A DNA stretch of 64,000 nt. Origin: Streptomyces sp. NBC_00569. Its GTDB lineage: Bacteria; Actinomycetota; Actinomycetes; Streptomycetales; Streptomycetaceae. Position numbers and translations under genes: made by a program. Under the pieces are notes generated by a model. It saw nothing but the letters and a program-made list of their open reading frames with translations, was not told the origin of the DNA and made no database searches. This document shows, piece by piece, positions 1 to 64,000 of this stretch (position 1 is its first letter; each line of letters begins with the position of its first letter). The stretch covers positions 1,116,001 through 1,180,000 of the forward strand of contig NZ_CP107783.1 of assembly GCF_036345255.1 (NCBI RefSeq), in the 5' to 3' direction.

Positions 1-2
1 TG

Positions 3-1010
3 GAGCGCACGCTCGCGCCCCCGTATCGGGCCGGAGCCTTCCGTACCGCCGCCCAGGTGCTCGGTGCGCTGCCGGACGGAGAGGTGGCCGAGCGCGCCGC
101 GGCCGGGACGCTCGAATCGCTCAAAGGGGTAGGGCCCAAGACCGCGCAGGTAGTGCGGGAGGCGCTGGCGGGCGAGGTGCCGGACTATCTGGAGCGCCTG
201 GAGAGCGAGGGCGCGGCGGCGCCGCTCGCGGAGGGCGGTGAGCGGCTGCGCGCGCTGCTGCGCGGCGACTGCCATCTGCACTCCGACTGGTCGGACGGCG
301 GCAGCACGGTCGAGGAGATGGGCCGCGCGGCGATCGCCCTCGGGCACGAGTGGGCGGTGCTGACCGACCACTCGCCGCGCCTGACGGTGGCGCGCGGCCT
401 TTCGCCGGAGCGGTTACGTGAACAGCTCTCCGTAGTGGCCGAGTTGAACGAGCGCTGGGCGCCCTTCCGGCTGCTCACCGGCATCGAGTGCGACATCCTC
501 GCCGACGGTTCCCTCGACCAGGAACCCGAACTCCTCGACCAGCTCGACGTGGTCGTCGTGTCGGTCCACTCCAAGCTGCGCATGGACGCTCCGGCGATGA
601 CACGCCGGATGGTGGCCGCGGTGACGAACCCGCTCGCCGACGTGCTCGGACACTGCACGGGGCGGCTCGTGACGGGAAGGAACAGGGTGGGGCGGGGCCG
701 CCCCGAGTCGCAGTTCGACGCGGGGGCGGTGTTCGCGGCGTGCGCGGAGTCGGGCACCGCGGTCGAGATCAACAGCCGCCCCGAGCGCCTCGACCCGCCC
801 CGCCGGCTGCTGCGCGAGGCCGTGGCTGCGGGCACGCTGTTCTCCGTCGACACGGACGCGCACGCACCGGGTCAGCTCGACTGGCAGCCCCTCGGCTGCG
901 CCCGCGCCGAGGAGTGCGGGGTACCGGCCGACCGTGTGGTGAACACGTGGCCGGCCGACGAACTCCTTGAATGGACACGGACGCGCCGGGTCCCGAGCCG
1001 GGCGGCGTAG
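3..1010 (+). CDS. PHP-domain metal-dependent phosphoesterase (5' end outside window)
   Basis: The protein has an N-terminal helix-hairpin-helix stretch (LKGVGPKTAQVV) followed by a PHP domain with its metal ligands in order: CHLHSDWSDGG, VLTDHS, the Glu of GIECD, SVHS, the His of VLGHCTGR and DTDAH. Stand-alone proteins of this layout resemble the tail of X-family DNA polymerases and are predicted phosphatases; the substrate is unknown. The frame is open back to the first bases of the window with family-like sequence, so the GTG at 57 is probably internal and the gene starts upstream. It converges on the methyltransferase gene that follows. Confidence 0.85.
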   Translation, partial: ERTLAPPYRAGAFRTAAQVLGALPDGEVAERAAAGTLESLKGVGPKTAQVVREALAGEVPDYLERLESEGAAAPLAEGGERLRALLRGDCHLHSDWSDGGSTVEEMGRAAIALGHEWAVLTDHSPRLTVARGLSPERLREQLSVVAELNERWAPFRLLTGIECDILADGSLDQEPELLDQLDVVVVSVHSKLRMDAPAMTRRMVAAVTNPLADVLGHCTGRLVTGRNRVGRGRPESQFDAGAVFAACAESGTAVEINSRPERLDPPRRLLREAVAAGTLFSVDTDAHAPGQLDWQPLGCARAEECGVPADRVVNTWPADELLEWTRTRRVPSRAA

Positions 1011-1020
1011 ACGCGGGGCG

Positions 1021-1039
1021 CGGGGTACGACGTTCCCCG
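1021..1039. terminator. Possible convergent terminator hairpin
   Basis: An imperfect 19-bp inverted repeat (CGGGG...CCCCG with inner ACG/CGT) lies in the 39-bp gap between two convergent genes. It has no T-run, as is usual for Streptomyces. The stem is short, so the call is weak. Confidence 0.3.
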
Positions 1040-1049
1040 GGCAGGCTCG

Positions 1050-1865
1050 CTAGCCCTCCCCCTCCCCCGCCCCGCCCCGCTTCGTGCCGATGACCACGGT
1101 GGCGTACAGGTCTTCGTCCGTCACCACCCGGGCGGACAGACCGCTGCGGGTGACTGCCTCGACGGCCTGGGCGGCCTGCTGTTCGCTGGTCTCCACGAAG
1201 AGATGTCCGCCCGGGGCCAGCCACTGAGGGGCCCCGGCGGCGACGCGGCGCATGATGTCGAGCCCGTCGGCGCCTCCGTCGAGCGCCATGCGCCGTTCAT
1301 GGTCGCGGGCCTCGGGCGGGAGCAGGGCCACGTCGCCGGTGGGGACGTACGGGCCGTTGGCGGCCAGGATGTCGACGCGGCCTCTGAGTGCCGCGGGCAG
1401 AGGCCCGTACAGGTCGCCCTCGTGGACCTCGCCGCCGAACCGCGACACGTTCCGGTGGGCGCAGCGCACGGCTGCCGGGTCCAGATCGGCCGCGTGGAGC
1501 TCGGCGGGGTCGGCGTGGGTGGCGAGCGCGGCGGCCACGGCCCCGCTGCCGCAGCACAGATCGAGCACGACGGCCCCGGCGGGCGCGAGGGCGGCGGCCT
1601 GGCGGGCGAGGAACTCGGTGCGGCGCCGCGGTACGAAGACACCCGGTTCGAGCGTGATGCGCAGACCGCAGAACTCCGCCCAGCCGACGACGTGTTCGAG
1701 GGGCAGGCCCTCCACGCGGCGCTCGACCATCGCGGCGAGTTCGTCCGGCGTACGGGCCGTCGACAGGAGGATGTCCGCCTCTTCCTCGGCGAAGACGCAG
1801 CCCGCTGCTCGCAGTCTGGCGACGACGGCGGGGTGGGGTGACGGGGGTGACGGGTGAACCGACAT
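1050..1865 (-). CDS. PrmC/HemK-related N5-glutamine methyltransferase, unknown substrate
   Basis: This is a class I SAM methyltransferase of the HemK/PrmC group. Motif I is VVLDLCCGSGAVAAAL and the acidic motif II is LHAADLD. The catalytic loop reads NGPYVP where true PrmC has NPPY. True PrmC methylates the GGQ glutamine of release factors. A sister actinobacterial subfamily carries a changed NPPY motif and has no assigned substrate, and this gene most likely belongs there. The start at 1865 gives MSVHPSPP. An upstream ATG at 1895 has a better GGGAG ribosome site and would add ten residues, so the true start is open. Confidence 0.75.
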   Translation of the reverse strand: MSVHPSPPSPHPAVVARLRAAGCVFAEEEADILLSTARTPDELAAMVERRVEGLPLEHVVGWAEFCGLRITLEPGVFVPRRRTEFLARQAAALAPAGAVVLDLCCGSGAVAAALATHADPAELHAADLDPAAVRCAHRNVSRFGGEVHEGDLYGPLPAALRGRVDILAANGPYVPTGDVALLPPEARDHERRMALDGGADGLDIMRRVAAGAPQWLAPGGHLFVETSEQQAAQAVEAVTRSGLSARVVTDEDLYATVVIGTKRGGAGEGEG

Positions 1866-1895
1866 GTATGAAGCGTGACCTTTCGGGATGCCCAT

Positions 1896-2288
1896 GGGGC
1901 TCCCGACGACCTGCGGCCACCTACGTCCGGTGGACCGCGGGGGTCTGTGAAGGGAGCACCCGACCTGACACAGCGGTAATGGGGCTCACCTCCTCGGCCG
2001 AAGCGCTGCTGGGAGCGGTAACACTACCCCAGCCGTCGCCGTGGCCCGGCCGGGAGTTGGGACCGCCGGCGGGTTGCCGACCGGCCGACGAACTGCCCGG
2101 TTCTTCGTGTTCCGCGAGGCGGGACGCAGTCACTCTGCGTGACTACCCCTCACTCCTCGCCTGATCGAACATTCCGGGCATATCGTTGATTAGGCACACC
2201 AGCCCGCCTCCGCACGTCGCGCCGGCTCACCTACCCCGAGCCGGCCTCCGCACATCGAGCCGGACGACTCAAGAGACAGGGGGTCGCC
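1896..2288. other. Intergenic region, no convincing gene
   Basis: The two flanking genes diverge here, so promoters for both should lie in this 393-bp stretch. A minus-strand frame (1921-2133) is open for 70 codons from a GTG, but only about three quarters of its third positions are G or C, below the real genes nearby. I saw no family signature in it and do not call it a gene. Confidence 0.5.
2207..2263 (+). repeat. Imperfect 19-bp direct repeat upstream of slipin gene
   Basis: Two copies of a 19-mer (2207-2225 and 2245-2263; CCTCCGCACGTCGCGCCGG and CCTCCGCACATCGAGCCGG) differ at two positions and are spaced 38 bp apart. The second ends 25 bp before the slipin start codon, so they may be regulator half-sites or simple duplication. 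Confidence 0.5.
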
Positions 2289-3113
2289 ATGCTGGCGGAA
2301 CTGCTCACGGCCGCGGCCGCGACCGCTTCGGTCTGCGCTGTCTACGCCGCCGCGGCGGCACGTGTCGTCAAGCAGTACGAGCGGGGTGTCGTCTTCCGCC
2401 TGGGCAGGCTGCACGGCGCCGTCCGTGGGCCGGGCTTCACCACCGTCGTCCCCGGTATCGACCGGCTGCACAAGGTCAACATGCAGATCGTGACCATGCC
2501 GGTGCCGGCACAGGACGGCATCACCCGCGACAACGTCACGGTGCGGGTCGACGCCGTCATCTACTTCAAGGTCGTCGACGCCGCCAGCGCGATCGTGCAG
2601 GTCGAGGACTACCGGTTCGCCGTCTCCCAGATGGCTCAGACCTCGCTGCGGTCCATCATCGGCAAGAGCGACCTGGACGACCTGCTCTCCAACCGCGAAA
2701 AGCTCAACCAGGGCCTGGAGCTGATGATCGACAGCCCGGCCATCGGCTGGGGCGTGCAGATCGACCGCGTCGAGATCAAGGACGTGTCACTGCCCGAGAC
2801 GATGAAGCGGTCCATGGCCCGGCAGGCCGAGGCCGACCGTGAGCGGCGCGCCCGCGTCATCAACGCCGACGCCGAACTCCAGGCCTCCAAGAAGCTCGCC
2901 GAGGCGGCGGCCCAGATGTCCGAACAGCCTGCGGCACTCCAACTCCGGCTCCTGCAGACCGTGGTGGCCGTCGCCGCCGAGAAGAACTCGACCCTCGTAC
3001 TGCCGTTCCCGGTGGAACTCCTGCGCTTCCTCGAACGGGCCCAGCAACCCTCTGCCCCGCCACCCGCCGTCGAGGAGGGCGAACACGAGAAGCCCGCGAG
3101 CCCGGAGGAATGA
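2289..3113 (+). CDS. SPFH/Band 7 (slipin, stomatin-like) membrane protein
   Basis: A short hydrophobic N-terminal segment (about residues 3-22) precedes a Band 7 domain with the typical YERGVVFRLGRL entry and an Ala/Glu-rich C-terminal helix (DRERRARVINADAELQ). Slipins oligomerise at the inner face of the membrane in lipid microdomains and often act with NfeD-type proteases, but none is present here. Translation starts at an ATG after a GGGGG ribosome site. The stop overlaps the next start in an ATGA, so the two genes are probably translated together. Confidence 0.85.
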   Translation: MLAELLTAAAATASVCAVYAAAAARVVKQYERGVVFRLGRLHGAVRGPGFTTVVPGIDRLHKVNMQIVTMPVPAQDGITRDNVTVRVDAVIYFKVVDAASAIVQVEDYRFAVSQMAQTSLRSIIGKSDLDDLLSNREKLNQGLELMIDSPAIGWGVQIDRVEIKDVSLPETMKRSMARQAEADRERRARVINADAELQASKKLAEAAAQMSEQPAALQLRLLQTVVAVAAEKNSTLVLPFPVELLRFLERAQQPSAPPPAVEEGEHEKPASPEE

Positions 3114-3568
3114 CGGCGCCACGCAAGCGCGTTCGCACCGGCATGGACACAGCTGAGGCGGCACGGCGGTTCGTCGAGACCTGGGAACGGGGGTGGGCGC
3201 GGCACGACGTGCCGGCGCTCCTCGCCCTCTACGCGGAGGACTGCGTGCACCGCTCGATGCCGTTCAGGGAGCCGCACCGGGGGCGGGCGGCGCTCGCCGG
3301 CTATCTGCGCTGGTCGTTCGAGGACGAGCGCCCGCTCGACGTGCGGTTCGGACCGCCGCTGATCGGCCCGGACGGACTGGCCGTCGCCGAGTTCCGGGTG
3401 GTGGCCGAGGAGGGCGGTGAGGTCTCGACGCTGGCGGGCTGCGTGTTCGCACGGTTCCGTGGCGACGGGCTCGCCGTCGAGACGCGGGACTACTGGCACC
3501 AGAGCGGCGGCCGGCAGGAACCCGGGGGCGGACTGTTCCTCGGGGAAGAGGACGGCCTGTCATCTTGA
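3110..3568 (+). CDS. SnoaL-like (NTF2-fold) protein
   Basis: This 152-residue protein has the NTF2/SnoaL pattern: an N-terminal helix ending in RHDVPALLALYAEDCVH, then a curved sheet and a final YWHQ. Such proteins are small polyketide-cyclase-like enzymes, isomerases or binding proteins, and no catalytic assignment is possible. It overlaps the slipin gene by 4 bp (ATGA). A second Met 12 codons in (MDTAEAARRF) is a possible alternative start. The next gene begins beyond an operator-like motif, so this is the end of the two-gene unit. Confidence 0.75.
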   Translation: MTAPRKRVRTGMDTAEAARRFVETWERGWARHDVPALLALYAEDCVHRSMPFREPHRGRAALAGYLRWSFEDERPLDVRFGPPLIGPDGLAVAEFRVVAEEGGEVSTLAGCVFARFRGDGLAVETRDYWHQSGGRQEPGGGLFLGEEDGLSS

Positions 3569-3613
3569 GGGGAATTCCCTCGCGGCGCGGATCCCTTCGT
3601 CCGCCCGACCGGG

Positions 3614-3626
3614 GACGTCTGATGTC
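3614..3626. promoter_or_regulatory. nan-locus operator motif, copy 1
   Basis: GACGTCTGATGTC fits the near-palindrome GAC(A/G)TC-N-GA(C/T)GTC that recurs three more times in this locus. It lies 71 bp before the FadR-type regulator gene, consistent with autoregulation. The link to the regulator is inferred from position and recurrence. Confidence 0.65.
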
Positions 3627-3696
3627 CGATGCCTTGGTAGCGTAGAAACGGCCCGGGCGGCGGGCCCAGGCGCGTCCAGAGGTGGGGAGACCGCTC

Positions 3697-4419
3697 ATGC
3701 CCGGTACCAGGCCGGTCCGGCCACTGCTCCGGCAGGAAGTCGCCGACGGCATCAAGCGGTACATCCTCGAGAACCGGCTGCACCCCGGTGATCCGCTGCC
3801 CACGGAGACGGAGTTGTGCGAGGCCCTCGGCGCGAGCCGGTCCAGCGTCCGCGAGGCGGTCAAGATCCTGCACGCGCTCGACATCGTCGAGGTCAGGCAC
3901 GGCCACGGCACGTACGTGGGACATCTGAGCCTGTCCGCCCTTGTCGAGAGCCTGACGTTCCGCGGGCTGCTGAGCCCCGACGACGACGTGCAGGTGCTCG
4001 CCGACCTCGTCGACGTGCGTGAGCTGTTCGAGCGCGGCATGGCCGAGCGGATCGTCGCGTCACTCAACGGCGAGCAACTCGACGCGCTGGAGCGCCTGGT
4101 GACCCGGATGAGCGACGTCGGTGTCGGCGGTGACGGCCAAGGGCTCATCGAGGCCGACCGCGCGTTCCACGCCCTGCTCGTGGCGCCACTCGGCAATGAC
4201 CTGATGGGCCAGCTCTCGATGGCGTTCTGGGATGTGTACGCCATCGTGGCCCCGCAGATCGACGGCTTCACGCACACCGAGCAGGCGGAGACCGTCGCCG
4301 CGCACCACAGCATCGTGACGGCGGCCCGCGCGGGCGACGCGGCGGCGTTCGTGCGGGCCATCGGTGAGCACTACGCGCCGGTCCGACGGCGCATCTCCGA
4401 GGCCCGCACGCGCTCTTGA
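3697..4419 (+). CDS. nanR: FadR/GntR-family regulator of the sialic-acid locus (NanR-like)
   Basis: The N-terminal winged helix-turn-helix (residues about 10-70) contains LPTETELCEALGASRSSVREAVKIL and the wing HGHGTYVG. It is followed by an all-helical FCD effector domain, which makes it a FadR-subfamily GntR protein. The ATG at 3697 has GGGGAG seven bases upstream; a GTG five codons earlier is less likely. Enterobacterial NanR also belongs to this subfamily, and the gene directly precedes sialidase, aldolase, kinase, epimerase and transporter genes. The ligand is therefore probably sialic acid or a downstream amino sugar. This is a role inferred from context. Confidence 0.75.
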   Translation: MPGTRPVRPLLRQEVADGIKRYILENRLHPGDPLPTETELCEALGASRSSVREAVKILHALDIVEVRHGHGTYVGHLSLSALVESLTFRGLLSPDDDVQVLADLVDVRELFERGMAERIVASLNGEQLDALERLVTRMSDVGVGGDGQGLIEADRAFHALLVAPLGNDLMGQLSMAFWDVYAIVAPQIDGFTHTEQAETVAAHHSIVTAARAGDAAAFVRAIGEHYAPVRRRISEARTRS

Positions 4420-4459
4420 CGGCCCTGTGCGGCGCCCCTAGGGTCCCTCAACGAAACAG

Positions 4460-4506
4460 GACATCTGACGTCTGCTGTCCTCTCTTTCGCACGGACATCT
4501 GACGTC
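4460..4506. promoter_or_regulatory. Pair of identical nan-locus operator motifs
   Basis: The same 13-mer, GACATCTGACGTC, occurs at 4460-4472 and 4494-4506, 34 bp start to start, just upstream of the sialidase gene. That is roughly three helical turns, a spacing that suits two regulator dimers on nearly the same face of the DNA. Confidence 0.7.
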
Positions 4507-4547
4507 GGACGCGCCCACAGGAACCTCCGCAGAGATGAGAGCCGTCC

Positions 4548-5714
4548 ATGCATCGAAGAATGCTCGTCGCGCTGGTGTCCGCCGGACTTCTCACCCTGGG
4601 ATCGGGAACGACCGCCCTCGCCCACGGTGATCGACATCCCGGAAACCGGAGCGAGTTGACCTCCCAGGACCTCGCCACCCGGGGAGCCGGATTCCCGCAG
4701 TACCGGATACCCGCCCTGACCACGTCCACAAAGGGCACGCTCATAGCGGCCTACGACGGCCGGCCCACCATGGCCGATCTCCCCAGCCACATCGCCCTCG
4801 TGGTGCGGCGCAGCACGGACGGCGGCGCCACATGGCAGGCGCAGCAGGTCGTGCGGAGCGAGGCCGCCCCCAAGGGGTTCGGAGACCCGAGCCTGCTCAC
4901 CGACCGCGCCACGGGCCGGATCTTCCTCTTCCACGCCGCCTCGGTGAACCAGGGGTTCGCCGGGTCGCACACCGGTAACGACGACGACGATCCCGACATC
5001 CTGCACGCCGACTACAGCTACTCGGACGACGACGGGGTGACCTGGCGCCACCGCCGCATCACGTCGATGGTCAAGAACCCCGCGTGGGGTGGCCTGTTCG
5101 CCGCGTCCGGCGAGGGCATCCAGCTGCGGCACGGCCCGCGCAAGGGGCGCCTTCTCCAGCAGTACGCGATCCGGATCGACGGCGCGAACTTCGCGGCGAG
5201 CGCGTACAGCGATGACCACGGCGCGACCTGGAGGATGGGCGAGCCGGTCGGGCCGGGCGGCGACGAGAACAAGACGGTGGAGCTGTCCGACGGGACGGTC
5301 ATGCTCAACAACCGTTCGGCGCCGTACCGGACCGTCGCGTACTCCACCGACGGCGGCGCCACGTACACGCCGTTCGCACCCGACCCGCAGCTGCCCGACC
5401 CGGCGAACAACGCGTCGATCATCCGGTACGCCCCCGACGCGCCGCCGAGCGACCCCCGCTCGAAGTGGCTCCTGTTCAGCAACACCGAGGACACCGGGGC
5501 CCGCCGTAACCTCACCGTCAAGATGTCCTGCGACGACGGCGTGACGTGGCCCGTGAAGAAGGTCGTCGACCCCGGGGCGGCCGCCTACTCCACCCTGACC
5601 CGGCTGCCGGACGGACTCGTGGGCCTGCTGTACGAACGCGGCGACTACCAGCACATGACCTACGCCTCGTTCGGCCTGAAGTGGCTGGGCGGGGGGTGCG
5701 GGCACCAACGGTGA
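4548..5714 (+). CDS. Secreted exo-alpha-sialidase (GH33)
   Basis: A signal peptide (MHRRMLVALVSAG..., cleavage likely after TALA) precedes a six-bladed sialidase fold. The Arg of the catalytic triad is in YRIPAL, an aspartate lies in AAYDGRP, and five Asp-box repeats are visible: STDGGATW, SDDDGVTW, SDDHGATW, STDGGATY and SCDDGVTW. The enzyme should release terminal sialic acid from glycoconjugates outside the cell. At 388 residues it is a minimal catalytic domain without added carbohydrate-binding modules. It sits between the regulator and the uptake and breakdown genes, with two operator motifs in its promoter region. Confidence 0.9.
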   Translation: MHRRMLVALVSAGLLTLGSGTTALAHGDRHPGNRSELTSQDLATRGAGFPQYRIPALTTSTKGTLIAAYDGRPTMADLPSHIALVVRRSTDGGATWQAQQVVRSEAAPKGFGDPSLLTDRATGRIFLFHAASVNQGFAGSHTGNDDDDPDILHADYSYSDDDGVTWRHRRITSMVKNPAWGGLFAASGEGIQLRHGPRKGRLLQQYAIRIDGANFAASAYSDDHGATWRMGEPVGPGGDENKTVELSDGTVMLNNRSAPYRTVAYSTDGGATYTPFAPDPQLPDPANNASIIRYAPDAPPSDPRSKWLLFSNTEDTGARRNLTVKMSCDDGVTWPVKKVVDPGAAAYSTLTRLPDGLVGLLYERGDYQHMTYASFGLKWLGGGCGHQR

Positions 5715-5741
5715 CCGTCTCGGGAATGTGACCTCTACCCC

Positions 5742-5772
5742 TTGACCGCCCCCGCAGGGTGCGACTTAAGGT
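5742..5772 (+). promoter_or_regulatory. Candidate promoter of nanAKET
   Basis: TTGACC (5742-5747) lies 19 bp before TAAGGT (5767-5772); a 17-bp reading uses CTTAAG. It is upstream of nanA and just ahead of an operator-like site, so bound regulator would sit around the transcription start. This was read by eye. Confidence 0.4.
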
Positions 5773-5787
5773 GACGCCAGGACGTAG

Positions 5788-5800
5788 GACGTCTTATGTC
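5788..5800. promoter_or_regulatory. nan-locus operator motif, copy 4
   Basis: GACGTCTTATGTC matches the locus motif with one departure (T for G in the right half). It is 46 bp before nanA. Confidence 0.6.
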
Positions 5801-5845
5801 TGACGCCCTACCCCCTCTGAACCGAAGAGAACCCGGAGCGCCGCC

Positions 5846-6805
5846 ATGCCCCTGACCGCACCCCTGCGCGGGGTCGTCCCGCCCGTCTGCACCCCCCTCG
5901 ACGAGACGGGTGAGGTGGACACCGCCTCCCTGGCCCGTCTCGTCGAGCACCTCGTCGCGGGCGGCGTGCACGGACTGTTCGCCCTCGGCTCGACCAGCGA
6001 GGTCGCGTATCTGACCGACGAGCAGCGTGCCGTCACCCTGCGGACCGTCGTGAAGGCGGCGGCGGGACGGGTCCCCGTGCTCGCCGGTGTCATCGACACG
6101 ACGACCGCGCGCGTCGTCGCCCACGCACGCGTGGCCGCCGACCTCGGCGCCGACGCCCTGGTCGCCACCGCGCCCTTCTACACGCGCACCCACCCCAAGG
6201 AGATCGCGGGCCACTTCCGCACCCTGCACGCGAGCGTGGACCTGCCGCTGTTCGCGTACGACATCCCGGTCGCCGTCCACAGCAAGCTCCCCGCGTCGCT
6301 CGTGCGGGAGCTCGCCGAGGACGGCACGCTCGCCGGCCTCAAGGACAGCAGCGGCGACGAGGGCGGGCTGCGCCGGCTGCTCGTCGAGCTCGGCGGCCGC
6401 GACGGGCGCACGGACGGGCCCGCCCCGCACTTCTCCGTCCTGACCGGATCCGAACTCACCGTGGACTGCGCCCTGTTGGCCGGCGCGGACGGCGTCGTCC
6501 CCGGCATCGGCAACGTCGACCCCGCCGGATACGTGCGCCTCTACGACGCCGCGCTGGCCGGTGACTGGTCACTCGCCGCCAAGGAGCAGGAGCGTCTCGT
6601 CGCGCTGTTCGGCATGGTCGACGTGGGACCCGAGGCCGACATGGGGCGCAGCTCGTCCGCGCTCGGCTCGTTCAAGGCGGCGCTGCGCCTCCTCGGAGTC
6701 ATCGAGTGCGGCGACACGGCGTTCCCCCAGATCCAGCTCGGTGAGGAGTCCGTCGCCGAGGTCGCGCAGCATCTGCGGGCCGCCGGGCTCGCGCCGGTCC
6801 GATGA
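5846..6805 (+). CDS. nanA: N-acetylneuraminate lyase-type aldolase (DapA/NanA family)
   Basis: This TIM-barrel aldolase belongs to the DapA/NAL family. It has a GSTSE substrate-carboxylate motif (family GST(G/S)E), the catalytic Tyr in AYDIPV and the Schiff-base Lys in GLKDSSGD. At 319 residues it is somewhat longer than E. coli NanA, with an insert near GGRDGRTDGPAP. In this locus it would split N-acetylneuraminate into pyruvate and N-acetylmannosamine. Sequence alone does not separate lyases from other DapA-family aldolases, so specificity rests on neighbours. Its stop overlaps nanK in an ATGA. Confidence 0.8.
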   Translation: MPLTAPLRGVVPPVCTPLDETGEVDTASLARLVEHLVAGGVHGLFALGSTSEVAYLTDEQRAVTLRTVVKAAAGRVPVLAGVIDTTTARVVAHARVAADLGADALVATAPFYTRTHPKEIAGHFRTLHASVDLPLFAYDIPVAVHSKLPASLVRELAEDGTLAGLKDSSGDEGGLRRLLVELGGRDGRTDGPAPHFSVLTGSELTVDCALLAGADGVVPGIGNVDPAGYVRLYDAALAGDWSLAAKEQERLVALFGMVDVGPEADMGRSSSALGSFKAALRLLGVIECGDTAFPQIQLGEESVAEVAQHLRAAGLAPVR

Positions 6806-7731
6806 CGGTCACAGGTCCGGCGATCGGCCTCGACCTCGGAGGCACGAAGATCGCCGCCGCCCTCGTCGCGCCGGACGGCACGGTCCTCGCCCGGCACACG
6901 CGGGCCACGCCCGCGGCCGACGGACCCGAGGCCGTGCTCGACGCGCTCGCCGCCGCGGCCCGTTCGGTCGACGGCGGCAACGCCCCCGGTGTCCTCGGGG
7001 TCGCCGCGGCCGGGGTGATCGACCCGGTGACGGGCACCGTCACCAGCGCCACGGACTCGATCCGCGGCTGGGCCGGCACGGCACTGGCCGCCGGCCTCGC
7101 GGCCCGTACGGGCCTCCTGGTCGCGTGCGACAACGACGTACGCGCGACGGCGGCCCCCGAACTGGCCGCCGCCGGCGCGGGAGCGTCCCTCGTCTACGCG
7201 GCGATCGGCACCGGTGTCGGCGGCGCCCTGGCCGTGGGCGGGCGCATGGTGCACGGAACCGCGGGCATCGCCGGTCATCTCGGCCATGTGCCGAGCCCCG
7301 AAGCGGCGGGACTTGCCTGCACCTGCGGCGGCACGGGACATCTGGAGGCCGTCGCCTCGGGGCCGGGGATCGCCGCACTGTACGGACGGCTCACGGGCCG
7401 GCCCGTGGACCGCCTGGAGACCGTGGCCGAACGGGCCGCGTCGGGTGACGAGCCGGCCGTGCGCGCCATCGTGACCGGCGCGGTCGCCGCGGGCCGGGTT
7501 CTGGGCGGTCTCGCCAACACGCTGGGGCCCGACCGGGTCGTCGTCGGCGGCGGAGTGCCGCACATCGGGCCCCTCTACTGGGACGCGCTGACCGAGGCGT
7601 TCGCCGCCGAACTCATGCCGCCCCTGGCCCGGCTCCGGCCGTCGAGGCCCCTCTTCGGGGCCGACGCCGCCGTCATCGGCGCCGCGCGCCTGCCCACCCA
7701 GGTCCCGCTGCACGCGCCGCCCCCGTCCTGA
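6802..7731 (+). CDS. nanK: ROK-family N-acetylmannosamine kinase
   Basis: The ATP-binding start GLDLGGTKIAAAL (residues about 9-21) and the GHLGHV motif define a ROK sugar kinase. The zinc-binding signature, usually CxCGxxGCxE, reads CTCGGTGHLEA, so the last Cys is His. That could still bind zinc, or the site may be weakened. The predicted reaction is N-acetylmannosamine plus ATP to N-acetylmannosamine-6-phosphate. There is no N-terminal helix-turn-helix, so it is a kinase and not a ROK repressor. It is translationally coupled to nanA and followed 23 bp later by nanE. Confidence 0.8.
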   Translation: MTVTGPAIGLDLGGTKIAAALVAPDGTVLARHTRATPAADGPEAVLDALAAAARSVDGGNAPGVLGVAAAGVIDPVTGTVTSATDSIRGWAGTALAAGLAARTGLLVACDNDVRATAAPELAAAGAGASLVYAAIGTGVGGALAVGGRMVHGTAGIAGHLGHVPSPEAAGLACTCGGTGHLEAVASGPGIAALYGRLTGRPVDRLETVAERAASGDEPAVRAIVTGAVAAGRVLGGLANTLGPDRVVVGGGVPHIGPLYWDALTEAFAAELMPPLARLRPSRPLFGADAAVIGAARLPTQVPLHAPPPS

Positions 7732-7754
7732 CCATCCCTTCCCTGGAGCCCTCG

Positions 7755-8447
7755 ATGAACGACCCCGCGCCCTCGTCCCCCGTCGCCGGCCTGCTCGACG
7801 GCAGGCTGATCGTCTCCTGTCAGGCACCGCCCGGAGATCCCATGCGCGACACCGGCACCCTCGTACGGCTGGCCCGGGCGGCCGCGGCCGGCGGGGCGGC
7901 CGGGATCCGGGCCAACGAACCCGAGGTCGTCGCCGCGATCTCCGCCGCCGTCGACCTGCCTCTCATCGGGCTGTGGAAGGACGGGGACACCGGCGTCTAC
8001 ATCACGCCGACCGTCCGGCACGCCTTGGCCGTCGCCGAGGCGGGTGCCCACATCGTCGCCACCGACGCGACCGCGCGCCCCAGGCCCGACGGCGGCACGT
8101 TCGCCGACGTCGTGGCGGCGGTGCACGCCGCCGGGGCCCTGGTGATGGCCGATGTGGCGACCCTCGACGAGGGCGTCGCCGCGGCCGCCGCCGGCGCGGA
8201 CTTCGTGTCGACCACGCTGTCCGGCTACGTTCCCGGCTCCCCGCGCCAGGACGGTCCCGACCTCGATCTGGTGGCCGCGCTCTCGGCCGCGCTGGCCGTC
8301 CCGGTCGTCGCGGAAGGCCGTATCAGCACCCCCGAAGAGGCCGCGCTGGCGCTCGCGCGGGGTGCGCACAGCGTCGTCGTCGGCACCGCGATCACCGCAC
8401 CCACCGCGCTGACCTCGCGCTTCGTGACCGCGCTCCCCCGTACGTAG
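7755..8447 (+). CDS. nanE: N-acetylmannosamine-6-phosphate 2-epimerase
   Basis: This 230-residue TIM barrel carries family motifs in order: LIVSCQA, the loop WKDGDTGVYITPT, the catalytic and phosphate-site segments ATDATARPRPDG, LMADVATLDEG and TTLSGY, then VVAEGRI and VVVGTAIT. It converts N-acetylmannosamine-6-phosphate to N-acetylglucosamine-6-phosphate, which NagA (not in this window) would deacetylate. Length and motifs are normal. It lies between the kinase and the transporter in the same direction and is very likely in one operon. Confidence 0.92.
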   Translation: MNDPAPSSPVAGLLDGRLIVSCQAPPGDPMRDTGTLVRLARAAAAGGAAGIRANEPEVVAAISAAVDLPLIGLWKDGDTGVYITPTVRHALAVAEAGAHIVATDATARPRPDGGTFADVVAAVHAAGALVMADVATLDEGVAAAAAGADFVSTTLSGYVPGSPRQDGPDLDLVAALSAALAVPVVAEGRISTPEEAALALARGAHSVVVGTAITAPTALTSRFVTALPRT

Positions 8448-8542
8448 TTCCCGCTCACCCCCTCTCCCCCACTCAGGCCGTACCGCACCCCACACCGCAG
8501 ACGGGACTCGACGGCGAGTCCTTCCGGCATCCTGGAGTAATC

Positions 8543-10024
8543 GTGCACACCACAGCCAAGCCACCGCTCCCCTGGTACCGCGAGGTGAGCCGGACCCAGT
8601 GGAAGGCGTTCTTCGCCGCCTGGATCGGCTACGTCCTCGACGGGTTCGACTTCGTCCTGATCACCCTCGTGCTGACCGAGATCAGCTCGGACTTCGGCCT
8701 GAGCACCGTGCAGGCCGCGAGTCTGATCTCCGGCGCGTTCATCACGCGGTGGCTCGGCGGAGCGGTCCTGGGCGCGCTCGGTGACCGGTACGGCCGCAAG
8801 CTCTCGATGGTCCTCAGCATCCTGCTGTACTCCCTGGGCACGTTCGCGTGCGGCTTCGCCTGGGACTACACGAGCCTGTTCGTGGCGCGCCTCGCGATCG
8901 GGATGGGCATGGCCGGCGAATACAGCGCCAGCGCCACGTACGTCATGGAGAGCTGGCCCACACGCGTGCGCAACCGGGCCAGTGGCTTCCTGATCTCGGG
9001 CTTCTCGATGGGCTCGGTGCTCGCCGCACAGGTCTACAACTGGGTCGTGCCCACGCTGGGCTGGCGCTGGATGTTCTACGTGGGCCTCCTCCCGATCGCC
9101 GTCGCCCTGTGGATGCGGCGGGCGCTGCCGGAGGCGGCGGACTGGAACGAGGCGGTCGGCAAGCAGGCGGCGAAGGAGCGGCCGAACCCGTTCCGGCCGC
9201 TGTTCGCCACGCCCGCCAGGGCGACGGTGAACGTCGTCCTCGCCGTGGCCGCCACCGTGTCGTTGTTCGCCGTCTTCACGCCCGCCGGCGACGGGCTCGT
9301 GCCCGTGCTGTCCGTCGTGGCCGCGGCCGCGCTCATCGCGTTCGCCGTGCAGCTGGGCGGGCGCAGGAGCTGGCTGCTCTACGTGTCGATGATCGTGACG
9401 ATCTTCTTCGCGTTCCTGTACTCGTGGCCGATCCAGGCGCTGCTGCCGACGTACCTCAAGACCGAGCTGGGCTACTCGCCGGAACAGGTCACCGACGCGC
9501 TGTACTTCGCGGGCTTCGGCACGATGGCGGGCTGCTGGCTCGCGGGCTTCGCCGGTGACCGGATGGGCACGAAGAAGGCGTACGCGCTGACGCTGCTCGC
9601 CTCGCTGGTCTTCGTCTTCCCGGTGTTCGCGGTGCGCGACAACCTTCTCCTGCTCGGCGCCCTGCTCTTCGTGCTCCAGGCGACCAGCTTCGGCATCTCC
9701 GGGCTGCTGCCCCGGTACATCGGCGGTCACTTCCCCACCGAGAACCGCGCCGCGGCGCTGGGCTTCACGTACAACGTGGGTGCCCTCGGCGGAGCCGTCG
9801 CGCCGGTGCTCGGCGCGCATCTCGCCGCGGGCATGGACCTGGGGCGCGCCCTGGCCGTGCTGACCTTCGCGGGGACGGTGATCGTGGTCCTGCTGGTCGG
9901 CTTCGACGTACCGGGACGCCTGAACCGCCTCACCGACCCGGAGGGCACCGTCGACCACCTCGCGGAAGCGACACCGGAGGCGTCGTCGGCGTCCTCCGAT
10001 GCGGTCCCCGCGGCGACCCGCTGA
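8543..10024 (+). CDS. nanT: Sialic acid:proton symporter, NanT type (MFS)
   Basis: From its N-terminal PWYREVSRTQWKAF and LDGFDFVLITLVLTE to the central FAFLYSWPIQALLPTYLKT and the late GFTYNVGALGG, this 493-residue protein closely follows E. coli NanT, including its extra central hydrophobic segments. Such similarity between an actinomycete and an enterobacterial carrier is striking and suggests a conserved substrate, N-acetylneuraminate. The start is a GTG at 8543 with GGAG five bases upstream; the frame is open far upstream but that part is not protein-like. A short C-terminal tail (residues about 465-493) is hydrophilic. Confidence 0.92.
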   Translation: MHTTAKPPLPWYREVSRTQWKAFFAAWIGYVLDGFDFVLITLVLTEISSDFGLSTVQAASLISGAFITRWLGGAVLGALGDRYGRKLSMVLSILLYSLGTFACGFAWDYTSLFVARLAIGMGMAGEYSASATYVMESWPTRVRNRASGFLISGFSMGSVLAAQVYNWVVPTLGWRWMFYVGLLPIAVALWMRRALPEAADWNEAVGKQAAKERPNPFRPLFATPARATVNVVLAVAATVSLFAVFTPAGDGLVPVLSVVAAAALIAFAVQLGGRRSWLLYVSMIVTIFFAFLYSWPIQALLPTYLKTELGYSPEQVTDALYFAGFGTMAGCWLAGFAGDRMGTKKAYALTLLASLVFVFPVFAVRDNLLLLGALLFVLQATSFGISGLLPRYIGGHFPTENRAAALGFTYNVGALGGAVAPVLGAHLAAGMDLGRALAVLTFAGTVIVVLLVGFDVPGRLNRLTDPEGTVDHLAEATPEASSASSDAVPAATR

Positions 10025-10043
10025 CACACGGTCCCTGCCCTCG

Positions 10044-10970
10044 TCAGCCCTCTGTCCAGGGGCGCAGCTTCTCCGGGTTGCGTACGGCCCAGATGTGGGT
10101 GATCCGGTCGCCGGAGATGCGAAACGCGAACACGGTGACGGTGACGCCGTCCTGCTGGGCGACCAGGCCGGGCCGGCCGTTGACCGTGCGCTCCAGAAGC
10201 GTCAGGTCGGGTGCCAGGCGGGCGACGTTGAGATAGGCGTGGGCTACCCGTTCGCGGCCCGTGATCGGCCGGCGGAGGGCGCCGACCAGGCCCCCGCCGT
10301 CGGCGATCACGGTGGCGTCGGGGTCCAGAAGGCCCACGAGGGCGCCCACGTCCTTCGCCGCCCAGGCCAGTTTGAACTCCCGGACGATGCCGGCCTGCGC
10401 GGTCGTCGGCCCGGCGGGGGCCTGCGCGTCGCGGATGCGGCGGCGGGCCGAGGAAGCCAGCTGACGGCAGGCCGCCGGCGTGCGGCCGACGATCTCGGCC
10501 ACCTCGGCGAACGCGTAACGGAAGACGTCGTGAAGGATGAAGGCGACGCGTTCGGCCGGCGTCATGGATTCCAGTACGACGAGGAAGGCCATGTCGACCG
10601 ACTCGTCGAGGGTGATCCGGTCCGCCGGGTCCGCCGCGCCGCCGTCGGTCCACTCCCGGCGCTCGGGAAGCGGCTCGGGGATCCACTCGCCCACGTAGCG
10701 CTCCCTGCGCGCACGGGCGGAGCCGAGCAGATTGAGGCAGATGCGGCTCGCGACCGTCGTCAGCCAGGCGCCGGGGGAATCGATGGCATCCCGTTGCGGC
10801 CGGTCCATGCCGTACCAGCGGACGTACGTCTCCTGCACGACGTCCTCGGCGTCGGCCAGCGAGCCGAGGAGCCGGTACGCCAGATCGGTCAGCTGGCGCC
10901 GCTCGCTCATGATCGCGTCAAGGCCCGGATCGGGCCGCTGACCGTGTGCCGTCTCGGATCGGTTGGCCAT
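10044..10970 (-). CDS. sigJ: ECF41-family sigma factor with SnoaL-like C-terminal domain (SigJ type)
   Basis: Sigma region 2 (YRLLGSLADAEDVVQETYVRW) and region 4 (EVAEIVGRTPAACRQLASSARRRI) are followed by an NTF2-like C-terminal domain. The three ECF41 signatures are present in slightly varied form: WIPEPL between the sigma regions, then ADGGG and NPEKL in the extension. In this family the C-terminal domain, not a separate anti-sigma factor, tunes activity. ECF41 genes usually sit beside an oxidoreductase, carboxymuconolactone decarboxylase or epimerase. Here the divergent neighbour is a SnoaL/LUD pair. The ATG at 10970 is chosen, with a GTG four codons earlier as alternative. Confidence 0.88.
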   Translation of the reverse strand: MANRSETAHGQRPDPGLDAIMSERRQLTDLAYRLLGSLADAEDVVQETYVRWYGMDRPQRDAIDSPGAWLTTVASRICLNLLGSARARRERYVGEWIPEPLPERREWTDGGAADPADRITLDESVDMAFLVVLESMTPAERVAFILHDVFRYAFAEVAEIVGRTPAACRQLASSARRRIRDAQAPAGPTTAQAGIVREFKLAWAAKDVGALVGLLDPDATVIADGGGLVGALRRPITGRERVAHAYLNVARLAPDLTLLERTVNGRPGLVAQQDGVTVTVFAFRISGDRITHIWAVRNPEKLRPWTEG

Positions 10971-11027
10971 GATGTCGCGCACTCCCTTTCCTCGGCCTCG
11001 TACGTGCCCTCCATCTGATTGACGGGA

Positions 11028-11079
11028 CAGCCCTTCGGAATGTGACGTCGTTCCCGTCGCCTCACATTCCGGAGGGCTG
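11028..11079. promoter_or_regulatory. Long inverted repeat between sigJ and snoaL-lud
   Basis: Two 18-bp arms (11028-11045 and 11062-11079; CAGCCCTTCGGAATGTGA and its complement with one mismatch) flank a 16-bp spacer. It lies between two divergently transcribed genes, so it is unlikely to be a terminator. The inner TGTGA...TCACA suggests a symmetric regulator site or overlapping promoters. Confidence 0.7.
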
Positions 11080-11115
11080 CGTTGTCGTAAGAGGCATACG
11101 GAACGGAGGAAGCCG

Positions 11116-11583
11116 ATGACCGACTTTCAAGCGATTGCCGACCGCGTGGAGATCGAGGCGCTGCGCGGCGAGTTCACCGACGCGGCGATGATGCGCGACC
11201 GCGCCCGCCTCGCGTCCCTGTTCACGGAGGACGGCGTGCTGCGGATGCCCGACGTCCCCATCGAGATGAACGGCCGGGAGGAGATCCGCACCGGGGGCGA
11301 GCGGCTCCAGGCCCAGTGGGACTTCTTCGTGCAGAACACACATCCGGGCGTGATCCGCATCGACGGCGACAGGGCGACCGGCCGCGCCTACATGCAGGAG
11401 ATCGCGCGCATGAAGAGCGGTTTCCAGGGCCTCAACTACGCGATCTACCACGACCGTTACCGCCGCACGGACGACGGCTGGAAGTTCTCCGAGCGCGTCT
11501 ACGAGATCAGGTACTTCGACACCACCCCGCTGACGGGCTCGGCACCGGCCGGGGACCCCCGCACGCCCAAGGAGGCACGATGA
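11116..11583 (+). CDS. SnoaL-like / NTF2-fold protein
   Basis: This 155-residue protein has a SnoaL-like fold pattern: an N-terminal helix with RGEFTDAAMMRDRARLASLFTED, then sheet elements ending in YHDRYRRTDDGWKFSERVYEIRYFD. Proteins like this are often annotated as polyketide-cyclase-like, with unknown activity. It has a good ribosome site (GGAGG) before the ATG, follows the long inverted repeat, and overlaps the LUD gene by ATGA. Note that the divergent sigma factor also ends in an NTF2-like domain. Confidence 0.75.
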   Translation: MTDFQAIADRVEIEALRGEFTDAAMMRDRARLASLFTEDGVLRMPDVPIEMNGREEIRTGGERLQAQWDFFVQNTHPGVIRIDGDRATGRAYMQEIARMKSGFQGLNYAIYHDRYRRTDDGWKFSERVYEIRYFDTTPLTGSAPAGDPRTPKEAR

Positions 11584-12215
11584 CCGTCTCGACTCCCGCC
11601 ACACTGTTCACCGGCCCGGCGTCCGCGGACCGCTTGGAGCGGGCGGCAGCCGCGCTGGCGGCGCACGGCTTCACCGTCGAGATCCTCGATGACGCCGCCG
11701 CGGCGCGCACCCGTGTCCAGGAGCTGATCCCACGGGACGCCAGTGTGTTCACCACGGCCAGCGAGACGCTGCGGCTGTCCGGCATCGACGACGACATCAA
11801 CACCAGCGGCCGGTACCGGGCCGCCGTCAAGCCCCGTGCGGTGACCATGGACCGGGCCACCGAGGCGGACGACATCCGGCGCCTCATCGCCGTCCCCGAC
11901 GTCGTCGTGGGCAGCGTCGCCGCGCTCACCGAGACCGGCTCCCTCGTGGTGGCCTCGGCCAGCGGAAGCCAGTTGCCCGCGTACGCGGGTGGCGCCGGGC
12001 GCGTGATCCTGGTCGTCGGGGCGCAGAAGGTGGTCCCCGACCTGGACACCGCGCTGCGCCGCCTCGAGGAACACGCCCTCCCCCTCGAAACCACCCGCGC
12101 CCTGGAGGTGTACGGCCGGCCCAGCGCCGTCAACCAACTCCTGGTCCTCCACGCGCAACCCCTCACGGGCGGCCAGGGAATCGTCCTGCTGCTCCGCGAG
12201 GCGATCGGGTTCTGA
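11580..12215 (+). CDS. LUD-domain protein (LutC/YkgG-like)
   Basis: The frame starts at the ATG overlapping the previous stop (AAGGAGG four bases ahead) and encodes 211 residues. The LUD pattern is visible in VQELIPRDASVFTTASETL, VVVGSVAALTETGSLVVAS and GRVILVVGAQKVVPDLDTALRRLEEHALPLE. LutC-like proteins take part in lactate oxidation with LutA and LutB, which are absent here, so this is a stand-alone LUD protein of unknown role. Control by the divergent ECF41 sigma factor is a reasonable guess. Confidence 0.8.
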   Translation: MTVSTPATLFTGPASADRLERAAAALAAHGFTVEILDDAAAARTRVQELIPRDASVFTTASETLRLSGIDDDINTSGRYRAAVKPRAVTMDRATEADDIRRLIAVPDVVVGSVAALTETGSLVVASASGSQLPAYAGGAGRVILVVGAQKVVPDLDTALRRLEEHALPLETTRALEVYGRPSAVNQLLVLHAQPLTGGQGIVLLLREAIGF

Positions 12216-12231
12216 ACCGACGCCTGACGCG

Positions 12232-12259
12232 GCCTCCCCCGGCTCACGCCGGGGGAGGC
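12232..12259. terminator. Strong bidirectional terminator hairpin
   Basis: A perfect 12-bp stem (GCCTCCCCCGGC / GCCGGGGGAGGC) with a TCAC loop lies in the gap between two convergent genes. Confidence 0.85.
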
Positions 12260-12274
12260 GCAAAGCGCTGGATG

Positions 12275-12676
12275 TCAGGCCGTGACGTCGATGTACGTCG
12301 AGGGGCCGTAGCTGGATCCGCTGACCGGGGTGACGTACATACGGACGGTCCTGCCCTCCTTGAGGTCGCCGCCCTTCCACGGGCTGCAGTAACCGGCCGT
12401 GTGGCCGCGGGTGTCGACGCGCCGGTCCATGATGCCGTCGTAGTTGTAGTCGAGCGCGGTCTCGATGCCCCAGCCGTCCGACTTGGTGTCGCACGCGCGG
12501 ATCGCATCGCCGGGGATCGAGCCGTCCGGGTCGGCGTTCCACGTGGCGCTGCCGGCGCCGCTGGGCGCGTAGATGGTGACGGTCCCGGCCCAGGCCTGGC
12601 CCTGCAGTCCGACGACCAGACCGATCGCGCAGGCGCCGGTGGCGAGTGCTCTGATCACGGTGCTTCGGGTCTTCAT
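12275..12676 (-). CDS. Small secreted protein of unknown function
   Basis: The product is 133 residues with a clear signal peptide (MKTRSTVIRALATGACAIGL..., cleavage near QAWA). The mature part, about 100 residues, contains two Cys and a DYNYDGIMDRR stretch resembling a calcium-binding loop seen in extracellular repeats. I do not recognise the family. The start at 12676 follows GGGGAGGGG; an upstream ATG at 12736 would put twenty residues before the signal peptide and is unlikely. Confidence 0.75.
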   Translation of the reverse strand: MKTRSTVIRALATGACAIGLVVGLQGQAWAGTVTIYAPSGAGSATWNADPDGSIPGDAIRACDTKSDGWGIETALDYNYDGIMDRRVDTRGHTAGYCSPWKGGDLKEGRTVRMYVTPVSGSSYGPSTYIDVTA

Positions 12677-12781
12677 GATGTCCCCTCCCCTTGCCGGCGG
12701 GCCGGTGCCCGCCGACGCTCGGGAGGAGAATGCCATACCTAGATCAACTCCGGGAGACGGGACGGCCGTTCCCCGTGCCGC

Positions 12782-13228
12782 TCACTTCTCCACCAGGCGC
12801 TCCATGAGCGCGGTGGCCTCGGCGAGCGTGCGCAGTTCGGCCTCGTCGAGCTCGCCGGCCAGGGCCTGGACGAGCCACCCGTGCTTGGCCGCCCGGACCG
12901 AGGCGAGGGTGCTCCGGCCGCTCTGCGTGATGGCGACGACGGACTGACGGCCGTCGGCCGGGTCGGGCGTGCGCGCGACGAAGTCCCGTTCCTCCAGGGC
13001 GGCGAGGGTGAGCCGCATCGACTGGGGCCGCACGTACTCGGCGCGCGCGAGCGCGGCCGTGGTGGCGGGGCCCTCTCCGTCGAGGCGGGCCAGTACCGTC
13101 CGCTGCGTCGGGGTGAGGAGGCTGTCGGGCGACGCGGTGCGCAGTCGCCTGAGCAGGCGTCCGACCACGGTGGAGAGATCGGCGGCCACCTGTTCGGCGA
13201 GCGGCTCGTCCGCGGGTTCTCGCTGCAT
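12782..13228 (-). CDS. MarR-family transcriptional regulator
   Basis: A winged helix-turn-helix is visible: LTPTQRTVLARLDGEGPATTAALARAEYVRPQSMRLTLAALEERDFVARTPDPADGRQ, where DGRQ forms the wing. Flanking helices make the dimer arms. The preferred start (13228, MQREPADEP) has GTGAGG ahead; a GTG at 13270 would add 14 residues. It diverges from the serine hydrolase gene, which is its most likely target, though no effector can be inferred. Confidence 0.85.
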   Translation of the reverse strand: MQREPADEPLAEQVAADLSTVVGRLLRRLRTASPDSLLTPTQRTVLARLDGEGPATTAALARAEYVRPQSMRLTLAALEERDFVARTPDPADGRQSVVAITQSGRSTLASVRAAKHGWLVQALAGELDEAELRTLAEATALMERLVEK

Positions 13229-13412
13229 GGCCTCACCGTAGAAGGCCGACAGGCGGCCTTGCAATTTCACCCCTTTCGCCGGACGGGCCTGCGCGGGAAA
13301 ACCATCGGCCGTCGCCCCTCTTCCCGCTGGTCCGACCAGTCGGTATGTTCACCTCCTGCGGGACCCGTCCCGACATTCGCCCCGCCTCGCCGCTTCGGCC
13401 CACGGAGATCCC

Positions 13413-14582
13413 ATGACCCAGCACGCGCCCGGCATCCAAGGACACTGCGACGCGCGCTTCGACGCCGTCCGCGCCGCCTTCGAGGAGAACTTCGACGAGC
13501 GCGAGGAGCTGGGCGCGGCCGTCACCGTCCTGGTCGACGGCGCGCCCGTCGTCGACCTGTGGGGCGGCTGGGCCGACGCGGCCCGCACGCGCGCGTGGGA
13601 GCGCGACACGGTCGTCAACGTGTGGTCGACGACGAAGGGCCCGACGGCTCTGTGCGCCCACATCCTCATCGACCGCGGCCTGCTCGACCCGGACGCGCCG
13701 GTCGCCACGTACTGGCCGGAGTTCGCCGCCGCAGGCAAGGAAGGCGTACTCGTACGTCATCTGCTGTCGCACCGCGCCGGGCTCGCCGGGCTGCGTGAGC
13801 CGCACTCCCTGGAGCAGCTCTTCGACTGGGAGCTCACCACGTCCCGGCTCGCGGCGCAGGAGCCCTGGTGGGAGCCCGGCTCGGTCTCCGGCTACCACGC
13901 GCTGACGTACGGGTTCCTCGTCGGCGAGGTCGTCCGGCGCGTCAGCGGTCTGCTGCCGGGCGCGTTCCTGGAGCGCGAGGTGACGGGACCCCTCGGCATC
14001 GACTTCACGATCGGACTTCCGGACAAGGAGGCGGGCCGCGCGGCGGAACTGGTGCACCCGCGCGCGCGGGCCACCAGCGAACAGGCCGCGATCTTCGCCC
14101 AGTTGGCCCCCGCCGCCCTCGCCGCCCTGACCAACCCGGTCGCCGGCGCGTCGGAGGCGAACACCGCGGCATGGCGCGCCGCCGAGATCCCGGCCGCCAA
14201 CGGTCACGGCACGGCGCGCGCCGTCGCCGCGCTGTACGCGATCGTCGCGGGCAAGGGCCGTCTCGGCGACCGGCAGATCCTGTCCCCGGAGGGCGCCGAG
14301 CGGATCCGTGAGGGTCAGGGCAGCTGCCGTGACCTCGTCCTGGGCGCCGGGTTCACGCACGAGACGGAGCTGAGCCTCGGGCTCTGGCTGAGCGGACCGA
14401 ACGGCTCGTACGGGCCCAACCCGCGCGCGGTCGGACACGACGGCTTCGGCGGCTCGTTCGGATCGGCCGACCCCGAGTCGGGTGTCGCGATGGGCTATGT
14501 GATGAACCGGATGGGCCCTCATATCGCCGACGACCCGCGCAAGATGGCCCTGATCAGCGCGGTGTACGACGCTTTCGGCTGA
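13413..14582 (+). CDS. Serine hydrolase, beta-lactamase-related esterase family
   Basis: This 389-residue protein belongs to the class C beta-lactamase/penicillin-binding-like hydrolases. The nucleophile is in the SxxK motif STTK (about residue 72). The second motif YxN appears as YHA in SGYHALTYG, and the third is the GHDGFGGS segment near the end. The YHA variant is common among esterases of this superfamily, so an esterase or amide hydrolase is more likely than a beta-lactamase. No signal peptide is present, so it acts in the cytoplasm. Confidence 0.85.
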   Translation: MTQHAPGIQGHCDARFDAVRAAFEENFDEREELGAAVTVLVDGAPVVDLWGGWADAARTRAWERDTVVNVWSTTKGPTALCAHILIDRGLLDPDAPVATYWPEFAAAGKEGVLVRHLLSHRAGLAGLREPHSLEQLFDWELTTSRLAAQEPWWEPGSVSGYHALTYGFLVGEVVRRVSGLLPGAFLEREVTGPLGIDFTIGLPDKEAGRAAELVHPRARATSEQAAIFAQLAPAALAALTNPVAGASEANTAAWRAAEIPAANGHGTARAVAALYAIVAGKGRLGDRQILSPEGAERIREGQGSCRDLVLGAGFTHETELSLGLWLSGPNGSYGPNPRAVGHDGFGGSFGSADPESGVAMGYVMNRMGPHIADDPRKMALISAVYDAFG

Positions 14583-14731
14583 GATCCGACCGCCGGAAAC
14601 CGGCCACCACGCGCCGTCCTGCGCGCCCTTACCGCCGCGCAACCTTACGGTAACCACATGGGCAGTTCGCCAGGCTAACCTGCTGACCGCCCAGGAGGAT
14701 CACACGGCGACGCGATCAGGAGGCCGACCGG

Positions 14732-15112
14732 ATGGCGCGGGGCACGACGACGACGACGAGGGCCTGCCTGATGGCCCTCACCGTCGGCATGCTCGTCCTC
14801 CAACTCCTGGTCAAGGGCGCCCACTCCGCGTCCGCGCACGCGCCGGTGACGCACGCCGGCGGCCCGGTCGCCGCCTGCGACGACACCGAGCTGCCCCGGA
14901 GCGCGTCCCACCACTACCTGCCGCGCGACCGGTACCGCGCGGAGGAGTACGTGCCCGACGGCACCGTGCGCGGGGCCGTGTGCCCGTGGCAGGTCCAGGC
15001 CGGGGACCCGGGTGTCGCGCCGACGGCAGGCGCCGGCGAGAGGTCCCCGCACCGCCAGCCGAGACGGGCGGCCGACTCCCTCCCCGTCATACTCCAGGTC
15101 TTCCGCTGCTGA
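14732..15112 (+). CDS. Small single-pass or secreted protein, unknown
   Basis: A strong GGAGG ribosome site precedes an ATG opening a 126-residue frame. Residues about 9-28 form a hydrophobic segment (signal or anchor). The rest is hydrophilic with His/Arg-rich patches and ends in LQVFRC. I do not recognise the family. It is 122 bp upstream of the SulP transporter on the same strand, which suggests a shared context, but two hairpins lie between them. Confidence 0.6.
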   Translation: MARGTTTTTRACLMALTVGMLVLQLLVKGAHSASAHAPVTHAGGPVAACDDTELPRSASHHYLPRDRYRAEEYVPDGTVRGAVCPWQVQAGDPGVAPTAGAGERSPHRQPRRAADSLPVILQVFRC

Positions 15113-15120
15113 GAGCGCGC

Positions 15121-15168
15121 GCGGGCAGGAGCAGTTCCCCCGCGTCTTCGGCGCACCCTCCTGCCCGC
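15121..15168 (+). promoter_or_regulatory. 11-bp inverted repeat with 26-nt loop
   Basis: GCGGGCAGGAG (15121-15131) and its exact complement (15158-15168) start 8 bp after the small gene's stop. It could be a terminator for that gene or the first half of a 5' leader structure for sulP. Confidence 0.5.
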
Positions 15169-15198
15169 CTCCCGTGACACTCCGCACGTGTAGGACTA

Positions 15199-15218
15199 CG
15201 CGCCCCGCACGGGGCGCG
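15199..15218 (+). promoter_or_regulatory. GC hairpin directly before the sulP ribosome site
   Basis: CGCGCCCC-GCAC-GGGGCGCG is a perfect 8-bp stem ending 2 bp before the GGAGG that serves sulP. Such placement can hide or expose the ribosome site. Confidence 0.5.
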
Positions 15219-15234
15219 CTGGAGGTATGCGCTC

Positions 15235-16704
15235 GTGAAGCGTTTGGTACCGCGGCAGGACTTCGCCGCGTCTCTCGTCGTGTTCCTGGTCGCCCTGCCG
15301 CTGTGCGTGGGCGTGGCCGTGGCGTCCGGCGTCCCGGCCGAACTGGGCCTCGTCACCGGCATCGTGGGCGGTCTGGTGGCCGGCTCCATGCCCGGCAGCA
15401 GTCTTCAGGTGAGCGGGCCCGCGGCCGGGCTCACCGTGCTCGTGTACGAGGCCGTGCAGGCGTACGGCCTGCCGGTGCTCGGCGTCATCGTGCTCGCCAC
15501 GGGGCTGCTCCAGCTCCTCATGGGCAGCCTGCGCCTGGGCCGCTGGTTCCGGGCGATCTCCGTGGCGGTCGTCGAGGGCATGCTCGCCGGGATCGGCCTC
15601 GTCCTGATCGCCGGGCAGCTCTACGCGATGGCCGGCACCCCGGCGCCCGCGTCGGGCATCGGCAAACTCGCCGGGCTGCCCGGCCTGTTGATCGACTCGG
15701 CCACCTCACCGAAGGCGCTCACCGCGCTCGCCATCGGCGTGGGCACGATCGTCGTGCTGCTCGGCTGGAAGCGGCTGCCCAAGGCGGCCAAGGTGGTGCC
15801 CGCACCGCTCGCCGCGGTGGGGCTCGCGACGCTCGCTGCCGCCGGGTTCGGGCTGCCGGTCGCACGGGTCGAGGTGCAGGGTCTGATCGAGTCCGTACAG
15901 CCGCCCGGCGCCGACGCGTTCGGGCAGCTCGTGAGCGTCGGGGTCGTCGGCACCGTCCTCGCGTTCACCCTCATCGCGTCGGCCGAGAGCCTGTTCAGCG
16001 CGGCCGCCGTCGACCGGATGCACGACGGGCCGCGCACCTCGTACGACAAGGAACTCATCGCGCAGGGCGCCGGCAACACCGTGTGCGGGCTGCTCGGCAC
16101 GCTGCCGATGACGGCGGTGATCGTGCGCAGCGCCGCCAACGTCCAGGCAGGCGCCCGCACCAAGGCGTCCCGGGTCCTGCACGGCGTGTGGCTGCTGCTG
16201 TTCGCGGCGCTGCTGCCCGCCGCGCTCGGTGTGATCCCGGTCGCCGCGCTCGCGGCCGTCCTGGTCCACGCGGGCGGCAAACTGATCCCCGTACGGCAGA
16301 TCGCGGGGCTGTGGCGTGAGCACCGGGGTGAGGCGCTGGTGCTGGTCGTCACGGCGGTGTCGATCGTCGCGGTCAGCATGTTCGAGGGCGTGCTCGTCGG
16401 CCTCGCCCTCGCGGTGGCCAAGACGGCGTGGGAGGCCTCGCACGTGCGGCTCGACGTCATAGACAAGGGGGCCGGGCCGATCCAGGTGTATCTGACGGGC
16501 AACGCGACGTTCCTGCGGCTGCCGAAGATCCTCGACAGTCTGGAGGCGCTGCCGCAGGACCGGCCCGTCGTGCTCGACCTGTCCGGTCTTCACCACCTCG
16601 ACCACGCCTTCGGGACGGCGCTGCGGAACTGGGCGGACCGGCACAGCGGCGCCGGCACGGAGCCCGTCAAGGTCACCCCGGGCCAGGCCACTCCAGGAGG
16701 CTGA
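15235..16704 (+). CDS. SulP-family anion transporter with short STAS domain
   Basis: The protein is 489 residues with about ten to twelve membrane segments. The SulP entry DFAASLVVFLVALPLCVGVAVASG and the following LQVSGPAAGLTVLVY are typical, and a C-terminal STAS domain reads VVLDLSGLHHLDHAFGTALR. SulP carriers move sulfate, bicarbonate or dicarboxylates. Without a linked carbonic anhydrase or sulfate-assimilation gene the substrate stays open. The start is GTG at 15235, nine bases after GGAGG. A nearer ATG opens only three codons (Met-Arg-Ser) and stops in an overlap with this GTG. Confidence 0.85.
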   Translation: MKRLVPRQDFAASLVVFLVALPLCVGVAVASGVPAELGLVTGIVGGLVAGSMPGSSLQVSGPAAGLTVLVYEAVQAYGLPVLGVIVLATGLLQLLMGSLRLGRWFRAISVAVVEGMLAGIGLVLIAGQLYAMAGTPAPASGIGKLAGLPGLLIDSATSPKALTALAIGVGTIVVLLGWKRLPKAAKVVPAPLAAVGLATLAAAGFGLPVARVEVQGLIESVQPPGADAFGQLVSVGVVGTVLAFTLIASAESLFSAAAVDRMHDGPRTSYDKELIAQGAGNTVCGLLGTLPMTAVIVRSAANVQAGARTKASRVLHGVWLLLFAALLPAALGVIPVAALAAVLVHAGGKLIPVRQIAGLWREHRGEALVLVVTAVSIVAVSMFEGVLVGLALAVAKTAWEASHVRLDVIDKGAGPIQVYLTGNATFLRLPKILDSLEALPQDRPVVLDLSGLHHLDHAFGTALRNWADRHSGAGTEPVKVTPGQATPGG

Positions 16705-16708
16705 GACC

Positions 16709-16723
16709 GGCCCCAGCGGGGCC
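16709..16723. terminator. Convergent terminator hairpin
   Basis: GGCCCC-AGC-GGGGCC fills the 19-bp gap between sulP and the convergent tetR gene. Confidence 0.5.
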
Positions 16724-17332
16724 CTACGGCGTGATCGCGCCGAGCAGGGCCCGCGCGCACAGGTCGCGCACCTGATCCCGTGACAACTCCGGCTCGTCGA
16801 GCCACTCGAGGCACACGGCCACCATGAAGGCCAGCCAGCCGCGTACGGCGAGCCGGAGCACGGGGGACTCGCCGTCGGCATGCGACCGGTCGGGGTCGGC
16901 CGCGAGTGCCTCGACGATCTGGCGCTCCTGCGCGGCCAGTCCCTGCCGGTACACCTCGCGCACGGCCGGGTCGCCCGCGGCCTCGGCCCGGTGGAAGGCG
17001 CGGAAGCCCTCGCTGTGGGCCTCCACATACCCGAGGAACGTCTCCAGGCCCACGGCGATCTGGTCGCGCACAGGGATCCCGGGAACGGCCGCGGTCAGGC
17101 GCAGCATCCGCTCGCTCTCGCGCTGGACGACGGCGGCGAAGAAGTCCCGTTTCGTCGGGAAGTAGTGGTAGAGGAGCCCGCGCGAGACGCCGGCGATCTC
17201 GGCTACCTGCTCGATCCAGACGTCGTCGTACGTGCTCTGCGCGAACAGCCGCGCGCCCACGCCGAGCAGCTGCTCACGACGCTCCTCGGTGCTCAGCCGG
17301 CGGCGCGTGCGCTCCGGCTCCCTGGCGGCCAT
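16724..17332 (-). CDS. TetR-family repressor, BM3R1-like context
   Basis: The N-terminal helix-turn-helix is clear: STYDDVWIEQVAEIAGVSRGLLYHYFPTKRDFFAAVV (residues about 36-72). It is followed by an all-helical ligand domain, 202 residues in all. It is transcribed away from a CYP102-like P450 gene. In Bacillus megaterium the fatty-acid-responsive TetR repressor BM3R1 is likewise linked to CYP102A1, so a lipid ligand is plausible. The long inverted repeat between the two genes is the obvious operator. Confidence 0.85.
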   Translation of the reverse strand: MAAREPERTRRRLSTEERREQLLGVGARLFAQSTYDDVWIEQVAEIAGVSRGLLYHYFPTKRDFFAAVVQRESERMLRLTAAVPGIPVRDQIAVGLETFLGYVEAHSEGFRAFHRAEAAGDPAVREVYRQGLAAQERQIVEALAADPDRSHADGESPVLRLAVRGWLAFMVAVCLEWLDEPELSRDQVRDLCARALLGAITP

Positions 17333-17357
17333 GGAAGCACCTTACCCGCATTACTTG

Positions 17358-17406
17358 ACGTGAATTCAATAGCGGGACCACACTGGGGAGCGTATTGAAC
17401 CCACGT
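17358..17406. promoter_or_regulatory. Large inverted repeat, likely TetR operator of the P450
   Basis: ACGTGAATTCAATA (17358-17371) and TATTGAACCCACGT (17393-17406) are inverted copies of TATTGAAnnCACGT separated by 21 bp. They are in the AT-richest part of the divergent promoter region. Confidence 0.7.
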
Positions 17407-17455
17407 ATAACAACGGTCGGGTACAGGCACTCTCTACGTCCAACAGGTGGGGATC

Positions 17456-18937
17456 ATGGCTCAGTTGACGCGGCCGGCGACGGACTCGAAACCGCCGAAG
17501 GGCTTTCGCAGTGCCGAGCTCGGCTGGCCCGGGCTCGACCGGATTCCGCACCCGACACGCCGCGTTCCCCTCGTCGGCGACGTCCTCGGCGCGAATGTGC
17601 GCACGCCGGTTCAGGACTCGATGCGGATCGGCAAGGAGCTCGGGCCGGTCTTCCGCCGCAAGGCCTTCGGGAACGAGATCGTGTTCGTCTGGGGCGCGCG
17701 GTTCGCCGCCGACATGGCGGACGAGTCACGCTTCGCCAAGCATGTCGGCCTGGGCGTCGCCAATCTGCGGCCGGTGGCCGGTGACGGCCTGTTCACCGCG
17801 TACAACCACGAGCCCAACTGGCAGCTGGCGCACGACGTGCTCGCTCCCGGTTTCGGCCGCGAAGCCATGGAGGGCTACCACTCGCTGATGCTGGATGTCG
17901 CGGGGCGCCTGACAGCGGCCTGGGACGCCCGGGAGGCGGCGGGCCTGGCCGTGGACGTGCCCGGCGACATGACGAAGCTGACCCTGGAGACGATCGCGCG
18001 GACCGGTTTCGGCCATGACTTCGGGTCGTTCGAGCGGGAGCGGCCGCACCCGTTCGTGAGCGCCATGGTCGGCACGCTGTCGTTCGCGCAGCGGCGCAAC
18101 GTCGTGCCGCCGGCGCTCGCCCCCCTGTTGCTGCGAGGCGCCGAGCGGCGCAACGCCGCGGACATGGCGTACCTGAACCGGACCGTGGACGACGTCGTCG
18201 CCGCGCGGCGGGCCGCGCCCGGATCGTCCTCCGCCGGGCAGAGCGACCTGCTCGACCGCATGCTGGAGGTCGCCCACCCCGACACCGGGGAGCGCCTCTC
18301 CCCCGAGAACATCCGGCGCCAGGTCATCACGTTCCTCGTCGCGGGCCACGAGACGACGTCGGGGGCACTGTCGTTCGCGCTGCACTATCTCGCGCACCAC
18401 CCCGACGTCCTCGCGAAGGCGCGCGACGAGGTGGAGCGGGTGTGGGGTGACGCGGACGAGCCCGCCTACGAGCAGGTGCCCAAGCTCCGCTACCTGCGCC
18501 GCGTGCTCGACGAGTCCCTGCGGCTGTGGCCGACGGCTCCGGCGTTCGCCCGCGAGGCCACCGTCGACACCACGCTCGGCGGGATCCACCCGATGCGCAG
18601 GGGCGCTTGGGCGCTGGTCCTGACATCGCTCCTGCACCGCGACCCGGAGGCGTGGGGTGACGACCCGGAGGCCTTCGACCCGGACCGCTTCGCTCCGGCG
18701 GCCGTGCGCTCGCGCGCCCCGCACGTATTCAAGCCGTTCGGCACCGGGGCGCGCGCGTGCATCGGCCGCCAGTTCGCCCTGCACGAGGCGACGTTGGTGC
18801 TCGGTCTGCTGCTGCGCCGCTACGACCTGCACCCCGAACCGGGCTACCGGCTGCGCGTCGCGGAGCGCCTGACGCTGATGCCGGAAGGCCTGCGGCTCAA
18901 CCTGGGACGCCGCGCGAAGGTCCCGACGACGGACTGA
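17456..18937 (+). CDS. Cytochrome P450, stand-alone CYP102-like heme domain
   Basis: The 493-residue protein shows the I-helix AGHETTSG, the K-helix ESLRLWP and the heme loop FGTGARACIGRQFALHEATL with the axial Cys at residue 435. The region after the Cys follows the heme domain of P450 BM3 (CYP102A1) closely, but the gene stops there with no FMN/FAD reductase. Streptomyces coelicolor CYP102B1 is a known heme-only member that oxidises fatty acids with separate redox partners. A fatty-acid hydroxylase role is therefore likely. The start ATG at 17456 follows GGTGGGG. Confidence 0.88.
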   Translation: MAQLTRPATDSKPPKGFRSAELGWPGLDRIPHPTRRVPLVGDVLGANVRTPVQDSMRIGKELGPVFRRKAFGNEIVFVWGARFAADMADESRFAKHVGLGVANLRPVAGDGLFTAYNHEPNWQLAHDVLAPGFGREAMEGYHSLMLDVAGRLTAAWDAREAAGLAVDVPGDMTKLTLETIARTGFGHDFGSFERERPHPFVSAMVGTLSFAQRRNVVPPALAPLLLRGAERRNAADMAYLNRTVDDVVAARRAAPGSSSAGQSDLLDRMLEVAHPDTGERLSPENIRRQVITFLVAGHETTSGALSFALHYLAHHPDVLAKARDEVERVWGDADEPAYEQVPKLRYLRRVLDESLRLWPTAPAFAREATVDTTLGGIHPMRRGAWALVLTSLLHRDPEAWGDDPEAFDPDRFAPAAVRSRAPHVFKPFGTGARACIGRQFALHEATLVLGLLLRRYDLHPEPGYRLRVAERLTLMPEGLRLNLGRRAKVPTTD

Positions 18938-19082
18938 GTCCGGTCGGCCGGGATCGACGACCGAGCACCCCGAGCACCCCCTCTCAACCCTCGCGTCGAA
19001 GGCGAATTGTCAGACCCGTGCGCAAGAGTGGAGGCACATGTCTCCACATCCACGTCTTCGCCGAGCTGAGGGGCCCATCGAC

Positions 19083-19313
19083 ATGAACGCGACCAGGAAT
19101 GCCGAACTCGCCGCGGCCCAGGCCTGCCTGCGCCTGCTGCACACCGCGCGTGCCGCGCTGACCGGATGCGAGCCGGCGACCGCCGCCTCGCTGCTCGCCC
19201 TGCCGATCGCGGAGGCCGACGCGGCCCTGGACAGGGCGGGACTCGCGGGAAACGAGGCCTGGCTGCTCGAGAAGCTGTACGACTTGGGAACGGAGACGCG
19301 TGTTCATACGTGA
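19083..19313 (+). CDS. Small helical protein of unknown function
   Basis: This short frame has Streptomyces-like codon use and encodes 76 residues, rich in Ala/Leu and probably all helical (NAELAAAQACLRLLHTARAAL). An earlier in-frame ATG at 19038 follows GGAGG by only three bases and would add 15 less typical residues. The chosen start follows GAGGGG at normal spacing. I do not recognise it. It lies between the two P450 genes on the same strand. Confidence 0.55.
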   Translation: MNATRNAELAAAQACLRLLHTARAALTGCEPATAASLLALPIAEADAALDRAGLAGNEAWLLEKLYDLGTETRVHT

Positions 19314-19383
19314 GGTAGGTGTACTCGTCCGTAGGTGAGGTGCGTGCGTTCGTCCGCAGGTGGCGTGCGCGCGTCCGATTCCT

Positions 19384-19415
19384 GCGTCCCCGCGTTCCCG
19401 CGTCCCCGCGTTCCC
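19384..19415 (+). repeat. Two perfect 16-bp tandem copies
   Basis: GCGTCCCCGCGTTCCC occurs twice in direct succession ahead of the second P450 gene. The preceding 70 bp also hold looser GTCCG(T/C)AGGTG repeats. This is probably slippage-prone spacer DNA. Confidence 0.7.
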
Positions 19416-19437
19416 GAGACCGTTCAGGAGAGCTCCG

Positions 19438-20688
19438 TTGACGATCCCACCCGTGGTACCGCACCGTATCGACCCGGCCGGTGGCTGCCCGCACGCGGCG
19501 AACGCGCGACTGCTGGACCGGGGCGCCGTCGCCCCGGTCCTGCTGCCCGGCGACGTCGAGGGCATGGTGGTCCTCGGCCACGACGCCCTCAAGGACTTCC
19601 TCGCGCACCCCGATGTCGCCAAGAGCGCCCGGCACTTCACCGCGCTGAGCGAGGGCCGCATACCCGACGGCTGGCCGCTCATGACGTTCGCGACCGTGCA
19701 GGGCATGACGACCGCGGACGACGAGGACCACCGGCGGCTGCGGTCGCTGGTGAGCCGGGCGTTCACCGCGCGCCGCGTCGAGGCCCTGCGGCCACGCGTC
19801 GAGGAGCTGACCGGCGAGCTGCTCGACGGGCTGGAGGCTGCCGTGACGGAGGGCGAGGACATCGTGGAGCTGCGGCGGCGGTTCGCGCTGCCGCTCCCGA
19901 TGAGCGTGATCTGTGAACTGCTCGGCGTGGACGAGGAGTTCAGGGGCCGGCTGCACCATCTGTCGGGCCAGGTCGTGGCCACCGACATCGGCCCGCGCGA
20001 GGCGGTGGCCGCCAACCGTGAGCTGGTCTCCGTGCTCGCGGCGGTCGCCGCGTCCCGGGCGACCCGGCCGGGCGACGACCTGACGAGCGCGCTGATCGCG
20101 GCACGCGAGGAGGACGGCGACCGGCTGAGCGAGCAGGAGCTGATCGGCACCCTGCTCCTCATGATCATCGCCGGGCACGAGACGACGCTGAACCTGATCA
20201 CGAACGCCGTGCGTGCCCTGTGCGCCCACCGCGACCAGCTCGGCCTCGTCCTGTCGGGCGCGGCGTCCTGGACCGATGTGGTGGAGGAGACGCTGCGCTG
20301 GGACAGCCCCGTCAGCTACTTCCCGTTCCGCTACCCGAAGCGGGATCTGACGGTGGACGGGACGGTGATACCCCGGGGCACTCCGGTGCTCGCGGGCTAC
20401 TCGGCGGCGGGGCGTGACGGGAGCGCGCACGGCCCGGACGCGGACCGCTTCGACGTCACGCGCGCCTCGGCGGCCCGCCATCTCTCACTGGGCCACGGCC
20501 CGCACTACTGCCTGGGGGCGCCGCTCGCCCGTCTGGAGGCCACCGTCGCCCTGGAGCGCCTGTTCACCCGTTTCCCCGATCTCGATCTGGCCGCGCCCGA
20601 CGCGGAGCTCGCGCGTAAGGCGGGTTTCGTGGGCAACAGCGTCGACCAACTCCCGGTTCGGCTGCGGCCGGTGGCCGGGGCGGCCTGA
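19438..20688 (+). CDS. Cytochrome P450 (actinobacterial class I type)
   Basis: The protein is 416 residues. It has the I-helix IIAGHETTLNLI, the K-helix EETLRW and the heme loop LGHGPHYCLGAPLARLEA with Cys 358, typical of soluble CYP105/CYP107-like enzymes fed by ferredoxin. No ferredoxin or reductase gene adjoins it. The start is a TTG at 19438 with AGGAG seven bases upstream. The frame continues upstream but through repeated, non-protein-like sequence. The substrate cannot be inferred. Confidence 0.85.
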   Translation: MTIPPVVPHRIDPAGGCPHAANARLLDRGAVAPVLLPGDVEGMVVLGHDALKDFLAHPDVAKSARHFTALSEGRIPDGWPLMTFATVQGMTTADDEDHRRLRSLVSRAFTARRVEALRPRVEELTGELLDGLEAAVTEGEDIVELRRRFALPLPMSVICELLGVDEEFRGRLHHLSGQVVATDIGPREAVAANRELVSVLAAVAASRATRPGDDLTSALIAAREEDGDRLSEQELIGTLLLMIIAGHETTLNLITNAVRALCAHRDQLGLVLSGAASWTDVVEETLRWDSPVSYFPFRYPKRDLTVDGTVIPRGTPVLAGYSAAGRDGSAHGPDADRFDVTRASAARHLSLGHGPHYCLGAPLARLEATVALERLFTRFPDLDLAAPDAELARKAGFVGNSVDQLPVRLRPVAGAA

Positions 20689-20797
20689 CGGACGCCTCCC
20701 CAGGGTTTCTGGTCCGCTGGTCCTAGGCCGCGCGACCTGGGCCGTTACGGTCCCTCCGACCGTGGCCCAGATCCGCCCGGCCCGCCAGACTGGCCGT

Positions 20798-21577
20798 ATG
20801 GACGCCTCACGTACCGACGCCTATCTCCGCCGCATCGCGACACCGCACCCCGCGGCGCCGACCGCTCTGGCGCTGCGCACCCTGCACCTCGCGCACCAGC
20901 GGGCGGTGCCGTTCGAGAACCTCTCGATCCATCTGGGTGAGGAGATCTCCATCGACGAGGAAGCGATCGTCGCCAAGCTCGTGGACCGCCGTCGCGGCGG
21001 GTTCTGTTACGAGCTCAACGGCGGCTTCGCGGCGCTGCTCACCGCGCTGGGCTTCGAGGTGTCCCTGCTCCAGGCCCGGGTGTACGGCGAGGAGGGACAC
21101 CTCGGCATCCCGTACGACCATCTCGCCCTCCGCGTCCGCACCGTCGACGGGGCCGATCTGCTCGCGGACGTCGGCTTCGGGGCGCACAGCCACTTCCCGC
21201 TCGACTTCGGTGAGCGCGGTGAGCAGCGGGATCCGGGTGGCGTCTTCCGGATCGCCGAGACGAAGGAGGGCGACCTGCGCGTGTCCAAGGACGGGGCACC
21301 GGAGTACCTGCTCGAGCAACGCCCGCGGGAGCTGAGGGACTTCGAGGTCGGCCGCTGGTACAACTCCACGTCGCCGCGGTCCCCGTTCACGCGGTCGCTG
21401 GTCTGCTCGCTGGTCACGGACGAAGGCCGGCTTACCCTGAGCGGCCGCACGCTGAAGACGACGGCCGGCGGCGAGCGCCACAGCACGGAGCTCACGTCGG
21501 ACCGGGAGGTGCTCGACACCTACCGCGAATCGTTCGGCATCGAGCTCGACCGGCTGCCGACGGATCCGACCACCTGA
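20798..21577 (+). CDS. nat: Arylamine N-acetyltransferase
   Basis: The catalytic triad is in place: Cys 70 in RRGGFCYELN, His 108 in YDHLAL and Asp 124 in LADVGFG. The family-typical AVPFENLSIHLG precedes it. The 259-residue length fits. NATs transfer acetyl or other acyl groups from CoA to aromatic amines, and close relatives in polyketide clusters close amide rings. Nothing adjacent points to such a cluster, so a detoxifying or housekeeping role is likely. Confidence 0.92.
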   Translation: MDASRTDAYLRRIATPHPAAPTALALRTLHLAHQRAVPFENLSIHLGEEISIDEEAIVAKLVDRRRGGFCYELNGGFAALLTALGFEVSLLQARVYGEEGHLGIPYDHLALRVRTVDGADLLADVGFGAHSHFPLDFGERGEQRDPGGVFRIAETKEGDLRVSKDGAPEYLLEQRPRELRDFEVGRWYNSTSPRSPFTRSLVCSLVTDEGRLTLSGRTLKTTAGGERHSTELTSDREVLDTYRESFGIELDRLPTDPTT

Positions 21578-21589
21578 ATCCGGCACTCC

Positions 21590-21705
21590 GCCCCCGGCTC
21601 TCCGGCTCTCCGACTCGGCGCCGCTCCGGCACTCCCCTCGGCGTCGCTCCGGTCCTCTCCAGCACACCGCCCCGGTCCTCCGGCTCGGCGTCTCTCCGGT
21701 ACGCC
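21590..21705 (+). repeat. Low-complexity CTCCGG-rich spacer
   Basis: The gap between nat and the convergent nucleotidyltransferase gene consists of degenerate CTCCGG/CTCGGCG units. No gene or clean hairpin is visible. Confidence 0.5.
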
Positions 21706-21710
21706 GGCTC

Positions 21711-22493
21711 TCAGCCGTCGGTGGTGTGCGCCGCGACGGTGCGGTCGAGTGCGGGGGCGAGCCAGTCGAGGGTGAGCTCTGCCCGCCGCGCGAGCCACTC
21801 GGGGTCGGCGTCGGCCGGGCCGTCCTCGTACCGGCGCCGCCTGATGTCCGCCACGACGTCGGCGGGCGCGCCGAGGTCGGTGAGGACGTCGAGGGCTTCG
21901 GCCTTGCTGATGAGGGTGCCGTCGCGCAGGGTGACCGTGGCCCGGGCCAGGACCATCAGGCCCAGGTCGACCCAGACGTTCTCCAGCCACAGCTCGGGGC
22001 GTCCGGTCCTGGGCCTCCAGTAGCCGGCCAGGTCGGCGAGGATGTACTCCCTGAGCGTGTGGTCGTCCACCGGCGGCAGGATGCCCGCGATCGGATCCCC
22101 ATGGAGAACGAGACCGAATGTGTGGAGTTCACGCCGGGTGATGGGCGTGACCGTGCGGGCGTAGGCCTCGCGGTGGGCCCAGGTGAAGTGCGTACGGTCA
22201 GGGTCGTCGAGGTCGCCGTGCGGCAGGTAGGAGCAGTGGAGGTGCGCCGCGAGGGGCAGTTCGGCGTCGATTCCCTCGTGCAGGATGGTGAGCCGTGTCT
22301 CCTCGTCCGGCTTGAGCGGGTGCGGGACGACGGCGACGAGGTCGAGGTCGCTGCGCCCTTCCTGGTAGTCCCCGCCGGCGAGCGACCCGTGCGCCCACAG
22401 CGAGAACGGGGCGGCCAGCGCCTCCCGGAGCCCGGTCAGAAAGCGGGCGAGCAGGTCGGACGTGGCCGCCGGATGTTCCTCCGCTGTGGTCAT
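21711..22493 (-). CDS. Nucleotidyltransferase-fold protein (aminoglycoside adenylyltransferase-like)
   Basis: Residues about 33-53 contain the nucleotidyltransferase core HGSLAGGDYQEGRSDLDLV with its two metal-binding Asp residues. The rest is a helical C-terminal domain like that of ANT(3'')/ANT(9) enzymes. The protein is 260 residues. It could adenylylate a small molecule, but similarity by eye does not establish antibiotic resistance. It overlaps the upstream tetR gene in an ATGA and is the last gene of a pump-regulator-enzyme operon, a layout that suggests a drug-response unit. Confidence 0.75.
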   Translation of the reverse strand: MTTAEEHPAATSDLLARFLTGLREALAAPFSLWAHGSLAGGDYQEGRSDLDLVAVVPHPLKPDEETRLTILHEGIDAELPLAAHLHCSYLPHGDLDDPDRTHFTWAHREAYARTVTPITRRELHTFGLVLHGDPIAGILPPVDDHTLREYILADLAGYWRPRTGRPELWLENVWVDLGLMVLARATVTLRDGTLISKAEALDVLTDLGAPADVVADIRRRRYEDGPADADPEWLARRAELTLDWLAPALDRTVAAHTTDG

Positions 22494-23128
22494 TCGGCCA
22501 GTGTGCCAGGAGTCAACTGGGCCTGTACGGCTGGTCCGTAGCGTTCGGTGATCTCTTCGATGGGCGCGGAGCGCACATGGGGGCCACGCGCGATGCCGTA
22601 CATGACGCCGAGCCCGAGAAGGAGGGAGACCGCCAGTTCGGCGCGCAGGCCCGCGTCCGGTCCGTGCAGGCGCTCGGCGAGGCGGTCGCTGACCTGGGTA
22701 CGGAAGTTGGCGCGGAGGATGTCGCCCTGTTCGCCGTGCAGCGGGGCGAACACGATGCGCAGGATGGGGTCGGCGCCGTGCGTGGACTGGCCGGTGAGGA
22801 GGTGTCGCACCATGTGCCGGCCGAGGTCCTCCACAGGCGCGTCGAGGAAGGTCTCCACGTCCGCCTCGAAGTTCATGACCTGGGAGAACAGGGCGTCCTT
22901 GTTGCCGAAGTACTTGAGGATCAGCGGGGCGCTGACCCCGGCGCGCTCGGCGACGGCCTTGAGGGTGATGTCGGTGTGCGCGTGCCGGGCGAGGAGGTGG
23001 CGGCAGGCGCGGATGATGGCGGCCTTGGTCGCCTCGGCGTCACGGCGCGCCGGCCCCGGACGGTGGTCGTCGGTCACGCCTGAGGCGGACCGCTCCTCGG
23101 CGGAAACGGTCGGGGCCGGGCTCGTCAC
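22490..23128 (-). CDS. TetR-family regulator
   Basis: The helix-turn-helix lies at about residues 35-70 (DITLKAVAERAGVSAPLILKYFGNKDALFSQV), preceded by a flexible Pro/Ser-rich N-terminus. GTG at 23128 is chosen because GGAG lies nine bases upstream, inside the end of the MFS gene. It is encoded between an efflux-type transporter and a nucleotidyltransferase and is expected to repress this operon through the twin palindromes at 24657-24697. Confidence 0.82.
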   Translation of the reverse strand: MTSPAPTVSAEERSASGVTDDHRPGPARRDAEATKAAIIRACRHLLARHAHTDITLKAVAERAGVSAPLILKYFGNKDALFSQVMNFEADVETFLDAPVEDLGRHMVRHLLTGQSTHGADPILRIVFAPLHGEQGDILRANFRTQVSDRLAERLHGPDAGLRAELAVSLLLGLGVMYGIARGPHVRSAPIEEITERYGPAVQAQLTPGTLAE

Positions 23129-23132
23129 GGGG

Positions 23133-24614
23133 TCACGCTCCTTCGAGGGCCTTGTCCGGCCGGCCGGTCGTGCCGCCGACGGACCTGCGCCCTCCATTGT
23201 CCGCGGCGTCGGCGGGCACGGTGAACGCCACCGCTATGACCACGAGGGCGACCGTGCCCGCCATGACGAAGGCCATCTGATAGCCGCGCAGTGAAGGGAA
23301 TGCGGCGCCGGTCGCGTGGTGGACGAGGATCGCGGCGACCGCGGCGCTGGAGACTGCCTGGCCGATGGTGCGCATCAGGACGTTCACGCCGTTCGCCGAC
23401 GCGGTCTGGCCCGCGGGCACGGCCCGCAGGATGAGGGTGGGCAGCGCCGAGTAGGCGAACGTGGTGCCGGTCGACACGATGGCGGCGCCCAGGACGATCA
23501 CCCACAAGTCGCGGCTGTCGGCGATGCGGACTGCATAGCCGAGCGCCATCGCGGCGCCGCCGATGGCGAGGCTCACGCGGGGGCCGCGCGCGGCGGAGAC
23601 GCGGGCCGACACCGGCGAGAGGAGGAGCATGATCACGCCGTTGGGCAGCAGGCACAGGCCGGTCTGCACGATGGAGAGGCCGAGCCCGTAGCCGCTGGAC
23701 CTGGGCGCCTGGACGAGCTGTGCCGTGACGAGCGAGTTGGCGTAGAAGGCGAATCCGGCGATCAGGGCGGCGAGGTGCGGCAGGCCGACGCGGCGGCCGA
23801 CGGCGAGCCGGAGGTCCACCAGTGGACGCTCGGCCCGCAGCTGCTGCCACGACCACAGCGCCAGGATCACGACGGCTCCGGCGAACAGGCCGACCACGCG
23901 TGCGCTGCCCCAGCCCCACTGGCCGCCCTGCGACACGGCGAGCAGCAGGCAGACCAGGCCGCCGGCGATCCCGGCCGCGCCGAGTGTGTCGAACCGGCCC
24001 GGTTCGCGCACGGGCGACTCGCGCACGGCCCAGCAGGCGAGGGCGAGGCCGAGCACGCCGAGGGCGCTGGTCGCCCAGAACATGACGTGCCAGTTGGCGT
24101 ACTGCACGATCAGGGCGGCGAGCGGCAGGCCGAGCGCGGCGCCGATCCCCACGGTCGAGCTCATGAGGGCGACCGCGGATCCCGTGCGGTGGGGCGGGAG
24201 TTCGTCGCGCAGGATGCTGATGGAGAGCGGGACGACCGCGGCGGCCGCGCCCTGGAGCGCGCGGGCCGCGATCAGGACGCGGATGTCGGAGGTGAGCGCG
24301 CACAGCACCGACCCGCCGGTCATCAGGCCCAGCGCGAGCAGCAGGACGCGCCGCTTGCCGTACATGTCGCCCGCTCTGCCGAGCACGGGGGTGAGGACGG
24401 CGCCGGCGAGGAGGGTCGCGGTGACCGTCCAGGAGACCGCGCCGGGTGAGGCTCCGGTGAGCCGGGGCAGGTCGGGGAGCAGCGGGACCACGACGGTCTG
24501 CATGACGGCCATGAGGATGCCGCCGAAGGCGAGGACCGGGATCGTCAGCCGGCCGCGCAGACCGGGCAGCGGGGTTGCTTCGGGGCGTATGTCGGGATTT
24601 ATCGCGGGCTCCAT
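23133..24614 (-). CDS. MFS transporter, DHA2 (EmrB/QacA-like) drug:H+ antiporter
   Basis: The 493-residue protein has a DHA2-type pattern of about 14 membrane segments. Motif A is LGRAGDMYGKRRVLL, motif B is IAARALQGAAAAVVPLSISI and an antiporter motif C-like Gly-rich segment is STVGIGAALGLPLAALI. It is the first gene of a three-gene operon with tetR and a nucleotidyltransferase. Its promoter overlaps twin palindromes, so induction by the exported compound is likely. Confidence 0.88.
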   Translation of the reverse strand: MEPAINPDIRPEATPLPGLRGRLTIPVLAFGGILMAVMQTVVVPLLPDLPRLTGASPGAVSWTVTATLLAGAVLTPVLGRAGDMYGKRRVLLLALGLMTGGSVLCALTSDIRVLIAARALQGAAAAVVPLSISILRDELPPHRTGSAVALMSSTVGIGAALGLPLAALIVQYANWHVMFWATSALGVLGLALACWAVRESPVREPGRFDTLGAAGIAGGLVCLLLAVSQGGQWGWGSARVVGLFAGAVVILALWSWQQLRAERPLVDLRLAVGRRVGLPHLAALIAGFAFYANSLVTAQLVQAPRSSGYGLGLSIVQTGLCLLPNGVIMLLLSPVSARVSAARGPRVSLAIGGAAMALGYAVRIADSRDLWVIVLGAAIVSTGTTFAYSALPTLILRAVPAGQTASANGVNVLMRTIGQAVSSAAVAAILVHHATGAAFPSLRGYQMAFVMAGTVALVVIAVAFTVPADAADNGGRRSVGGTTGRPDKALEGA

Positions 24615-24656
24615 GAGCGCTCCGGTGGACGCCTCGAGGGCGGGGGCGGGAGGTGG

Positions 24657-24697
24657 GGTGAATTTCTATTCACCTACATGGTGAATCAGTATTCACC
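24657..24697. promoter_or_regulatory. Twin 18-bp palindromes, likely TetR operators
   Basis: GGTGAAT-N4-ATTCACC occurs twice (24657-24674 with TTCT, 24680-24697 with CAGT), 23 bp start to start, 43 bp upstream of the MFS start. Arms are perfect in both copies. Confidence 0.8.
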
Positions 24698-24747
24698 AGA
24701 GCCCTCGTATCTGACCAGAACGTACGGACAAATCCCTGCACACCTGA

Positions 24748-24966
24748 CACAACCCCCGACATGCCGCGGCGCCGGCCGGCTCTCTCCTGCCGGCCGGCGG
24801 TCTTCTGCCGGTCGGCCGTCTTCTGCCGGTCGTCTCGGTGGCGCTGGGCGCCGCCGTGCTCGATGAGGGCCTTTCGGTGCGGGTGGTGGCAGGGACGGCG
24901 GTCGTGCCGGCCGGCGTGGGGATGACGCGAAAGGCCTCCGCCCGTAAGGGGACGCGCGAGGCCTGA
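24748..24966 (+). pseudogene. C-terminal remnant of an EamA/DMT transporter
   Basis: Reading the plus strand in the frame that ends at the TGA 24964-24966 gives LLPVVSVALGAAVLDEGLS followed by VRVVAGTAVVPAGVGMTRK. That is the usual last two helices of EamA-family drug/metabolite transporters (LLPVVSVLLG...LAGTALVLAG). There is no start codon; a stop lies at 24745-24747, and the 5' part has been replaced by an 18-bp tandem repeat. The rest of the gene is missing. Confidence 0.7.
24771..24832 (+). repeat. 18-bp tandem repeat, about 3.4 copies
   Basis: Units at 24771-24788, 24789-24806, 24807-24824 and a partial at 24825 follow GCCGG(C/T)CGGC(N)GTCTTCT. In frame with the transporter remnant they encode repeated P(A/V)G(x)LL. 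The repeat probably grew after the gene lost function. Confidence 0.75.
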
Positions 24967-25019
24967 GGGGCGGCGGCCGCTCCTGTTCCCTCCGCCGCAC
25001 GCCAGCCATACTGCCGACC

Positions 25020-25946
25020 ATGACTTCTGCTGCCACCACCCTTCGCGTCGGACTCGTCGGCACGGGCACCTGGGCCTCGAACACACACGCCGCCGCTCTG
25101 AGCGCCCACCCGGGAACGGATCTCGTGGGCGTGTGGGGGCGCAGGCCAGAGGCCGCGGCCGAGGTCGCCGCCGCTCATGGGACGCGGGTCTTCGAGGAAG
25201 CCGACGCGCTGTTCGCGGCGTGCGACGCGGTGGCGTTCGCAGTGCCGCCGGACGTGCAGGCACCGCTCGCCGCGCGGGCCGCCGCCGCGGGCTGTCATCT
25301 CCTCCTCGACAAGCCGCTGGCCACGTCGGTGACCGCGGCCAGGGAGGTCGTGGACGCCGTACGGGCCGCGGGGGTCGCGTCCGTCGTGTTCTTCACCCTG
25401 CGCTTCGCGACCGTCACGTCGAACTGGCTGGCCCAACAGGCAGGCGAGGGAGGCTGGTTCACGGGCCGGGCCGACTGGTACGGGTCCCTGTACACCCCCG
25501 GCGACACTTCGGAGCTGACCGCGTCGCCGTGGCGGGTCGGGCGCGGCGCCCTGTGGGACGTCGGCCCGCACGCCCTGTCGGTGCTGCTCCCGGTGCTCGG
25601 GGACGTGACGTCCGTGACGGCTGCGCGGGGCCCGGCGGACACCGTGCATCTGGTCCTCGCGCATGCGTCGGGCGCGTCCGCCACGGCCGCGTTGAGTCTG
25701 ACCACTCCGGCGAAGGCGGCGGGCGTCGACGTGGCGCTGCGCGGGGAGTCCGGCATCGCGTCCATGCCGACGGGCGGCGCGTCGGTGGACGCTTTCGGTG
25801 TGGCGGTCGACGCGCTCCTGGAGTCCGTGCGCACGGGCCGGCCGCACGCCTGCGACGCCGCCTTCGCGCTGCGCGTCACAGAGATCCTCGCGACGGCGGA
25901 GGCCCGCCTCGCGTCATCCGGCGGAGAACCAGGCCCCGGCGAGTGA
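25020..25946 (+). CDS. Gfo/Idh/MocA-family oxidoreductase
   Basis: A Rossmann fingerprint (LRVGLVGTGTWASNTHAAAL) and the family EKP-like motif, here LLDKPLATS, identify this 308-residue NAD(P)-dependent sugar or polyol dehydrogenase. The catalytic DxGxH appears as DVGPHAL. The substrate is unknown. The 3' end overlaps the convergent phosphotransferase gene by 33 bp. The gene is flanked on both sides by decayed DNA. Confidence 0.85.
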   Translation: MTSAATTLRVGLVGTGTWASNTHAAALSAHPGTDLVGVWGRRPEAAAEVAAAHGTRVFEEADALFAACDAVAFAVPPDVQAPLAARAAAAGCHLLLDKPLATSVTAAREVVDAVRAAGVASVVFFTLRFATVTSNWLAQQAGEGGWFTGRADWYGSLYTPGDTSELTASPWRVGRGALWDVGPHALSVLLPVLGDVTSVTAARGPADTVHLVLAHASGASATAALSLTTPAKAAGVDVALRGESGIASMPTGGASVDAFGVAVDALLESVRTGRPHACDAAFALRVTEILATAEARLASSGGEPGPGE

Positions 25947-26837
25947 GTCGAACGTCGACTCCGGCGGCGCGGGCAGTTCCCGCAGGTACCAGGGCAGATT
26001 GCTGTACACGTGCAGGAGTGTGTACGCCGTCACGGTGCGGGGCTCGAAAGCCCGCCCGTAGGCCTCGGTGAAGCGGGTCATCAAGCGCGGGTCGGCCCGG
26101 GTGACGAACAGGCCGACGGCCACGAAGTCGTAGGCCGGGTCTCCGATCATGGCGGGCTCGAAGTCGAGGAGTCCGGTCAGAGTGCGGTTCCGGGCGTCGA
26201 CGACCAGGTGCTGGCGCATGAACTCCGTGTGCAGCAGTACGCGTTCGGGCCCGGCCGGCAGCTTGACGGAGTCGAGGAAGGCGGGGATCTGCTCCGACCA
26301 GCCCTCCGCGAGGCCGTGTTCGCGCTGCCGCTGTACGGCGGCGGCGCGCTGCTCGCCGACGAACGTGCCCCAGTCCCCCGGGCCCACCGCTCCGGCGAGG
26401 GGCGTGGGGTCGAGGGCGTGCAGCGCGGCGAGGCACGCCCCGGCCTCCGTGACGAGGCGATCCTGGTCGGCGCGCGGGATGCCGGGCCAGGCCACGGCCA
26501 GGTCCTCGCCGGGCAGCCGGGACATGAGGATGTAGCGCCACCCGTTCTCGTACGTGCCCGCGGAGCGGACCTCGGGGGTGGGTACGGGAAGCCGGCCCTC
26601 GAGGTGGGCGAGGACCCGGGCCTCGGTGACGCCGCCCTCCGCCGAGGCCGCCGGGAACAGCTTCAGGACGTGCTCGTCACCGACGGCGTAGACGGGCAGG
26701 GAGCCCGCTGCGTAGCGCGTGAGCGGGAGGCCGGTGAGGCCGAGCCGGGCGCAGAGGTCGTCCGCTCCCCGCCGCATGACCGCTTCGTCGGGGACCGCGG
26801 CGTCCCCTTGCTCGTCGGTTTCCACGAGGGGCAGCAT
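25914..26837 (-). CDS. Aminoglycoside phosphotransferase-family (APH) kinase
   Basis: The catalytic loop LLHTEFMRQHLVVD (Brenner-type, with HTE where HGD/HTD is usual) and the metal-binding LLDFEPAMIGDPAYDF place this 307-residue protein in the APH superfamily. The Glu in place of the catalytic Asp in HxD is notable and may weaken transfer. The best start is the ATG at 26837; upstream the frame stays open and runs straight into a glycoside-hydrolase relic. It converges on, and overlaps, the oxidoreductase gene. Confidence 0.75.
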   Translation of the reverse strand: MLPLVETDEQGDAAVPDEAVMRRGADDLCARLGLTGLPLTRYAAGSLPVYAVGDEHVLKLFPAASAEGGVTEARVLAHLEGRLPVPTPEVRSAGTYENGWRYILMSRLPGEDLAVAWPGIPRADQDRLVTEAGACLAALHALDPTPLAGAVGPGDWGTFVGEQRAAAVQRQREHGLAEGWSEQIPAFLDSVKLPAGPERVLLHTEFMRQHLVVDARNRTLTGLLDFEPAMIGDPAYDFVAVGLFVTRADPRLMTRFTEAYGRAFEPRTVTAYTLLHVYSNLPWYLRELPAPPESTFDSLAGAWFSAG

Positions 26838-26903
26838 GGCCCGCACCCTAGGACGGCGCCCGGCGGGCCTCAACGGGATTTCGGCGCCCTGGTCGCCCCG
26901 CGT

Positions 26904-27151
26904 CAGCATCGGCAGCAGCAGGGCGGCCGACCAGCTGAAGTTGGGTGAGTTGAGCGGGGCTCCTGTCGTCGGGGCGTAGTTGTCGGCCGGACCGAGTCCT
27001 ACGCCTTCACCGTCGCCGGGACCGTGCTGGGGTTGTTGTCCTCGTCGTCGCCGGGCAGGGAGGCGGTCGGGGTGCCGCGCAGGTCGGCGTCGACGGTGGC
27101 GCCGTACTCGGCGAGGCCGTTGTGGCATCCCTCACGCAGGAGCCTGTCGAC
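26904..27151 (-). pseudogene. Fragments of the C-terminus of an MGH1/GH63-like glycoside hydrolase
   Basis: Two minus-strand pieces look like one broken gene. 27151-27104 reads VDRLLREGCHNGLAEY. 26984-26904, in another frame, reads DNYAPTTGAPLNSPNFSWSA then ALLLPML, the normal C-terminal signature of MGH1/GH63-like hydrolases. About 120 bp of unrelated sequence separates them. No start exists, and the second piece runs in frame into the phosphotransferase gene. Confidence 0.55.
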
Positions 27152-27155
27152 CTGA

Positions 27156-27345
27156 ACTCCTGGCGCGGCGGGGCAGACCGAGCACGACGGGATCAGGCCG
27201 TCGATCTCCTGCAACCGGTTCACCGGCGCGGTCCCGCTGTGGACCGGCACCGCCTCGAAGGCACAGGCCCGCGCCGTGCGCGACAAACGCACGGACCCGG
27301 AAGAGTTCGCGACGGCCGTGCCGTTCCCGACCGTGCCGAAGAGGA
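27156..27345 (+). pseudogene. Fragment of an MGH1/GH63-like glycoside hydrolase, opposite strand
   Basis: On the plus strand one frame reads FTGAVPLWTGTASKAQARAV then RDKRTDPEEFATAVPFPTVP. This resembles the segment of (alpha/alpha)6-barrel hydrolases that lies upstream of the C-terminal pieces found on the other strand. The frame is then lost. The head-to-head arrangement suggests an inversion within one ancestral gene. Confidence 0.5.
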
Positions 27346-27523
27346 CTGGAACAGCGGCATGCACCGGATCCTGGAACACCTCAAGGACTGAGCCCGCGTC
27401 CGGGGCGGCGCGGGGCAGGCCCCCGCGAAGTCCTGGGGCCGGACCGCCCCCGGTCTTGACTCGCGCCGCCCCTTCGGGGTCCGATCCCCTGGACCCGCCG
27501 CACGACCCAGGGACTGTGACCGC

Positions 27524-28735
27524 ATGACTCTGCAGATCAGCGCCACCAACCCCGAACACCCGGCCCTCCTCCTCGAACTCCCCTGGCATGTCCCCCTGGA
27601 GGAGTGGCCGGAGAAATACCTGGTCCCGCTCCCCCGCGGCATCTCGCGCCACGTCGTCCGCTACGCCCGTGCGGGCAGCGAGGTCGTCGCCGTGAAGGAA
27701 CTCGCCGAGCGGCCCGCGGTGCGCGAGTACGAACTCCTGCGCACCCTCGACCGTCTCGCGATACCCGCGGTCGACCCGCTGGCCGTGGTCACCGGCCGCA
27801 CGGACGCCGAGGGCGCGCCTCTCGAACCCGTCCTCATCACCCGCCACTTGGGCGGCTCGCTCCCCTACCGCTCCATGTTCGAGACGACGATGCGACCCGG
27901 CACCGTGCACCGCCTGATGGACGCCCTCGCCGTCCTCCTCGTGCGGCTGCATCTGGCGGGGTTCGCGTGGGGGGACTGCTCGCTGTCCAACACCCTGTTC
28001 CGGCGCGACGCGGGCGCGTACGCCGCCTACCTCGTGGACGCCGAGACCGGGGAGCTGCACCCCCGGCTCAGCGACGGGCAGCGCGCGTACGACATCGAGC
28101 TCGCCCGGGTCAACATCAGCGGCGAGATGCTCGACCTCGAGGCGTCCGGCGCCCTGCATCCGTCCATCGACCCGATCGCTTTCGGCACGGAGATCGGGGA
28201 GCGCTACGACGCGCTCTGGACGGAGCTGACGCGTACCTCCGTCTACCCGGCGGGCAAGCACCACTACATGGAGCGCCGCATCCGCCGCCTCAACGATCTG
28301 GGCTTCGACGTCGCGGAGATGCAGATCTCGCACGCGGACCAGGGGGACACCGTCACGTTCGTGCCGAAGGTCGTGGACGCGGGCCACCACCAGCGCCAAC
28401 TCCTGCGCCTCACGGGCATGGACGCCGAGGAGAACCAGGCGCGACGGCTCCTGAACGACCTGGAGAGCTGGATGGCCACCCAGGACGACTACGCGCCGGG
28501 CGATCCTCTGGGGGCGCGCGCCGAGGTCCTCGCCCACCGCTGGGTGCGCGACGTGTTCCGGCCGACCGTGCGCGCGGTACGCGACCACGTGCCGGACCGG
28601 ACGGACGCGGCCGAGCTCTACCACGAACTGCTCGAACACCGCTGGTACCTGTCCGAGCGGGCGCAGCACGACATCGGGCTCGACGCGGCGGTCGAGGACT
28701 ACGTCAAGAACATCGCCGGCCGGTCGCGGCCCTGA
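27524..28735 (+). CDS. DUF4032 protein with kinase-like N-terminal domain
   Basis: The 403-residue protein has a kinase-like first half with VVAVKEL (candidate ATP Lys), AGFAWGDCSLSNTLFRRD (catalytic-loop-like) and AYLVDAETGEL (DFG-like position). The second half is the conserved DUF4032 region (QHDIGLDAAVEDYVKNI at the end). Members are widespread in Actinobacteria with no known substrate. The gene starts at an ATG shortly after the hydrolase debris and is probably transcribed alone or with the next gene, 93 bp on. Confidence 0.8.
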   Translation: MTLQISATNPEHPALLLELPWHVPLEEWPEKYLVPLPRGISRHVVRYARAGSEVVAVKELAERPAVREYELLRTLDRLAIPAVDPLAVVTGRTDAEGAPLEPVLITRHLGGSLPYRSMFETTMRPGTVHRLMDALAVLLVRLHLAGFAWGDCSLSNTLFRRDAGAYAAYLVDAETGELHPRLSDGQRAYDIELARVNISGEMLDLEASGALHPSIDPIAFGTEIGERYDALWTELTRTSVYPAGKHHYMERRIRRLNDLGFDVAEMQISHADQGDTVTFVPKVVDAGHHQRQLLRLTGMDAEENQARRLLNDLESWMATQDDYAPGDPLGARAEVLAHRWVRDVFRPTVRAVRDHVPDRTDAAELYHELLEHRWYLSERAQHDIGLDAAVEDYVKNIAGRSRP

Positions 28736-28828
28736 CCGCGCCCGCTCCGAAGATCGCCGGGGACGGAACCGGCGGCGCGAACCCGTCGTGGTAGCACCGA
28801 GGAAGACGCGCGACGAGGGGAGACGATC

Positions 28829-29878
28829 ATGACCGGGAGTGTGCGGGTCGACGGGAACAGCCTGGTGCTGCCGGGCGGTGCGCGGGTGCGGTTCGTGCGC
28901 ACGCTGCGCCTGCCGGAGACCGGAACGCATCCGCTGCCGCCGGGGCTCGGCGAGTTCCCGGTGCGCCGGGTCGAGGACTACGCGGACTCGGTGCCGCCTC
29001 AGTGGCGGGCGCGCGGCGGCGTGATGCTGCCGATGTACCTGCGCGAGGCGATGTGGCTGAGCTTCGCGGGAACGGCCGAACCGGCCGCGCTCCAGGTGGG
29101 CGTGGGCAAGGTGTGCGCCATCTCGGGGCTGCCGTGGAGCAGCCGGCTGTCCCGGGACCCGCAGAACTACGTGGTATTGCCGCGCCAGCCGTGGCTCGAC
29201 GGCATCAAATCCGGGAAGGGCACGGTACGTCAGTTCGTGGCGCTGCCCCGGGGGCTCGGCGCCACGGTCGAGGGCCAGGTCACCGGCGAGGAGACCTGGG
29301 GCGGGATCCAGCTCCAGGCCTTCTCCCTCACCGAGCCGGTGCTGGGGGCCTGGCGCGCGGAGGAGGCCCGTAAGCGGGAGGCCGCCGCGCGGGCGGTGCC
29401 GCCTGCCCCCGGCGGCATGCAGTGGATGGGGCCGTCCGGCGGTTACGGGGCGGCGCCGATGCCGGCCGCACCGGGTGCCGCACCGCAGGCTCAGGCGGCG
29501 CGTTCGATGGGGATCGGCGCGGGCGGCACGATGCGCCAGCAGGTGTTCCAGGACGACCGGCCCGGGTCCGACTGGGCCGAAACGGCCACGGGACGCGTGT
29601 TCGTACACCTGGTGACGCCGCCGGACTGGCGTCGCATCACGGGCGAGGAGCCGCCGCCGTCGCCGGTGGACCGGGCCGCGTACACAAGGGCGGGGCTGCC
29701 CTGGTTCGACTACTACGACGAGAGCGCCGAGGATCTCGCGCCGACGGACACGCTCGGGGCGGTGAAGCCGGCGGGTGACTGGCTCGGCGACGACCACGAG
29801 CCGTGGCAGGCGCCCGGAGCGCACCAGGTCAAGCACCTGGGGGACGCGGGCAAGCCCGTGGCGGACGGCGACTGGTGA
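28829..29878 (+). CDS. Conserved hypothetical protein, 349 residues
   Basis: The first about 180 residues are compact and likely folded (RGGVMLPMYLREAMWLSF, PQNYVVLPRQPWLDGIKSGK), with no membrane segment. A middle linker is rich in Pro, Gly, Ala and Met (about residues 195-235). The last 100 residues form a second acidic region with WFDYYDE. I recognise it only as a conserved bacterial protein without assigned function. A good ribosome site (GGGGAG) precedes the ATG. Confidence 0.65.
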   Translation: MTGSVRVDGNSLVLPGGARVRFVRTLRLPETGTHPLPPGLGEFPVRRVEDYADSVPPQWRARGGVMLPMYLREAMWLSFAGTAEPAALQVGVGKVCAISGLPWSSRLSRDPQNYVVLPRQPWLDGIKSGKGTVRQFVALPRGLGATVEGQVTGEETWGGIQLQAFSLTEPVLGAWRAEEARKREAAARAVPPAPGGMQWMGPSGGYGAAPMPAAPGAAPQAQAARSMGIGAGGTMRQQVFQDDRPGSDWAETATGRVFVHLVTPPDWRRITGEEPPPSPVDRAAYTRAGLPWFDYYDESAEDLAPTDTLGAVKPAGDWLGDDHEPWQAPGAHQVKHLGDAGKPVADGDW

Positions 29879-29889
29879 ATGCGCGGTGC

Positions 29890-29915
29890 GGCGGGGTCGG
29901 TTCGCCGGCCCCGCC
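29890..29915 (+). terminator. Strong terminator hairpin
   Basis: GGCGGGG-T-CGG-TTCG-CCG-G-CCCCGCC forms an almost perfect 11-bp stem with a stable TTCG tetraloop, 12 bp after the stop of the preceding gene. Confidence 0.85.
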
Positions 29916-30360
29916 TGCGGCCTGCCCGCGTGCGTGGCGGCGCATGCGCGGGCGGCCGGTACCGTGGCCGCTACGTAATGGCGAGTGACGGCACCGGCCG
30001 CAGCCAGTGAGCCCTTGATCTGCCCGGGAGAAGTGCCCGAACTGGGCCAAGCGATGCACTTTCCGGTCACATGGATCGGAATATGACAACTGGCCGTGCA
30101 CTGTTCCCGAAACGGATCCGAGGGTTCGACGGATACCCAACACCGGGGAATTCAGCCATTTTCGAGCGTCCCGGTCCAGGTGCCCCATCGGCGTGGCCGT
30201 GCGTCTCCTGGCGTTCAAACCAGCAGGTCGCCGACCCCACGGGCTCCATCATGACGCACCGGCTGATCGTTTTCTTCGGGCAATGTTTATTACCAAAGAC
30301 GATGGGAGTAATTAGACTGCACTCGCTCAACTCGGCGTGGACCTCAAGGGATTACCCACC
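29916..30360. other. Long low-GC intergenic region
   Basis: This 445-bp stretch is clearly lower in G+C than its surroundings, above all from about 30060 onward, with no plausible gene. An open plus frame (30071-30364) lacks coding bias. TTTATT (30287-30292) spaced 17 bp from TAATTA (30310-30315) is a possible promoter for the XRE regulator. Confidence 0.45.
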
Positions 30361-31182
30361 ATGAACAAGACGGCGCTCCGCGCCCTGCTCCGTGAACGGC
30401 GCGCCCTGATAGGCCCCGAATCCCACGGCTTCACCCGCCCCACAGGCCAGGGCCGACGCGCCCCCGGACTCTCCCAGCACCAGGTGGACCAGCTGCTCCA
30501 CCGGACCCTGGGGACGTATCACCGGCTGGAATCGGGCAACTACCCGAATCCGCCGACGGTCCTGCTGCGGGACGTCGCCCTGCTCTTCGACCTCGACGAA
30601 CAGGAGTGGGTGTCGCTGTGCCGCTACGCCCTGCTCCAGGACCCGCCCGGACCACTGCACCAGTCGTCGGGGAAGGAGATCCCGGGATTCTGGCAGGACG
30701 CTGTCGACGGCATCGGTCACATGGCGTACGTCACGGACGCCTCCTGGGACCTGATCGCCCACAACTCGGCGTTCGCCTCGCTCTTCCCAGATGGCCAGGT
30801 CCCGACGAACACGATGCGCTGGATGCTCCTCGAACCCCAGGGCCGCCGGACCCTGACGGACTGGGAGAACGCCTGGGCCCCCTGGGTGCTCCCGCAGTTG
30901 CGCGCGGCGCTGGTCGCGCGGCCGGAGGACGAGACGCTGCGGCAGATCGAGAAGGAGGTCATGGAGGATCCCGACACGTCGGACATCTACGAGACCGGGG
31001 CGTCGCTCATCCACGCCGACGGCCACGAACGTCCCATACTCCACAGCAGGAAGGGCCAGGGCTGGCTGTCGATCTGTGCCGCACAGCCCATGACCGCGCC
31101 CGGCTCGCGGCTGTTCATCCTCGTCTTCCGCCGTGGCACCGAACGCCCCCACCCACGGCCGCCGATGCTCAGGGCCCACTGA
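30361..31182 (+). CDS. XRE-family regulator with MmyB-like ligand-binding domain
   Basis: The N-terminal Cro/XRE helix-turn-helix (GLSQHQVDQLLHRTLGTYHR, about residues 36-55) is joined to an MmyB-type PAS-like domain (VTDASWDLIAHNSAFASLFP; ...LSICAAQP). The protein is 273 residues from the ATG at 30361; a GTG eight codons earlier is possible. MmyB regulators usually control an adjacent, often divergent, dehydrogenase gene. Here the next gene on the same strand is a type III polyketide synthase 80 bp on, so a regulatory tie is possible but unproven. Confidence 0.82.
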   Translation: MNKTALRALLRERRALIGPESHGFTRPTGQGRRAPGLSQHQVDQLLHRTLGTYHRLESGNYPNPPTVLLRDVALLFDLDEQEWVSLCRYALLQDPPGPLHQSSGKEIPGFWQDAVDGIGHMAYVTDASWDLIAHNSAFASLFPDGQVPTNTMRWMLLEPQGRRTLTDWENAWAPWVLPQLRAALVARPEDETLRQIEKEVMEDPDTSDIYETGASLIHADGHERPILHSRKGQGWLSICAAQPMTAPGSRLFILVFRRGTERPHPRPPMLRAH

Positions 31183-31262
31183 GCGGATAGTCGGAGTCGA
31201 CGGGCGTCGCGTACGTTGTGCGACACCCCCCACGCCCGACTCAGCACAGTGGGAGACACCCC

Positions 31263-32303
31263 ATGCCCGCCTTCGTCTCACCCCCTCGGACCGTCCTCGG
31301 CGCTCACAAGGTCACCACCGACGAGATATCCGACGACATCCGCACGAACCACCCCGATCACCCGCGCCTGGGCGCCTTCCTGCGTGTCGTCAACAACTGC
31401 GGCGTGCGCACCCGTTACTTCACCAGGCCGCTGAACTCCCCCACAGTCGGCGGCACGGCGGACGTACACGCGCGCACCCAGGCGGCCTTCGACGACGCCG
31501 TGGACATGTCCGAGCGCGCCGCCTCGGCCGCGCTCGACGCGGCGGGGATCGACGCGCGTGCCATCGACGCCATCGTGACGACGCACGCCACCGGCTACGC
31601 GGTCCCCAACCTGGACGTCCACCTGATCGGCCGCCTCGGCCTGCGCCCCACCACGCGCCGGGTCGCCCTCACGACCGTGGCGTGCGCCGGAGGGGTCCAC
31701 GCCCTCATCAGGGCCGCGGACCTGGTCGCCGTGCGTCCGGCGGCGAAGGTGCTCGTCGTCGCCGCGGAGGTGCTCTCCACCTCCTACAACCACTCCGCTT
31801 CCACCATCGAGGCGATGATCTACAAGGCCCTGTTCGCGGACGCGGCCGGCGCCGCCGTCGTGACCAGCGAGCCCCTCAAAGCCGGGCTGGCGATAGGGGA
31901 CACGTTCGAGTACACGCTTCCGGACACCTTCGACCGCTACCGCGGCCGGCTGGACGTCCACGGCATGCACTTCGACTCCACGAAGAAGGCGCCGCGCGCC
32001 GCATCGGAGACGCACCCCGCTCTCGTCGACTGGCTCGGGGGACGGGAAGTCGGGTTCGCCGCCATTCATCCCGGCAGCCCGAGCATGATCACCGACACCG
32101 CCACCGCCCTCGGCCTCACCCCCGAGGACGCCCGGCACTCCACCGACACCCTCTCCGACGAGGGCAACCTCGGTGGCGTCAGCGTTCTCCGGGTCCTGGA
32201 GCGCACCCACGCCACGCCTCCCGCCGCCGGAACCAAAGGCGTCGCCGTCGCCTACGGGCCCGGCTTCACCACCGCCGCCCTTCACGGCCACTGGCACGCC
32301 TGA
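31263..32303 (+). CDS. Type III polyketide synthase
   Basis: This 346-residue protein is a chalcone/stilbene-synthase-type enzyme. The nucleophile is Cys 141 (VACAGGVHAL), with His 269 (IHPGSPSMI) and Asn 302 (EGNLGGVSVL) completing the triad, and AYGPGF matches the family GFGPG loop. It condenses acyl-CoA starters with malonyl-CoA units. Its sequence is not obviously RppA (tetrahydroxynaphthalene) or germicidin synthase by eye, and no modifying P450 or methyltransferase adjoins, so the product is unknown. The start ATG at 31263 follows GGGAG. Confidence 0.87.
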   Translation: MPAFVSPPRTVLGAHKVTTDEISDDIRTNHPDHPRLGAFLRVVNNCGVRTRYFTRPLNSPTVGGTADVHARTQAAFDDAVDMSERAASAALDAAGIDARAIDAIVTTHATGYAVPNLDVHLIGRLGLRPTTRRVALTTVACAGGVHALIRAADLVAVRPAAKVLVVAAEVLSTSYNHSASTIEAMIYKALFADAAGAAVVTSEPLKAGLAIGDTFEYTLPDTFDRYRGRLDVHGMHFDSTKKAPRAASETHPALVDWLGGREVGFAAIHPGSPSMITDTATALGLTPEDARHSTDTLSDEGNLGGVSVLRVLERTHATPPAAGTKGVAVAYGPGFTTAALHGHWHA

Positions 32304-32328
32304 CGCACCGCTTCGCACCACTCCCTTG

Positions 32329-32362
32329 GTGTCTCATCGAGACACATGTCCCATTGGGACAT
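32329..32362. promoter_or_regulatory. Two abutting 17-bp palindromes, likely TetR operators
   Basis: GTGTCTCATCGAGACAC (32329-32345) is followed at once by ATGTCCCATTGGGACAT (32346-32362). Both are perfect and share the pattern TGTC(C/T)CAT(C/T)G(A/G)GACA. The second ends 21 bp before the TetR start codon. Confidence 0.82.
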
Positions 32363-32383
32363 TATGGGTGTACGCTCGAAGAC

Positions 32384-33046
32384 ATGAAGGCGAAGGACCC
32401 CGTTCCCCTCACAGAACCCGTCGAGGACCGTCGGCAGCGCAAGGCCCGGCAGACCCGGGAAGCGCTCGCCGCCGCGGCCGTCGGGCTCGTGCTGGAGCGG
32501 GGTCTGGGCGCCGTCACCGTGGAGGCCATCGCCGATCGCGCCGACGTCACGCGCCGCACCTTCAGCCGCCACTTCGGCGGCAAGGAGGACGCCGCCCTCG
32601 ACTTCACCCGCACCGACGCCGACCGGATCAACGCGGCCCTGCGCGCCCGCCCCGCGAGCGAGCCCCCGATGCTCGCCTACCGCAGGGCCGTCGAACAGTG
32701 GCTGGCGGAGCCGTCCGCCCCGCACCGCAGGCCGCACATGCGCGCCCTGCTCGCGGCCCTCGACACGGAACCGGCCCTCTTCGCCGCGTACGAACGCCTC
32801 CGGGTGGACGCCCAGGACGAGTCCGTACGCATCATCGCCGACCGGCTCGGCACCGACCGGGACCGGGATCTGCGCCCGGCCGTCGTCGTCGGCGCCGCGG
32901 CCGGCGTGCTCACCGCCGCCCTGCGCCAGTGGGCCCGCGGCGGCGGGCACGACACAGATCTCGCAGACCTGGTGGGGCAGGCCTACGACGCCCTGACCGG
33001 GGAGGCCGTCCTCGCGTCGGCCCCCCACATCTCAACCGGAAAGTGA
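32384..33046 (+). CDS. TetR-family regulator
   Basis: The helix-turn-helix is at about residues 43-70 (AVTVEAIADRADVTRRTFSRHFGGKEDAALDF), in a 220-residue protein. The ATG at 32384 lies directly after two palindromes, which strongly suggests autorepression. The next gene, an SDR, starts 8 bp after its stop, so the pair forms an operon and the SDR is the likely controlled enzyme. Confidence 0.87.
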   Translation: MKAKDPVPLTEPVEDRRQRKARQTREALAAAAVGLVLERGLGAVTVEAIADRADVTRRTFSRHFGGKEDAALDFTRTDADRINAALRARPASEPPMLAYRRAVEQWLAEPSAPHRRPHMRALLAALDTEPALFAAYERLRVDAQDESVRIIADRLGTDRDRDLRPAVVVGAAAGVLTAALRQWARGGGHDTDLADLVGQAYDALTGEAVLASAPHISTGK

Positions 33047-33054
33047 ACAGCAGC

Positions 33055-33846
33055 ATGAGCAGCACGAACACCCCGGCGCCCGTCAGCGACTACGCGACCG
33101 AGTTCGCTGGCCGGACCGCCCTTGTCACCGGCTCCGCCTCCGGAATCGGCCTCGCCACCGCCCGCCGCCTGGGCCGGGGCGGCGCGAACGTCGTGATCGC
33201 CGACTACAACGCCGACGGCGCCGAGAAGGCCGCCGCCGAGCTGACGGCCGAGGGCATCACCGCCGCCGCCGTCGCCGTGGACGTCACGAACCCGGAGTCG
33301 GTCGAGGCCGCGGTGAGGTTCTCCGTCGACACCTTCGGCGGCCTCGAACTGGCCGTCAACAACGCCGGGATCGGCGGCGCGAGCGCCCCCACCGGCGACT
33401 ACGACATCGATGTCTGGAACCGCGTCGTCCGCACGAACCTCGACGGCGTCTTCTACTCGATGCGCCACGAGCTGCCCGCCATCGAGGCGTCCGGCAAGGG
33501 CGGCGCCATCGTGAACGTCGCGTCGATCCTCGGCTCGGTCGGCTTCGCCGGCTCCCCCGCCTACGTCGCCGCGAAGCACGGTGTCGTCGGCCTGACGAAG
33601 ACCGCGGCCACCGAGTACGCGGCCAAGGGCATCCGCGTGAACGCGGTCGGCCCCGGCTTCATCGACACCCCACTGCTGCGGCAGATGGACCAGGACGCGT
33701 ACGACGCGCTGACGGCGCTGCACCCGGCGGGCCGTCTCGGTCACGCCGACGAGGTGGCCGAACTGATCGCGTTCCTGCTCTCCGACCGTGCCTCCTTCGT
33801 GCACGGCAGCTACCACCTCGTGGACGGCGCCTACACGGCGCGCTGA
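33055..33846 (+). CDS. Short-chain dehydrogenase/reductase (SDR)
   Basis: This classical SDR of 263 residues has cofactor motif TGSASGIG, NNAG, the catalytic Ser in NVASILGS and the YVAAK active-site motif. An Asp after the second strand (IADYNADG) suggests NAD(H) preference. The substrate is unknown. The gene follows tetR by 8 bp and its last 16 bp overlap the convergent amidohydrolase gene. Confidence 0.9.
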   Translation: MSSTNTPAPVSDYATEFAGRTALVTGSASGIGLATARRLGRGGANVVIADYNADGAEKAAAELTAEGITAAAVAVDVTNPESVEAAVRFSVDTFGGLELAVNNAGIGGASAPTGDYDIDVWNRVVRTNLDGVFYSMRHELPAIEASGKGGAIVNVASILGSVGFAGSPAYVAAKHGVVGLTKTAATEYAAKGIRVNAVGPGFIDTPLLRQMDQDAYDALTALHPAGRLGHADEVAELIAFLLSDRASFVHGSYHLVDGAYTAR

Positions 33847-35033
33847 GGCGGGATCAACTCTCCCCGGCTCATGACGAACCGCAGGTCCGTGAGCGCCTCG
33901 AGGCCGGAGCGCGGGTCGCCGGACACGGCGATCAGGTCGGCCGGACGCCCCGGGGCGAGGAGTCCCGCGCGGCCGCCGGCGCCCAGCGCGTCGGCGGCCT
34001 CCGTGGTGGCCATGTCGAGGACGCGCGGCGCCGGCATCCCGATGTGCTCGAAGAACGTCAGGCTCTGGCGCAGGCCGTCGAACCCGGCGCGCTGAACTCC
34101 CGCGTCGGTACCGGCGATGAACCGCACGCCGCGTTCCGCCATGGTCCGCACCTGGGCGAACAGCCTCTCGGCGCGCTCGGTCCCGAAGACCGTGGGCAGC
34201 ATCCGCCAGTGCGGACTGACGGTCGGGCACACCCGGATCCCGCGCTCCACGACGGCGTCGAGCACGTCGTCCCGCAGGTCGTTGCCGTCCTCGGTCATCC
34301 AGGTGCAGTGTTCGAGCGTGTCGACGCCCGCCGTCACCGCGGCCTCGATCCCGGCCGTGCCGTGCGCGTGGGCGGCGACCGGCAGCCCCGCCCCGCGCGC
34401 CTCCTCGACGACGACGGCCAGCTCACCGGCGCCGAACTGGGCCTGCCAGGTGGCCGGCCCGCCGCGCGTCAGTGCGCCGCCGGTCGCCATGACCTTGATC
34501 ACGTCGGCACCGAGTTCGGCGTTGCGCCGCACGAGGTTCCGCAGTTCGCGCTCGCTGCCGACCTCCCCGCCCAGGAACCAGCAGTGACCGCCCTTGGGGG
34601 TGACGGGCGTCGTCGCGGCGACGATCCGGGGTCCCGGCACCGCGCCCGACTCGATCTCCTCGCGCAGCCGCAGCGTGAGCCGCCCACGGTCCCCCAGGTC
34701 CCGCACCGTGGTGACGCCGCTCGCCACGAGCCGCGCCGCACGCTCCCTCATGACGGCGAGCAGCGCCTCGTCGTCCTGCCCCTCGAGCGTCCCGACCGGG
34801 TCCGCTCCCGCGTCGAAGACAAGGTGGACGTGCGCGTCGACGAGGCCCGGCAGCACGGTGGTGCCCGGCAGGTCGATGCGCTCGTCCCGCTCGTCCGCGA
34901 GAGCCTCGACCTCGGTGCGCCTCCCCGCCGCGATGACGGTGTCCCCGTCCGTGAGGACGGCACCGTCCTCGGCACAGAGGCCGCCGGGACCGGTCACCAC
35001 ACGCGCCGCCGTGATCAGTTTCCTGCTGCTCAT
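33831..35033 (-). CDS. Amidohydrolase-family protein (imidazolonepropionase/prolidase-like)
   Basis: Binuclear metal-site motifs are complete: DAHVHL, the carboxylated Lys in ADVIKVMATGG, AHAHG, the His of LEHCTW and the Asp of IAGTDAG. The 400-residue length and N-terminal beta sandwich fit the group of Xaa-Pro dipeptidases and related actinobacterial amidohydrolases. The substrate is not evident. It is a single gene convergent with the SDR and divergent from the acyltransferase gene. Confidence 0.85.
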   Translation of the reverse strand: MSSRKLITAARVVTGPGGLCAEDGAVLTDGDTVIAAGRRTEVEALADERDERIDLPGTTVLPGLVDAHVHLVFDAGADPVGTLEGQDDEALLAVMRERAARLVASGVTTVRDLGDRGRLTLRLREEIESGAVPGPRIVAATTPVTPKGGHCWFLGGEVGSERELRNLVRRNAELGADVIKVMATGGALTRGGPATWQAQFGAGELAVVVEEARGAGLPVAAHAHGTAGIEAAVTAGVDTLEHCTWMTEDGNDLRDDVLDAVVERGIRVCPTVSPHWRMLPTVFGTERAERLFAQVRTMAERGVRFIAGTDAGVQRAGFDGLRQSLTFFEHIGMPAPRVLDMATTEAADALGAGGRAGLLAPGRPADLIAVSGDPRSGLEALTDLRFVMSRGELIPPQRAV

Positions 35034-35142
35034 CCTGACCTTCCGAAGGGTCGGAAAAAGGGCACCCGGGAGTGTGTCATGAAACGGGCCCTATCGGGCA
35101 GGGCACCAAGGGTCATGCACCGCGAGGGGCTCGAGGGGAACG

Positions 35143-36231
35143 ATGGACAGGCGGCACGGACCGGGCACACGGGGAGCACGGGACCCGTACTTCGACAACG
35201 CGAAATACCTGACGATCGTGCTCGTGGCGTGCGGGCACGCGTGGGAGCCGCTGACGTACGGGAGCCGCACGGTGACGGCCGTGTATCTCGGTGTGTACGC
35301 CTTCCACATGCCGGCGTTCGCCCTCATCTCCGGCTATTTCTCGCGGAGTTTCGACATGGCGCCGGGGCGGCTGCGCCGTCTCGTCGGCGGGGTCGTGGTG
35401 CCGTACGTGCTGTTCGAGATCGCGTACACGCTGTTCTACCGGTGGGCGCAGGACGATCCGGGGTATCCGATCAGCCTGCTCGACCCCTGGTATCTCATGT
35501 GGTTCCTGGTCGCGTTGTTCATCTGGCGGCTCACCACTCCCCTCTGGCTGCAACTACGACACCCGGTGCCGGTCGCCCTGGCGATTGCCGCGCTCGTGTC
35601 GATGACACCGGACGCGGGCGGTGACCTGGCGCTCCAACGAGTGGTGGGATTTCTGCCGTTCTTCGTCCTCGGACTGACGCTGCGGCCCGAGCACTTCGAG
35701 CGGCTGCGCACGCGGCGGGCCCGGCTGTGGGCGCTGCCCGTGGCGGCCGGGGCGCTGGCCGCCGCGTACGTGGTGGCTCCCTGGTTCGACGCGGGCTGGT
35801 TCTACCGCCGGGGCAGCGTCACCGGCCTCGGCGCCCCCGCCTGGGCGGGACTGGTCACGACGCCGGCCCTGTTCGCCCTCGCCGTCGTCCTCAGTGCCTG
35901 CTTCCTGGCCTGGGTGCCGGGGCGGACGACACTGTTCACGACGCTGGGCACGGGGACGCTGTACGCGTACCTGCTGCACGGCTTCCTCATCAAGTCGTCG
36001 CGCTTCTGGGGCTGGTACGACCACCCGTGGCTGCACACCCCGGTGGGTGAACTGGCGGTGACGGCCGCGGCGGTCGGCGTCATCACCCTTCTGTGTACGT
36101 CTCCTGTGCGGCGGGTCTTCCAGTTCGCCGTGGAGCCGCGCGTCCCGTGGGCGTTCCGGCGTGCGGAACCGGCTCAGGAGGCCGAACCGCCGGTGTCCGG
36201 CGTCCCCGGCGAGAGGGTCCTGCACCCCTAA
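35143..36231 (+). CDS. Membrane acyltransferase (acyltransferase 3 family)
   Basis: The 362-residue protein has about ten membrane helices. Its N-terminal YFDNAKYLTIVLVACGHAWEPL contains the conserved His of acyltransferase-3 enzymes, and AFHMPAFALISGYFS follows. Such proteins O-acylate sugars in cell-surface polymers or secondary metabolites; it resembles fucose-4-O-acetylase-like members. A GAGGGG ribosome site precedes the ATG. It is followed by a strong hairpin. Confidence 0.82.
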   Translation: MDRRHGPGTRGARDPYFDNAKYLTIVLVACGHAWEPLTYGSRTVTAVYLGVYAFHMPAFALISGYFSRSFDMAPGRLRRLVGGVVVPYVLFEIAYTLFYRWAQDDPGYPISLLDPWYLMWFLVALFIWRLTTPLWLQLRHPVPVALAIAALVSMTPDAGGDLALQRVVGFLPFFVLGLTLRPEHFERLRTRRARLWALPVAAGALAAAYVVAPWFDAGWFYRRGSVTGLGAPAWAGLVTTPALFALAVVLSACFLAWVPGRTTLFTTLGTGTLYAYLLHGFLIKSSRFWGWYDHPWLHTPVGELAVTAAAVGVITLLCTSPVRRVFQFAVEPRVPWAFRRAEPAQEAEPPVSGVPGERVLHP

Positions 36232-36315
36232 TCTGTGCCCCTAACCCGTGCCCGTCCGTCGGCCCCAAAGGCGGACCCGCACCCCGGACCTCCCCCGAAC
36301 CTTCAGCGTGCTCTT

Positions 36316-36352
36316 GCGATTCCTCCCGGGGGGCACCCCCGGGAGGAATCGC
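36316..36352 (+). terminator. 17-bp perfect hairpin
   Basis: GCGATTCCTCCCGGGGG, loop GCA, then the exact complement. It lies 85 bp after the acyltransferase stop and is the strongest stem in the window. It may be a terminator or part of the mobile element's flank. Confidence 0.75.
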
Positions 36353-36362
36353 ATCCGGTGAC

Positions 36363-36405
36363 GGCGATGCTCCGCATCGCCGCGGCAACGGGCGCGGAGC
36401 GCCCG
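36363..36405 (+). repeat. Two further hairpins in tandem
   Basis: GGCGATGC-TCC-GCATCGCC (36363-36381) and CGGGCGC-GGA-GCGCCCG (36389-36405) directly follow the 17-bp hairpin, making three stems in 90 bp just left of the tnpB element. Confidence 0.65.
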
Positions 36406-36429
36406 CAAGAAACCGGGCCGGAGTGCCCG

Positions 36430-37727
36430 GTGAGGAATGTGCGTTGTTCGAATGCCGGTATATCGGGAGGCAGGTAGCGTCACGGTCGTGAAGTTGACGG
36501 TGCAGGTGAAACTTCTGCCGACGCCGGTGCAGGCGGCGGCACTTGAGGCAACTCTGCACGCCTGCAACGAGGCCTCGACCTGGGTGTCGTCCGTGGCATT
36601 CGAAAGAGACGTAAACGCAATTTCGCCCTGCGCGAGCACACCTACACGGCGGTCAAGGACCGATGGGGGCTCGGAGCTCAGGCCTCCCAGCACGTCATCA
36701 AGAAGACCAGCGACGCCTACATCACGCTCAAGGCGAACCTGAAGGCAGGAAACCTCGGCAAACCTGGCTCGCAGCGTTACCGGCGGGCGGTCGAGAAACC
36801 GATCGCCTTCCGGGCGGAGGGCGCGCAGCCGTATGACGATCGGATGCTGTCCTGGCAGTACACGGAGCGCACGGTGTCGATCTGGACCCTGTCGGGCCGG
36901 ATGAAAGAGGTGGCGTTCACCGCCTCGCCCGAACATGTGGCGCGTCTGGCCCTGTGCCGCAAGGGCGAGTCAGATTTGCTGTTCCGCGACGGCATGTGGT
37001 TCCTGATCGCCACCTGCGAGGTCCCCGAGGCCGAACTCAACACCAGCGTCACCCAGTTCCTGGGGATCGATCTGGGGATCGTGAATATCGCGACCACCTC
37101 GGACGGTCAGATCATGGCCGGACGCCGGCTCAATCGCGGACGTACCCTGCGTCAGAAACTCCAGCGTAAGAACACCCCGTCCGCCAGACGGCGCCTGAAG
37201 AAGCGCAGGCGGAAGGAGTCGCGGCGGGTGAAGGACATCAACCACAAGATCGCGAAACATGTGGTGGCCGAGGCAGAACGCACCGGACGCGGAATCGCCC
37301 TGGAAGACCTCACAGGCATCCGCGCCCGGGTACGGCTTCGCAAGCCCCAACGGGCCACCCTTCACTCCTGGGCTTTTGCCCAGCTCGGAGCGTTCATCGC
37401 GTACAAGGCCCGCAAGACGGGAGTACCGGTGGTGTATGTCGATCCGGCGTACACCTCCCGTACCTGCGCCGAATGCGGGCACATCGACAAGGCGAACCGG
37501 GCCAGTCAGGCCCGCTTCGCATGCCGGTCCTGCGGTGTCGTTGCACACGCGGACTGGAACGGCTCCCGCAACATCCGTCACCGTGCGGAACAGTTGTGGC
37601 GACGCGGGGCGCAGCCAACCGCCCCAGACCCACCCCCGAACACCGAGCGTGGGACAGGACGCAAACGCAGCACCACAGCCAGTGGCGCCCGTTGTGCAAG
37701 CCCGGGACTTTCAGTCCCGGGTCGTTG
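36430..37727 (+). mobile_element. IS200/IS605-type element carrying only tnpB (boundaries approximate)
   Basis: The element is inferred from a tnpB-like gene with a right-end hairpin that overlaps its 3' end, the normal arrangement where the guide RNA is made. No tnpA transposase is present. The right edge is placed at about 37727 because protein-coding sequence of another gene begins at once. The left edge is uncertain and set near the start of the 60 bp before tnpB. Confidence 0.6.
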
Positions 37728-37728
37728 A
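36488..37728 (+). pseudogene. tnpB: tnpB (IS605 OrfB, RNA-guided nuclease family) with a 1-bp frameshift
   Basis: The N-terminus starts at GTG 36488 (VKLTVQVKLLPTPVQAAALE). After VAFERDV the coding frame moves by one base near 36611-36613, where the family sequence KRNFALREHTY resumes. From there the frame is open to 37728. The RuvC residues are intact: Asp in FLGIDLGIVNIATT, Glu in IALEDLTGI, Asp in AHADWNGSRNI. A CxxC...CxxC zinc ribbon (CAECG...CRSCG) is also present. A base deletion is the simplest explanation; sequencing error or a programmed shift is possible. Confidence 0.8.
37701..37721 (+). repeat. Right-end hairpin of the tnpB element
   Basis: CCCGGGACT-TTC-AGTCCCGGG is a perfect 9-bp stem inside the last codons of tnpB. 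In IS605-type elements this stem closes the guide RNA scaffold and marks the right end. Confidence 0.7.
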
Positions 37729-38027
37729 CTGATCCGCACCCGTTTGCTCCGCTCGCGGCTTCTGCTGCCCGCCGCGCCGCTCCTCGCCTCCGTGCCCATG
37801 CTGGGCGGGACGGCGCACGCGGGCGGCACGTGTTCCGCCACGCACGAGGACGCCCCGATCTACGCGGGCAACAACCCGTGGACGGACATCGTCGGCCATC
37901 TGGACCCGGGCGTCCCGGTCAACGGCACGCGGCAGGGCGCGGACGAGCTGTGGCAGGTCTCGCGTACGGCAACGGCGCGCCGCTCGGTTTCATGCGCGCC
38001 GCGGACCTCACCTGCGGCGGCGGCTGA
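37729..38027 (+). pseudogene. Secreted SH3-like protein gene, lost start and frameshifted
   Basis: Directly after the element the sequence reads LIRTRLLRSRLLLPAAPLLA, a signal peptide without an ATG, then CSATHEDAPIYAGNNPWTDI. The frame breaks at 37963-37964, where YGNGAPLGFMRAADLTCGGG resumes one frame over to a stop at 38027. Small actinobacterial secreted proteins of this type have an SH3-like fold and disulfides. The element seems to have replaced the start codon; a TTG at 37744 would be a poor substitute. Confidence 0.65.
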
Positions 38028-38703
38028 TCGCCTGCGCCGAGGAAAGCAGGGCGTGCATGCGCTCGTTGAGCTGTCCCAGGTCATCGGCGGGCGTGTGGAA
38101 CGGGAGACGTACGTCGGCCTGGCCGCGGACGCGTTCGAGCCGGAGGGTGAGCCCGTGCCGGTCGACGGCCAGCGGCTGGACCCGCACGACGCCGTGCAAG
38201 CTGTCCACGTCGACGAGCCGGGTGAGCTGTTCGACGGCTTCGGGGTGGCAGTCGGCGAGATGGGTGAGCAGACGGGGTTCGGCCGCGGTGAGGGGATCGG
38301 GTGCGGTCCCGGCGAGTTCGTCGAGTTCGATGCCCATGCGGCCGGAACGTGTCTGGAGTGCGGCGCGGATCGGCCTCAGCACGAACTGTTCGCCGTCGGG
38401 CACGAGTGCGCCGGACAGCCACAGGCGCGCGCGGATCCGGTCCCTGACGGGTACCGGCGCGGCGTCCGCGAACTCGATGAGCGCGGTCGGTTCGCCACGG
38501 GGCGCGCAGAGCGCGGCGGCGGACAGAAGGCTGTCGGCCGGGGGCTGGATCCGTACCTCGCCTTCGTCAGTGACGCGATGGGATCCGACGAGGTCCTCCC
38601 GTCCGATGTCCGTCGTCACTTCGCACGACCAGGCGGTGGCGAGAATTGATCGCGCGCGTGCCGCCGCGGTGGGAGCGGCGGTACTGATCTGTCGGACACC
38701 CAT
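38008..38703 (-). CDS. DUF2470 protein, iron-regulated
   Basis: The 231-residue protein ends in a DUF2470 domain (VRLPFHTPADDLGQLNERMHALL), a fold related to the C-terminal part of HugZ-type heme-degrading proteins. The N-terminal part starts MGVRQISTAAPTAAARARSIL, typical of Streptomyces members. An iron box lies 11 bp before the start, overlapping the AAGGAGG ribosome site, so it should be expressed under iron limitation. A heme or siderophore-related role is likely but not shown. Its 3' end overlaps the neighbouring pseudogene by 20 bp. Confidence 0.82.
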   Translation of the reverse strand: MGVRQISTAAPTAAARARSILATAWSCEVTTDIGREDLVGSHRVTDEGEVRIQPPADSLLSAAALCAPRGEPTALIEFADAAPVPVRDRIRARLWLSGALVPDGEQFVLRPIRAALQTRSGRMGIELDELAGTAPDPLTAAEPRLLTHLADCHPEAVEQLTRLVDVDSLHGVVRVQPLAVDRHGLTLRLERVRGQADVRLPFHTPADDLGQLNERMHALLSSAQAISRRRR

Positions 38704-38713
38704 CCGAACCTCC

Positions 38714-38732
38714 TTAGGTAAGCCTTGCCTAA
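38714..38732. promoter_or_regulatory. DmdR1/IdeR iron box
   Basis: TTAGGTAAGCCTTGCCTAA fits the 19-bp DtxR-family consensus TTAGGTTAGGCTAACCTAA at most positions and is nearly palindromic. It covers the translation start region of the DUF2470 gene. Confidence 0.85.
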
Positions 38733-38848
38733 CCTATCGGAGATTGTCAGAGGGGGCCAGTACGTGTGAGGGCGGCGAACGCCACGCGATCGGGCGGTGA
38801 ATATGCCGTACGCCCACGCGCGTCGGCCGGGGGCGGCATCATGCCGCC

Positions 38849-39133
38849 ATGGACGGTACTGCCCTTCTGCGGGACCTCTTCACGCCCGACGAGTACGACG
38901 CGGTCCGCTCGCACGCGGACCACCTGGGCGTGACAGTGGACGAGTACGTACGTCAGACAGCCACCGAACGCGCCCTGGAACGAATGCACTTGGCCCAGGC
39001 CTTGGAGGCTCAGGACCTGCGCCTGGGGAAGCTGTCGATACCGCACGTCGAGCGCGGCCGCTGCGGCGAAGGACCGCCCGCGCTGCAACGGTTCCTCGAC
39101 TCCCTCGCGCATCCGCCGGAGACGAAGACCTGA
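38849..39133 (+). CDS. Small protein, unknown
   Basis: A 94-residue frame starts at ATG 38849 and has strong G/C bias at third positions. The middle (YDAVRSHADHLGVTVDEYVRQTATERALERM) looks like a short DNA-binding or antitoxin-type helix pair, but no partner toxin is adjacent. It could be transcribed from the same promoter zone as the divergent iron-regulated gene. Confidence 0.6.
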   Translation: MDGTALLRDLFTPDEYDAVRSHADHLGVTVDEYVRQTATERALERMHLAQALEAQDLRLGKLSIPHVERGRCGEGPPALQRFLDSLAHPPETKT

Positions 39134-39186
39134 CGCGAAGAGGCCCGAGCCTGATTGGCCTCGGCGCACCGGGGCAACCGGCCCCC

Positions 39187-39888
39187 ATGACCCCACAGAC
39201 TCCGGCACGTCGGCGAAAGGGCCAGGCACGCAAGGGCCAGGCACGCAAGGGCCAGGCGCAGAAGGGCCAGGCACGGAAGCGGGTGGCAGGGAAGCGCGCG
39301 CCGCGGAAGTCGGTGGCACGGAAGCCGGCGACGCGTAAGCCCGTGCCGTGGGGGCGGATCGCCGCCCGGGCGCTCATCGCCGGCCTCGCCTTCGTGGCCC
39401 TCGTGGCGTTCTCCGCGGTCCTCGCCCGGCTGACCCTGACGCCGTCCCCGGCGTCGGCGGACGTCGCGGGGTCCAACATGCGGCCGGGTCATTCCCTGCG
39501 CCAGTACGCCGAGTCGTACACCTTTCTCGGCGCGTGCAAGCAGATAGGCGGCAACCTGCTGCTCGGCGCGCCGTTCGGCCTGCTGCTGCCCGTGCTCGTG
39601 GCACGCAAGGGCCGCATGATGCGGGTGCTGGCCGTGACGGTCCTCGTCATGGTGCTCGTGGAGCTGGCGCAGGGCGCGATCGTCGAAGGGCGCGCCTTCG
39701 ACGTGGACGACGTGATCCTCAACACGACGGGCGCCCTGATCGCCTACTTCTTGCTCGGGCGCCGCATCGGACACAGCTACCACGCCCTCGCACGGCCGTC
39801 GGGCCGTAACCGCTTGGCGATCAGGCTGCCGGGGAATGGGGCTCGGTACCGGGGAACGCCCGGCGCCACAGGCGACGGAAGGAAGTGA
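39187..39888 (+). CDS. VanZ-family membrane protein with Lys/Arg-rich N-terminal repeat
   Basis: After about 55 basic residues made of KGQAR-type repeats come four or five membrane helices with the VanZ pattern (ACKQIGGNLLLGAPFGLLLP, LVELAQGAIVEGRAFDVDDV, LNTTGALIAYFLLGR). VanZ proteins confer low teicoplanin tolerance in enterococci, but in Streptomyces the family is broad and mostly of unknown role. The start at ATG 39187 is followed at once by the repeats. Its stop overlaps a possible GTG start of the next gene. Confidence 0.8.
   Translation: MTPQTPARRRKGQARKGQARKGQAQKGQARKRVAGKRAPRKSVARKPATRKPVPWGRIAARALIAGLAFVALVAFSAVLARLTLTPSPASADVAGSNMRPGHSLRQYAESYTFLGACKQIGGNLLLGAPFGLLLPVLVARKGRMMRVLAVTVLVMVLVELAQGAIVEGRAFDVDDVILNTTGALIAYFLLGRRIGHSYHALARPSGRNRLAIRLPGNGARYRGTPGATGDGRK
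39217..39276 (+). repeat. 15-bp coding tandem repeat, 4 copies
   Basis: Four units of AAGGGCCAGGCACGC (last two slightly varied) encode KGQAR repeats in the cytoplasmic tail of the VanZ protein. Copy number may vary between strains. Confidence 0.85.
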
Positions 39889-39893
39889 TCGTC

Positions 39894-40295
39894 ATGCGTG
39901 CGCTCAAGCGCGCCGTACGGCGGCCCGCACGCGTGGAGTACCTCTTGCCGCAGGGCTCGGGCTCGGCCCGCTGGGCCCGGCGCCTCACCCATGACTTTCT
40001 TGCGGGACGGAGCGCGGGCGGCGCGCACGACGCGGTGCTCGTCGTGTCGGAGCTGGTCGCCAACGCGGCCCGGATCAAGGGCAGTCACTGCCGTATGAGT
40101 CTGTGCCTGGACGCGGACGAGCTGACCGTGTCGGTCCACGACGACAGCCCGCACCACCCGCGACTCAAGCCGGCTTCGCTGTCCGCGGAGTCGGGCCGCG
40201 GTATCTCGCTCGTCGACGCGCTGTCGCGCCGCATGAGTGTGGTGAGCGACCCCTACGGCGGCAAGACGGTACGCGCGGTGCTCGCCCACCCCTGA
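39894..40295 (+). CDS. Anti-sigma-like ATP-binding protein (HATPase_c_2)
   Basis: This is a single GHKL ATPase domain of 133 residues. The N box is VVSELVANAARI, the G1 region is VHDDSPHHP and the G2 region is ESGRGISLVDALS. Such RsbW/SpoIIAB-like proteins bind anti-anti-sigma factors or sigma factors and are numerous in Streptomyces. No partner is adjacent. The ATG at 39894 follows GGAAGGA; a GTG three codons earlier overlaps the VanZ stop. Confidence 0.85.
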   Translation: MRALKRAVRRPARVEYLLPQGSGSARWARRLTHDFLAGRSAGGAHDAVLVVSELVANAARIKGSHCRMSLCLDADELTVSVHDDSPHHPRLKPASLSAESGRGISLVDALSRRMSVVSDPYGGKTVRAVLAHP

Positions 40296-40308
40296 CGGCC
40301 GGGGAGCC

Positions 40309-40338
40309 CCGGGCGGCGGCACTCCGCCTGCCGCCCGG
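40309..40338. terminator. Convergent terminator hairpin
   Basis: CCGGGCGGC and its exact complement are separated by 12 bp in the gap between two convergent genes. Confidence 0.65.
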
Positions 40339-40352
40339 CTCGACCGCCCGGC

Positions 40353-40985
40353 TCAGTGCCCCCTGGCGATCCACTCCTCCAGGTGAGGCGCCTCGGCCCC
40401 GATGGTCGTGCTGTCGCCGTGCCCGGTCCGTACGACGGTTTCCGGCGGCAGCGTGAGAAGCCGCTCCCTGATGGACTCGACGATGGTGGGGAAGTCGCTG
40501 AACGACCGGCCCGTCGCCCCGGGGCCGCCCGCGAACAGGGTGTCGCCGGTGAAGACGGCACCGAGGTCCGGCGCATACAGGCTGACCGCGCCGTGGCAGT
40601 GCCCCGGCGTGTGCAGCACCGTCAACTCCACGCCCGCCACGCTCAGTTGCTGCCCGTCGGCGAGGTCTCCGTCAGGCGTGTGGTCCGGGTGCTTCTGCTT
40701 CCACAGCTCCGTGTCCGCGGGGTGCAGAAGGATCGGCGCGCCGGTGCGCTCGGCGAGCGCGGGCGCCGCGTCGATGTGGTCGTCGTGGGCGTGGGTGCAC
40801 ACGATGGCGACGAGCCGCCGGTCACCCACGGCCTCGGCGATCGCGTCGGCGTCGTGCGCCGCGTCGATCACGACGACCTCGCTGTCGTCGCCGACGATCC
40901 ACACGTTGTTGTCGACGTCCCAGGTGCCCCCGTCGAGGGAGAACGTGCCGGACGTGACGAGGTGTTCGATGCGCGCGCCCGCCAT
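40353..40985 (-). CDS. MBL-fold hydrolase, likely S-formylmycothiol hydrolase
   Basis: The metallo-beta-lactamase signature THAHDDHID, the His of HTPGHCHG, GDTLF and the final TGHGD give a complete two-metal site. The 210-residue size fits glyoxalase II-like thioesterases. Its ATG overlaps the stop of mscR (TGATG), so both are made together. The same pair occurs in mycobacteria (Rv2259/Rv2260 in M. tuberculosis). The sensible role is hydrolysis of S-formylmycothiol made by MscR, inferred from pairing. Confidence 0.8.
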   Translation of the reverse strand: MAGARIEHLVTSGTFSLDGGTWDVDNNVWIVGDDSEVVVIDAAHDADAIAEAVGDRRLVAIVCTHAHDDHIDAAPALAERTGAPILLHPADTELWKQKHPDHTPDGDLADGQQLSVAGVELTVLHTPGHCHGAVSLYAPDLGAVFTGDTLFAGGPGATGRSFSDFPTIVESIRERLLTLPPETVVRTGHGDSTTIGAEAPHLEEWIARGH

Positions 40986-42070
40986 CAGAACATCACCACC
41001 GAGCGCAGCACGTCACCGTGGTGCATCCGCTCGAACGCCTTCTCCACGTCCTCCAGGGCGATCGTCTCGGTCACGAACGTGTCGAGGTCGAGCCGCCCCT
41101 GCCGGTAGAGGTCGATCAGCATCGGGAAGTCGCGCGCGGGCAGACAGTCGCCGTACCAGGACGACTTGAGCGCGCCGCCACGACCGAACACGTCCAGCAG
41201 CGGCAGTTCGAGCTGCATCTCGGGCGTGGGGACGCCGACGAGGACGACGGTCCCGGCGAGGTCGCGGGCGTAGAAGGCCTGCTTGTAGGTCTCCGGGCGG
41301 CCGACCGCCTCGATGACGACATCGGCGCCGAAGCCTCCGGTCAGCTCACGGACGGCCTCGACCGGGTCGGTGGAGCGGGAGTTGACGGTGTGCGTGGCGC
41401 CGAGCTTCTTCGCCGTCGCCAGCTTCTTGTCGTCGATGTCGATGGCGATGATCTTCCCGGCGCCGGCCAGATGGGCGCCGGTCACGGCCGCCGCGCCGAC
41501 ACCTCCGCAGCCGATGACGGCGACGGAGTCACCGCGGCCCACGTTGCCGGTGTTGATGGCGGCGCCGAGGCCGGCCATGACGCCACAGCCCAGCAGACCC
41601 GCGGCGGCGGGCGACGCCTCCGGGTCGACCTTGGTGCACTGGCCGGCGGCGACGAGCGTCTTCTCGGCGAACGCGCCGATACCGAGCGCGGGCGAGAGCT
41701 CCGTGCCGTCGAGGAGCGTCATCTTCTGCGTCGCGTTGTGCGTGTCGAAGCAGTACTGGGGGCGCCCGCGCAGGCAGGCACGGCACTGGCCGCACACGGC
41801 GCGCCAGTTGAGGATCACGAAGTCGCCCGGCGCGACCTCGGTGACACCGTCGCCGACCGCCTCGACGACACCGGCCGCCTCATGACCGAGCAGGAACGGG
41901 AACTCGTCGTTGATGCCGCCCTCCCGGTAGTGCAGGTCGGTATGACAGACCCCGCACGCCTGGACCTTGACCACGGCCTCCCCGGGCCCGGGATCCGGCA
42001 CGACGATCGTCTCGATCCGCACCGGCTCACCCTTGGCCCGCGCGATCACGCCTCGCACCTGCTGTGCCAT
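40985..42070 (-). CDS. mscR: S-(hydroxymethyl)mycothiol dehydrogenase
   Basis: This zinc-dependent medium-chain dehydrogenase of 361 residues has catalytic-zinc Cys in [10 protein letters not shown] and GHEAAG, and the structural zinc loop [15 protein letters not shown]. The nucleotide fold is [11 protein letters not shown], and the segment [12 protein letters not shown] is typical of mycothiol-dependent formaldehyde dehydrogenase. It oxidises the formaldehyde-mycothiol adduct and can also reduce S-nitrosomycothiol. The ATG at 42070 follows GGAGGG. Confidence 0.9.
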
Positions 42071-42187
42071 GACGATCAGCCCTCCACTCGCTCGTCGCAT
42101 CGTTCTTCGCCATCTTCACAGATGGCCCCCCGGTTCCGGGCCGGGGTGACGAGGAGCGCGGCCGCACGGGTCGCTAGCATCCGAAGT

Positions 42188-42679
42188 ATGTCTGTCTACG
42201 AGAACGTCGAGATCGCCGCCCTTCAGGGTGGCCCCGCCGACCTCCCCCAGTACGAGGGCAAGGCCGTCCTCATCGTCAATGTGGCCTCGAAGTGCGGCCT
42301 CACCCCGCAGTACGCGGCCCTGGAGCAGCTCCACGCCGAGTACGCGGGCCGCGGCTTCAGCGTCCTCGGGGTCCCCTGCAACCAGTTCATGGGCCAGGAG
42401 CCCGGCAGCGCCGACGAGATCGCCGAGTTCTGCTCGGCGACGTACGGCGTGACGTTCCCCATGACCGAGAAGGTCGAGGTGAACGGCGAGGGGCGTCACC
42501 CGCTGTACGAGCGTCTGGTCACCACGGCGGACGCGGAGGGGCACGACGGGGACATCCGCTGGAACTTCGAGAAGTTCGTGCTCTCCCCCAAGGGTGAGGT
42601 CGTCGCCCGCTTCTCGCCGCAGGTGGTGCCGGACTCCCCCGAGGTGGTCGCCGCGATCGAGGCCAACCTGCCGAAGTAG
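42188..42679 (+). CDS. Glutathione peroxidase-family thiol peroxidase
   Basis: The 163-residue protein has the peroxidatic Cys 36 in ASKCGLTPQY, a Gln in CNQFMGQEPG and a Trp in IRWNFEKF, the GPx catalytic tetrad. It is a Cys and not a selenocysteine enzyme. Actinomycetes lack glutathione, so it probably uses thioredoxin. It is divergent from mscR and both act on redox or aldehyde stress. Confidence 0.9.
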   Translation: MSVYENVEIAALQGGPADLPQYEGKAVLIVNVASKCGLTPQYAALEQLHAEYAGRGFSVLGVPCNQFMGQEPGSADEIAEFCSATYGVTFPMTEKVEVNGEGRHPLYERLVTTADAEGHDGDIRWNFEKFVLSPKGEVVARFSPQVVPDSPEVVAAIEANLPK

Positions 42680-42855
42680 GTGTCCGGCGCCGGCGGGGCT
42701 GCTCGGCGCACCGCTCGCCTCCTGCGAGCCCCGCTCCGAGCAGTCGGCGCGGGGCCTGCCGCGAGCGCCGTGCCCGACCAGGTCGAGCCCTCCGGCGGCC
42801 GGCGGAACCCCCTCTTCGAGGCGCGGTCTCGCGGCGCTCCCCCGCGTCCACGAGA

Positions 42856-44388
42856 ATGGCTGCGATGACGTCCGAATCCGTCGAATCCGCTCCCGGAATC
42901 CGGCTCTCCTCCGCCAGGGGCCGCTGGATCCTCGCCTGTGTCGTCCTGGCTTCCGGGATGGCGATGCTCGACGGCACGGTGGTGAACGTCGCCCTGCCGA
43001 CGATCGGGCGCGACCTCGACGCCTCCCTGTCGAGCCTCCAGTGGGTCGTCAACGCGTACATGCTGACGCTGTCCGCCCTGCTCCTGTGGGGCGGCGCGCT
43101 CGGCGACCGGATCGGGCGGCGGCGCACACTCGTGCTCGGCGTGGCCTGGTTCGCGGTCGCGTCGGCGCTGTGCGGGCTCGCCCCCGACCAGGGGGTCCTC
43201 ATCGCGGCCCGCGCGCTGCAGGGCGTCGGCGGTGCGCTCCTGACACCGGGGTCGCTGGCCCTCGTACGGTCCTCGTTCCACCCCGACGACCAGTCACGCG
43301 CCGTGGGCGCCTGGTCGGGGCTCACCGGTGTGGCGGGCGCGCTCGGACCGTTTCTCGGCGGGTATCTGATCGACGGCCCCGGATGGCGGTGGATCTTCCT
43401 GATCAATGTGCCGCTGGCCGTGGTCGTGCTGCTGATCGCGGTGCGGCACGTGCCGGAGAGCCGTGAGGCCGAGGCCGCCGGGACCCGCTTCGACATGGCC
43501 GGGGCCACGCTCGCCGCCCTGTGCCTGGTGGGCATCAGTTACACGCTCATCGGGTCGTCCGGCGGCGCGTCCGCCGTGTCGACGGCGCTGCCCGCCGTGC
43601 TCGGTGTCGCCGCCGGCGTCGCCTTCGTCGCCGTGGAGCACCGGCGCGCGAACCCGATGCTGCCGCCCTCGCTGTTCCGCTCCCGGCTGTTCAGCGCGGC
43701 CAACGCGATGACGCTGTGCCTGTACGCGGGCATCGGCGGCATCCTGTTCCTGCTGCCCGTACAGCTCCAGATCGCGCTCGGCTACAGCGCGCTGGAGGCG
43801 GGTATGGCGACGCTGCCGATCACCGTCCTGATGCTGCTGCTCTCCCCCCGTGCGGGCGATCTCGCGCGCCGTGTCGGCCCGACGCCGCCCCTGGTCGCCG
43901 GGCCCCTGATCGCGGCGGTGGGCCTGCTCCTGATGCTGCGGATCCAGCCCGGTTCGTCGTACGTGGCCGATGTGCTGCCCGCGGTGGCGGTCCTCGGCCT
44001 CGGCATGAGCGTGTTCGTCGCGCCCCTGACGGCCACGGTCCTGGCGTCGGTCGAACCGGGCCGCGCCGGGCTCGCCAGCGGCGTCAACAACACGGCGGCC
44101 CGCATCGCGCAGCTCCTCGTGGTGGCGGCGCTGCCCCTGGCGGTCGGGCTGTCCGGGGACGCGTACACGCAGCCGGATTCCGTGAACACGTCGTTCCACC
44201 GGGCCGCCCTGGGCTGCGCCCTGCTGTTCGCACTGGGTTCGGCGACGGCCCTCGTGTTCATCCGTCCGGCCGCGGTCCGCCCGCGGCTGGAGGAGGCGCC
44301 GAAGCCGCAGTGCCGCTCGCATCTCGGCGTGGCGGCACCGGCGTTGGAGCCCGGGACGCACAAGCGGAACCGTCGGAAGGTGCTGTAA
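42856..44388 (+). CDS. MFS transporter, DHA2 (EmrB/QacA-like)
   Basis: The 510-residue protein has about 14 membrane segments. Motifs are MAMLDGTVVNVALPTIGRDL, the motif A GGALGDRIGRRRTLVLG, AARALQGVGGALLTPGSLAL and the antiporter motif C-like GVAGALGPFLGGYL. A 50-residue basic tail follows the last helix. It is likely a drug or metabolite exporter; no regulator adjoins it. The start could also be the ATG at 42865, as neither has a clear ribosome site. Confidence 0.85.
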   Translation: MAAMTSESVESAPGIRLSSARGRWILACVVLASGMAMLDGTVVNVALPTIGRDLDASLSSLQWVVNAYMLTLSALLLWGGALGDRIGRRRTLVLGVAWFAVASALCGLAPDQGVLIAARALQGVGGALLTPGSLALVRSSFHPDDQSRAVGAWSGLTGVAGALGPFLGGYLIDGPGWRWIFLINVPLAVVVLLIAVRHVPESREAEAAGTRFDMAGATLAALCLVGISYTLIGSSGGASAVSTALPAVLGVAAGVAFVAVEHRRANPMLPPSLFRSRLFSAANAMTLCLYAGIGGILFLLPVQLQIALGYSALEAGMATLPITVLMLLLSPRAGDLARRVGPTPPLVAGPLIAAVGLLLMLRIQPGSSYVADVLPAVAVLGLGMSVFVAPLTATVLASVEPGRAGLASGVNNTAARIAQLLVVAALPLAVGLSGDAYTQPDSVNTSFHRAALGCALLFALGSATALVFIRPAAVRPRLEEAPKPQCRSHLGVAAPALEPGTHKRNRRKVL

Positions 44389-44409
44389 CGGCGGGGCGTG
44401 CGGACCGGC

Positions 44410-45555
44410 TCAGCTCCCGAACGGGACCTGGGGCGCCGCCGGCGCTGCCGCACCCCGGTGCGGGTGTGCCCACAGGCCGCGCGCGTGCAGCCGCGGCAGG
44501 ACGCCCTCCCCGAACCAGTACGCCTCCTCCAGATGCGGATATCCGGAGAGCACGAACTCGTCGATGCCGATGCGGTGGTACTCCTCGACACGGTCGGCGA
44601 CCTCGTCGTGGCTGCCGACGAGCGCGGTGCCGGCGCCGCCGCGCACGAGGCCGATGCCGGCCCACAGGTTGGGGTGGATCTCCAGGCTGCCGGAGCTTCC
44701 GCCGTGCAGGGCGAGCATGCGCTGCTGGCCCTCGGACTCGCTGCGCGCCAGCCCTTCCTGGACGGACCTGACAGTGGCCGGGTCGAAGCCCTGGAGGAGC
44801 CGGTCGGCCTCGGCCCAGGCCTGCTCCGAGGTGTCGCGCGTGATGACGTGCAGCCGGATCCCGAACCGGACGGTGCGGCCCTCCTTCTCGGCGAGTCCGC
44901 GAATCCGGGCGATCTTCTCGGCGACCTGGGCGGGCGGCTCGCCCCAGGTGAGGTAGACATCGCTGTGCCGCGCCGCGATCTCGCCCGCGACGGGCGAGGA
45001 GCCGCCGAAGTACACCTCGGGGACCGGGTCCGGCAGCCGGGCGAGCCGGGCGTCCTGCACCTGGAGGTGTTCGCCCGCCAGGTCGACGGTCCCGCCCGCC
45101 CACAACCCCCTGACGATCTCGAGGAATTCACCGGTGCGCGCGTACCGGGCGTCCTTGTCGAGGAAGTCGCCGTAGGCACGCTGCTCACGGCTCTCGCCGC
45201 CCGTCACGACGTTCAGGAGCAGCCTGCCGCCGGTCTGGCGCTGGTACGTGGATGCCATCTGCGCGGCGAGCGTGGGCGAGACGAAGCCGGGCCGGAACGC
45301 GACGAGGAACTTCAGGCGCTCGGTCTGCTGGCTGAGCATGGCGGTGGTCAGCCACGCGTCCTCGCACCAGGCGCCGGTGGGGGTCAGCGCGCCGACGAAG
45401 CCGAGGTCCTCGGCGGCGCGGGCGATCTGCGTGAGATAGCCGATGGACGGGGGCCGGTCACCGCCCGCCGCGGTCACGGGTGTGCCGTGGCCACCGCCGA
45501 CGACGTGGCGGCTGTCGCCGTTGGTCGGCAGGAACCAGTGGAAGGTGAGGGACAC
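44410..45555 (-). CDS. ssuD: FMNH2-dependent alkanesulfonate monooxygenase
   Basis: From its start (SLTFHWFLPTNGDSR) through TPTGAWCEDAWL, LLLNVVTGG, YLTWGEPP, FGIRLHVITRDT and VLSGYPHLEEAY this 381-residue LLM-class flavoprotein follows E. coli SsuD. It uses FMNH2 and O2 to release sulfite from alkanesulfonates. The GTG at 45555 (CGGAG upstream) is chosen. It lies 64 bp after ssuE, which supplies reduced flavin. No ssuABC transporter is in the window, so uptake must be encoded elsewhere. Confidence 0.92.
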   Translation of the reverse strand: MSLTFHWFLPTNGDSRHVVGGGHGTPVTAAGGDRPPSIGYLTQIARAAEDLGFVGALTPTGAWCEDAWLTTAMLSQQTERLKFLVAFRPGFVSPTLAAQMASTYQRQTGGRLLLNVVTGGESREQRAYGDFLDKDARYARTGEFLEIVRGLWAGGTVDLAGEHLQVQDARLARLPDPVPEVYFGGSSPVAGEIAARHSDVYLTWGEPPAQVAEKIARIRGLAEKEGRTVRFGIRLHVITRDTSEQAWAEADRLLQGFDPATVRSVQEGLARSESEGQQRMLALHGGSSGSLEIHPNLWAGIGLVRGGAGTALVGSHDEVADRVEEYHRIGIDEFVLSGYPHLEEAYWFGEGVLPRLHARGLWAHPHRGAAAPAAPQVPFGS

Positions 45556-45619
45556 GAGCGGACTCCGATCGCGGAGGATGGTGATGCCAATAGGCGCTGA
45601 CGGGACTGGAGTTGGCGGT

Positions 45620-46180
45620 TCAGCTCGCCGCGGCGAGCAGCGGCCGCGCGGTGCGCGCGAGTGCTCCCGAGAACTGGTCGACGACGCGGCTGAGCGCCTC
45701 GGCGGAACCCGGCGCGACGCCGACCGTGCCGTCCGGTGCGACGGTGATGTCCTTGTCGAGGGTGAACCACCCCTGGACGATGTGGTCGGCCCCCATGGAG
45801 TTGAGGACGGGCCGCAGCGCGTAGTCGAGGGCGAGGACATGGGCGGTGGTGCCGCCGGTGGCGAGCGGCAGCACGGTCTTGCCGTCGAGTCCGTACTGCG
45901 GCAGCAGGTCGAGGAGCGCCTTGAGGAGACCCGAGTACGCGGCCTTGTAGACAGGAGTCGCGACGACGACACCGTCGGCGCGGGCGAGGAGCTCGGTCGC
46001 CTCGACGATGGCCGGATGGGCGAAGTCCGCCCCGAGGAGCGCCTCGGCAGGCAAGGTGCGGACATCGAGGGCTATGACGTCGTGGCCCTGCGCCTCGAGC
46101 CGCGCGTCGAGATGGCGCAGGAGCCGCGCCGTGCGGGAGGTGGCGGAGGGACTTCCGGAAATGGAGAGGACTGTGGCCAT
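45620..46180 (-). CDS. ssuE: NAD(P)H-dependent FMN reductase
   Basis: A flavodoxin-like reductase of 186 residues. The phosphate-binding GSPSATSRTARLL is at the N-terminus. The core ATPVYKAAYSGLLKALLDLL and LPLATGGTTAHVLALDYALR closely match SsuE. It hands FMNH2 to SsuD. The start ATG at 46180 follows AAGGG. It is the first full gene of a sulfonate operon headed by a Cys-rich leader peptide 240 bp upstream. Confidence 0.92.
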   Translation of the reverse strand: MATVLSISGSPSATSRTARLLRHLDARLEAQGHDVIALDVRTLPAEALLGADFAHPAIVEATELLARADGVVVATPVYKAAYSGLLKALLDLLPQYGLDGKTVLPLATGGTTAHVLALDYALRPVLNSMGADHIVQGWFTLDKDITVAPDGTVGVAPGSAEALSRVVDQFSGALARTARPLLAAAS

Positions 46181-46377
46181 GACGGGACCCTTCGGGCTGG
46201 AATTCGGCACACGGAATACAGGAACGGTGAAAGGCGGGAACGCGGGAACGCGAAAAAGGCAGGGTACGGAAATCAGGAATTCACGCATGCCGAAGACGTA
46301 CCGAATACACGGTGCGGTTCAGTGCGGTGGGGAGCCGTGCGGAAATCGATCGGCACGGTGGAGGTCCGACGGCGCCT

Positions 46378-46394
46378 GCCGCCGCGGAGGCGGC
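46378..46394 (-). promoter_or_regulatory. Hairpin after the leader peptide, candidate attenuator
   Basis: GCCGCC-GCGGA-GGCGGC lies 26 bp downstream of the leader stop and 200 bp before ssuE. It could be the switch whose folding depends on ribosome stalling in the leader. Confidence 0.35.
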
Positions 46395-46420
46395 CTGGTG
46401 GCCGGGGCGCTGGGGACCCG

Positions 46421-46504
46421 TCAGAGGGCGCGACAACAGGAGGAGCTGGAGACGCGCGCGAGGTCGACATGGCGTCGCCGCGTGAGGTCCAGTCCCGTGT
46501 TCAT
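46421..46504 (-). CDS. Cysteine-responsive leader peptide of ssuED
   Basis: A 27-codon frame starts MNTGLDLTRRRHVDLARVS and ends SSSCCRAL with two adjacent Cys codons. It fits the actinobacterial family of short peptides (R-rich, DLxR, then S and C codons) found ahead of sulfur-assimilation operons. Polycysteine leader peptides in mycobacteria act as attenuators that open expression when Cys-tRNA is scarce. Its start codon falls about seven bases after a promoter -10 element, so the transcript is probably leaderless. Confidence 0.8.
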   Translation of the reverse strand: MNTGLDLTRRRHVDLARVSSSSCCRAL

Positions 46505-46511
46505 GCCACCG

Positions 46512-46540
46512 ATCCAACCAGGGCGAGTCGGGCCGGTCAA
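46512..46540 (-). promoter_or_regulatory. Promoter of the leader peptide and ssuED
   Basis: On the minus strand TTGACC (46540-46535), a 17-bp spacer and TTGGAT (46517-46512) fit a vegetative promoter. Only seven bases separate the -10 box from the leader ATG. Confidence 0.65.
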
Positions 46541-46701
46541 GAAATCTCCGTGCCGGTCTCGCATCGCGGAACAGCCTTCCCCACGGGCCGGGATAAACCG
46601 CGAAGGACGAGTTCCCTTCGGGAATCCCTCGGGGAGTGCGGCTTATCGGCGGATGCCCGCACCCTCGTGCGCCGCGCCGCGGCCCGGTGCAGGATGACTG
46701 C

Positions 46702-48243
46702 ATGCTGTTCTCCCGGCTCGCACAGGTGTCCCAGGAGGTCGCGGCCACCAAGGCGCGGTCGCGGAAGATCGCGCTGCTCGCCGAGCTCTTCCGGGCGGCG
46801 GAGCCGGACGACGTACCGATCGTGATCCCTTACCTGGCGGGACGCCTCCCGCAGGGGCGCCTCGGCGTCGGGTGGCGGGTGCTGCGCGATCCGGTGGAGC
46901 CCGCCGCGCAGCCCCGGCTGACGGTCCAGGACGTCGACGCCGCGCTGACCGCGCTCGGCGATGTCGCCGGCGCGGGGTCGCAGGCCGAACGGTCCCGGCT
47001 CGTCGGGGAGTTGATGGGCGCCGCGACCGAGGACGAGCAGCGGTTCTTGTTCGGTCTGCTCACCGGTGAGCTGCGGCAGGGGGCTCTCGACGCGGTGGCC
47101 CTGGAGGGGCTGGCGCAGGCGACCGGCGCGCCGCCGGAGGAGGTGCGGCGCGCGGTGATGCTGACCGGGTCGCTCCAGGTGGTGGCACAGGCCGTGCTGG
47201 CCGAGGGTCCGGACGCGTTGAGCCGATTCCAACTGACCGTCGGGCGCCCGGTGTTCCCCATGCTGGCGCACAGCGCGGCCTCGGTCGGGGAGGCCGTCGA
47301 CAAGCTCGGGGCATGCGCGGTGGAGGAGAAGCTTGACGGCATCCGCGTGCAGGTGCACCGCGACGGCGCCGTCGTACGCGTCTACACGCGCACGCTCGAC
47401 GACATCACCGACCGGCTGCCCGAGGTCACCGCCGCGGCGGCCGGGCTCGACGGGGACCGCTTCATCCTCGACGGGGAGGTCATCGCGCTGGACGGGGACG
47501 GGCGGCCGCGCCCGTTCCAGGAGATCGCGAGCCGTGTGGGTTCGCGGGTGGACGTGGCGACGGCCGCGGGGTCCGTTCCCGTGGTGCCGGTGTTCTTCGA
47601 CGCCTTGTACGCGGACGGGGACGAGCTGCTCGATCTGCCGTTCGCCGAGCGTCACGCACGCCTCGCCCGGCTGGTGCCGGAGGCGATGCGGGTGCGCCAC
47701 GCCGTCGTACCGGACGGAAAGGACGAGGCGGCTCGCGCGGCCGCCGACGCGTTCTTCGCCGACACTTTGCGGCGCGGCCACGAGGGCGTCGTCGTGAAGG
47801 CGCTCGACGCCCCGTACAGCGCGGGGCGGCGCGGCGCGTCCTGGCTGAAGGTGAAGCCCGTGCACACGCTGGACCTGGTGGTGCTCGCCGCGGAGTGGGG
47901 GCACGGCCGGCGCACGGGCAAGCTGTCGAACCTGCACCTCGGCGCCCGCAGGCCGGACGGCTCCTTCGCGATGCTGGGCAAGACGTTCAAGGGGCTCACG
48001 GACGCGCTGCTCGCCTGGCAGACGGAGCGGCTGCGGGAGCTGGCCCTGAGTGACGACGGTCACGTCGTCACGGTGCGGCCCGAGTTGGTCGTGGAGATCG
48101 CCTACGACGGTCTGCAGAAGTCCACCCGCTACCCGGCCGGCGTCACGCTCCGCTTCGCGCGCGTCGTGCGTTACCGCGAGGACAAGGCCGCCGAGGCCGC
48201 GGACACGGTCGAGACCGTGCTCGCCGCCCACCCGGCGCAGTAA
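46702..48243 (+). CDS. lig: ATP-dependent DNA ligase (LigB type)
   Basis: The 513-residue protein has the archaeal/viral-like three-domain layout: a helical DNA-binding domain (residues 1-200), the adenylation domain with Lys 210 in EEKLDGIRV, DGEVIALD and EGVVVKALDAPYSAGRRG, SWLKVKP, and a C-terminal OB domain. It is closest in plan to mycobacterial LigB, a non-essential ligase, and not to NHEJ LigD, as polymerase and nuclease domains are missing. The start ATG at 46702 gives MLFSRLAQV, the normal N-terminus. Confidence 0.9.
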   Translation: MLFSRLAQVSQEVAATKARSRKIALLAELFRAAEPDDVPIVIPYLAGRLPQGRLGVGWRVLRDPVEPAAQPRLTVQDVDAALTALGDVAGAGSQAERSRLVGELMGAATEDEQRFLFGLLTGELRQGALDAVALEGLAQATGAPPEEVRRAVMLTGSLQVVAQAVLAEGPDALSRFQLTVGRPVFPMLAHSAASVGEAVDKLGACAVEEKLDGIRVQVHRDGAVVRVYTRTLDDITDRLPEVTAAAAGLDGDRFILDGEVIALDGDGRPRPFQEIASRVGSRVDVATAAGSVPVVPVFFDALYADGDELLDLPFAERHARLARLVPEAMRVRHAVVPDGKDEAARAAADAFFADTLRRGHEGVVVKALDAPYSAGRRGASWLKVKPVHTLDLVVLAAEWGHGRRTGKLSNLHLGARRPDGSFAMLGKTFKGLTDALLAWQTERLRELALSDDGHVVTVRPELVVEIAYDGLQKSTRYPAGVTLRFARVVRYREDKAAEAADTVETVLAAHPAQ

Positions 48244-48363
48244 GTGCGCAACGCCGAAACAAGACCGTTTCTTTGCCAAATATTGGGGCCGATAGGGTGA
48301 CACCCGGCGCCAGTACTTGCAGGCGCCGTGCATCATCCAGGACAAGCACGGAAGGGGAGAGCT

Positions 48364-48849
48364 GTGCCCGCTTCACGTCTGAGCCGCACGCCACTGCCGG
48401 GGATCGGCTTCCGGTACGACCTGACCACCCGCGACCAACGCCAGGTGTCGGTGGTCGCGCACCGGGACGGCGGGCGCACCCTGAGCGCCTACCGGACCGA
48501 CGACCCGGACGCCTGCGACCTGTCGCTGAAGCTGACGTCCGGCGAGGCGGCCGCGCTGATCGACGCGCTGATGCCGTCCCACCACAGCCCGAACCTGCTG
48601 CACACCACCGATCTGGGCCTGGTCGCCGAGCGCATCGAGATCGGCGCGACCTCGCACTGGAACGGGCGCGTGCTCGGCGAGACGCAGCTGCGGACCGAGA
48701 CCGGCGCCTCGATCGTGGCCGTGCTGCGGCGCGCCGAGGCGATCCCGTCACCCACCCCCGACTTCCGGCTCGCCGGCGGGGACACCGTGATCGTCATCGG
48801 CACCCGCGAGGGCGTGGAAGCGGCGGCGACGATTCTCGGAAGGGAGTGA
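48364..48849 (+). CDS. RCK-C regulatory subunit of cation/proton antiporter (KhtT-like)
   Basis: This 161-residue cytosolic protein has an N-terminal KhtT-like domain and a C-terminal TrkA-C/RCK-C domain (RVLGETQLRTETGASIVAVLRR...LAGGDTVIVIGTREGVEAA). KhtT controls the K+/H+ antiporter KhtU in Bacillus. The GTG at 48364 follows GGGGAGAG. The antiporter gene begins 4 bp after its stop. Confidence 0.85.
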   Translation: MPASRLSRTPLPGIGFRYDLTTRDQRQVSVVAHRDGGRTLSAYRTDDPDACDLSLKLTSGEAAALIDALMPSHHSPNLLHTTDLGLVAERIEIGATSHWNGRVLGETQLRTETGASIVAVLRRAEAIPSPTPDFRLAGGDTVIVIGTREGVEAAATILGRE

Positions 48850-48853
48850 TCGG

Positions 48854-50146
48854 ATGCACTCCGCGGTGTTCCTCATCGAGTTCGGGGCGATCATCCTCGC
48901 GCTCGGCCTGCTGGGCAGATTCGCCGGGCGGTTCCGGTTCTCACCCATCCCCCTCTATCTGCTCGCGGGGCTCGCGTTCGGCGAAGGCGGGCTGCTCCCG
49001 CTCGGCGCGAGCGAGGAGTTCGTGGCCATCGGCGCCGAGATCGGCGTCATCCTGCTGCTGCTGATGCTGGGCCTGGAGTACACGGCCAGCGACCTCGTCA
49101 GCAACCTCAAGACGCAGTACCCGGCGGGCCTCGTCGACTGCGCGTTCAACGCCCTGCCGGGCGCCGCGGCCGCGCTGCTCATGGGCTGGGGCCCGGTGGC
49201 CGCCGTCGTCCTCGCCGGCGTCACCTGGATCTCGTCGTCGGGTGTGATCGCCAAGGTGCTGGGCGACCTCGGCCGGGTCGGCAACCGGGAGACCCCGGTG
49301 ATCCTCAGCATCCTGGTCCTCGAGGACCTGGCGATGGCCGTCTATCTGCCGATCATCACGGCCCTGCTCGCAGGGGTCGGCTGGGCGGCGGGCGGCGTCA
49401 CGCTGGCCGTCGCGCTCGGGGCCGCGGGCCTCGTCCTGTTCCTCGCCGTGCGCTACGGACGGCACATCTCCCGGTTCGTCTCCAGCGACGACCCGGAGAA
49501 GCTGCTCCTGGTGGTGCTCGGTCTGACGATCCTGGTCGCCGGGATCGCGCAGCAGCTCCAGGTGTCGGCGGCCGTCGGCGCGTTCCTCGTCGGCATCGCC
49601 CTGTCCGGTGAGGTCGCCGAGGGCGCCCACTCCCTGCTGCTGCCGCTGCGCGATCTGTTCGCCGCCGTGTTCTTCGTCTTCTTCGGGCTGCACACCGACC
49701 CGGCGAGCATCCCGCCGGTCCTGCTTCCGGCGCTCGCTCTCGCGGTCGTCACGGCCTGCACGAAGATCGCGACGGGCTACTGGGCGGCGCGGCGGGCGAA
49801 GATCTCCGTCAAGGGGCGCTGGCGCGCGGGCGGTGCGCTCGTGGCGCGCGGCGAGTTCTCCATCGTCATCGCGGGCCTCGCGGTCACGGCCGGCATCGAG
49901 CCCAGGCTCGGCCCGCTGGCGACCGCGTACGTCCTGATCCTCGTCATCGTCGGACCGCTGACGGCGCGCTTCACCGAGCCCGTCGCGATGCGCGTCTCGC
50001 GGTGGCGGCACCGCGGCGACGCACCGGCCGCGGCGGTCGGCGCCGGTTCGGGGATCGTGCCCGCGCCGCGGGACGCGCAGGATCCCCTCGGCCCAGAGGC
50101 GGAGGCGCACGGCACGTCCGGGCGGTCCTCGAACTCCTCGTCCTGA
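48854..50146 (+). CDS. CPA2 cation/proton antiporter (KhtU/KefB-like)
   Basis: The 430-residue membrane protein has about 12 helices and CPA2 motifs: PLYLLAGLAFGEGGLLPLG, LLLLMLGLEYTASDL, the discontinuous-helix segment VTWISSSGVIAKVLGDL and the late VARGEFSIVIAGLA. It exports K+ or Na+ in exchange for protons and is paired with a KhtT-like gate subunit. The C-terminal 45 residues are hydrophilic; the usual RCK domain is supplied by the separate subunit. Confidence 0.88.
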   Translation: MHSAVFLIEFGAIILALGLLGRFAGRFRFSPIPLYLLAGLAFGEGGLLPLGASEEFVAIGAEIGVILLLLMLGLEYTASDLVSNLKTQYPAGLVDCAFNALPGAAAALLMGWGPVAAVVLAGVTWISSSGVIAKVLGDLGRVGNRETPVILSILVLEDLAMAVYLPIITALLAGVGWAAGGVTLAVALGAAGLVLFLAVRYGRHISRFVSSDDPEKLLLVVLGLTILVAGIAQQLQVSAAVGAFLVGIALSGEVAEGAHSLLLPLRDLFAAVFFVFFGLHTDPASIPPVLLPALALAVVTACTKIATGYWAARRAKISVKGRWRAGGALVARGEFSIVIAGLAVTAGIEPRLGPLATAYVLILVIVGPLTARFTEPVAMRVSRWRHRGDAPAAAVGAGSGIVPAPRDAQDPLGPEAEAHGTSGRSSNSSS

Positions 50147-50198
50147 TCCGGCCACCTGGCCGGGCGTCGACCATCCAGGTCGCCGCCCGGCCGGCGCG

Positions 50199-50226
50199 GC
50201 GGCCCTCGCAGCACTCGGAGGGCCGC
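50199..50226 (+). terminator. Terminator hairpin after the antiporter operon
   Basis: GCGGCCCTC and its exact complement are separated by 10 bp, 52 bp after the antiporter stop. Confidence 0.65.
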
Positions 50227-50268
50227 ACGGAGGGCGCCGTTCACATGCAGCGCGCCGACACTGGTCCC

Positions 50269-50733
50269 ATGGCGTACAAGAAGCAGAGCGCGGGCCTGCT
50301 CCTGTTCCGGCGCACGGCCGCCGGGACCGAGGTGTTGCTCGGACACATGGGCGGCCCGTTCTGGGAGCGTCGCGACGCCAGGGCGTGGACCGTGCCGAAG
50401 GGCGAGTACGAGGACGGCGAGGAGCCGTGGGCTGCGGCGCGCAGGGAGTTCCAGGAGGAACTGGGCCTTGCCCCGCCGGACGGCACACCGGTGCCGCTCG
50501 GCGACACCGTGCAGTCGGGCGGCAAGCACGTCACCGTGTGGGCCGTGGAGGGTGACCTCGACCTGGACGGCTTCGTGCCGGGCACGTTCACGATGGAGTG
50601 GCCGAAGGGCTCGGGGCGCATGGCCGAGTTCCCCGAGCTGGACCGCGCGGCCTGGCTCGGGCTCGACGCCGGGCGCGCCCTCGTCGTGCAGGCACAGGCC
50701 GTCTTCCTCGACCGGCTCGCCGGGCACGTCTGA
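50269..50733 (+). CDS. NUDIX hydrolase
   Basis: The Nudix box G(x5)E(x7)REUxEExG is seen in GEYEDGEEPWAAARREFQEELG (about residues 44-65). The N-terminus MAYKKQSAGLLLFRR and the WTVPKG before the box are typical of a common Streptomyces group with unknown nucleotide substrate. An in-frame ATG at 50245 could add eight residues. Length is 154 residues. Confidence 0.88.
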   Translation: MAYKKQSAGLLLFRRTAAGTEVLLGHMGGPFWERRDARAWTVPKGEYEDGEEPWAAARREFQEELGLAPPDGTPVPLGDTVQSGGKHVTVWAVEGDLDLDGFVPGTFTMEWPKGSGRMAEFPELDRAAWLGLDAGRALVVQAQAVFLDRLAGHV

Positions 50734-50824
50734 CGCCCGCGCCACCGGGTACACGGCCCGTCCGCGTTGCGCGGCGCGACGTGACGCGGGAAGGTCGAAG
50801 CACCGCGCAGAGGAGGTCACCCCC

Positions 50825-52219
50825 ATGCCCATCGCGACGGTCAACCCCGCGAACGGCGAGACGCTCAAGACGTACGACGCCCTGACCGACGAGGAGATCG
50901 AGCACCGGCTCCTCCTCGCCGCCGGCACGTTCCGCACGTACCGCACCACCACGTTCTTCGAACGGGCCCGGCTGCTCCAGACCGCCGCCGACCTGCTCGA
51001 CGCGGACCGTGACGACATCGCGCGCGTCATGACCACCGAGATGGGCAAGCCCGTCGTGGCGGCCCGCGCGGAGGCCGCGAAGTGCGCGAAGGCGATGCGC
51101 TGGTACGCGGAGCACGCCCAGGAGCTCCTCGCCGACGAGCACCCCTCTGCCCGGGACGTGGAGGACTCCGGCGCGGTCAGCGCCCACGTGCGCTACCGGC
51201 CGCTGGGCATCGTCCTCGCCGTGATGCCGTGGAACTTCCCCCTGTGGCAGGTCGTGCGGTTCGCCGCGCCCGCTCTGATGGCAGGCAACGTAGGGCTGCT
51301 CAAGCACGCGTCGAACGTGCCGCAGACCGCGCTCTACCTCCAGGATCTGTTCCGCAGGGCCGGGTTCCCGGACGGGTGCTTCCAGACGCTGCTCATCGGT
51401 TCCCGCGCGGTCGAGGGCGTGCTGCGGGACGAGCGGGTCGTGGCGGCGACGCTGACCGGCAGCGAGCCGGCGGGGCGTTCCGTCGCCTCGATCGCGGGCG
51501 ACGAGGTCAAGAAGACGGTTCTGGAGCTGGGCGGCAGTGACCCGTTCGTCGTGATGCCGTCGGCCGACGTGGCGAAGGCGGCGAGGGTCGCGGTGACGGC
51601 GCGGGCGCAGAACAACGGGCAGTCCTGCATCGCGGCGAAGCGGTTCATCGTGCACGCGGACGTCTACGACGAGTTCGCCGAGCTTTTCGTCTCCGGGATG
51701 CGGGCCCTGCGGGTCGGCGACCCGATGGACGAGAACACCGACGTCGGGCCGCTCGCCAGCGAGCAGGGCCGCGCCGACCTGGAGGAACTCGTGGACGACG
51801 CCGTGGAGTGCGGCGCCACGGTGCTGTGCGGCGGACAACGCCCCGAGGCGTACGCCAAGAGCGGCTGGTACTACGAGCCGACGGTCATCGCCGACATCAC
51901 GCAGGACATGCGCATCCACCGCGAGGAGACCTTCGGCCCGGTCGCCACGCTGTACCGCGTCGGCGACCTGGACGAGGCCGTGGCCCTCGCCAACGACTCA
52001 CCGTTCGGCCTGAGCTCCAACGTATGGACGCACGACGCCGCGGAGATCGACCGCTTCGCCCGCGACATCGAGGCGGGCGGCGTCTACGTGAACGGTATGA
52101 CCGCCTCCCACCCGGCGTTCCCCTTCGGCGGCATCAAGCGCTCCGGCTACGGCCGAGAACTGTCCGACCACGGAATCCGCGAGTTCTGCAACATCACGAC
52201 GGTGTGGGTGGGGGCGTGA
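50825..52219 (+). CDS. gabD: NAD(P)-dependent succinate-semialdehyde dehydrogenase-type ALDH
   Basis: The ALDH-fold enzyme of 464 residues has [17 protein letters not shown], the catalytic Glu in [11 protein letters not shown] and the nucleophilic Cys in [22 protein letters not shown] follows. The short N-terminus and IAAKRF active site are those of the GabD/Sad branch. It oxidises succinate semialdehyde or a related aldehyde. No gabT adjoins it, so the precise substrate is inferred from family only. Confidence 0.85.
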
Positions 52220-52429
52220 ACGGCTGGGCTGCGACCTGCTCGCGCCGACATCCGGCGCCCGGAACGAGCGACGCCCCCGCCCCGCTCGCCAGATAGGCAC
52301 GCCGACCGGCCCAGGACGTACCCCAAGCGCCGGTCCCCGCTCCAGCAGGTCGGGCGGCACGCGGCGGCTTCGCAGCGCGTCTTGCCGCACCTTCTCGCAC
52401 CCGGGGGCAGAGGCTGCACGTTCTGCCGT
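52220..52429. other. Intergenic spacer without gene
   Basis: The stretch between two convergent genes shows no convincing frame. Apart from the terminator to its right I see nothing in it. Confidence 0.5.
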
Positions 52430-52467
52430 GGTTCGGCCCCCGCACGGAAGTGGGCGGGGGCCGAACC
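52430..52467. terminator. Strong convergent terminator
   Basis: GGTTCGGCCCCCGC and its exact complement (14-bp stem, 10-bp loop) lie between gabD and xylA, which converge. Confidence 0.85.
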
Positions 52468-52517
52468 TGGCGCAACGCGCGCGTGGGGGCCGGTCGGGCA
52501 CCACGCGCGCGTGACGG

Positions 52518-53684
52518 TCAGCCGCGGGCCGCCAGCAGGTGGTCCATCGCCAGCTGGTCGAGGCGCTCGAAGGCCATGCCGCGGGCGGCGGCCGCCTCCA
52601 CGTCGAAGCCCTCGAAGGCGGACTCGTCGGCGAGCAGCCCCGACAGGCCGTCGGCGGCCGTCGGCTGCGCCAGCTCGTCGAGCCGCGAGGCGCGCAGCGC
52701 CTCCTGAACCTCCGGGTCGGCCCGGAACGCGGCCGCACGCTCGCGCAGGATGAGGTAGTTGCGCATGCAGCCCTCGGCCGACGCCCACACCCCGTCGTAG
52801 TCCTCGGTGCGCGGCGGCTTGAAGTCGAAGTGCCGCGGCCCCTCGTACCCGGCGCTCTCCAGCAGATCGACCAGCCAGAACGCCGAGCGCAGGTCGCCCG
52901 CGCCGAAGCGGAGGTCCTGGTCGTACTTGATGCCCGTCTGGCCGTTGAGGTCGATGTGGAAGAGCTTGCCCGCCCACAGTGCCTGGGCGATGCCGTGCGT
53001 GAAGTTGAGCCCCGCCATCTGCTCGTGGCCCACCTCCGGATTCACGCCGTACATCTCGGGCCGCTCCAGGCGCTCGATGAACGCGAGGGCGTGGCCGACG
53101 GTGGGCAGGAGGATGTCGCCGCGCGGCTCGTTCGGCTTCGGCTCGATGGCGAACTTCAGGTCGTAGCCCTGCTGAACGACGTACTCGCCGAGCAGGTCGA
53201 AGGCCTCCTTCATCCGGTCGAGCGCGGCACGCACGTCCTTGGCCGCGCCCGACTCGGCGCCCTCGCGGCCGCCCCAGGCGACATACGTCTTCGCGCCGAG
53301 CTCGACGGCGAGATCGATGTTGCGGACGGTCTTGCGCAGGGCGTACCGGCGCACATCACGGTCGTTCGCGGTGAACGCGCCGTCCTTGAAGACCGGGTGC
53401 GTGAAGAGGTTCGTGGTGGCCATCGGGACGATCAGGCCGGTGGCGTCGAGGGCCTGGCGGAAGCGCTTGACGTGGGACTCGCGCTCGGTGTCCGAGGCCC
53501 CGAAGGGGATCAGGTCGTCGTCGTGGAACGTCACCCCGTAGGCGCCGAGGTCGGCCAGGCGCCGCACGGACTCGGCCGGGTCGAGCGCGGCACGGGTGGC
53601 GTCGCCGAACGGGTCGCGTCCCTGCCAGCCGACCGTCCACAGGCCGAAGCTGAACTTGTCGTCGGGGGTGGGTCGGTACGTCAT
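52518..53684 (-). CDS. xylA: Xylose isomerase
   Basis: The 388-residue class I xylose isomerase of Streptomyces type has the N-terminal [18 protein letters not shown], the proton-relay His in VTFHDDD, metal ligands in [27 protein letters not shown] and the final HIDLNGQ. It interconverts D-xylose and D-xylulose (and glucose/fructose). It diverges from xylB across a 166-bp AT-rich promoter region. Confidence 0.96.
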
Positions 53685-53850
53685 GTCTCGGCTCCTCGCC
53701 AGTCACGCCTATTTCGTCATGGCACTTTACAAATTAGTATGCGGACACGCCGCTGGGAAGAGGCATCTCGGGAGAGCATGGGATGGACGCTCTGTCGCAC
53801 ATGTACCTCGGACAGCCACGGAATCGTCTTGTCGGGAACGGGAGAGCCGG
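53685..53850. promoter_or_regulatory. Divergent xylA/xylB promoter region
   Basis: Within this gap ACTTTACAAATTAGTATGC (about 53723-53741) stands out as the only AT-rich block. It carries TANNNT-type -10 candidates on both strands (TAGTAT on plus, TAAAGT on minus). The ROK regulator encoded downstream is expected to bind here. Confidence 0.5.
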
Positions 53851-55290
53851 ATGTCATCAGCCGATGGACCACTCGTCGTCGGGGTGGACAGCTCCACGCA
53901 GTCCACGAAGGCCCTGGTCGTCGACGCCGCCACAGGCGCGGTCGTGGCGAGCGGCCAGGCACCGCACACGGTGAGCGCGGGGCAGGGACGCGAGAGCGAC
54001 CCCGAGCAGTGGTGGACCGCCCTGTGCGAAGCGCTTCGCCAGTGCGGTGAGGCGGCGCACCGGGCCTCCGCGGTGTCGGTCGGCGGTCAGCAGCACGGCC
54101 TCGTCACTCTGGACGCCGCGGGCCGGCCGGTACGTCCCGCGCTGCTCTGGAACGACGTGCGCTCGGCACCCCAGGCCCGCCGCCTCATCGACGAGATGGG
54201 CGGTCCCAAGGCGTGGGCCGAGCGGGTGGGCAGCGTGCCAGGGGCCTCGTTCACCGTCACGAAGTGGGCGTGGCTGGCCGAGCACGAGCCGGACGCGGTA
54301 CGCGCCACGGCCGCTGTACGGCTGCCGCACGACTACCTCACGCAGCGGCTGACCGGCGACGGCACGACGGACCGGGGCGACGCCTCGGGCACGGGCTGGT
54401 GGGCATCGGCCACAGAGTCGTACGACGACGACATCCTGGCGCGCGTGGGCCTCGATCCGGCGCTGCTGCCCCGGGTCGTACGCCCCGGGGAGGTGGCCGG
54501 CACGGTCCACGCCTCGGGTGAACTGCCCTTCTCCAAGGGGACGTTGGTGGCCGCCGGTACGGGCGACAACGCGGCGGCCGCTCTCGGTCTCGGCCTCCGG
54601 CCCGGCACCCCCGTCCTGAGCCTCGGCACGTCCGGCACGGTGTACGCGGTGTCACGGCACCGTCCCGCGGACCCGACCGGCACCGTCGCCGGCTTCGCCG
54701 ACGCGCGCGGCGACTGGCTGCCGCTCGCATGCACCCTGAACTGCACGCTCGCCGTCGACCGGGTCGCCGCGCTGCTCGGCCTGGACCGCGAGGCCGTCGA
54801 ACCCGGCGGCGACATCACGCTGCTGCCGTACCTGGACGGCGAGCGCACCCCCGATCTGCCGCACGCCTCAGGGCTGTTGCACGGGCTGCGGCACGACACC
54901 ACGGGAGGGCAGCTTCTGCAGGCCGCCTACGACGGCGCCGTCCACGCGCTCCTGGGCGCGCTCGGCCTCGTCCTCGACGCGGACGCCGACCTGTCGGTGC
55001 CGCTGCTGCTCATCGGGGGCGGCGCCCGGGGAACGGCCTGGCAGCAGACCGTACGACGCCTCTCGGGCCGTGCCGTGCAGGTGCCCGAGGCCCGTGAGCT
55101 GGTCGCGCTCGGTGCCGCGGCACAGGCCGCCGGGCTGCTGACCGGGGAGGATCCGGCGGCGGTGGCGCGGCGCTGGGGCACGGCGCAGGGGCCCGTTCTC
55201 GACCCCGTGGAGCAGGACGCGGCGGCGCTGGCGCGGATCTCCGGGGTACTCTCCGACGCGGCCCCGCTCCTGGACAGGGGCCCGCGCTGA
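53851..55290 (+). CDS. xylB: Xylulokinase
   Basis: This FGGY-family kinase of 479 residues has the N-terminal phosphate loop VVGVDSSTQSTKALVVD, the xylulose-site GGQQHGLV and LLWNDVRS, and the C-terminal ATP motif LLLIGGGARGTAWQQ. It phosphorylates D-xylulose for the pentose phosphate pathway. The start ATG at 53851 follows GGGAGAG. The ROK regulator gene follows 76 bp later. Confidence 0.94.
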   Translation: MSSADGPLVVGVDSSTQSTKALVVDAATGAVVASGQAPHTVSAGQGRESDPEQWWTALCEALRQCGEAAHRASAVSVGGQQHGLVTLDAAGRPVRPALLWNDVRSAPQARRLIDEMGGPKAWAERVGSVPGASFTVTKWAWLAEHEPDAVRATAAVRLPHDYLTQRLTGDGTTDRGDASGTGWWASATESYDDDILARVGLDPALLPRVVRPGEVAGTVHASGELPFSKGTLVAAGTGDNAAAALGLGLRPGTPVLSLGTSGTVYAVSRHRPADPTGTVAGFADARGDWLPLACTLNCTLAVDRVAALLGLDREAVEPGGDITLLPYLDGERTPDLPHASGLLHGLRHDTTGGQLLQAAYDGAVHALLGALGLVLDADADLSVPLLLIGGGARGTAWQQTVRRLSGRAVQVPEARELVALGAAAQAAGLLTGEDPAAVARRWGTAQGPVLDPVEQDAAALARISGVLSDAAPLLDRGPR

Positions 55291-55366
55291 CCACCCGGCC
55301 GACCGAGGATCCAGGAAGGCCGACGGCCCCGTTCGCCGGCCCGAGCCCATGGGAGCGTCCGGAGGC

Positions 55367-56572
55367 ATGACCGCACCACTGCACGAGCCCCGGCCCGGCA
55401 CGCCCGACACCCAGCAGGCCATGCGCCGGCGCAACCTCTCGCGGGTCATGCACGCCGTCGCCACCGACGGCCCGTTGTCACGGGCCACGGTCGCGCAGCG
55501 CATCGGGCTGACCCGGGCCGCGGTCTCGACTCTCGTCGACGAACTGATCCGGTCGGGTCTGATCGAGGAGCTCGGCCCGCAGCGGCCCGGCCGGGTCGGG
55601 CGCCCCGGCTCGGCGCTCGCGGTCAGCCGCCGCGGCCCCGCCGGGATCGGTGCCGAGGTGGGCGTCGACCATCTCGCGGCGTGCGCGGTCGATCTGAGCG
55701 GCGCGGTACGCGCGCGTGCCGTGCGCCGCGTCGCCAACCGCGGGCGCGCGCCCGGACCCGTCCTGAAGGAACTGTCCGTGCTGGTCCGGGAGGTGACGGC
55801 CCGTGCCGAACGGGAGGGGCTGCGCCCGGCGGGCCTCGCGGTCGCGGTGCCCGGTCTGGTCGCGCGCGGCACCCGCACGGTGGTCCGGGCGCCCAACCTG
55901 GACTGGCACGACACGGACGTGTCCGCGCTGCTGCCGACGCCGGCCGAGGCGCTGCCCGTTCTGCCGCTGAGCGTCGACAACGAGGCGAATTTCGGTGCCC
56001 TCGCCGAGCTCTGGCTCGGCGAGGGCACCCCCGCCGACTTCCTGCACGTCTCGGCCGAGATCGGCATCGGCGCCGCGCTCGTCGTCGACGGCAAGCTGCT
56101 GCGCGGAACCCGTGGATTCGCAGGCGAGCTGGGGCACGTTCCGGTTCGCCCGGAGGGCCCGGCGTGCCCCTGCGGAGGGCGCGGTTGTCTGGAGCAGTAC
56201 GCGGGCGAGGAGGCCGTGCTGCGGGCGGCCGGCCTGGGGCCCGGCGAGGACCGGGTGGGTCTGCTCGCCGAGCGCGCCGCGGAAGGCGACACGGACACGC
56301 GGCGGGCGCTGCGCGGGGCCGGGACCGCCCTGGGTATCGCGCTGACCGGTGCGGTGAACCTCCTCGATCCTCGGGCGGTCGTGCTCGGCGGGGCGCTCTC
56401 GCGGCTCGCGCCGTGGCTACTGCCCGCGCTGGAGCGGGAGCTGACGCGCCGGACGGCGACGCCGGCCGCCGGGGTGACGGTGTCACGCCTGGGGTCCGAC
56501 GGCCCTCTGCTGGGGGCGGCGCACTCGGTGGTGCGGGCGGTCCTCGACGATCCGGTGGCGGTGGCCGCGTAG
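55367..56572 (+). CDS. xylR: ROK-family repressor of xylose genes (XylR)
   Basis: An N-terminal MarR-like helix-turn-helix (LSRATVAQRIGLTRAAVSTLVDELIRSGLI) is fused to a ROK domain with a complete zinc motif CPCGGRGCLEQY. It is 401 residues. This fusion is the pattern of XylR/NagC repressors. Position after xylB makes control of xylA and xylB by xylose the clear inference. The ATG at 55367 follows GGAGG. Confidence 0.88.
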   Translation: MTAPLHEPRPGTPDTQQAMRRRNLSRVMHAVATDGPLSRATVAQRIGLTRAAVSTLVDELIRSGLIEELGPQRPGRVGRPGSALAVSRRGPAGIGAEVGVDHLAACAVDLSGAVRARAVRRVANRGRAPGPVLKELSVLVREVTARAEREGLRPAGLAVAVPGLVARGTRTVVRAPNLDWHDTDVSALLPTPAEALPVLPLSVDNEANFGALAELWLGEGTPADFLHVSAEIGIGAALVVDGKLLRGTRGFAGELGHVPVRPEGPACPCGGRGCLEQYAGEEAVLRAAGLGPGEDRVGLLAERAAEGDTDTRRALRGAGTALGIALTGAVNLLDPRAVVLGGALSRLAPWLLPALERELTRRTATPAAGVTVSRLGSDGPLLGAAHSVVRAVLDDPVAVAA

Positions 56573-56617
56573 AACGCCGGTGGTCGTGGGGAACCCCTGC
56601 CGTGGCGCGGGAAGTGC

Positions 56618-56635
56618 CAGAGGTTCGGACCTCTG
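56618..56635. promoter_or_regulatory. Perfect 7-bp inverted repeat between xylR and the permease
   Basis: CAGAGGT-TCGG-ACCTCTG lies 46 bp after xylR and 144 bp before the permease start. It can be a small terminator or an operator for the permease-acetamidase operon. Confidence 0.5.
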
Positions 56636-56778
56636 ACGTGCGGTTGTTCACAACCGGCGAGTTATCCACAGGCGCGCCGCGCCCTCTTCCGCCCCAACCG
56701 CCAAGGCCCTTAACGTAATTCACGCGGGACGCCACCGCCTCGGCGCGGTGGCGCGTCCACGTGGATCGGGGGATTCAG

Positions 56779-58305
56779 GTGTCCGGGGCAAGCGTTCAGA
56801 GCGGTACGGGGCTGCGGCGCGGGGCGATCGGGCTGCGCGAGGTCCTGTTCCAGAGCATCACGGCGATGGCGCCGGCGGCCGCGGTCGCCGCGTCGATCCC
56901 GGCCGGTACGGCGTTCGCGGGCGGCAGTCTGCCGCTGTCCGTGCTGATCGCACTGGTGGCCTGCCTGTTCACGGCGTCGTGCGTGGCGGAGCTGGCACGC
57001 GAACTGCCCGCGGCGGGCTCCGTATCCACGTACGCCGCGCGCGGCCTCCATCCGAGCGTCGGGTTCCTCGTCGGCTGGGGCTATGTGTTCGTGGAGGCCC
57101 TCGTGCCGCCTCTGCTTCTGCTGCAACTGGGCTTCACCACGGCCGGGACGCTGCACAACGAGTGGTCGTCGTACCCCGCGGATCTGTGGTGGCCGTGGTC
57201 GCTCGCCGGGGCGGTGATCATCGCTGTGGCAGGCTACTTCGGAGTGCGGGCGTCGGCCCGCTTCGGGACGGTGCTCGGCGCCTTCGAGGTGATCGTCTTC
57301 CTGGCGTTCGCCATCCTGCTGATCTCGAAGGCCGGCAGCCACAACACCCTTTCGGTGTTCGGCACTTCGCACACGGCACCGGGATACGAGGGCCTGAGCG
57401 GCGTCTTCGCCGGTTCGGTGTACACGGTGCTGGCCTTCGCCGGGTTCGAGGCCGCTGCGCCCCTCGCCGAGGAGACCCGCGACCCACGGCGCACCATGCA
57501 CCGGGCGGTCCTCGGGGCGGCCCTGGCCATCGGGCTCTTCTACGTCCTGACGACGTACGCGATGTCGGTGTACTTCGGACCCGGCAGGTTCGCGACGTTC
57601 GGGGCGGAGGGCGCCGCGTCGTGGGAGGGCGTGGCCCGCGCCTCGTTCGGCCTCTTCTGGGTCCTGGTGTTCCTCGCCGTGGTGAACTCGACGATCGCGA
57701 ACGCCAACGCGTGCGCCAACGTCTCGACGCGCACGGCGTTCGCCCTCGGCCGCATCGGCGTCTTCCCGAGCGGCTTCGCGCGCCTGCACCCACGGCGCCG
57801 CTCCCCCGTCACCGGCGTCGCCGTCCAGTTCGTCGTCGCGGTCGCGGCCATGCTCGGGCTCGGTTTCGCCTACGACCCGATGACGGCGTTCCTGCTCCTG
57901 GCGACGGTGATCGTCACGGTCATCATCGGTGTGTACATCGTGGCGAACCTCTCCTGTGCCGGGTACTTCCTGCGGCGTGGCCGCTCCGCGCTGCGCCCCG
58001 TGCGCCATCTCGTCTTCCCGCTCCTCGGCATCGTCGCCTTCGTGCCCGCGCTGCTGACCGCCGCGGGCCTGCCGGTCTTCGACTTCGTGTCGGAGCTGAC
58101 GGCGCCGGTGTCCTACGCGGGCCCGGTCGTCGCCGTGTGGATGCTCGCGGGGGTCGTGGTGCTCGCGGTGCTCCTGCGGCGCCATCCGGAACGCATAGCG
58201 GAGACCGGACGCGTCCATCTCGACGACGACGCATCCGACGGAGAGCCGAACCGGGGCGCGGACCCCGACGCGCCCACCTCACAGAGCGGAGCAGTACAGC
58301 GATGA
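56779..58305 (+). CDS. APC-superfamily permease
   Basis: The 508-residue protein has about 12-14 helices. It starts with LREVLFQSITAMAPAAAVAASIPAG, the family pattern of amino-acid/polyamine carriers, and has FAGFEAAAPLAEETRDPRRT in the conserved loop after helix 6. Its stop overlaps the acetamidase start (ATGA), so its cargo is probably the amide or the amide-derived compound handled by that enzyme. GTG at 56779 has GGGGG six bases upstream; GTG at 56761 is an alternative. Confidence 0.82.
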   Translation: MSGASVQSGTGLRRGAIGLREVLFQSITAMAPAAAVAASIPAGTAFAGGSLPLSVLIALVACLFTASCVAELARELPAAGSVSTYAARGLHPSVGFLVGWGYVFVEALVPPLLLLQLGFTTAGTLHNEWSSYPADLWWPWSLAGAVIIAVAGYFGVRASARFGTVLGAFEVIVFLAFAILLISKAGSHNTLSVFGTSHTAPGYEGLSGVFAGSVYTVLAFAGFEAAAPLAEETRDPRRTMHRAVLGAALAIGLFYVLTTYAMSVYFGPGRFATFGAEGAASWEGVARASFGLFWVLVFLAVVNSTIANANACANVSTRTAFALGRIGVFPSGFARLHPRRRSPVTGVAVQFVVAVAAMLGLGFAYDPMTAFLLLATVIVTVIIGVYIVANLSCAGYFLRRGRSALRPVRHLVFPLLGIVAFVPALLTAAGLPVFDFVSELTAPVSYAGPVVAVWMLAGVVVLAVLLRRHPERIAETGRVHLDDDASDGEPNRGADPDAPTSQSGAVQR

Positions 58306-59333
58306 GCGACCCTCGGATCCTGACCGTGCGGCCCGAACCGGGCGAGTACGCCTACACGTTCGGCGGGGCGCCGCCCGTCGCCAGGATCGCACCGGGCACG
58401 GTCCTGGACCTGTACACGGAGGACTGTTTCGGCGGGCGGGTGCGGTCCGAGAAGGATCTGGTGTCGCGGGTGTGCGAGTTCCCGTTCCTCAATCCGCAGA
58501 CCGGGCCCTTTCACATCGAGGGTGCCGAACCCGGTGACACGGTCGCGGTGCACTTCGTGTCCGTCGAACCGGCCCGCGACTGGGCCGCCTCCACGACGGT
58601 CCCGCTCTTCGGCGCGCTCACGTCCACCCACACCACGGCCACCCTCCAGCCGCCGCTGCCCGAGGTCGTATGGATGTGGCACCTCGACCGGGAGCGCCGC
58701 ACCGCCCGGTTCACCGCGCACGACAGCGACCTCCAGGTCGAGCTGCCGATGGATCCGATGCACGGAACGGTCGGCGTGGCCCCCGCGAACCTGGAGGTCC
58801 GCTCGGCCCTCGTCCCGGACGCGCACGGCGGCAACATGGACTCGCCGGAGATGCGCGCGGGCGTCACCTGTTATCTCGGGGTGAATGTCGAGGGTGCGCT
58901 GCTGAGCCTCGGCGACGGACACGCGCGGCAGGGCGAGGGGGAGACGTGCGGCGTCGCCGTCGAGTGCGCCATGCGGACCGTCGTGATCGTCGAGCTCCTC
59001 AAGGGCGTCGCCACACCGTGGCCGCGCATCGAGTCCGACACACACATCATCTCGACGGGGTCGGCGCGGCCCCTCGAGGACGCGTTCCGGATATCCCAAC
59101 TCGACCTGGTGCGCTGGCTGGAGCGTGACTACGGCTTCAGCGAGCTCGACGCGTACCAGTTCGCCTCGCAGACCGTCGAGTCCCCGCTCGCCAACGTCTG
59201 CGACACGAACTACACGTGTGTGGCGAAGCTCCGCAAGGAATGGCTGCCGGCACGGGACACCCACCGTGGGCTGCACGCGCACTTGAAGGACGTCGCCGCG
59301 ACGCTCCCCCGCCCGGACCACCACACCTTCTGA
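58302..59333 (+). CDS. Acetamidase/formamidase-family amidohydrolase
   Basis: The 343-residue protein follows the FmdA/AmdA family: GPFHIEGAEPGDTVAVHF, the conserved DAHGGNMD metal or substrate loop, and LGDGHARQGEGETCG. It hydrolyses small aliphatic amides to ammonia and the acid. It is translationally coupled to a permease gene, so the two likely form a nitrogen-scavenging unit. Confidence 0.87.
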   Translation: MSDPRILTVRPEPGEYAYTFGGAPPVARIAPGTVLDLYTEDCFGGRVRSEKDLVSRVCEFPFLNPQTGPFHIEGAEPGDTVAVHFVSVEPARDWAASTTVPLFGALTSTHTTATLQPPLPEVVWMWHLDRERRTARFTAHDSDLQVELPMDPMHGTVGVAPANLEVRSALVPDAHGGNMDSPEMRAGVTCYLGVNVEGALLSLGDGHARQGEGETCGVAVECAMRTVVIVELLKGVATPWPRIESDTHIISTGSARPLEDAFRISQLDLVRWLERDYGFSELDAYQFASQTVESPLANVCDTNYTCVAKLRKEWLPARDTHRGLHAHLKDVAATLPRPDHHTF

Positions 59334-59393
59334 CGCCACACCGTTCGTCGGCAGAGCCCTGCCCCACCTCCCCCACAGAGAGGCAGACCAGTC

Positions 59394-59990
59394 ATGGACC
59401 GAAGGCCACTCCCGAGCCGGCGCCGGTTACTCCAGGCCGGCGCCCTGGCCGCCGTGCCCGCAGCCGTGCTTCCCGCGGCCCGCGCCTCCGCCGGCGCGCA
59501 GGCCGTCGACTATCCGGGTGCCGAGTCCGTCCCGGCCAGCACCTCCAACTACACGGCGTCCAGCCGCCCCACCAGCTATCCCCTGAACTACGTGATCATC
59601 CACGTCACCCAGGAGACGTACGCCGACGCCCTGGGGATCTTCCAGAACCCGGCCAAGCAGGTCTCCGCGCACTACGTGGTCCGCTCGTCCGACGGCCACA
59701 TCGCCCAGTGCGTCCGCGAGCGCAACATCGCCTGGCACGCGGGGAACTGGGACTACAACACCCGCAGCATCGGCATCGAGCACGAGGGCTGGGTCGACCA
59801 GCCGGAGTACTTCACCGACGCCCTGTACCAGTCGTCCGCCGACCTGACGGCCGCGATCTGCGCCAAGTACGGCATTCCGATGGACCGCGCGCACATCCTC
59901 GGGCACTCCGAGGTCCCCGGCACGGACCACACCGACCCGGGCCCTTACTGGGACTGGACCCGCTACATCCGCATGGTCAACTTCGCCTGA
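59394..59990 (+). CDS. Exported N-acetylmuramoyl-L-alanine amidase (Amidase_2)
   Basis: A Tat-type signal (PSRRRLLQAGALAAVPAAVL) precedes an Amidase_2 domain. Zinc ligands are expected in VIIHVTQE, in NIAWHAGNW and in GHSEVPGTDHTDPGPYWDW. The 198-residue protein would cut peptidoglycan outside the cell. It has no extra binding domain. The double-Arg followed by another Arg is a good Tat candidate, but the helix is short. Confidence 0.87.
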   Translation: MDRRPLPSRRRLLQAGALAAVPAAVLPAARASAGAQAVDYPGAESVPASTSNYTASSRPTSYPLNYVIIHVTQETYADALGIFQNPAKQVSAHYVVRSSDGHIAQCVRERNIAWHAGNWDYNTRSIGIEHEGWVDQPEYFTDALYQSSADLTAAICAKYGIPMDRAHILGHSEVPGTDHTDPGPYWDWTRYIRMVNFA

Positions 59991-60147
59991 GGCGCGGACA
60001 GGACCGCGTCCGGGCCGGCCTGCCCGGCGCGCACGCACTGTGACGCATCCGTGCGGATCAGTGCCGGGACGCTTGTCCGTATGCGTCCCCGGCGCGACGA
60101 TGTCCCCACAGCGATGCACCGCGGCATCGCCCGCCGGGGAGGCCGAC

Positions 60148-61446
60148 TTGACCGATCCATGGGTGGCCCTGGAGCCGGGCACCGATCCGTCCGAGCGGGT
60201 ACGGGTCCTGCGCCGGGCGCACGAGACGTTCACCGCCGCGGGGACCGTGTCCCGGCCGGTGCGCTCCGTGGTGGCCGATTCCTGGCGGCGCTCCGCCGGG
60301 GCGCACGTCAACCCGGACGCGTCCGCGTCGGTGGAGCTGAGCGACGGCGACCTCGGGACCTATCGCGCCGAGCATCCGCTGGCCCGGGTCATGCCGCTGT
60401 TCCGTGAGCTCATGGGGACGTTCGCCCGGGACGGCGAGCATCTGCTCGCCGTGTGCGACGCGCACGGCAGGCTGCTGTGGGTCGAGGGCGACCGGACGAC
60501 CCGGCAGCGGGCGGGGACGATGAACTTCGTGCCGGGCGCACGCTGGTCGGAGACGGCGATGGGGACGAACGCGCCGGGTACGGCCGTGGCGGTCGACCGG
60601 CCCGTCCAGGTGTTCGCCGCCGAGCACTTCATCCGGCGCGTCCAGCCGTGGACCTGCGCGGCGGCTCCCGTGCACGATCCACGTTCGGGGCGGCTGCTCG
60701 GCGCCGTCGACATCACGGGCGGGGACGGGCTGGCCCATCCGCACAGCCTGGCGTTCGTGCAGGCGGTGGCCCGTGCGGCGGAGTCGCAGCTCGCGCTGCT
60801 CGCACCGCCGCCCTCGGACGCGGACAGCCTCCGGCTCACCGCGCTCGGCCGGGACGAGGCGCTCCTCGTCACCAGCGCCGGACGCAAGATCCGGCTCAGC
60901 CGCCGGCACAGCGAGATCCTCGTCCTGCTGGCCCGCCACCCGGAGGGCCTGACCGGCGACGAACTGCTGTGCGCGCTGTACGAGGACGAGTCGGTCACTC
61001 CCGTCACTCTGCGGGCCGAACTGGCGCGCCTGCGCCGGGTTCTCGGCCCCGACATCCTCGGCTCGCGCCCCTACCGCCTGGCCTCCCCCGTCGAGTCCGA
61101 CTTCGGGACGGTCGAGCGGCGCCTGGGGACGGGTGCGGTGACGGCGGCCGCCGCCGCGTTCGGCGGGCCGCTGCTGCCCGGCTCGCAGGCTCCGGCCGTC
61201 GTTCGTGTACGGCGCAGGCTCACCGACGAGATACGGGCCGCGCTCATCGCGCGGGGCGACCCCGACCTGCTGGCGGACTGGGCGCACGCACCCTGGGGCG
61301 AGGAGGACATCGACGTGTGGCGGGCGCTGGCCTCGGTGCGTCCCGCGCCGCCCGTGCTGGCCCGTCTCAGGGAGCTCGACGCGGAGCAGGCCGCGCACGG
61401 CTCCCCGACGTCGTACGCAACGTATCTGCAACGTCCGCGCGCCTAG
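60148..61446 (+). CDS. GAF-domain transcriptional activator (AcoR-like N-terminus) of aldehyde dehydrogenase
   Basis: The N-terminal part (VVADSWRRS, then a GAF domain with GTMNFVPGARWSETAMGTNA) is like AcoR-type activators. Instead of a sigma-54 domain it carries a C-terminal winged-helix region (RKIRLSRRHSEILVLLARH, LRAELARLRRVLG). Actinomycetes place such genes beside aldehyde dehydrogenases. The start is uncertain: TTG at 60148 has GGGGAGG; ATG 60100 and GTG 60040 are in frame. From TTG it is 432 residues. Confidence 0.78.
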   Translation: MTDPWVALEPGTDPSERVRVLRRAHETFTAAGTVSRPVRSVVADSWRRSAGAHVNPDASASVELSDGDLGTYRAEHPLARVMPLFRELMGTFARDGEHLLAVCDAHGRLLWVEGDRTTRQRAGTMNFVPGARWSETAMGTNAPGTAVAVDRPVQVFAAEHFIRRVQPWTCAAAPVHDPRSGRLLGAVDITGGDGLAHPHSLAFVQAVARAAESQLALLAPPPSDADSLRLTALGRDEALLVTSAGRKIRLSRRHSEILVLLARHPEGLTGDELLCALYEDESVTPVTLRAELARLRRVLGPDILGSRPYRLASPVESDFGTVERRLGTGAVTAAAAAFGGPLLPGSQAPAVVRVRRRLTDEIRAALIARGDPDLLADWAHAPWGEEDIDVWRALASVRPAPPVLARLRELDAEQAAHGSPTSYATYLQRPRA

Positions 61447-61500
61447 CCTCCGTGCGAAAGCTGCCCAACGGCGGGCGGCTCGCACGGGAGGCCAGCCAAG

Positions 61501-63024
61501 ATGACCCTTTACGCAGCGCCCGGTACCAACGGCTCAGTCGTCTCCTACCAGTCCCGCTACGACCACTTCATCGGCGGCGAGTACGTGCCGCCGGCCCTCG
61601 GCCAGTACTTCGAGAACCCGAGTCCGGTCAACGGTAAGCCGTTCACCGAGATCGCCCGGGGCACCGAGGCGGACGTCGAGCGCGCCCTCGACGCGGCGCA
61701 CGCCGCCGCCCCCGCCTGGGGCCGTACGTCACCCACCGCACGCGCCGACATCCTCCTCAAGATCGCCGACCGGATGGAGGCGAACCTGGAGAAGCTGGCG
61801 GTCGCCGAGAGCTGGGAGAACGGCAAGCCGGTCCGTGAGACGCTCGCCGCCGACATCCCGCTCGCCATCGACCACTTCCGCTACTTCGCGGGTGCCCTGC
61901 GCGCCCAGGAGGGCTCGCTCAGCGAGATCGACGACGACACGATCGCGTACCACTTCCACGAGCCGCTCGGCGTCGTGGCGCAGATCATTCCGTGGAACTT
62001 CCCGATCCTGATGGCCACTTGGAAGCTGGCTCCGGCGCTCGCCGCGGGCAACGCGGTCGTCCTCAAGCCCGCCGAGCAGACCCCGGCGTCCATCCACTAC
62101 TGGCTGAGCCTGGTGGCCGACCTGCTGCCGCCGGGTGTCGTGAACGTCGTCAACGGCTTCGGCGTGGAGGCGGGCAAGCCGCTCGCGTCCAGCGCGCGCG
62201 TGGCGAAGGTCGCGTTCACCGGCGAGACGACCACGGGCCGGCTGATCATGCAGTACGCGTCCGAGAACATCAAGCCGGTCACCCTCGAGCTCGGCGGCAA
62301 GTCGCCGAACATCTTCTTCGACGACGTGTGGGCGGAGGACGACGACTTCCGCGACAAGGCCCTCGAGGGCTTCACGATGTTCGCCCTCAACCAGGGCGAG
62401 GTCTGCACGTGCCCCTCGCGTGCGCTGATCCAGCAGGGTCACTACAGCGAGTTTCTCGACGCGGCGATCGCGCGCACGGAGGCCATCAAGCCGGGCAACC
62501 CGCTCGACACCGACACGATGATCGGCGCCCAGGCGTCCAACGACCAGCTCCAGAAGATCCTCTCCTACCTGGACATCGGCCAGCAGGAGGGCGCAAAGGT
62601 CCTGACGGGCGGTCAGCGCATTGAGTACGACGGCGAGTTGGCGGGCGGATACTACGTCCAGCCCACGATCTTCGAGGGCAACAACCGCATGCGGATCTTC
62701 CAGGAGGAGATCTTCGGCCCGGTCGTCTCGGTCGCCTCGTTCGCCGACTACGACGACGCCATCAAGATCGCCAACGACACGCTGTACGGCCTCGGCGCGG
62801 GCGTGTGGACCCGGGACATCAACACGGCCTACCGGGCGGGCCGTTCGATCCAGGCGGGCCGCGTCTGGACGAACTGCTACCACGCCTACCCGGCCCACGC
62901 AGCCTTCGGCGGCTACAAGCAGTCGGGAATCGGCCGCGAGAACCACAAGATGATGCTGGAGCACTACCAGCAGACGAAGAACGTTTTGGTTTCATACAGC
63001 CCTAAGAAACTTGGATTCTTCTAG
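61501..63024 (+). CDS. exaC: Acetaldehyde/aldehyde dehydrogenase (ExaC/AldA type)
   Basis: This 507-residue ALDH has [19 protein letters not shown], the catalytic Glu in [16 protein letters not shown] and the nucleophilic Cys in [14 protein letters not shown] with the adjacent-Cys pattern of acetaldehyde dehydrogenases. It ends in LGFF like the ExaC group. It oxidises acetaldehyde and similar aldehydes to acids. It follows the GAF regulator by 54 bp in the same direction. Confidence 0.9.
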
Positions 63025-63034
63025 AGCCTCAAGC

Positions 63035-63072
63035 TGGGTGCCTGGAGGGAGCTTTACCCTTCCAGGCACCCA
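63035..63072 (+). terminator. Strong terminator hairpin
   Basis: TGGGTGCCTGGA (63035-63046) and its exact complement (63061-63072) form a 12-bp stem 11 bp after the dehydrogenase stop. Confidence 0.9.
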
Positions 63073-63380
63073 CAGCCCCGCAGCCACTATCCGTGACCAT
63101 TCAGCAACCTTCCGGACTCATTCGCCGCAAATCTGCGCGCGTCCCGGACCAGCCACGGACCAGCTGGGCCGCTAGGTTGCGTCGCCCTCGGTGGGGCGAG
63201 GCATGCGAAGAAGTGCGAGACGACGTCGGGTGACGGGCGTGATCACACGGCAGTGGGCTCTCGGGTGGTCTCGAGGTCGTTGAGCACCGCGAGGACTGGC
63301 TTCTCCACATTGTCAGCCCAACGAGCAAGCTCGGAAAGCAGGCTGGAAAGGCTCAGTGCCTGGTCAGGACGGACCCACGA
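63073..63380. other. Region with a possible gene remnant on the minus strand
   Basis: Downstream of the amidase on the minus strand, 63374-63243 reads RPDQALSLSSLLSELARWAD then NVEKPVLAVLNDLE and a stop. This is more protein-like than random, but no start codon precedes it and the frame is closed by a stop just upstream. It may be the tail of a former small protein. Nothing else was recognised here. Confidence 0.35.
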
Positions 63381-64000
63381 TCAATCAGTGGCCGACAGTA
63401 CGAGAGGCGTCGGCTGGACGCTCGGTCGGTGGTTCGGGGTGTATGCCCAGGTGCGGAGTTGCTCTACGGCCTTGCCGATGCGGAAGACGGTCGGGTCGTC
63501 ATAGGTGTGGCCGACGATCTGGACGCCGGTCGGAAGGCCCCAACTGGAGTGGCCGCTTGGCACGTTGAGGACGGGGCAGCGGTTGCTGATGTTGAAGGGC
63601 AGCGTCATGGCCGCCCACAGCGGCTCGCCGTGGTCCTCGCCGTTCACCACCAGACGCCCCAGGAGATCGTCTCCGGCGGGCAGTCCCGGAACGGCCGTGG
63701 TCGGGCAGATCAGGGCGTCGAAGGGGGCAATCGCCTCAGCCAGTTCGCGCTGCAGCCGGGTCTCGACGCGCAGGCCGTCGAGGTAGGTGACCTGCTCACG
63801 GGCGACGGCCATGGTATCGGCGAAGGCTGCCGCGTACGGCGACATCCGGTCGCGGTGCTCGGCTTCGATCTCGCGGACGAGGGCGCCGAAGATCGTGGAG
63901 AAGTGTGCGGCGGCACTGATGAGGAGGTCGTCCTTGGTCCACGGGAGTTCGATCTCCTCGACGATCGCGCCCGCGTCGGTGAGGGCGCTGGCGACGGCGC
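63381..64000 (-). CDS. Amidase signature-family hydrolase (5' end outside window)
   Basis: The last 206 codons of an amidase lie in the window. LPFNISNRCPVLNVPSG and GLPTGVQIVG are the typical C-terminal segments of GatA-like amidase-signature enzymes, and LEDA-like helices precede them (ELAEAIAPFDALICPTTAVP). The catalytic Ser-cisSer-Lys region is beyond the right edge. The open frame continues to the edge with family-like sequence (IELPWTKDDLLISAAAHFST), so no start is present. Confidence 0.85.
   Translation of the reverse strand, partial: AVASALTDAGAIVEEIELPWTKDDLLISAAAHFSTIFGALVREIEAEHRDRMSPYAAAFADTMAVAREQVTYLDGLRVETRLQRELAEAIAPFDALICPTTAVPGLPAGDDLLGRLVVNGEDHGEPLWAAMTLPFNISNRCPVLNVPSGHSSWGLPTGVQIVGHTYDDPTVFRIGKAVEQLRTWAYTPNHRPSVQPTPLVLSATD

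Follow-up and report, generated by a model that had tools for sequence, protein, structure and literature searches.

Positions 3614–10024 of the 64,000-nt stretch of Streptomyces sp. NBC_00569 DNA that was analysed (the window) very probably hold a sialic acid scavenging operon of the known actinobacterial kind, working by the mechanism set out below. Six nan genes are present on the + strand with no internal stops, in the order nanR, GH33 sialidase gene, nanA, nanK, nanE, nanT, and both content and order agree with the first-pass annotation. The order was also said there to be unlike that of E. coli, and this is confirmed because the MG1655 order was read directly as nanR-A-T-E-K-Q. The claim of a complete scavenging pathway stands as well: nagA and nagB are not at the locus and are encoded elsewhere in the 10.3-Mb genome. 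The features are as follows.

3614–3633, no strand: operator-like 7-bp repeats before nanR (GACGTCT GATGTCC GATGCC), exact GACRTCNGAYGTC match at 3614
3697–4419, +: nanR, GntR-FCD regulator (probable name), 240 aa; Pfam GntR 67.8 bits, FCD 76.5 bits
4460–4479, no strand: operator-like repeats upstream of the sialidase gene, array 1, exact GACRTCNGAYGTC match at 4460
4494–4513, no strand: operator-like repeats upstream of the sialidase gene, array 2, exact GACRTCNGAYGTC match at 4494
4548–5714, +: GH33 sialidase, 388 aa, five Asp-box-like motifs; PDB 1eur 412 bits
5742–5772, +: promoter-like TTGACC / TTAAGGT immediately 5′ to the array before nanA, read by eye
5781–5807, no strand: operator-like array upstream of nanA, made up of four 7-bp repeats; matches with a single mismatch at 5781 and at 5788, wider core perfect
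5846–6805, +: nanA, probable N-acetylneuraminate lyase (DHDPS superfamily), 319 aa; Pfam DHDPS 149 bits
6802–7731, +: nanK, probable ROK-family ManNAc kinase, 309 aa; Pfam ROK 172 bits
7755–8447, +: nanE, ManNAc-6-P 2-epimerase, 230 aa; PRK01130 260.9 bits, cut-off 189
8543–10024, +: nanT, sialate:H+ symporter (ST1 family), 493 aa from GTG; NF003024 680 bits, cut-off 604

Gene assignments and the predicted pathway

A canonical nan cluster is defined as nanA, nanK and nanE within 10 ORFs (PMC8754123), and here the three genes are consecutive at 5846–8447, the names nanA and nanK resting partly on context. The actinobacterial clusters described by Li and Huang (2022, PMC8754123) likewise have clustered nanA/K/E, an MFS ST1 transporter and a fadR-type regulator, sometimes include a sialidase gene, and occur in free-living Streptomyces hosts. 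In contrast to those clusters, the regulator and sialidase genes of the window directly precede nanAKET on one strand. This arrangement was found likewise only at L009 and L010 among the 63 Streptomycetaceae loci examined, some of which are interrupted by contig ends. E. coli nanATEKQ with NanR has in common with the locus the pathway, the NanT family and an FCD-type repressor.

The transporter had been described as a NanT type resembling E. coli NanT along its whole length. It scored above the cut-off of the curated NCBIfam sialate:H+ symporter profile, covering profile positions 8–481 of 497, and its alignment with E. coli K-12 NanT, 484 residues long, gave 56.2% identity, both in agreement with that description. 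By this profile cut-off NanT is classed as a sialate:H+ symporter, and proton-coupled uptake of Neu5Ac is predicted. The nanT start at GTG 8543 was preferred by eye, and a search of solved structures returned no close relative of NanT. NanE also exceeded its cut-off, and matched PDB 4utt with 175 bits.

The sialidase carries the Pfam BNR_2 domain, and its nearest solved chains are 1eur and 1eut (each named 'SIALIDASE', 412 and 410 bits), from the Micromonospora viridifaciens sialidase. Arg53, Asp77, Glu240, Arg256, Arg319 and Tyr347 align with the 1eur catalytic residues; the arginine of the RIP motif, the Asp, the Glu, two further Arg and the Tyr of a GH33 exo-sialidase are thus all aligned, and Asp boxes are present. 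The GH33 catalytic domain and the catalytic positions are common to both proteins, whereas the 1eut chain is longer (605 residues) and the window sialidase shows only BNR-type domains above the Pfam gathering cut-offs. Its N-terminus, judged by eye, resembles a signal peptide.

NanA, NanK and NanR are probable names based on context and nearer relatives, since all three proteins fall below the E. coli-type cut-offs. NanA scored 92 and 86 bits against curated NanA cut-offs of 281 or 382, and its best NCBIfam match was dapA, not a lyase, at 128.5 bits, itself under the dapA cut-off of 206. The nearest solved chain is 5c54, 'Dihydrodipicolinate synthase/N-acetylneuraminate lyase' (307 bits), and NanA keeps the superfamily's Tyr (Tyr138) and Schiff-base Lys (Lys166). 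The nanK start overlaps the nanA end by 4 bases. For NanK the best NCBIfam match was PRK05082 (118 bits against a cut-off of 283), with the glucokinase family next at 117; a His takes the place of the third cysteine in the usual ROK zinc motif. For NanR the best NCBIfam match was PRK03837 (95 bits against 260). The FadR-type regulator of the first-pass annotation is borne out by the GntR and FCD domains. Its start at ATG 3697 was preferred by eye, the mechanical ORF beginning at GTG 3682.

In the proposed pathway, the GH33 sialidase would be secreted and would free N-acetylneuraminate outside the cell, and NanT would take it up with protons. Cleavage by NanA would produce pyruvate and ManNAc, which NanK and NanE would convert to ManNAc-6-P and then GlcNAc-6-P, and NagA and NagB would lead on to fructose-6-P, with nanAKET probably co-transcribed. 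Host or animal-derived glycans are one possible source of the sialic acid. The natural substrate could instead be a nonulosonic acid other than animal Neu5Ac, for example the Kdn in cell walls of fungi or actinobacteria. The soil-type host would fit this alternative, nan clusters may serve such sugars (PMC8754123), and there are papers mentioning both teichulosonic acid and Streptomyces. We nevertheless consider it improbable, as NanT lies above a sialate cut-off and NanK and NanE handle N-acetylmannosamine steps that are superfluous for Kdn. Kdn breakdown gives mannose without need for these steps, and the presence of NanK and NanE would favour Neu5Ac over Kdn.

Operator-like repeats upstream of the nan genes

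A repeat with a 7-bp period and the core GACRTCNNAYGTC lies upstream of nanR, the sialidase gene and nanA. The 5′ limit of the locus in the first-pass annotation, 3614, is the first base of such a repeat. Of 78 actinobacterial loci, 56 have a perfect core upstream of nan genes, compared with 2 among 536 other upstream regions. The core was fixed when the sequence preceding nanA was already known for 14 loci, and exact matches of a narrower pattern for others; with this caveat, chance occurrence of the repeats was rejected. In the 64 loci whose letters had not been inspected beforehand, 44 cores were perfect and 51 had at least 10 of 11 letters. The corresponding numbers for the 47 loci that were neither inspected nor matched by the narrower pattern were 30 and 35. 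No core site was found between nanE and nanT. TTGAC-type letters recur upstream of nanA near the same place in many relatives, and the exact nanR-upstream pattern GACRTCNGAYGTC also occurs in L009 and L010.

These arrays are likely to be the NanR operator. The FCD regulator would repress nanR itself, the sialidase gene and nanAKET through the arrays, which would be placed at the promoters or immediately downstream of them, and would be released from DNA on binding the sugar or a pathway intermediate. A wide NanR regulon in NBC_00569 was considered and, judged by the exact pattern, rejected. The exact pattern GACRTCNGAYGTC occurs at five places in the genome, three of them at the nan locus; the other two are inside a GDSL hydrolase-like frame and over what is probably the start codon for a sugar-binding lipoprotein (both named by eye). 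A reversed control pattern also occurs at two places, and the two off-locus matches may therefore be due to chance.

The operator of E. coli NanR is similar in that its repeats, three GGTATA (PMC8012715), lie downstream of the polymerase site. It differs in repeat spacing, which is 9 and 8 bp compared with 7 bp here. The regulators differ as well: the long N-terminal extension of E. coli NanR, given as 32 residues in the same paper, is absent from the window NanR, in which the GntR domain starts at about residue 12 (about 11 residues before it) compared with 32 in E. coli (31 residues before it). No printed description of the 7-bp repeat was found in the open-licence literature.

A joint reading of these observations is offered tentatively, at somewhat less than an even chance. 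Actinobacterial nan regulators, lacking the N-terminal arm by which E. coli NanR stacks three dimers, would read arrays of up to four 7-bp repeats with dimers side by side. The repeats would then be one old and wide code, found in Streptomyces, Kitasatospora, Allonocardiopsis, Sciscionella and Kocuria and, one letter off, in Corynebacterium parakroppenstedtii. In NBC_00569 the code would link NanT-type and SatABCD-type importers, each with its own nanA.

Distribution and relationships of NanT

The first-pass annotation considered the locus unusual for a soil-type genome and suggested possible transfer of nanT. Neither the first view nor a transfer from enterics is supported. Of the 246 Streptomyces genomes sampled, 49 had NanT (E ≤ 1e-100), NBC_00569 itself among them, and the Streptomyces species with nan clusters in PMC8754123 are all free-living but one, whose source is unknown. 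A fairly recent gain of nanT, or of the whole operon, from an enterobacterium might be suggested by the identity of the window NanT with E. coli NanT (56%), which exceeds that with the NanT of Actinotignum, Kocuria or Corynebacterium (47–50%). The closest non-Streptomyces NanT among the rows compared, however, came from other actinomycetes (60–62%). In the rooted tree, from which eight rows were excluded (L088, L036, P0130, P0146, P0181, P0210, P0211 and P0231), the 15 enteric NanT rows formed one clade with 100/100 support and no Streptomyces row inside it. A forced clade of the 18 Streptomycetaceae rows with the enterics was rejected, moderately, by the AU test (p-AU 0.025). A recent transfer from enterics is therefore unsupported, and the spread of nanT within the genus and a G+C content of 71%, similar to the surroundings, also speak against it. 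We regard such a gain as very improbable. The comparisons favour a nanT common to relatives within Streptomyces over a recent enteric import.

The 18 Streptomycetaceae rows cluster at just 74/33 support, and two further Streptomyces NanT (P0163 and P0228) are placed apart from this group, together with Allonocardiopsis and Saccharopolyspora erythraea. The enteric clade adjoins the NanT of Sciscionella and two Saccharopolyspora (91/79), inside a mainly actinobacterial set, and the NanT of Sciscionella shares 64% identity with the E. coli protein compared with 62% with the window NanT. This placement could reflect an ancient exchange between actinomycetes and an enterobacterial ancestor, in either direction and possibly from actinomycetes to enterics. 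We consider such an exchange possible but rather unlikely, given that a forced clade of all 39 actinobacterial rows was not rejected (p-AU 0.312), that the branch of the sole outgroup, NanX, is very long and that sampling beyond the actinobacterial and enteric groups is thin.

When the first 24 kb of the window were compared with genome G039, outside the 49 NanT-matched genomes, homology was confined to 10044–12229, and synteny breaks directly after nanT. No clean empty site could be demonstrated in G039.

A second import locus and biological context

A separate locus of the same genome, L154, carries another nanA, the gene of a NanR paralogue and genes for an ABC importer resembling SatA; neither nanK nor nanE was found there. 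Its binding protein matches 5z99, 5za4 and 5yyb at about 365 bits, and 5Z99 is named SatA (PMC10017367). The likeness to the SatABCD (ST3) sialic acid ABC importer lies in the L154 binding protein, outside the window, and the NCBIfam matches at L154 were to peptide/nickel transporters, under cut-off. With this sialate-type locus present, the NanT locus may not be the only sialate route.

Sialic acid use by free-living Streptomyces has already been published. In S. olivaceus, according to PMC8749437, sialic acid served as sole carbon source for none but the free-living strains, whose lineage carries the nan cluster. The locus adds one well-formed case to this pattern of free-living streptomycetes scavenging sialic acid. 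The less expected parts are the probable repeat switch, common to such genes in many actinobacteria, and the separate second import locus. L154 is relevant to the reading of any nanT knock-out, as it could sustain uptake in the absence of NanT. The operator code is a cheap, testable handle on nan cluster control, and may help to spot genes regulated in trans, such as the lone nanT in S. noursei-type genomes.

Gene content of the nan locus

The window covers 1,116,001-1,180,000 of a source genome of 10.32 Mb in a single contig, and the nearest named relatives of its NanT are from Streptomyces. The sialic-acid locus of six ordered genes proposed in the first-pass annotation was borne out, and is as follows:

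3614-10024, + strand: nanR, sialidase gene, nanA, nanK, nanE and nanT, with no internal stops

The nanA and nanK genes overlap by 4 bases, and a gap of 95 bases separates nanE from nanT. The curated NCBIfam cut-offs were passed by NanT (680 bits; cut-off 604) and NanE (261 bits; cut-off 189). The E. coli-type curated cut-offs were failed by NanA, NanK and NanR, and the best NCBIfam match of NanA was dapA, likewise under its own cut-off. The naming of these three proteins follows from their genomic context, together with the best matches of NanK and NanR and, for NanA, a 307-bit match to 5c54, a C. glutamicum protein which its depositors label as dihydrodipicolinate synthase/N-acetylneuraminate lyase. 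Sequence alignment of the sialidase with 1eur showed that the catalytic positions are retained. Both nagA (278 bits; cut-off 226) and nagB (246 bits; cut-off 237) are present elsewhere in the genome, so that the route to fructose-6-phosphate is complete on paper. In NanK (6802-7731) the third Cys of the usual ROK zinc motif is replaced by His, and the same His was found in all five Streptomyces relatives inspected.

According to a published survey, nan clusters are present in 13% of the actinobacterial species and in 8.37% of those of Streptomyces, with the nan-bearing Streptomyces species coming from free-living habitats, bar one of unknown source; the survey also found ST1 MFS transporters in 18 species, and of its 234 clusters from the class Actinomycetia, 226 had a fadR regulator (PMC8754123). 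ST1 is the NanT/NanX type (PMC10017367), and an S. olivaceus lineage with the cluster is reported to grow on Neu5Ac (PMC8749437).

Repeat arrays as a candidate NanR operator

Arrays of 7-bp repeats were found at these positions in the window:

3614: before nanR
4460 and 4494: before the sialidase gene
5781: before nanA

The exact 13-mer GACRTCNGAYGTC occurs at three places in the window, every one inside the nan locus. When up to two mismatches were allowed, the window had 26 matches compared with 23 expected, and therefore only exact matches to GACRTCNGAYGTC are informative; there are 5 of these in the 10.3-Mb genome, compared with 2 for the reversed control. The core GACRTCNNAYGTC, in which 11 fixed letters were scored, was sought in 78 nan upstream regions from 79 actinobacterial loci (L009-L087, with L023 left out because of a contig end). 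All 11 letters were present in 56/78 of these regions (at least 10 in 64/78), compared with 2/536 (5/536) upstream of other genes in the same loci, 0/390 (5/390) in block-shuffled copies and 3/1446 (20/1446) in random stretches, where related loci are each counted and the events are hence not independent. The core was fixed after part of the loci had been viewed; among the 47 loci unviewed before fixing, all 11 letters were present in 30 and at least 10 in 35. Ten letters were not reached in 10 of the 16 loci outside Streptomycetaceae, and the nanE-nanT stretch of the window has no core (best 7/11 letters).

When 65 sites were aligned, with the window included, A and T recurred every 7 bp across four repeats, the outer two being weaker, with TTGAC-type letters upstream of the repeats. 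No printed 7-bp repeat was found in the open-licence literature; a NanR regulon is reported for Bifidobacterium (PMC4746261). E. coli NanR is described as binding, as three dimers, to a set of three GGTATA repeats that lie downstream of the polymerase site, and this binding works through a 32-residue N-terminal extension (PMC8012715). As read from the MG1655 sequence, these repeats are spaced 9 and 8 bp apart. The NanR of the window has only about 11 residues ahead of its GntR domain, and cannot use an arm of the E. coli type. From these sequence comparisons, we infer that NanR may bind the repeat arrays, and that its use of repeats would be similar in plan to that of E. coli NanR.

History and distribution of nanT

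The window's NanT shares 56.2% identity with its E. coli counterpart, 60-62% with those from Allonocardiopsis, Sciscionella and Saccharopolyspora erythraea, and 47-50% with those from Actinotignum, Kocuria and Corynebacterium. A maximum likelihood tree of 55 rows was rooted on NanX of E. coli. In this tree the 15 rows from enterics (including 5 placed only as Pseudomonadota) formed one clade (100/100) apart from Streptomyces, and this clade adjoined Sciscionella and two Saccharopolyspora (91/79). Constraining 18 Streptomycetaceae rows and the enterics to group together was 22.2 log units worse (p-AU 0.025), and a constraint joining all 39 actinobacterial rows was not rejected (p-AU 0.312). Support for the 18 Streptomycetaceae rows as a group was only 74/33, and two more Streptomyces NanT proteins (P0163 and P0228) were placed with Allonocardiopsis and its neighbours. 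The tree and the AU results disfavour a recent enteric origin of the window's nanT, and the possible transfer of the gene suggested in the first-pass annotation was not supported. A nan cluster is also present on an E. coli IncF plasmid typed as conjugative (L112); the NanT relative encoded there shares 50% identity with the NanT of the window.

A NanT match at E<=1e-100 was found in 49/246 sampled genomes of the genus, the source genome included. The NanT family model matched 4/396 genomes in a phylum-wide draw (3 of the 4 in this genus, again including the source genome), 7/398 in a draw from the phylum to which a Pseudomonas genome belongs, and 5/61 in a draw from the Actinotignum family, 4 of them over the cut-off. 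The best 120 of 1023 protein-database relatives were in the main Streptomyces proteins annotated as 'sialate:H+ symport family MFS transporter'. Among the NanT-relative loci, 80/82 were confirmed, 79 of them actinobacterial. According to tblastn of the 63 Streptomycetaceae loci, nanK and nanE adjoin nanT in 19, and 10 have no nanA upstream of nanT, one of which (L012) is at a contig end. The one-strand order nanR-sialidase-nanA-K-E-T was found, besides the window, only in L009 and L010 of these 63. In L042 and L020 the sialidase gene is farther upstream, and a divergent second nanR separates it from nanA. In L042 (Streptomyces sp. HB132), the window-type nanR and the sialidase gene flank a gene for an AXE1-family esterase (577-1587) that is absent from the window's operon. 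The operator core is upstream of nanT, near 8000, in L069 and L054 (S. noursei, S. nigrescens), and no nanA, nanK or nanE was found within these two loci.

When the window was compared with a stretch (L149) of G039, a genome that is not among the 49 with a NanT match, a synteny break was located right 3' of nanT (10024-10044). Homology to G039 begins at 10044, the end of a sigma-factor gene, and the nan block was not found in the fetched G039 stretch.

Another sialate-type locus elsewhere in the genome

A search of the source genome (G000) with the divergent NanR of L042 reached the stretch L154 (G000:6,606,000-6,625,500), which contains the following:

L154 11218-18681 (G000:C1 6617217-6624680): second sialate-type locus, with genes for a SatA-like binding protein and a NanR paralogue, ABC permease/ATPase genes and a second nanA

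The NanR paralogue is 44% identical to the window's NanR and is divergent from the binding-protein gene, and the second nanA is 65% identical to that of the window. The binding protein scored 364-365 bits to 5za4, 5z99 and 5yyb, and 117 to the match ranked after these three; the structure 5Z99 is that of the H. ducreyi SatA (PMC10017367). The NCBIfam matches in L154 were to peptide/nickel ABC families, with the binding protein and permease below cut-off. One exact core is located where the longest reading frame of the paralogue begins, and would fall in the divergent region if a later ATG is the true start. The genome also encodes two more sialidase-like proteins of the BNR_2 type (L118, G000:C1 6902865; L119, 2633334), both with BNR_2 scores higher than that of the window sialidase; one of the two has a laminin-G domain. 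The fourth BNR_2 match, at 1200349, is partial.

The nan locus of the window is confirmed as well-formed and ordinary. Judging from sequence, this one genome would have two sialate-type import systems with these predicted functions, and the two side results, the repeat arrays and the second locus, deserve a bench test.
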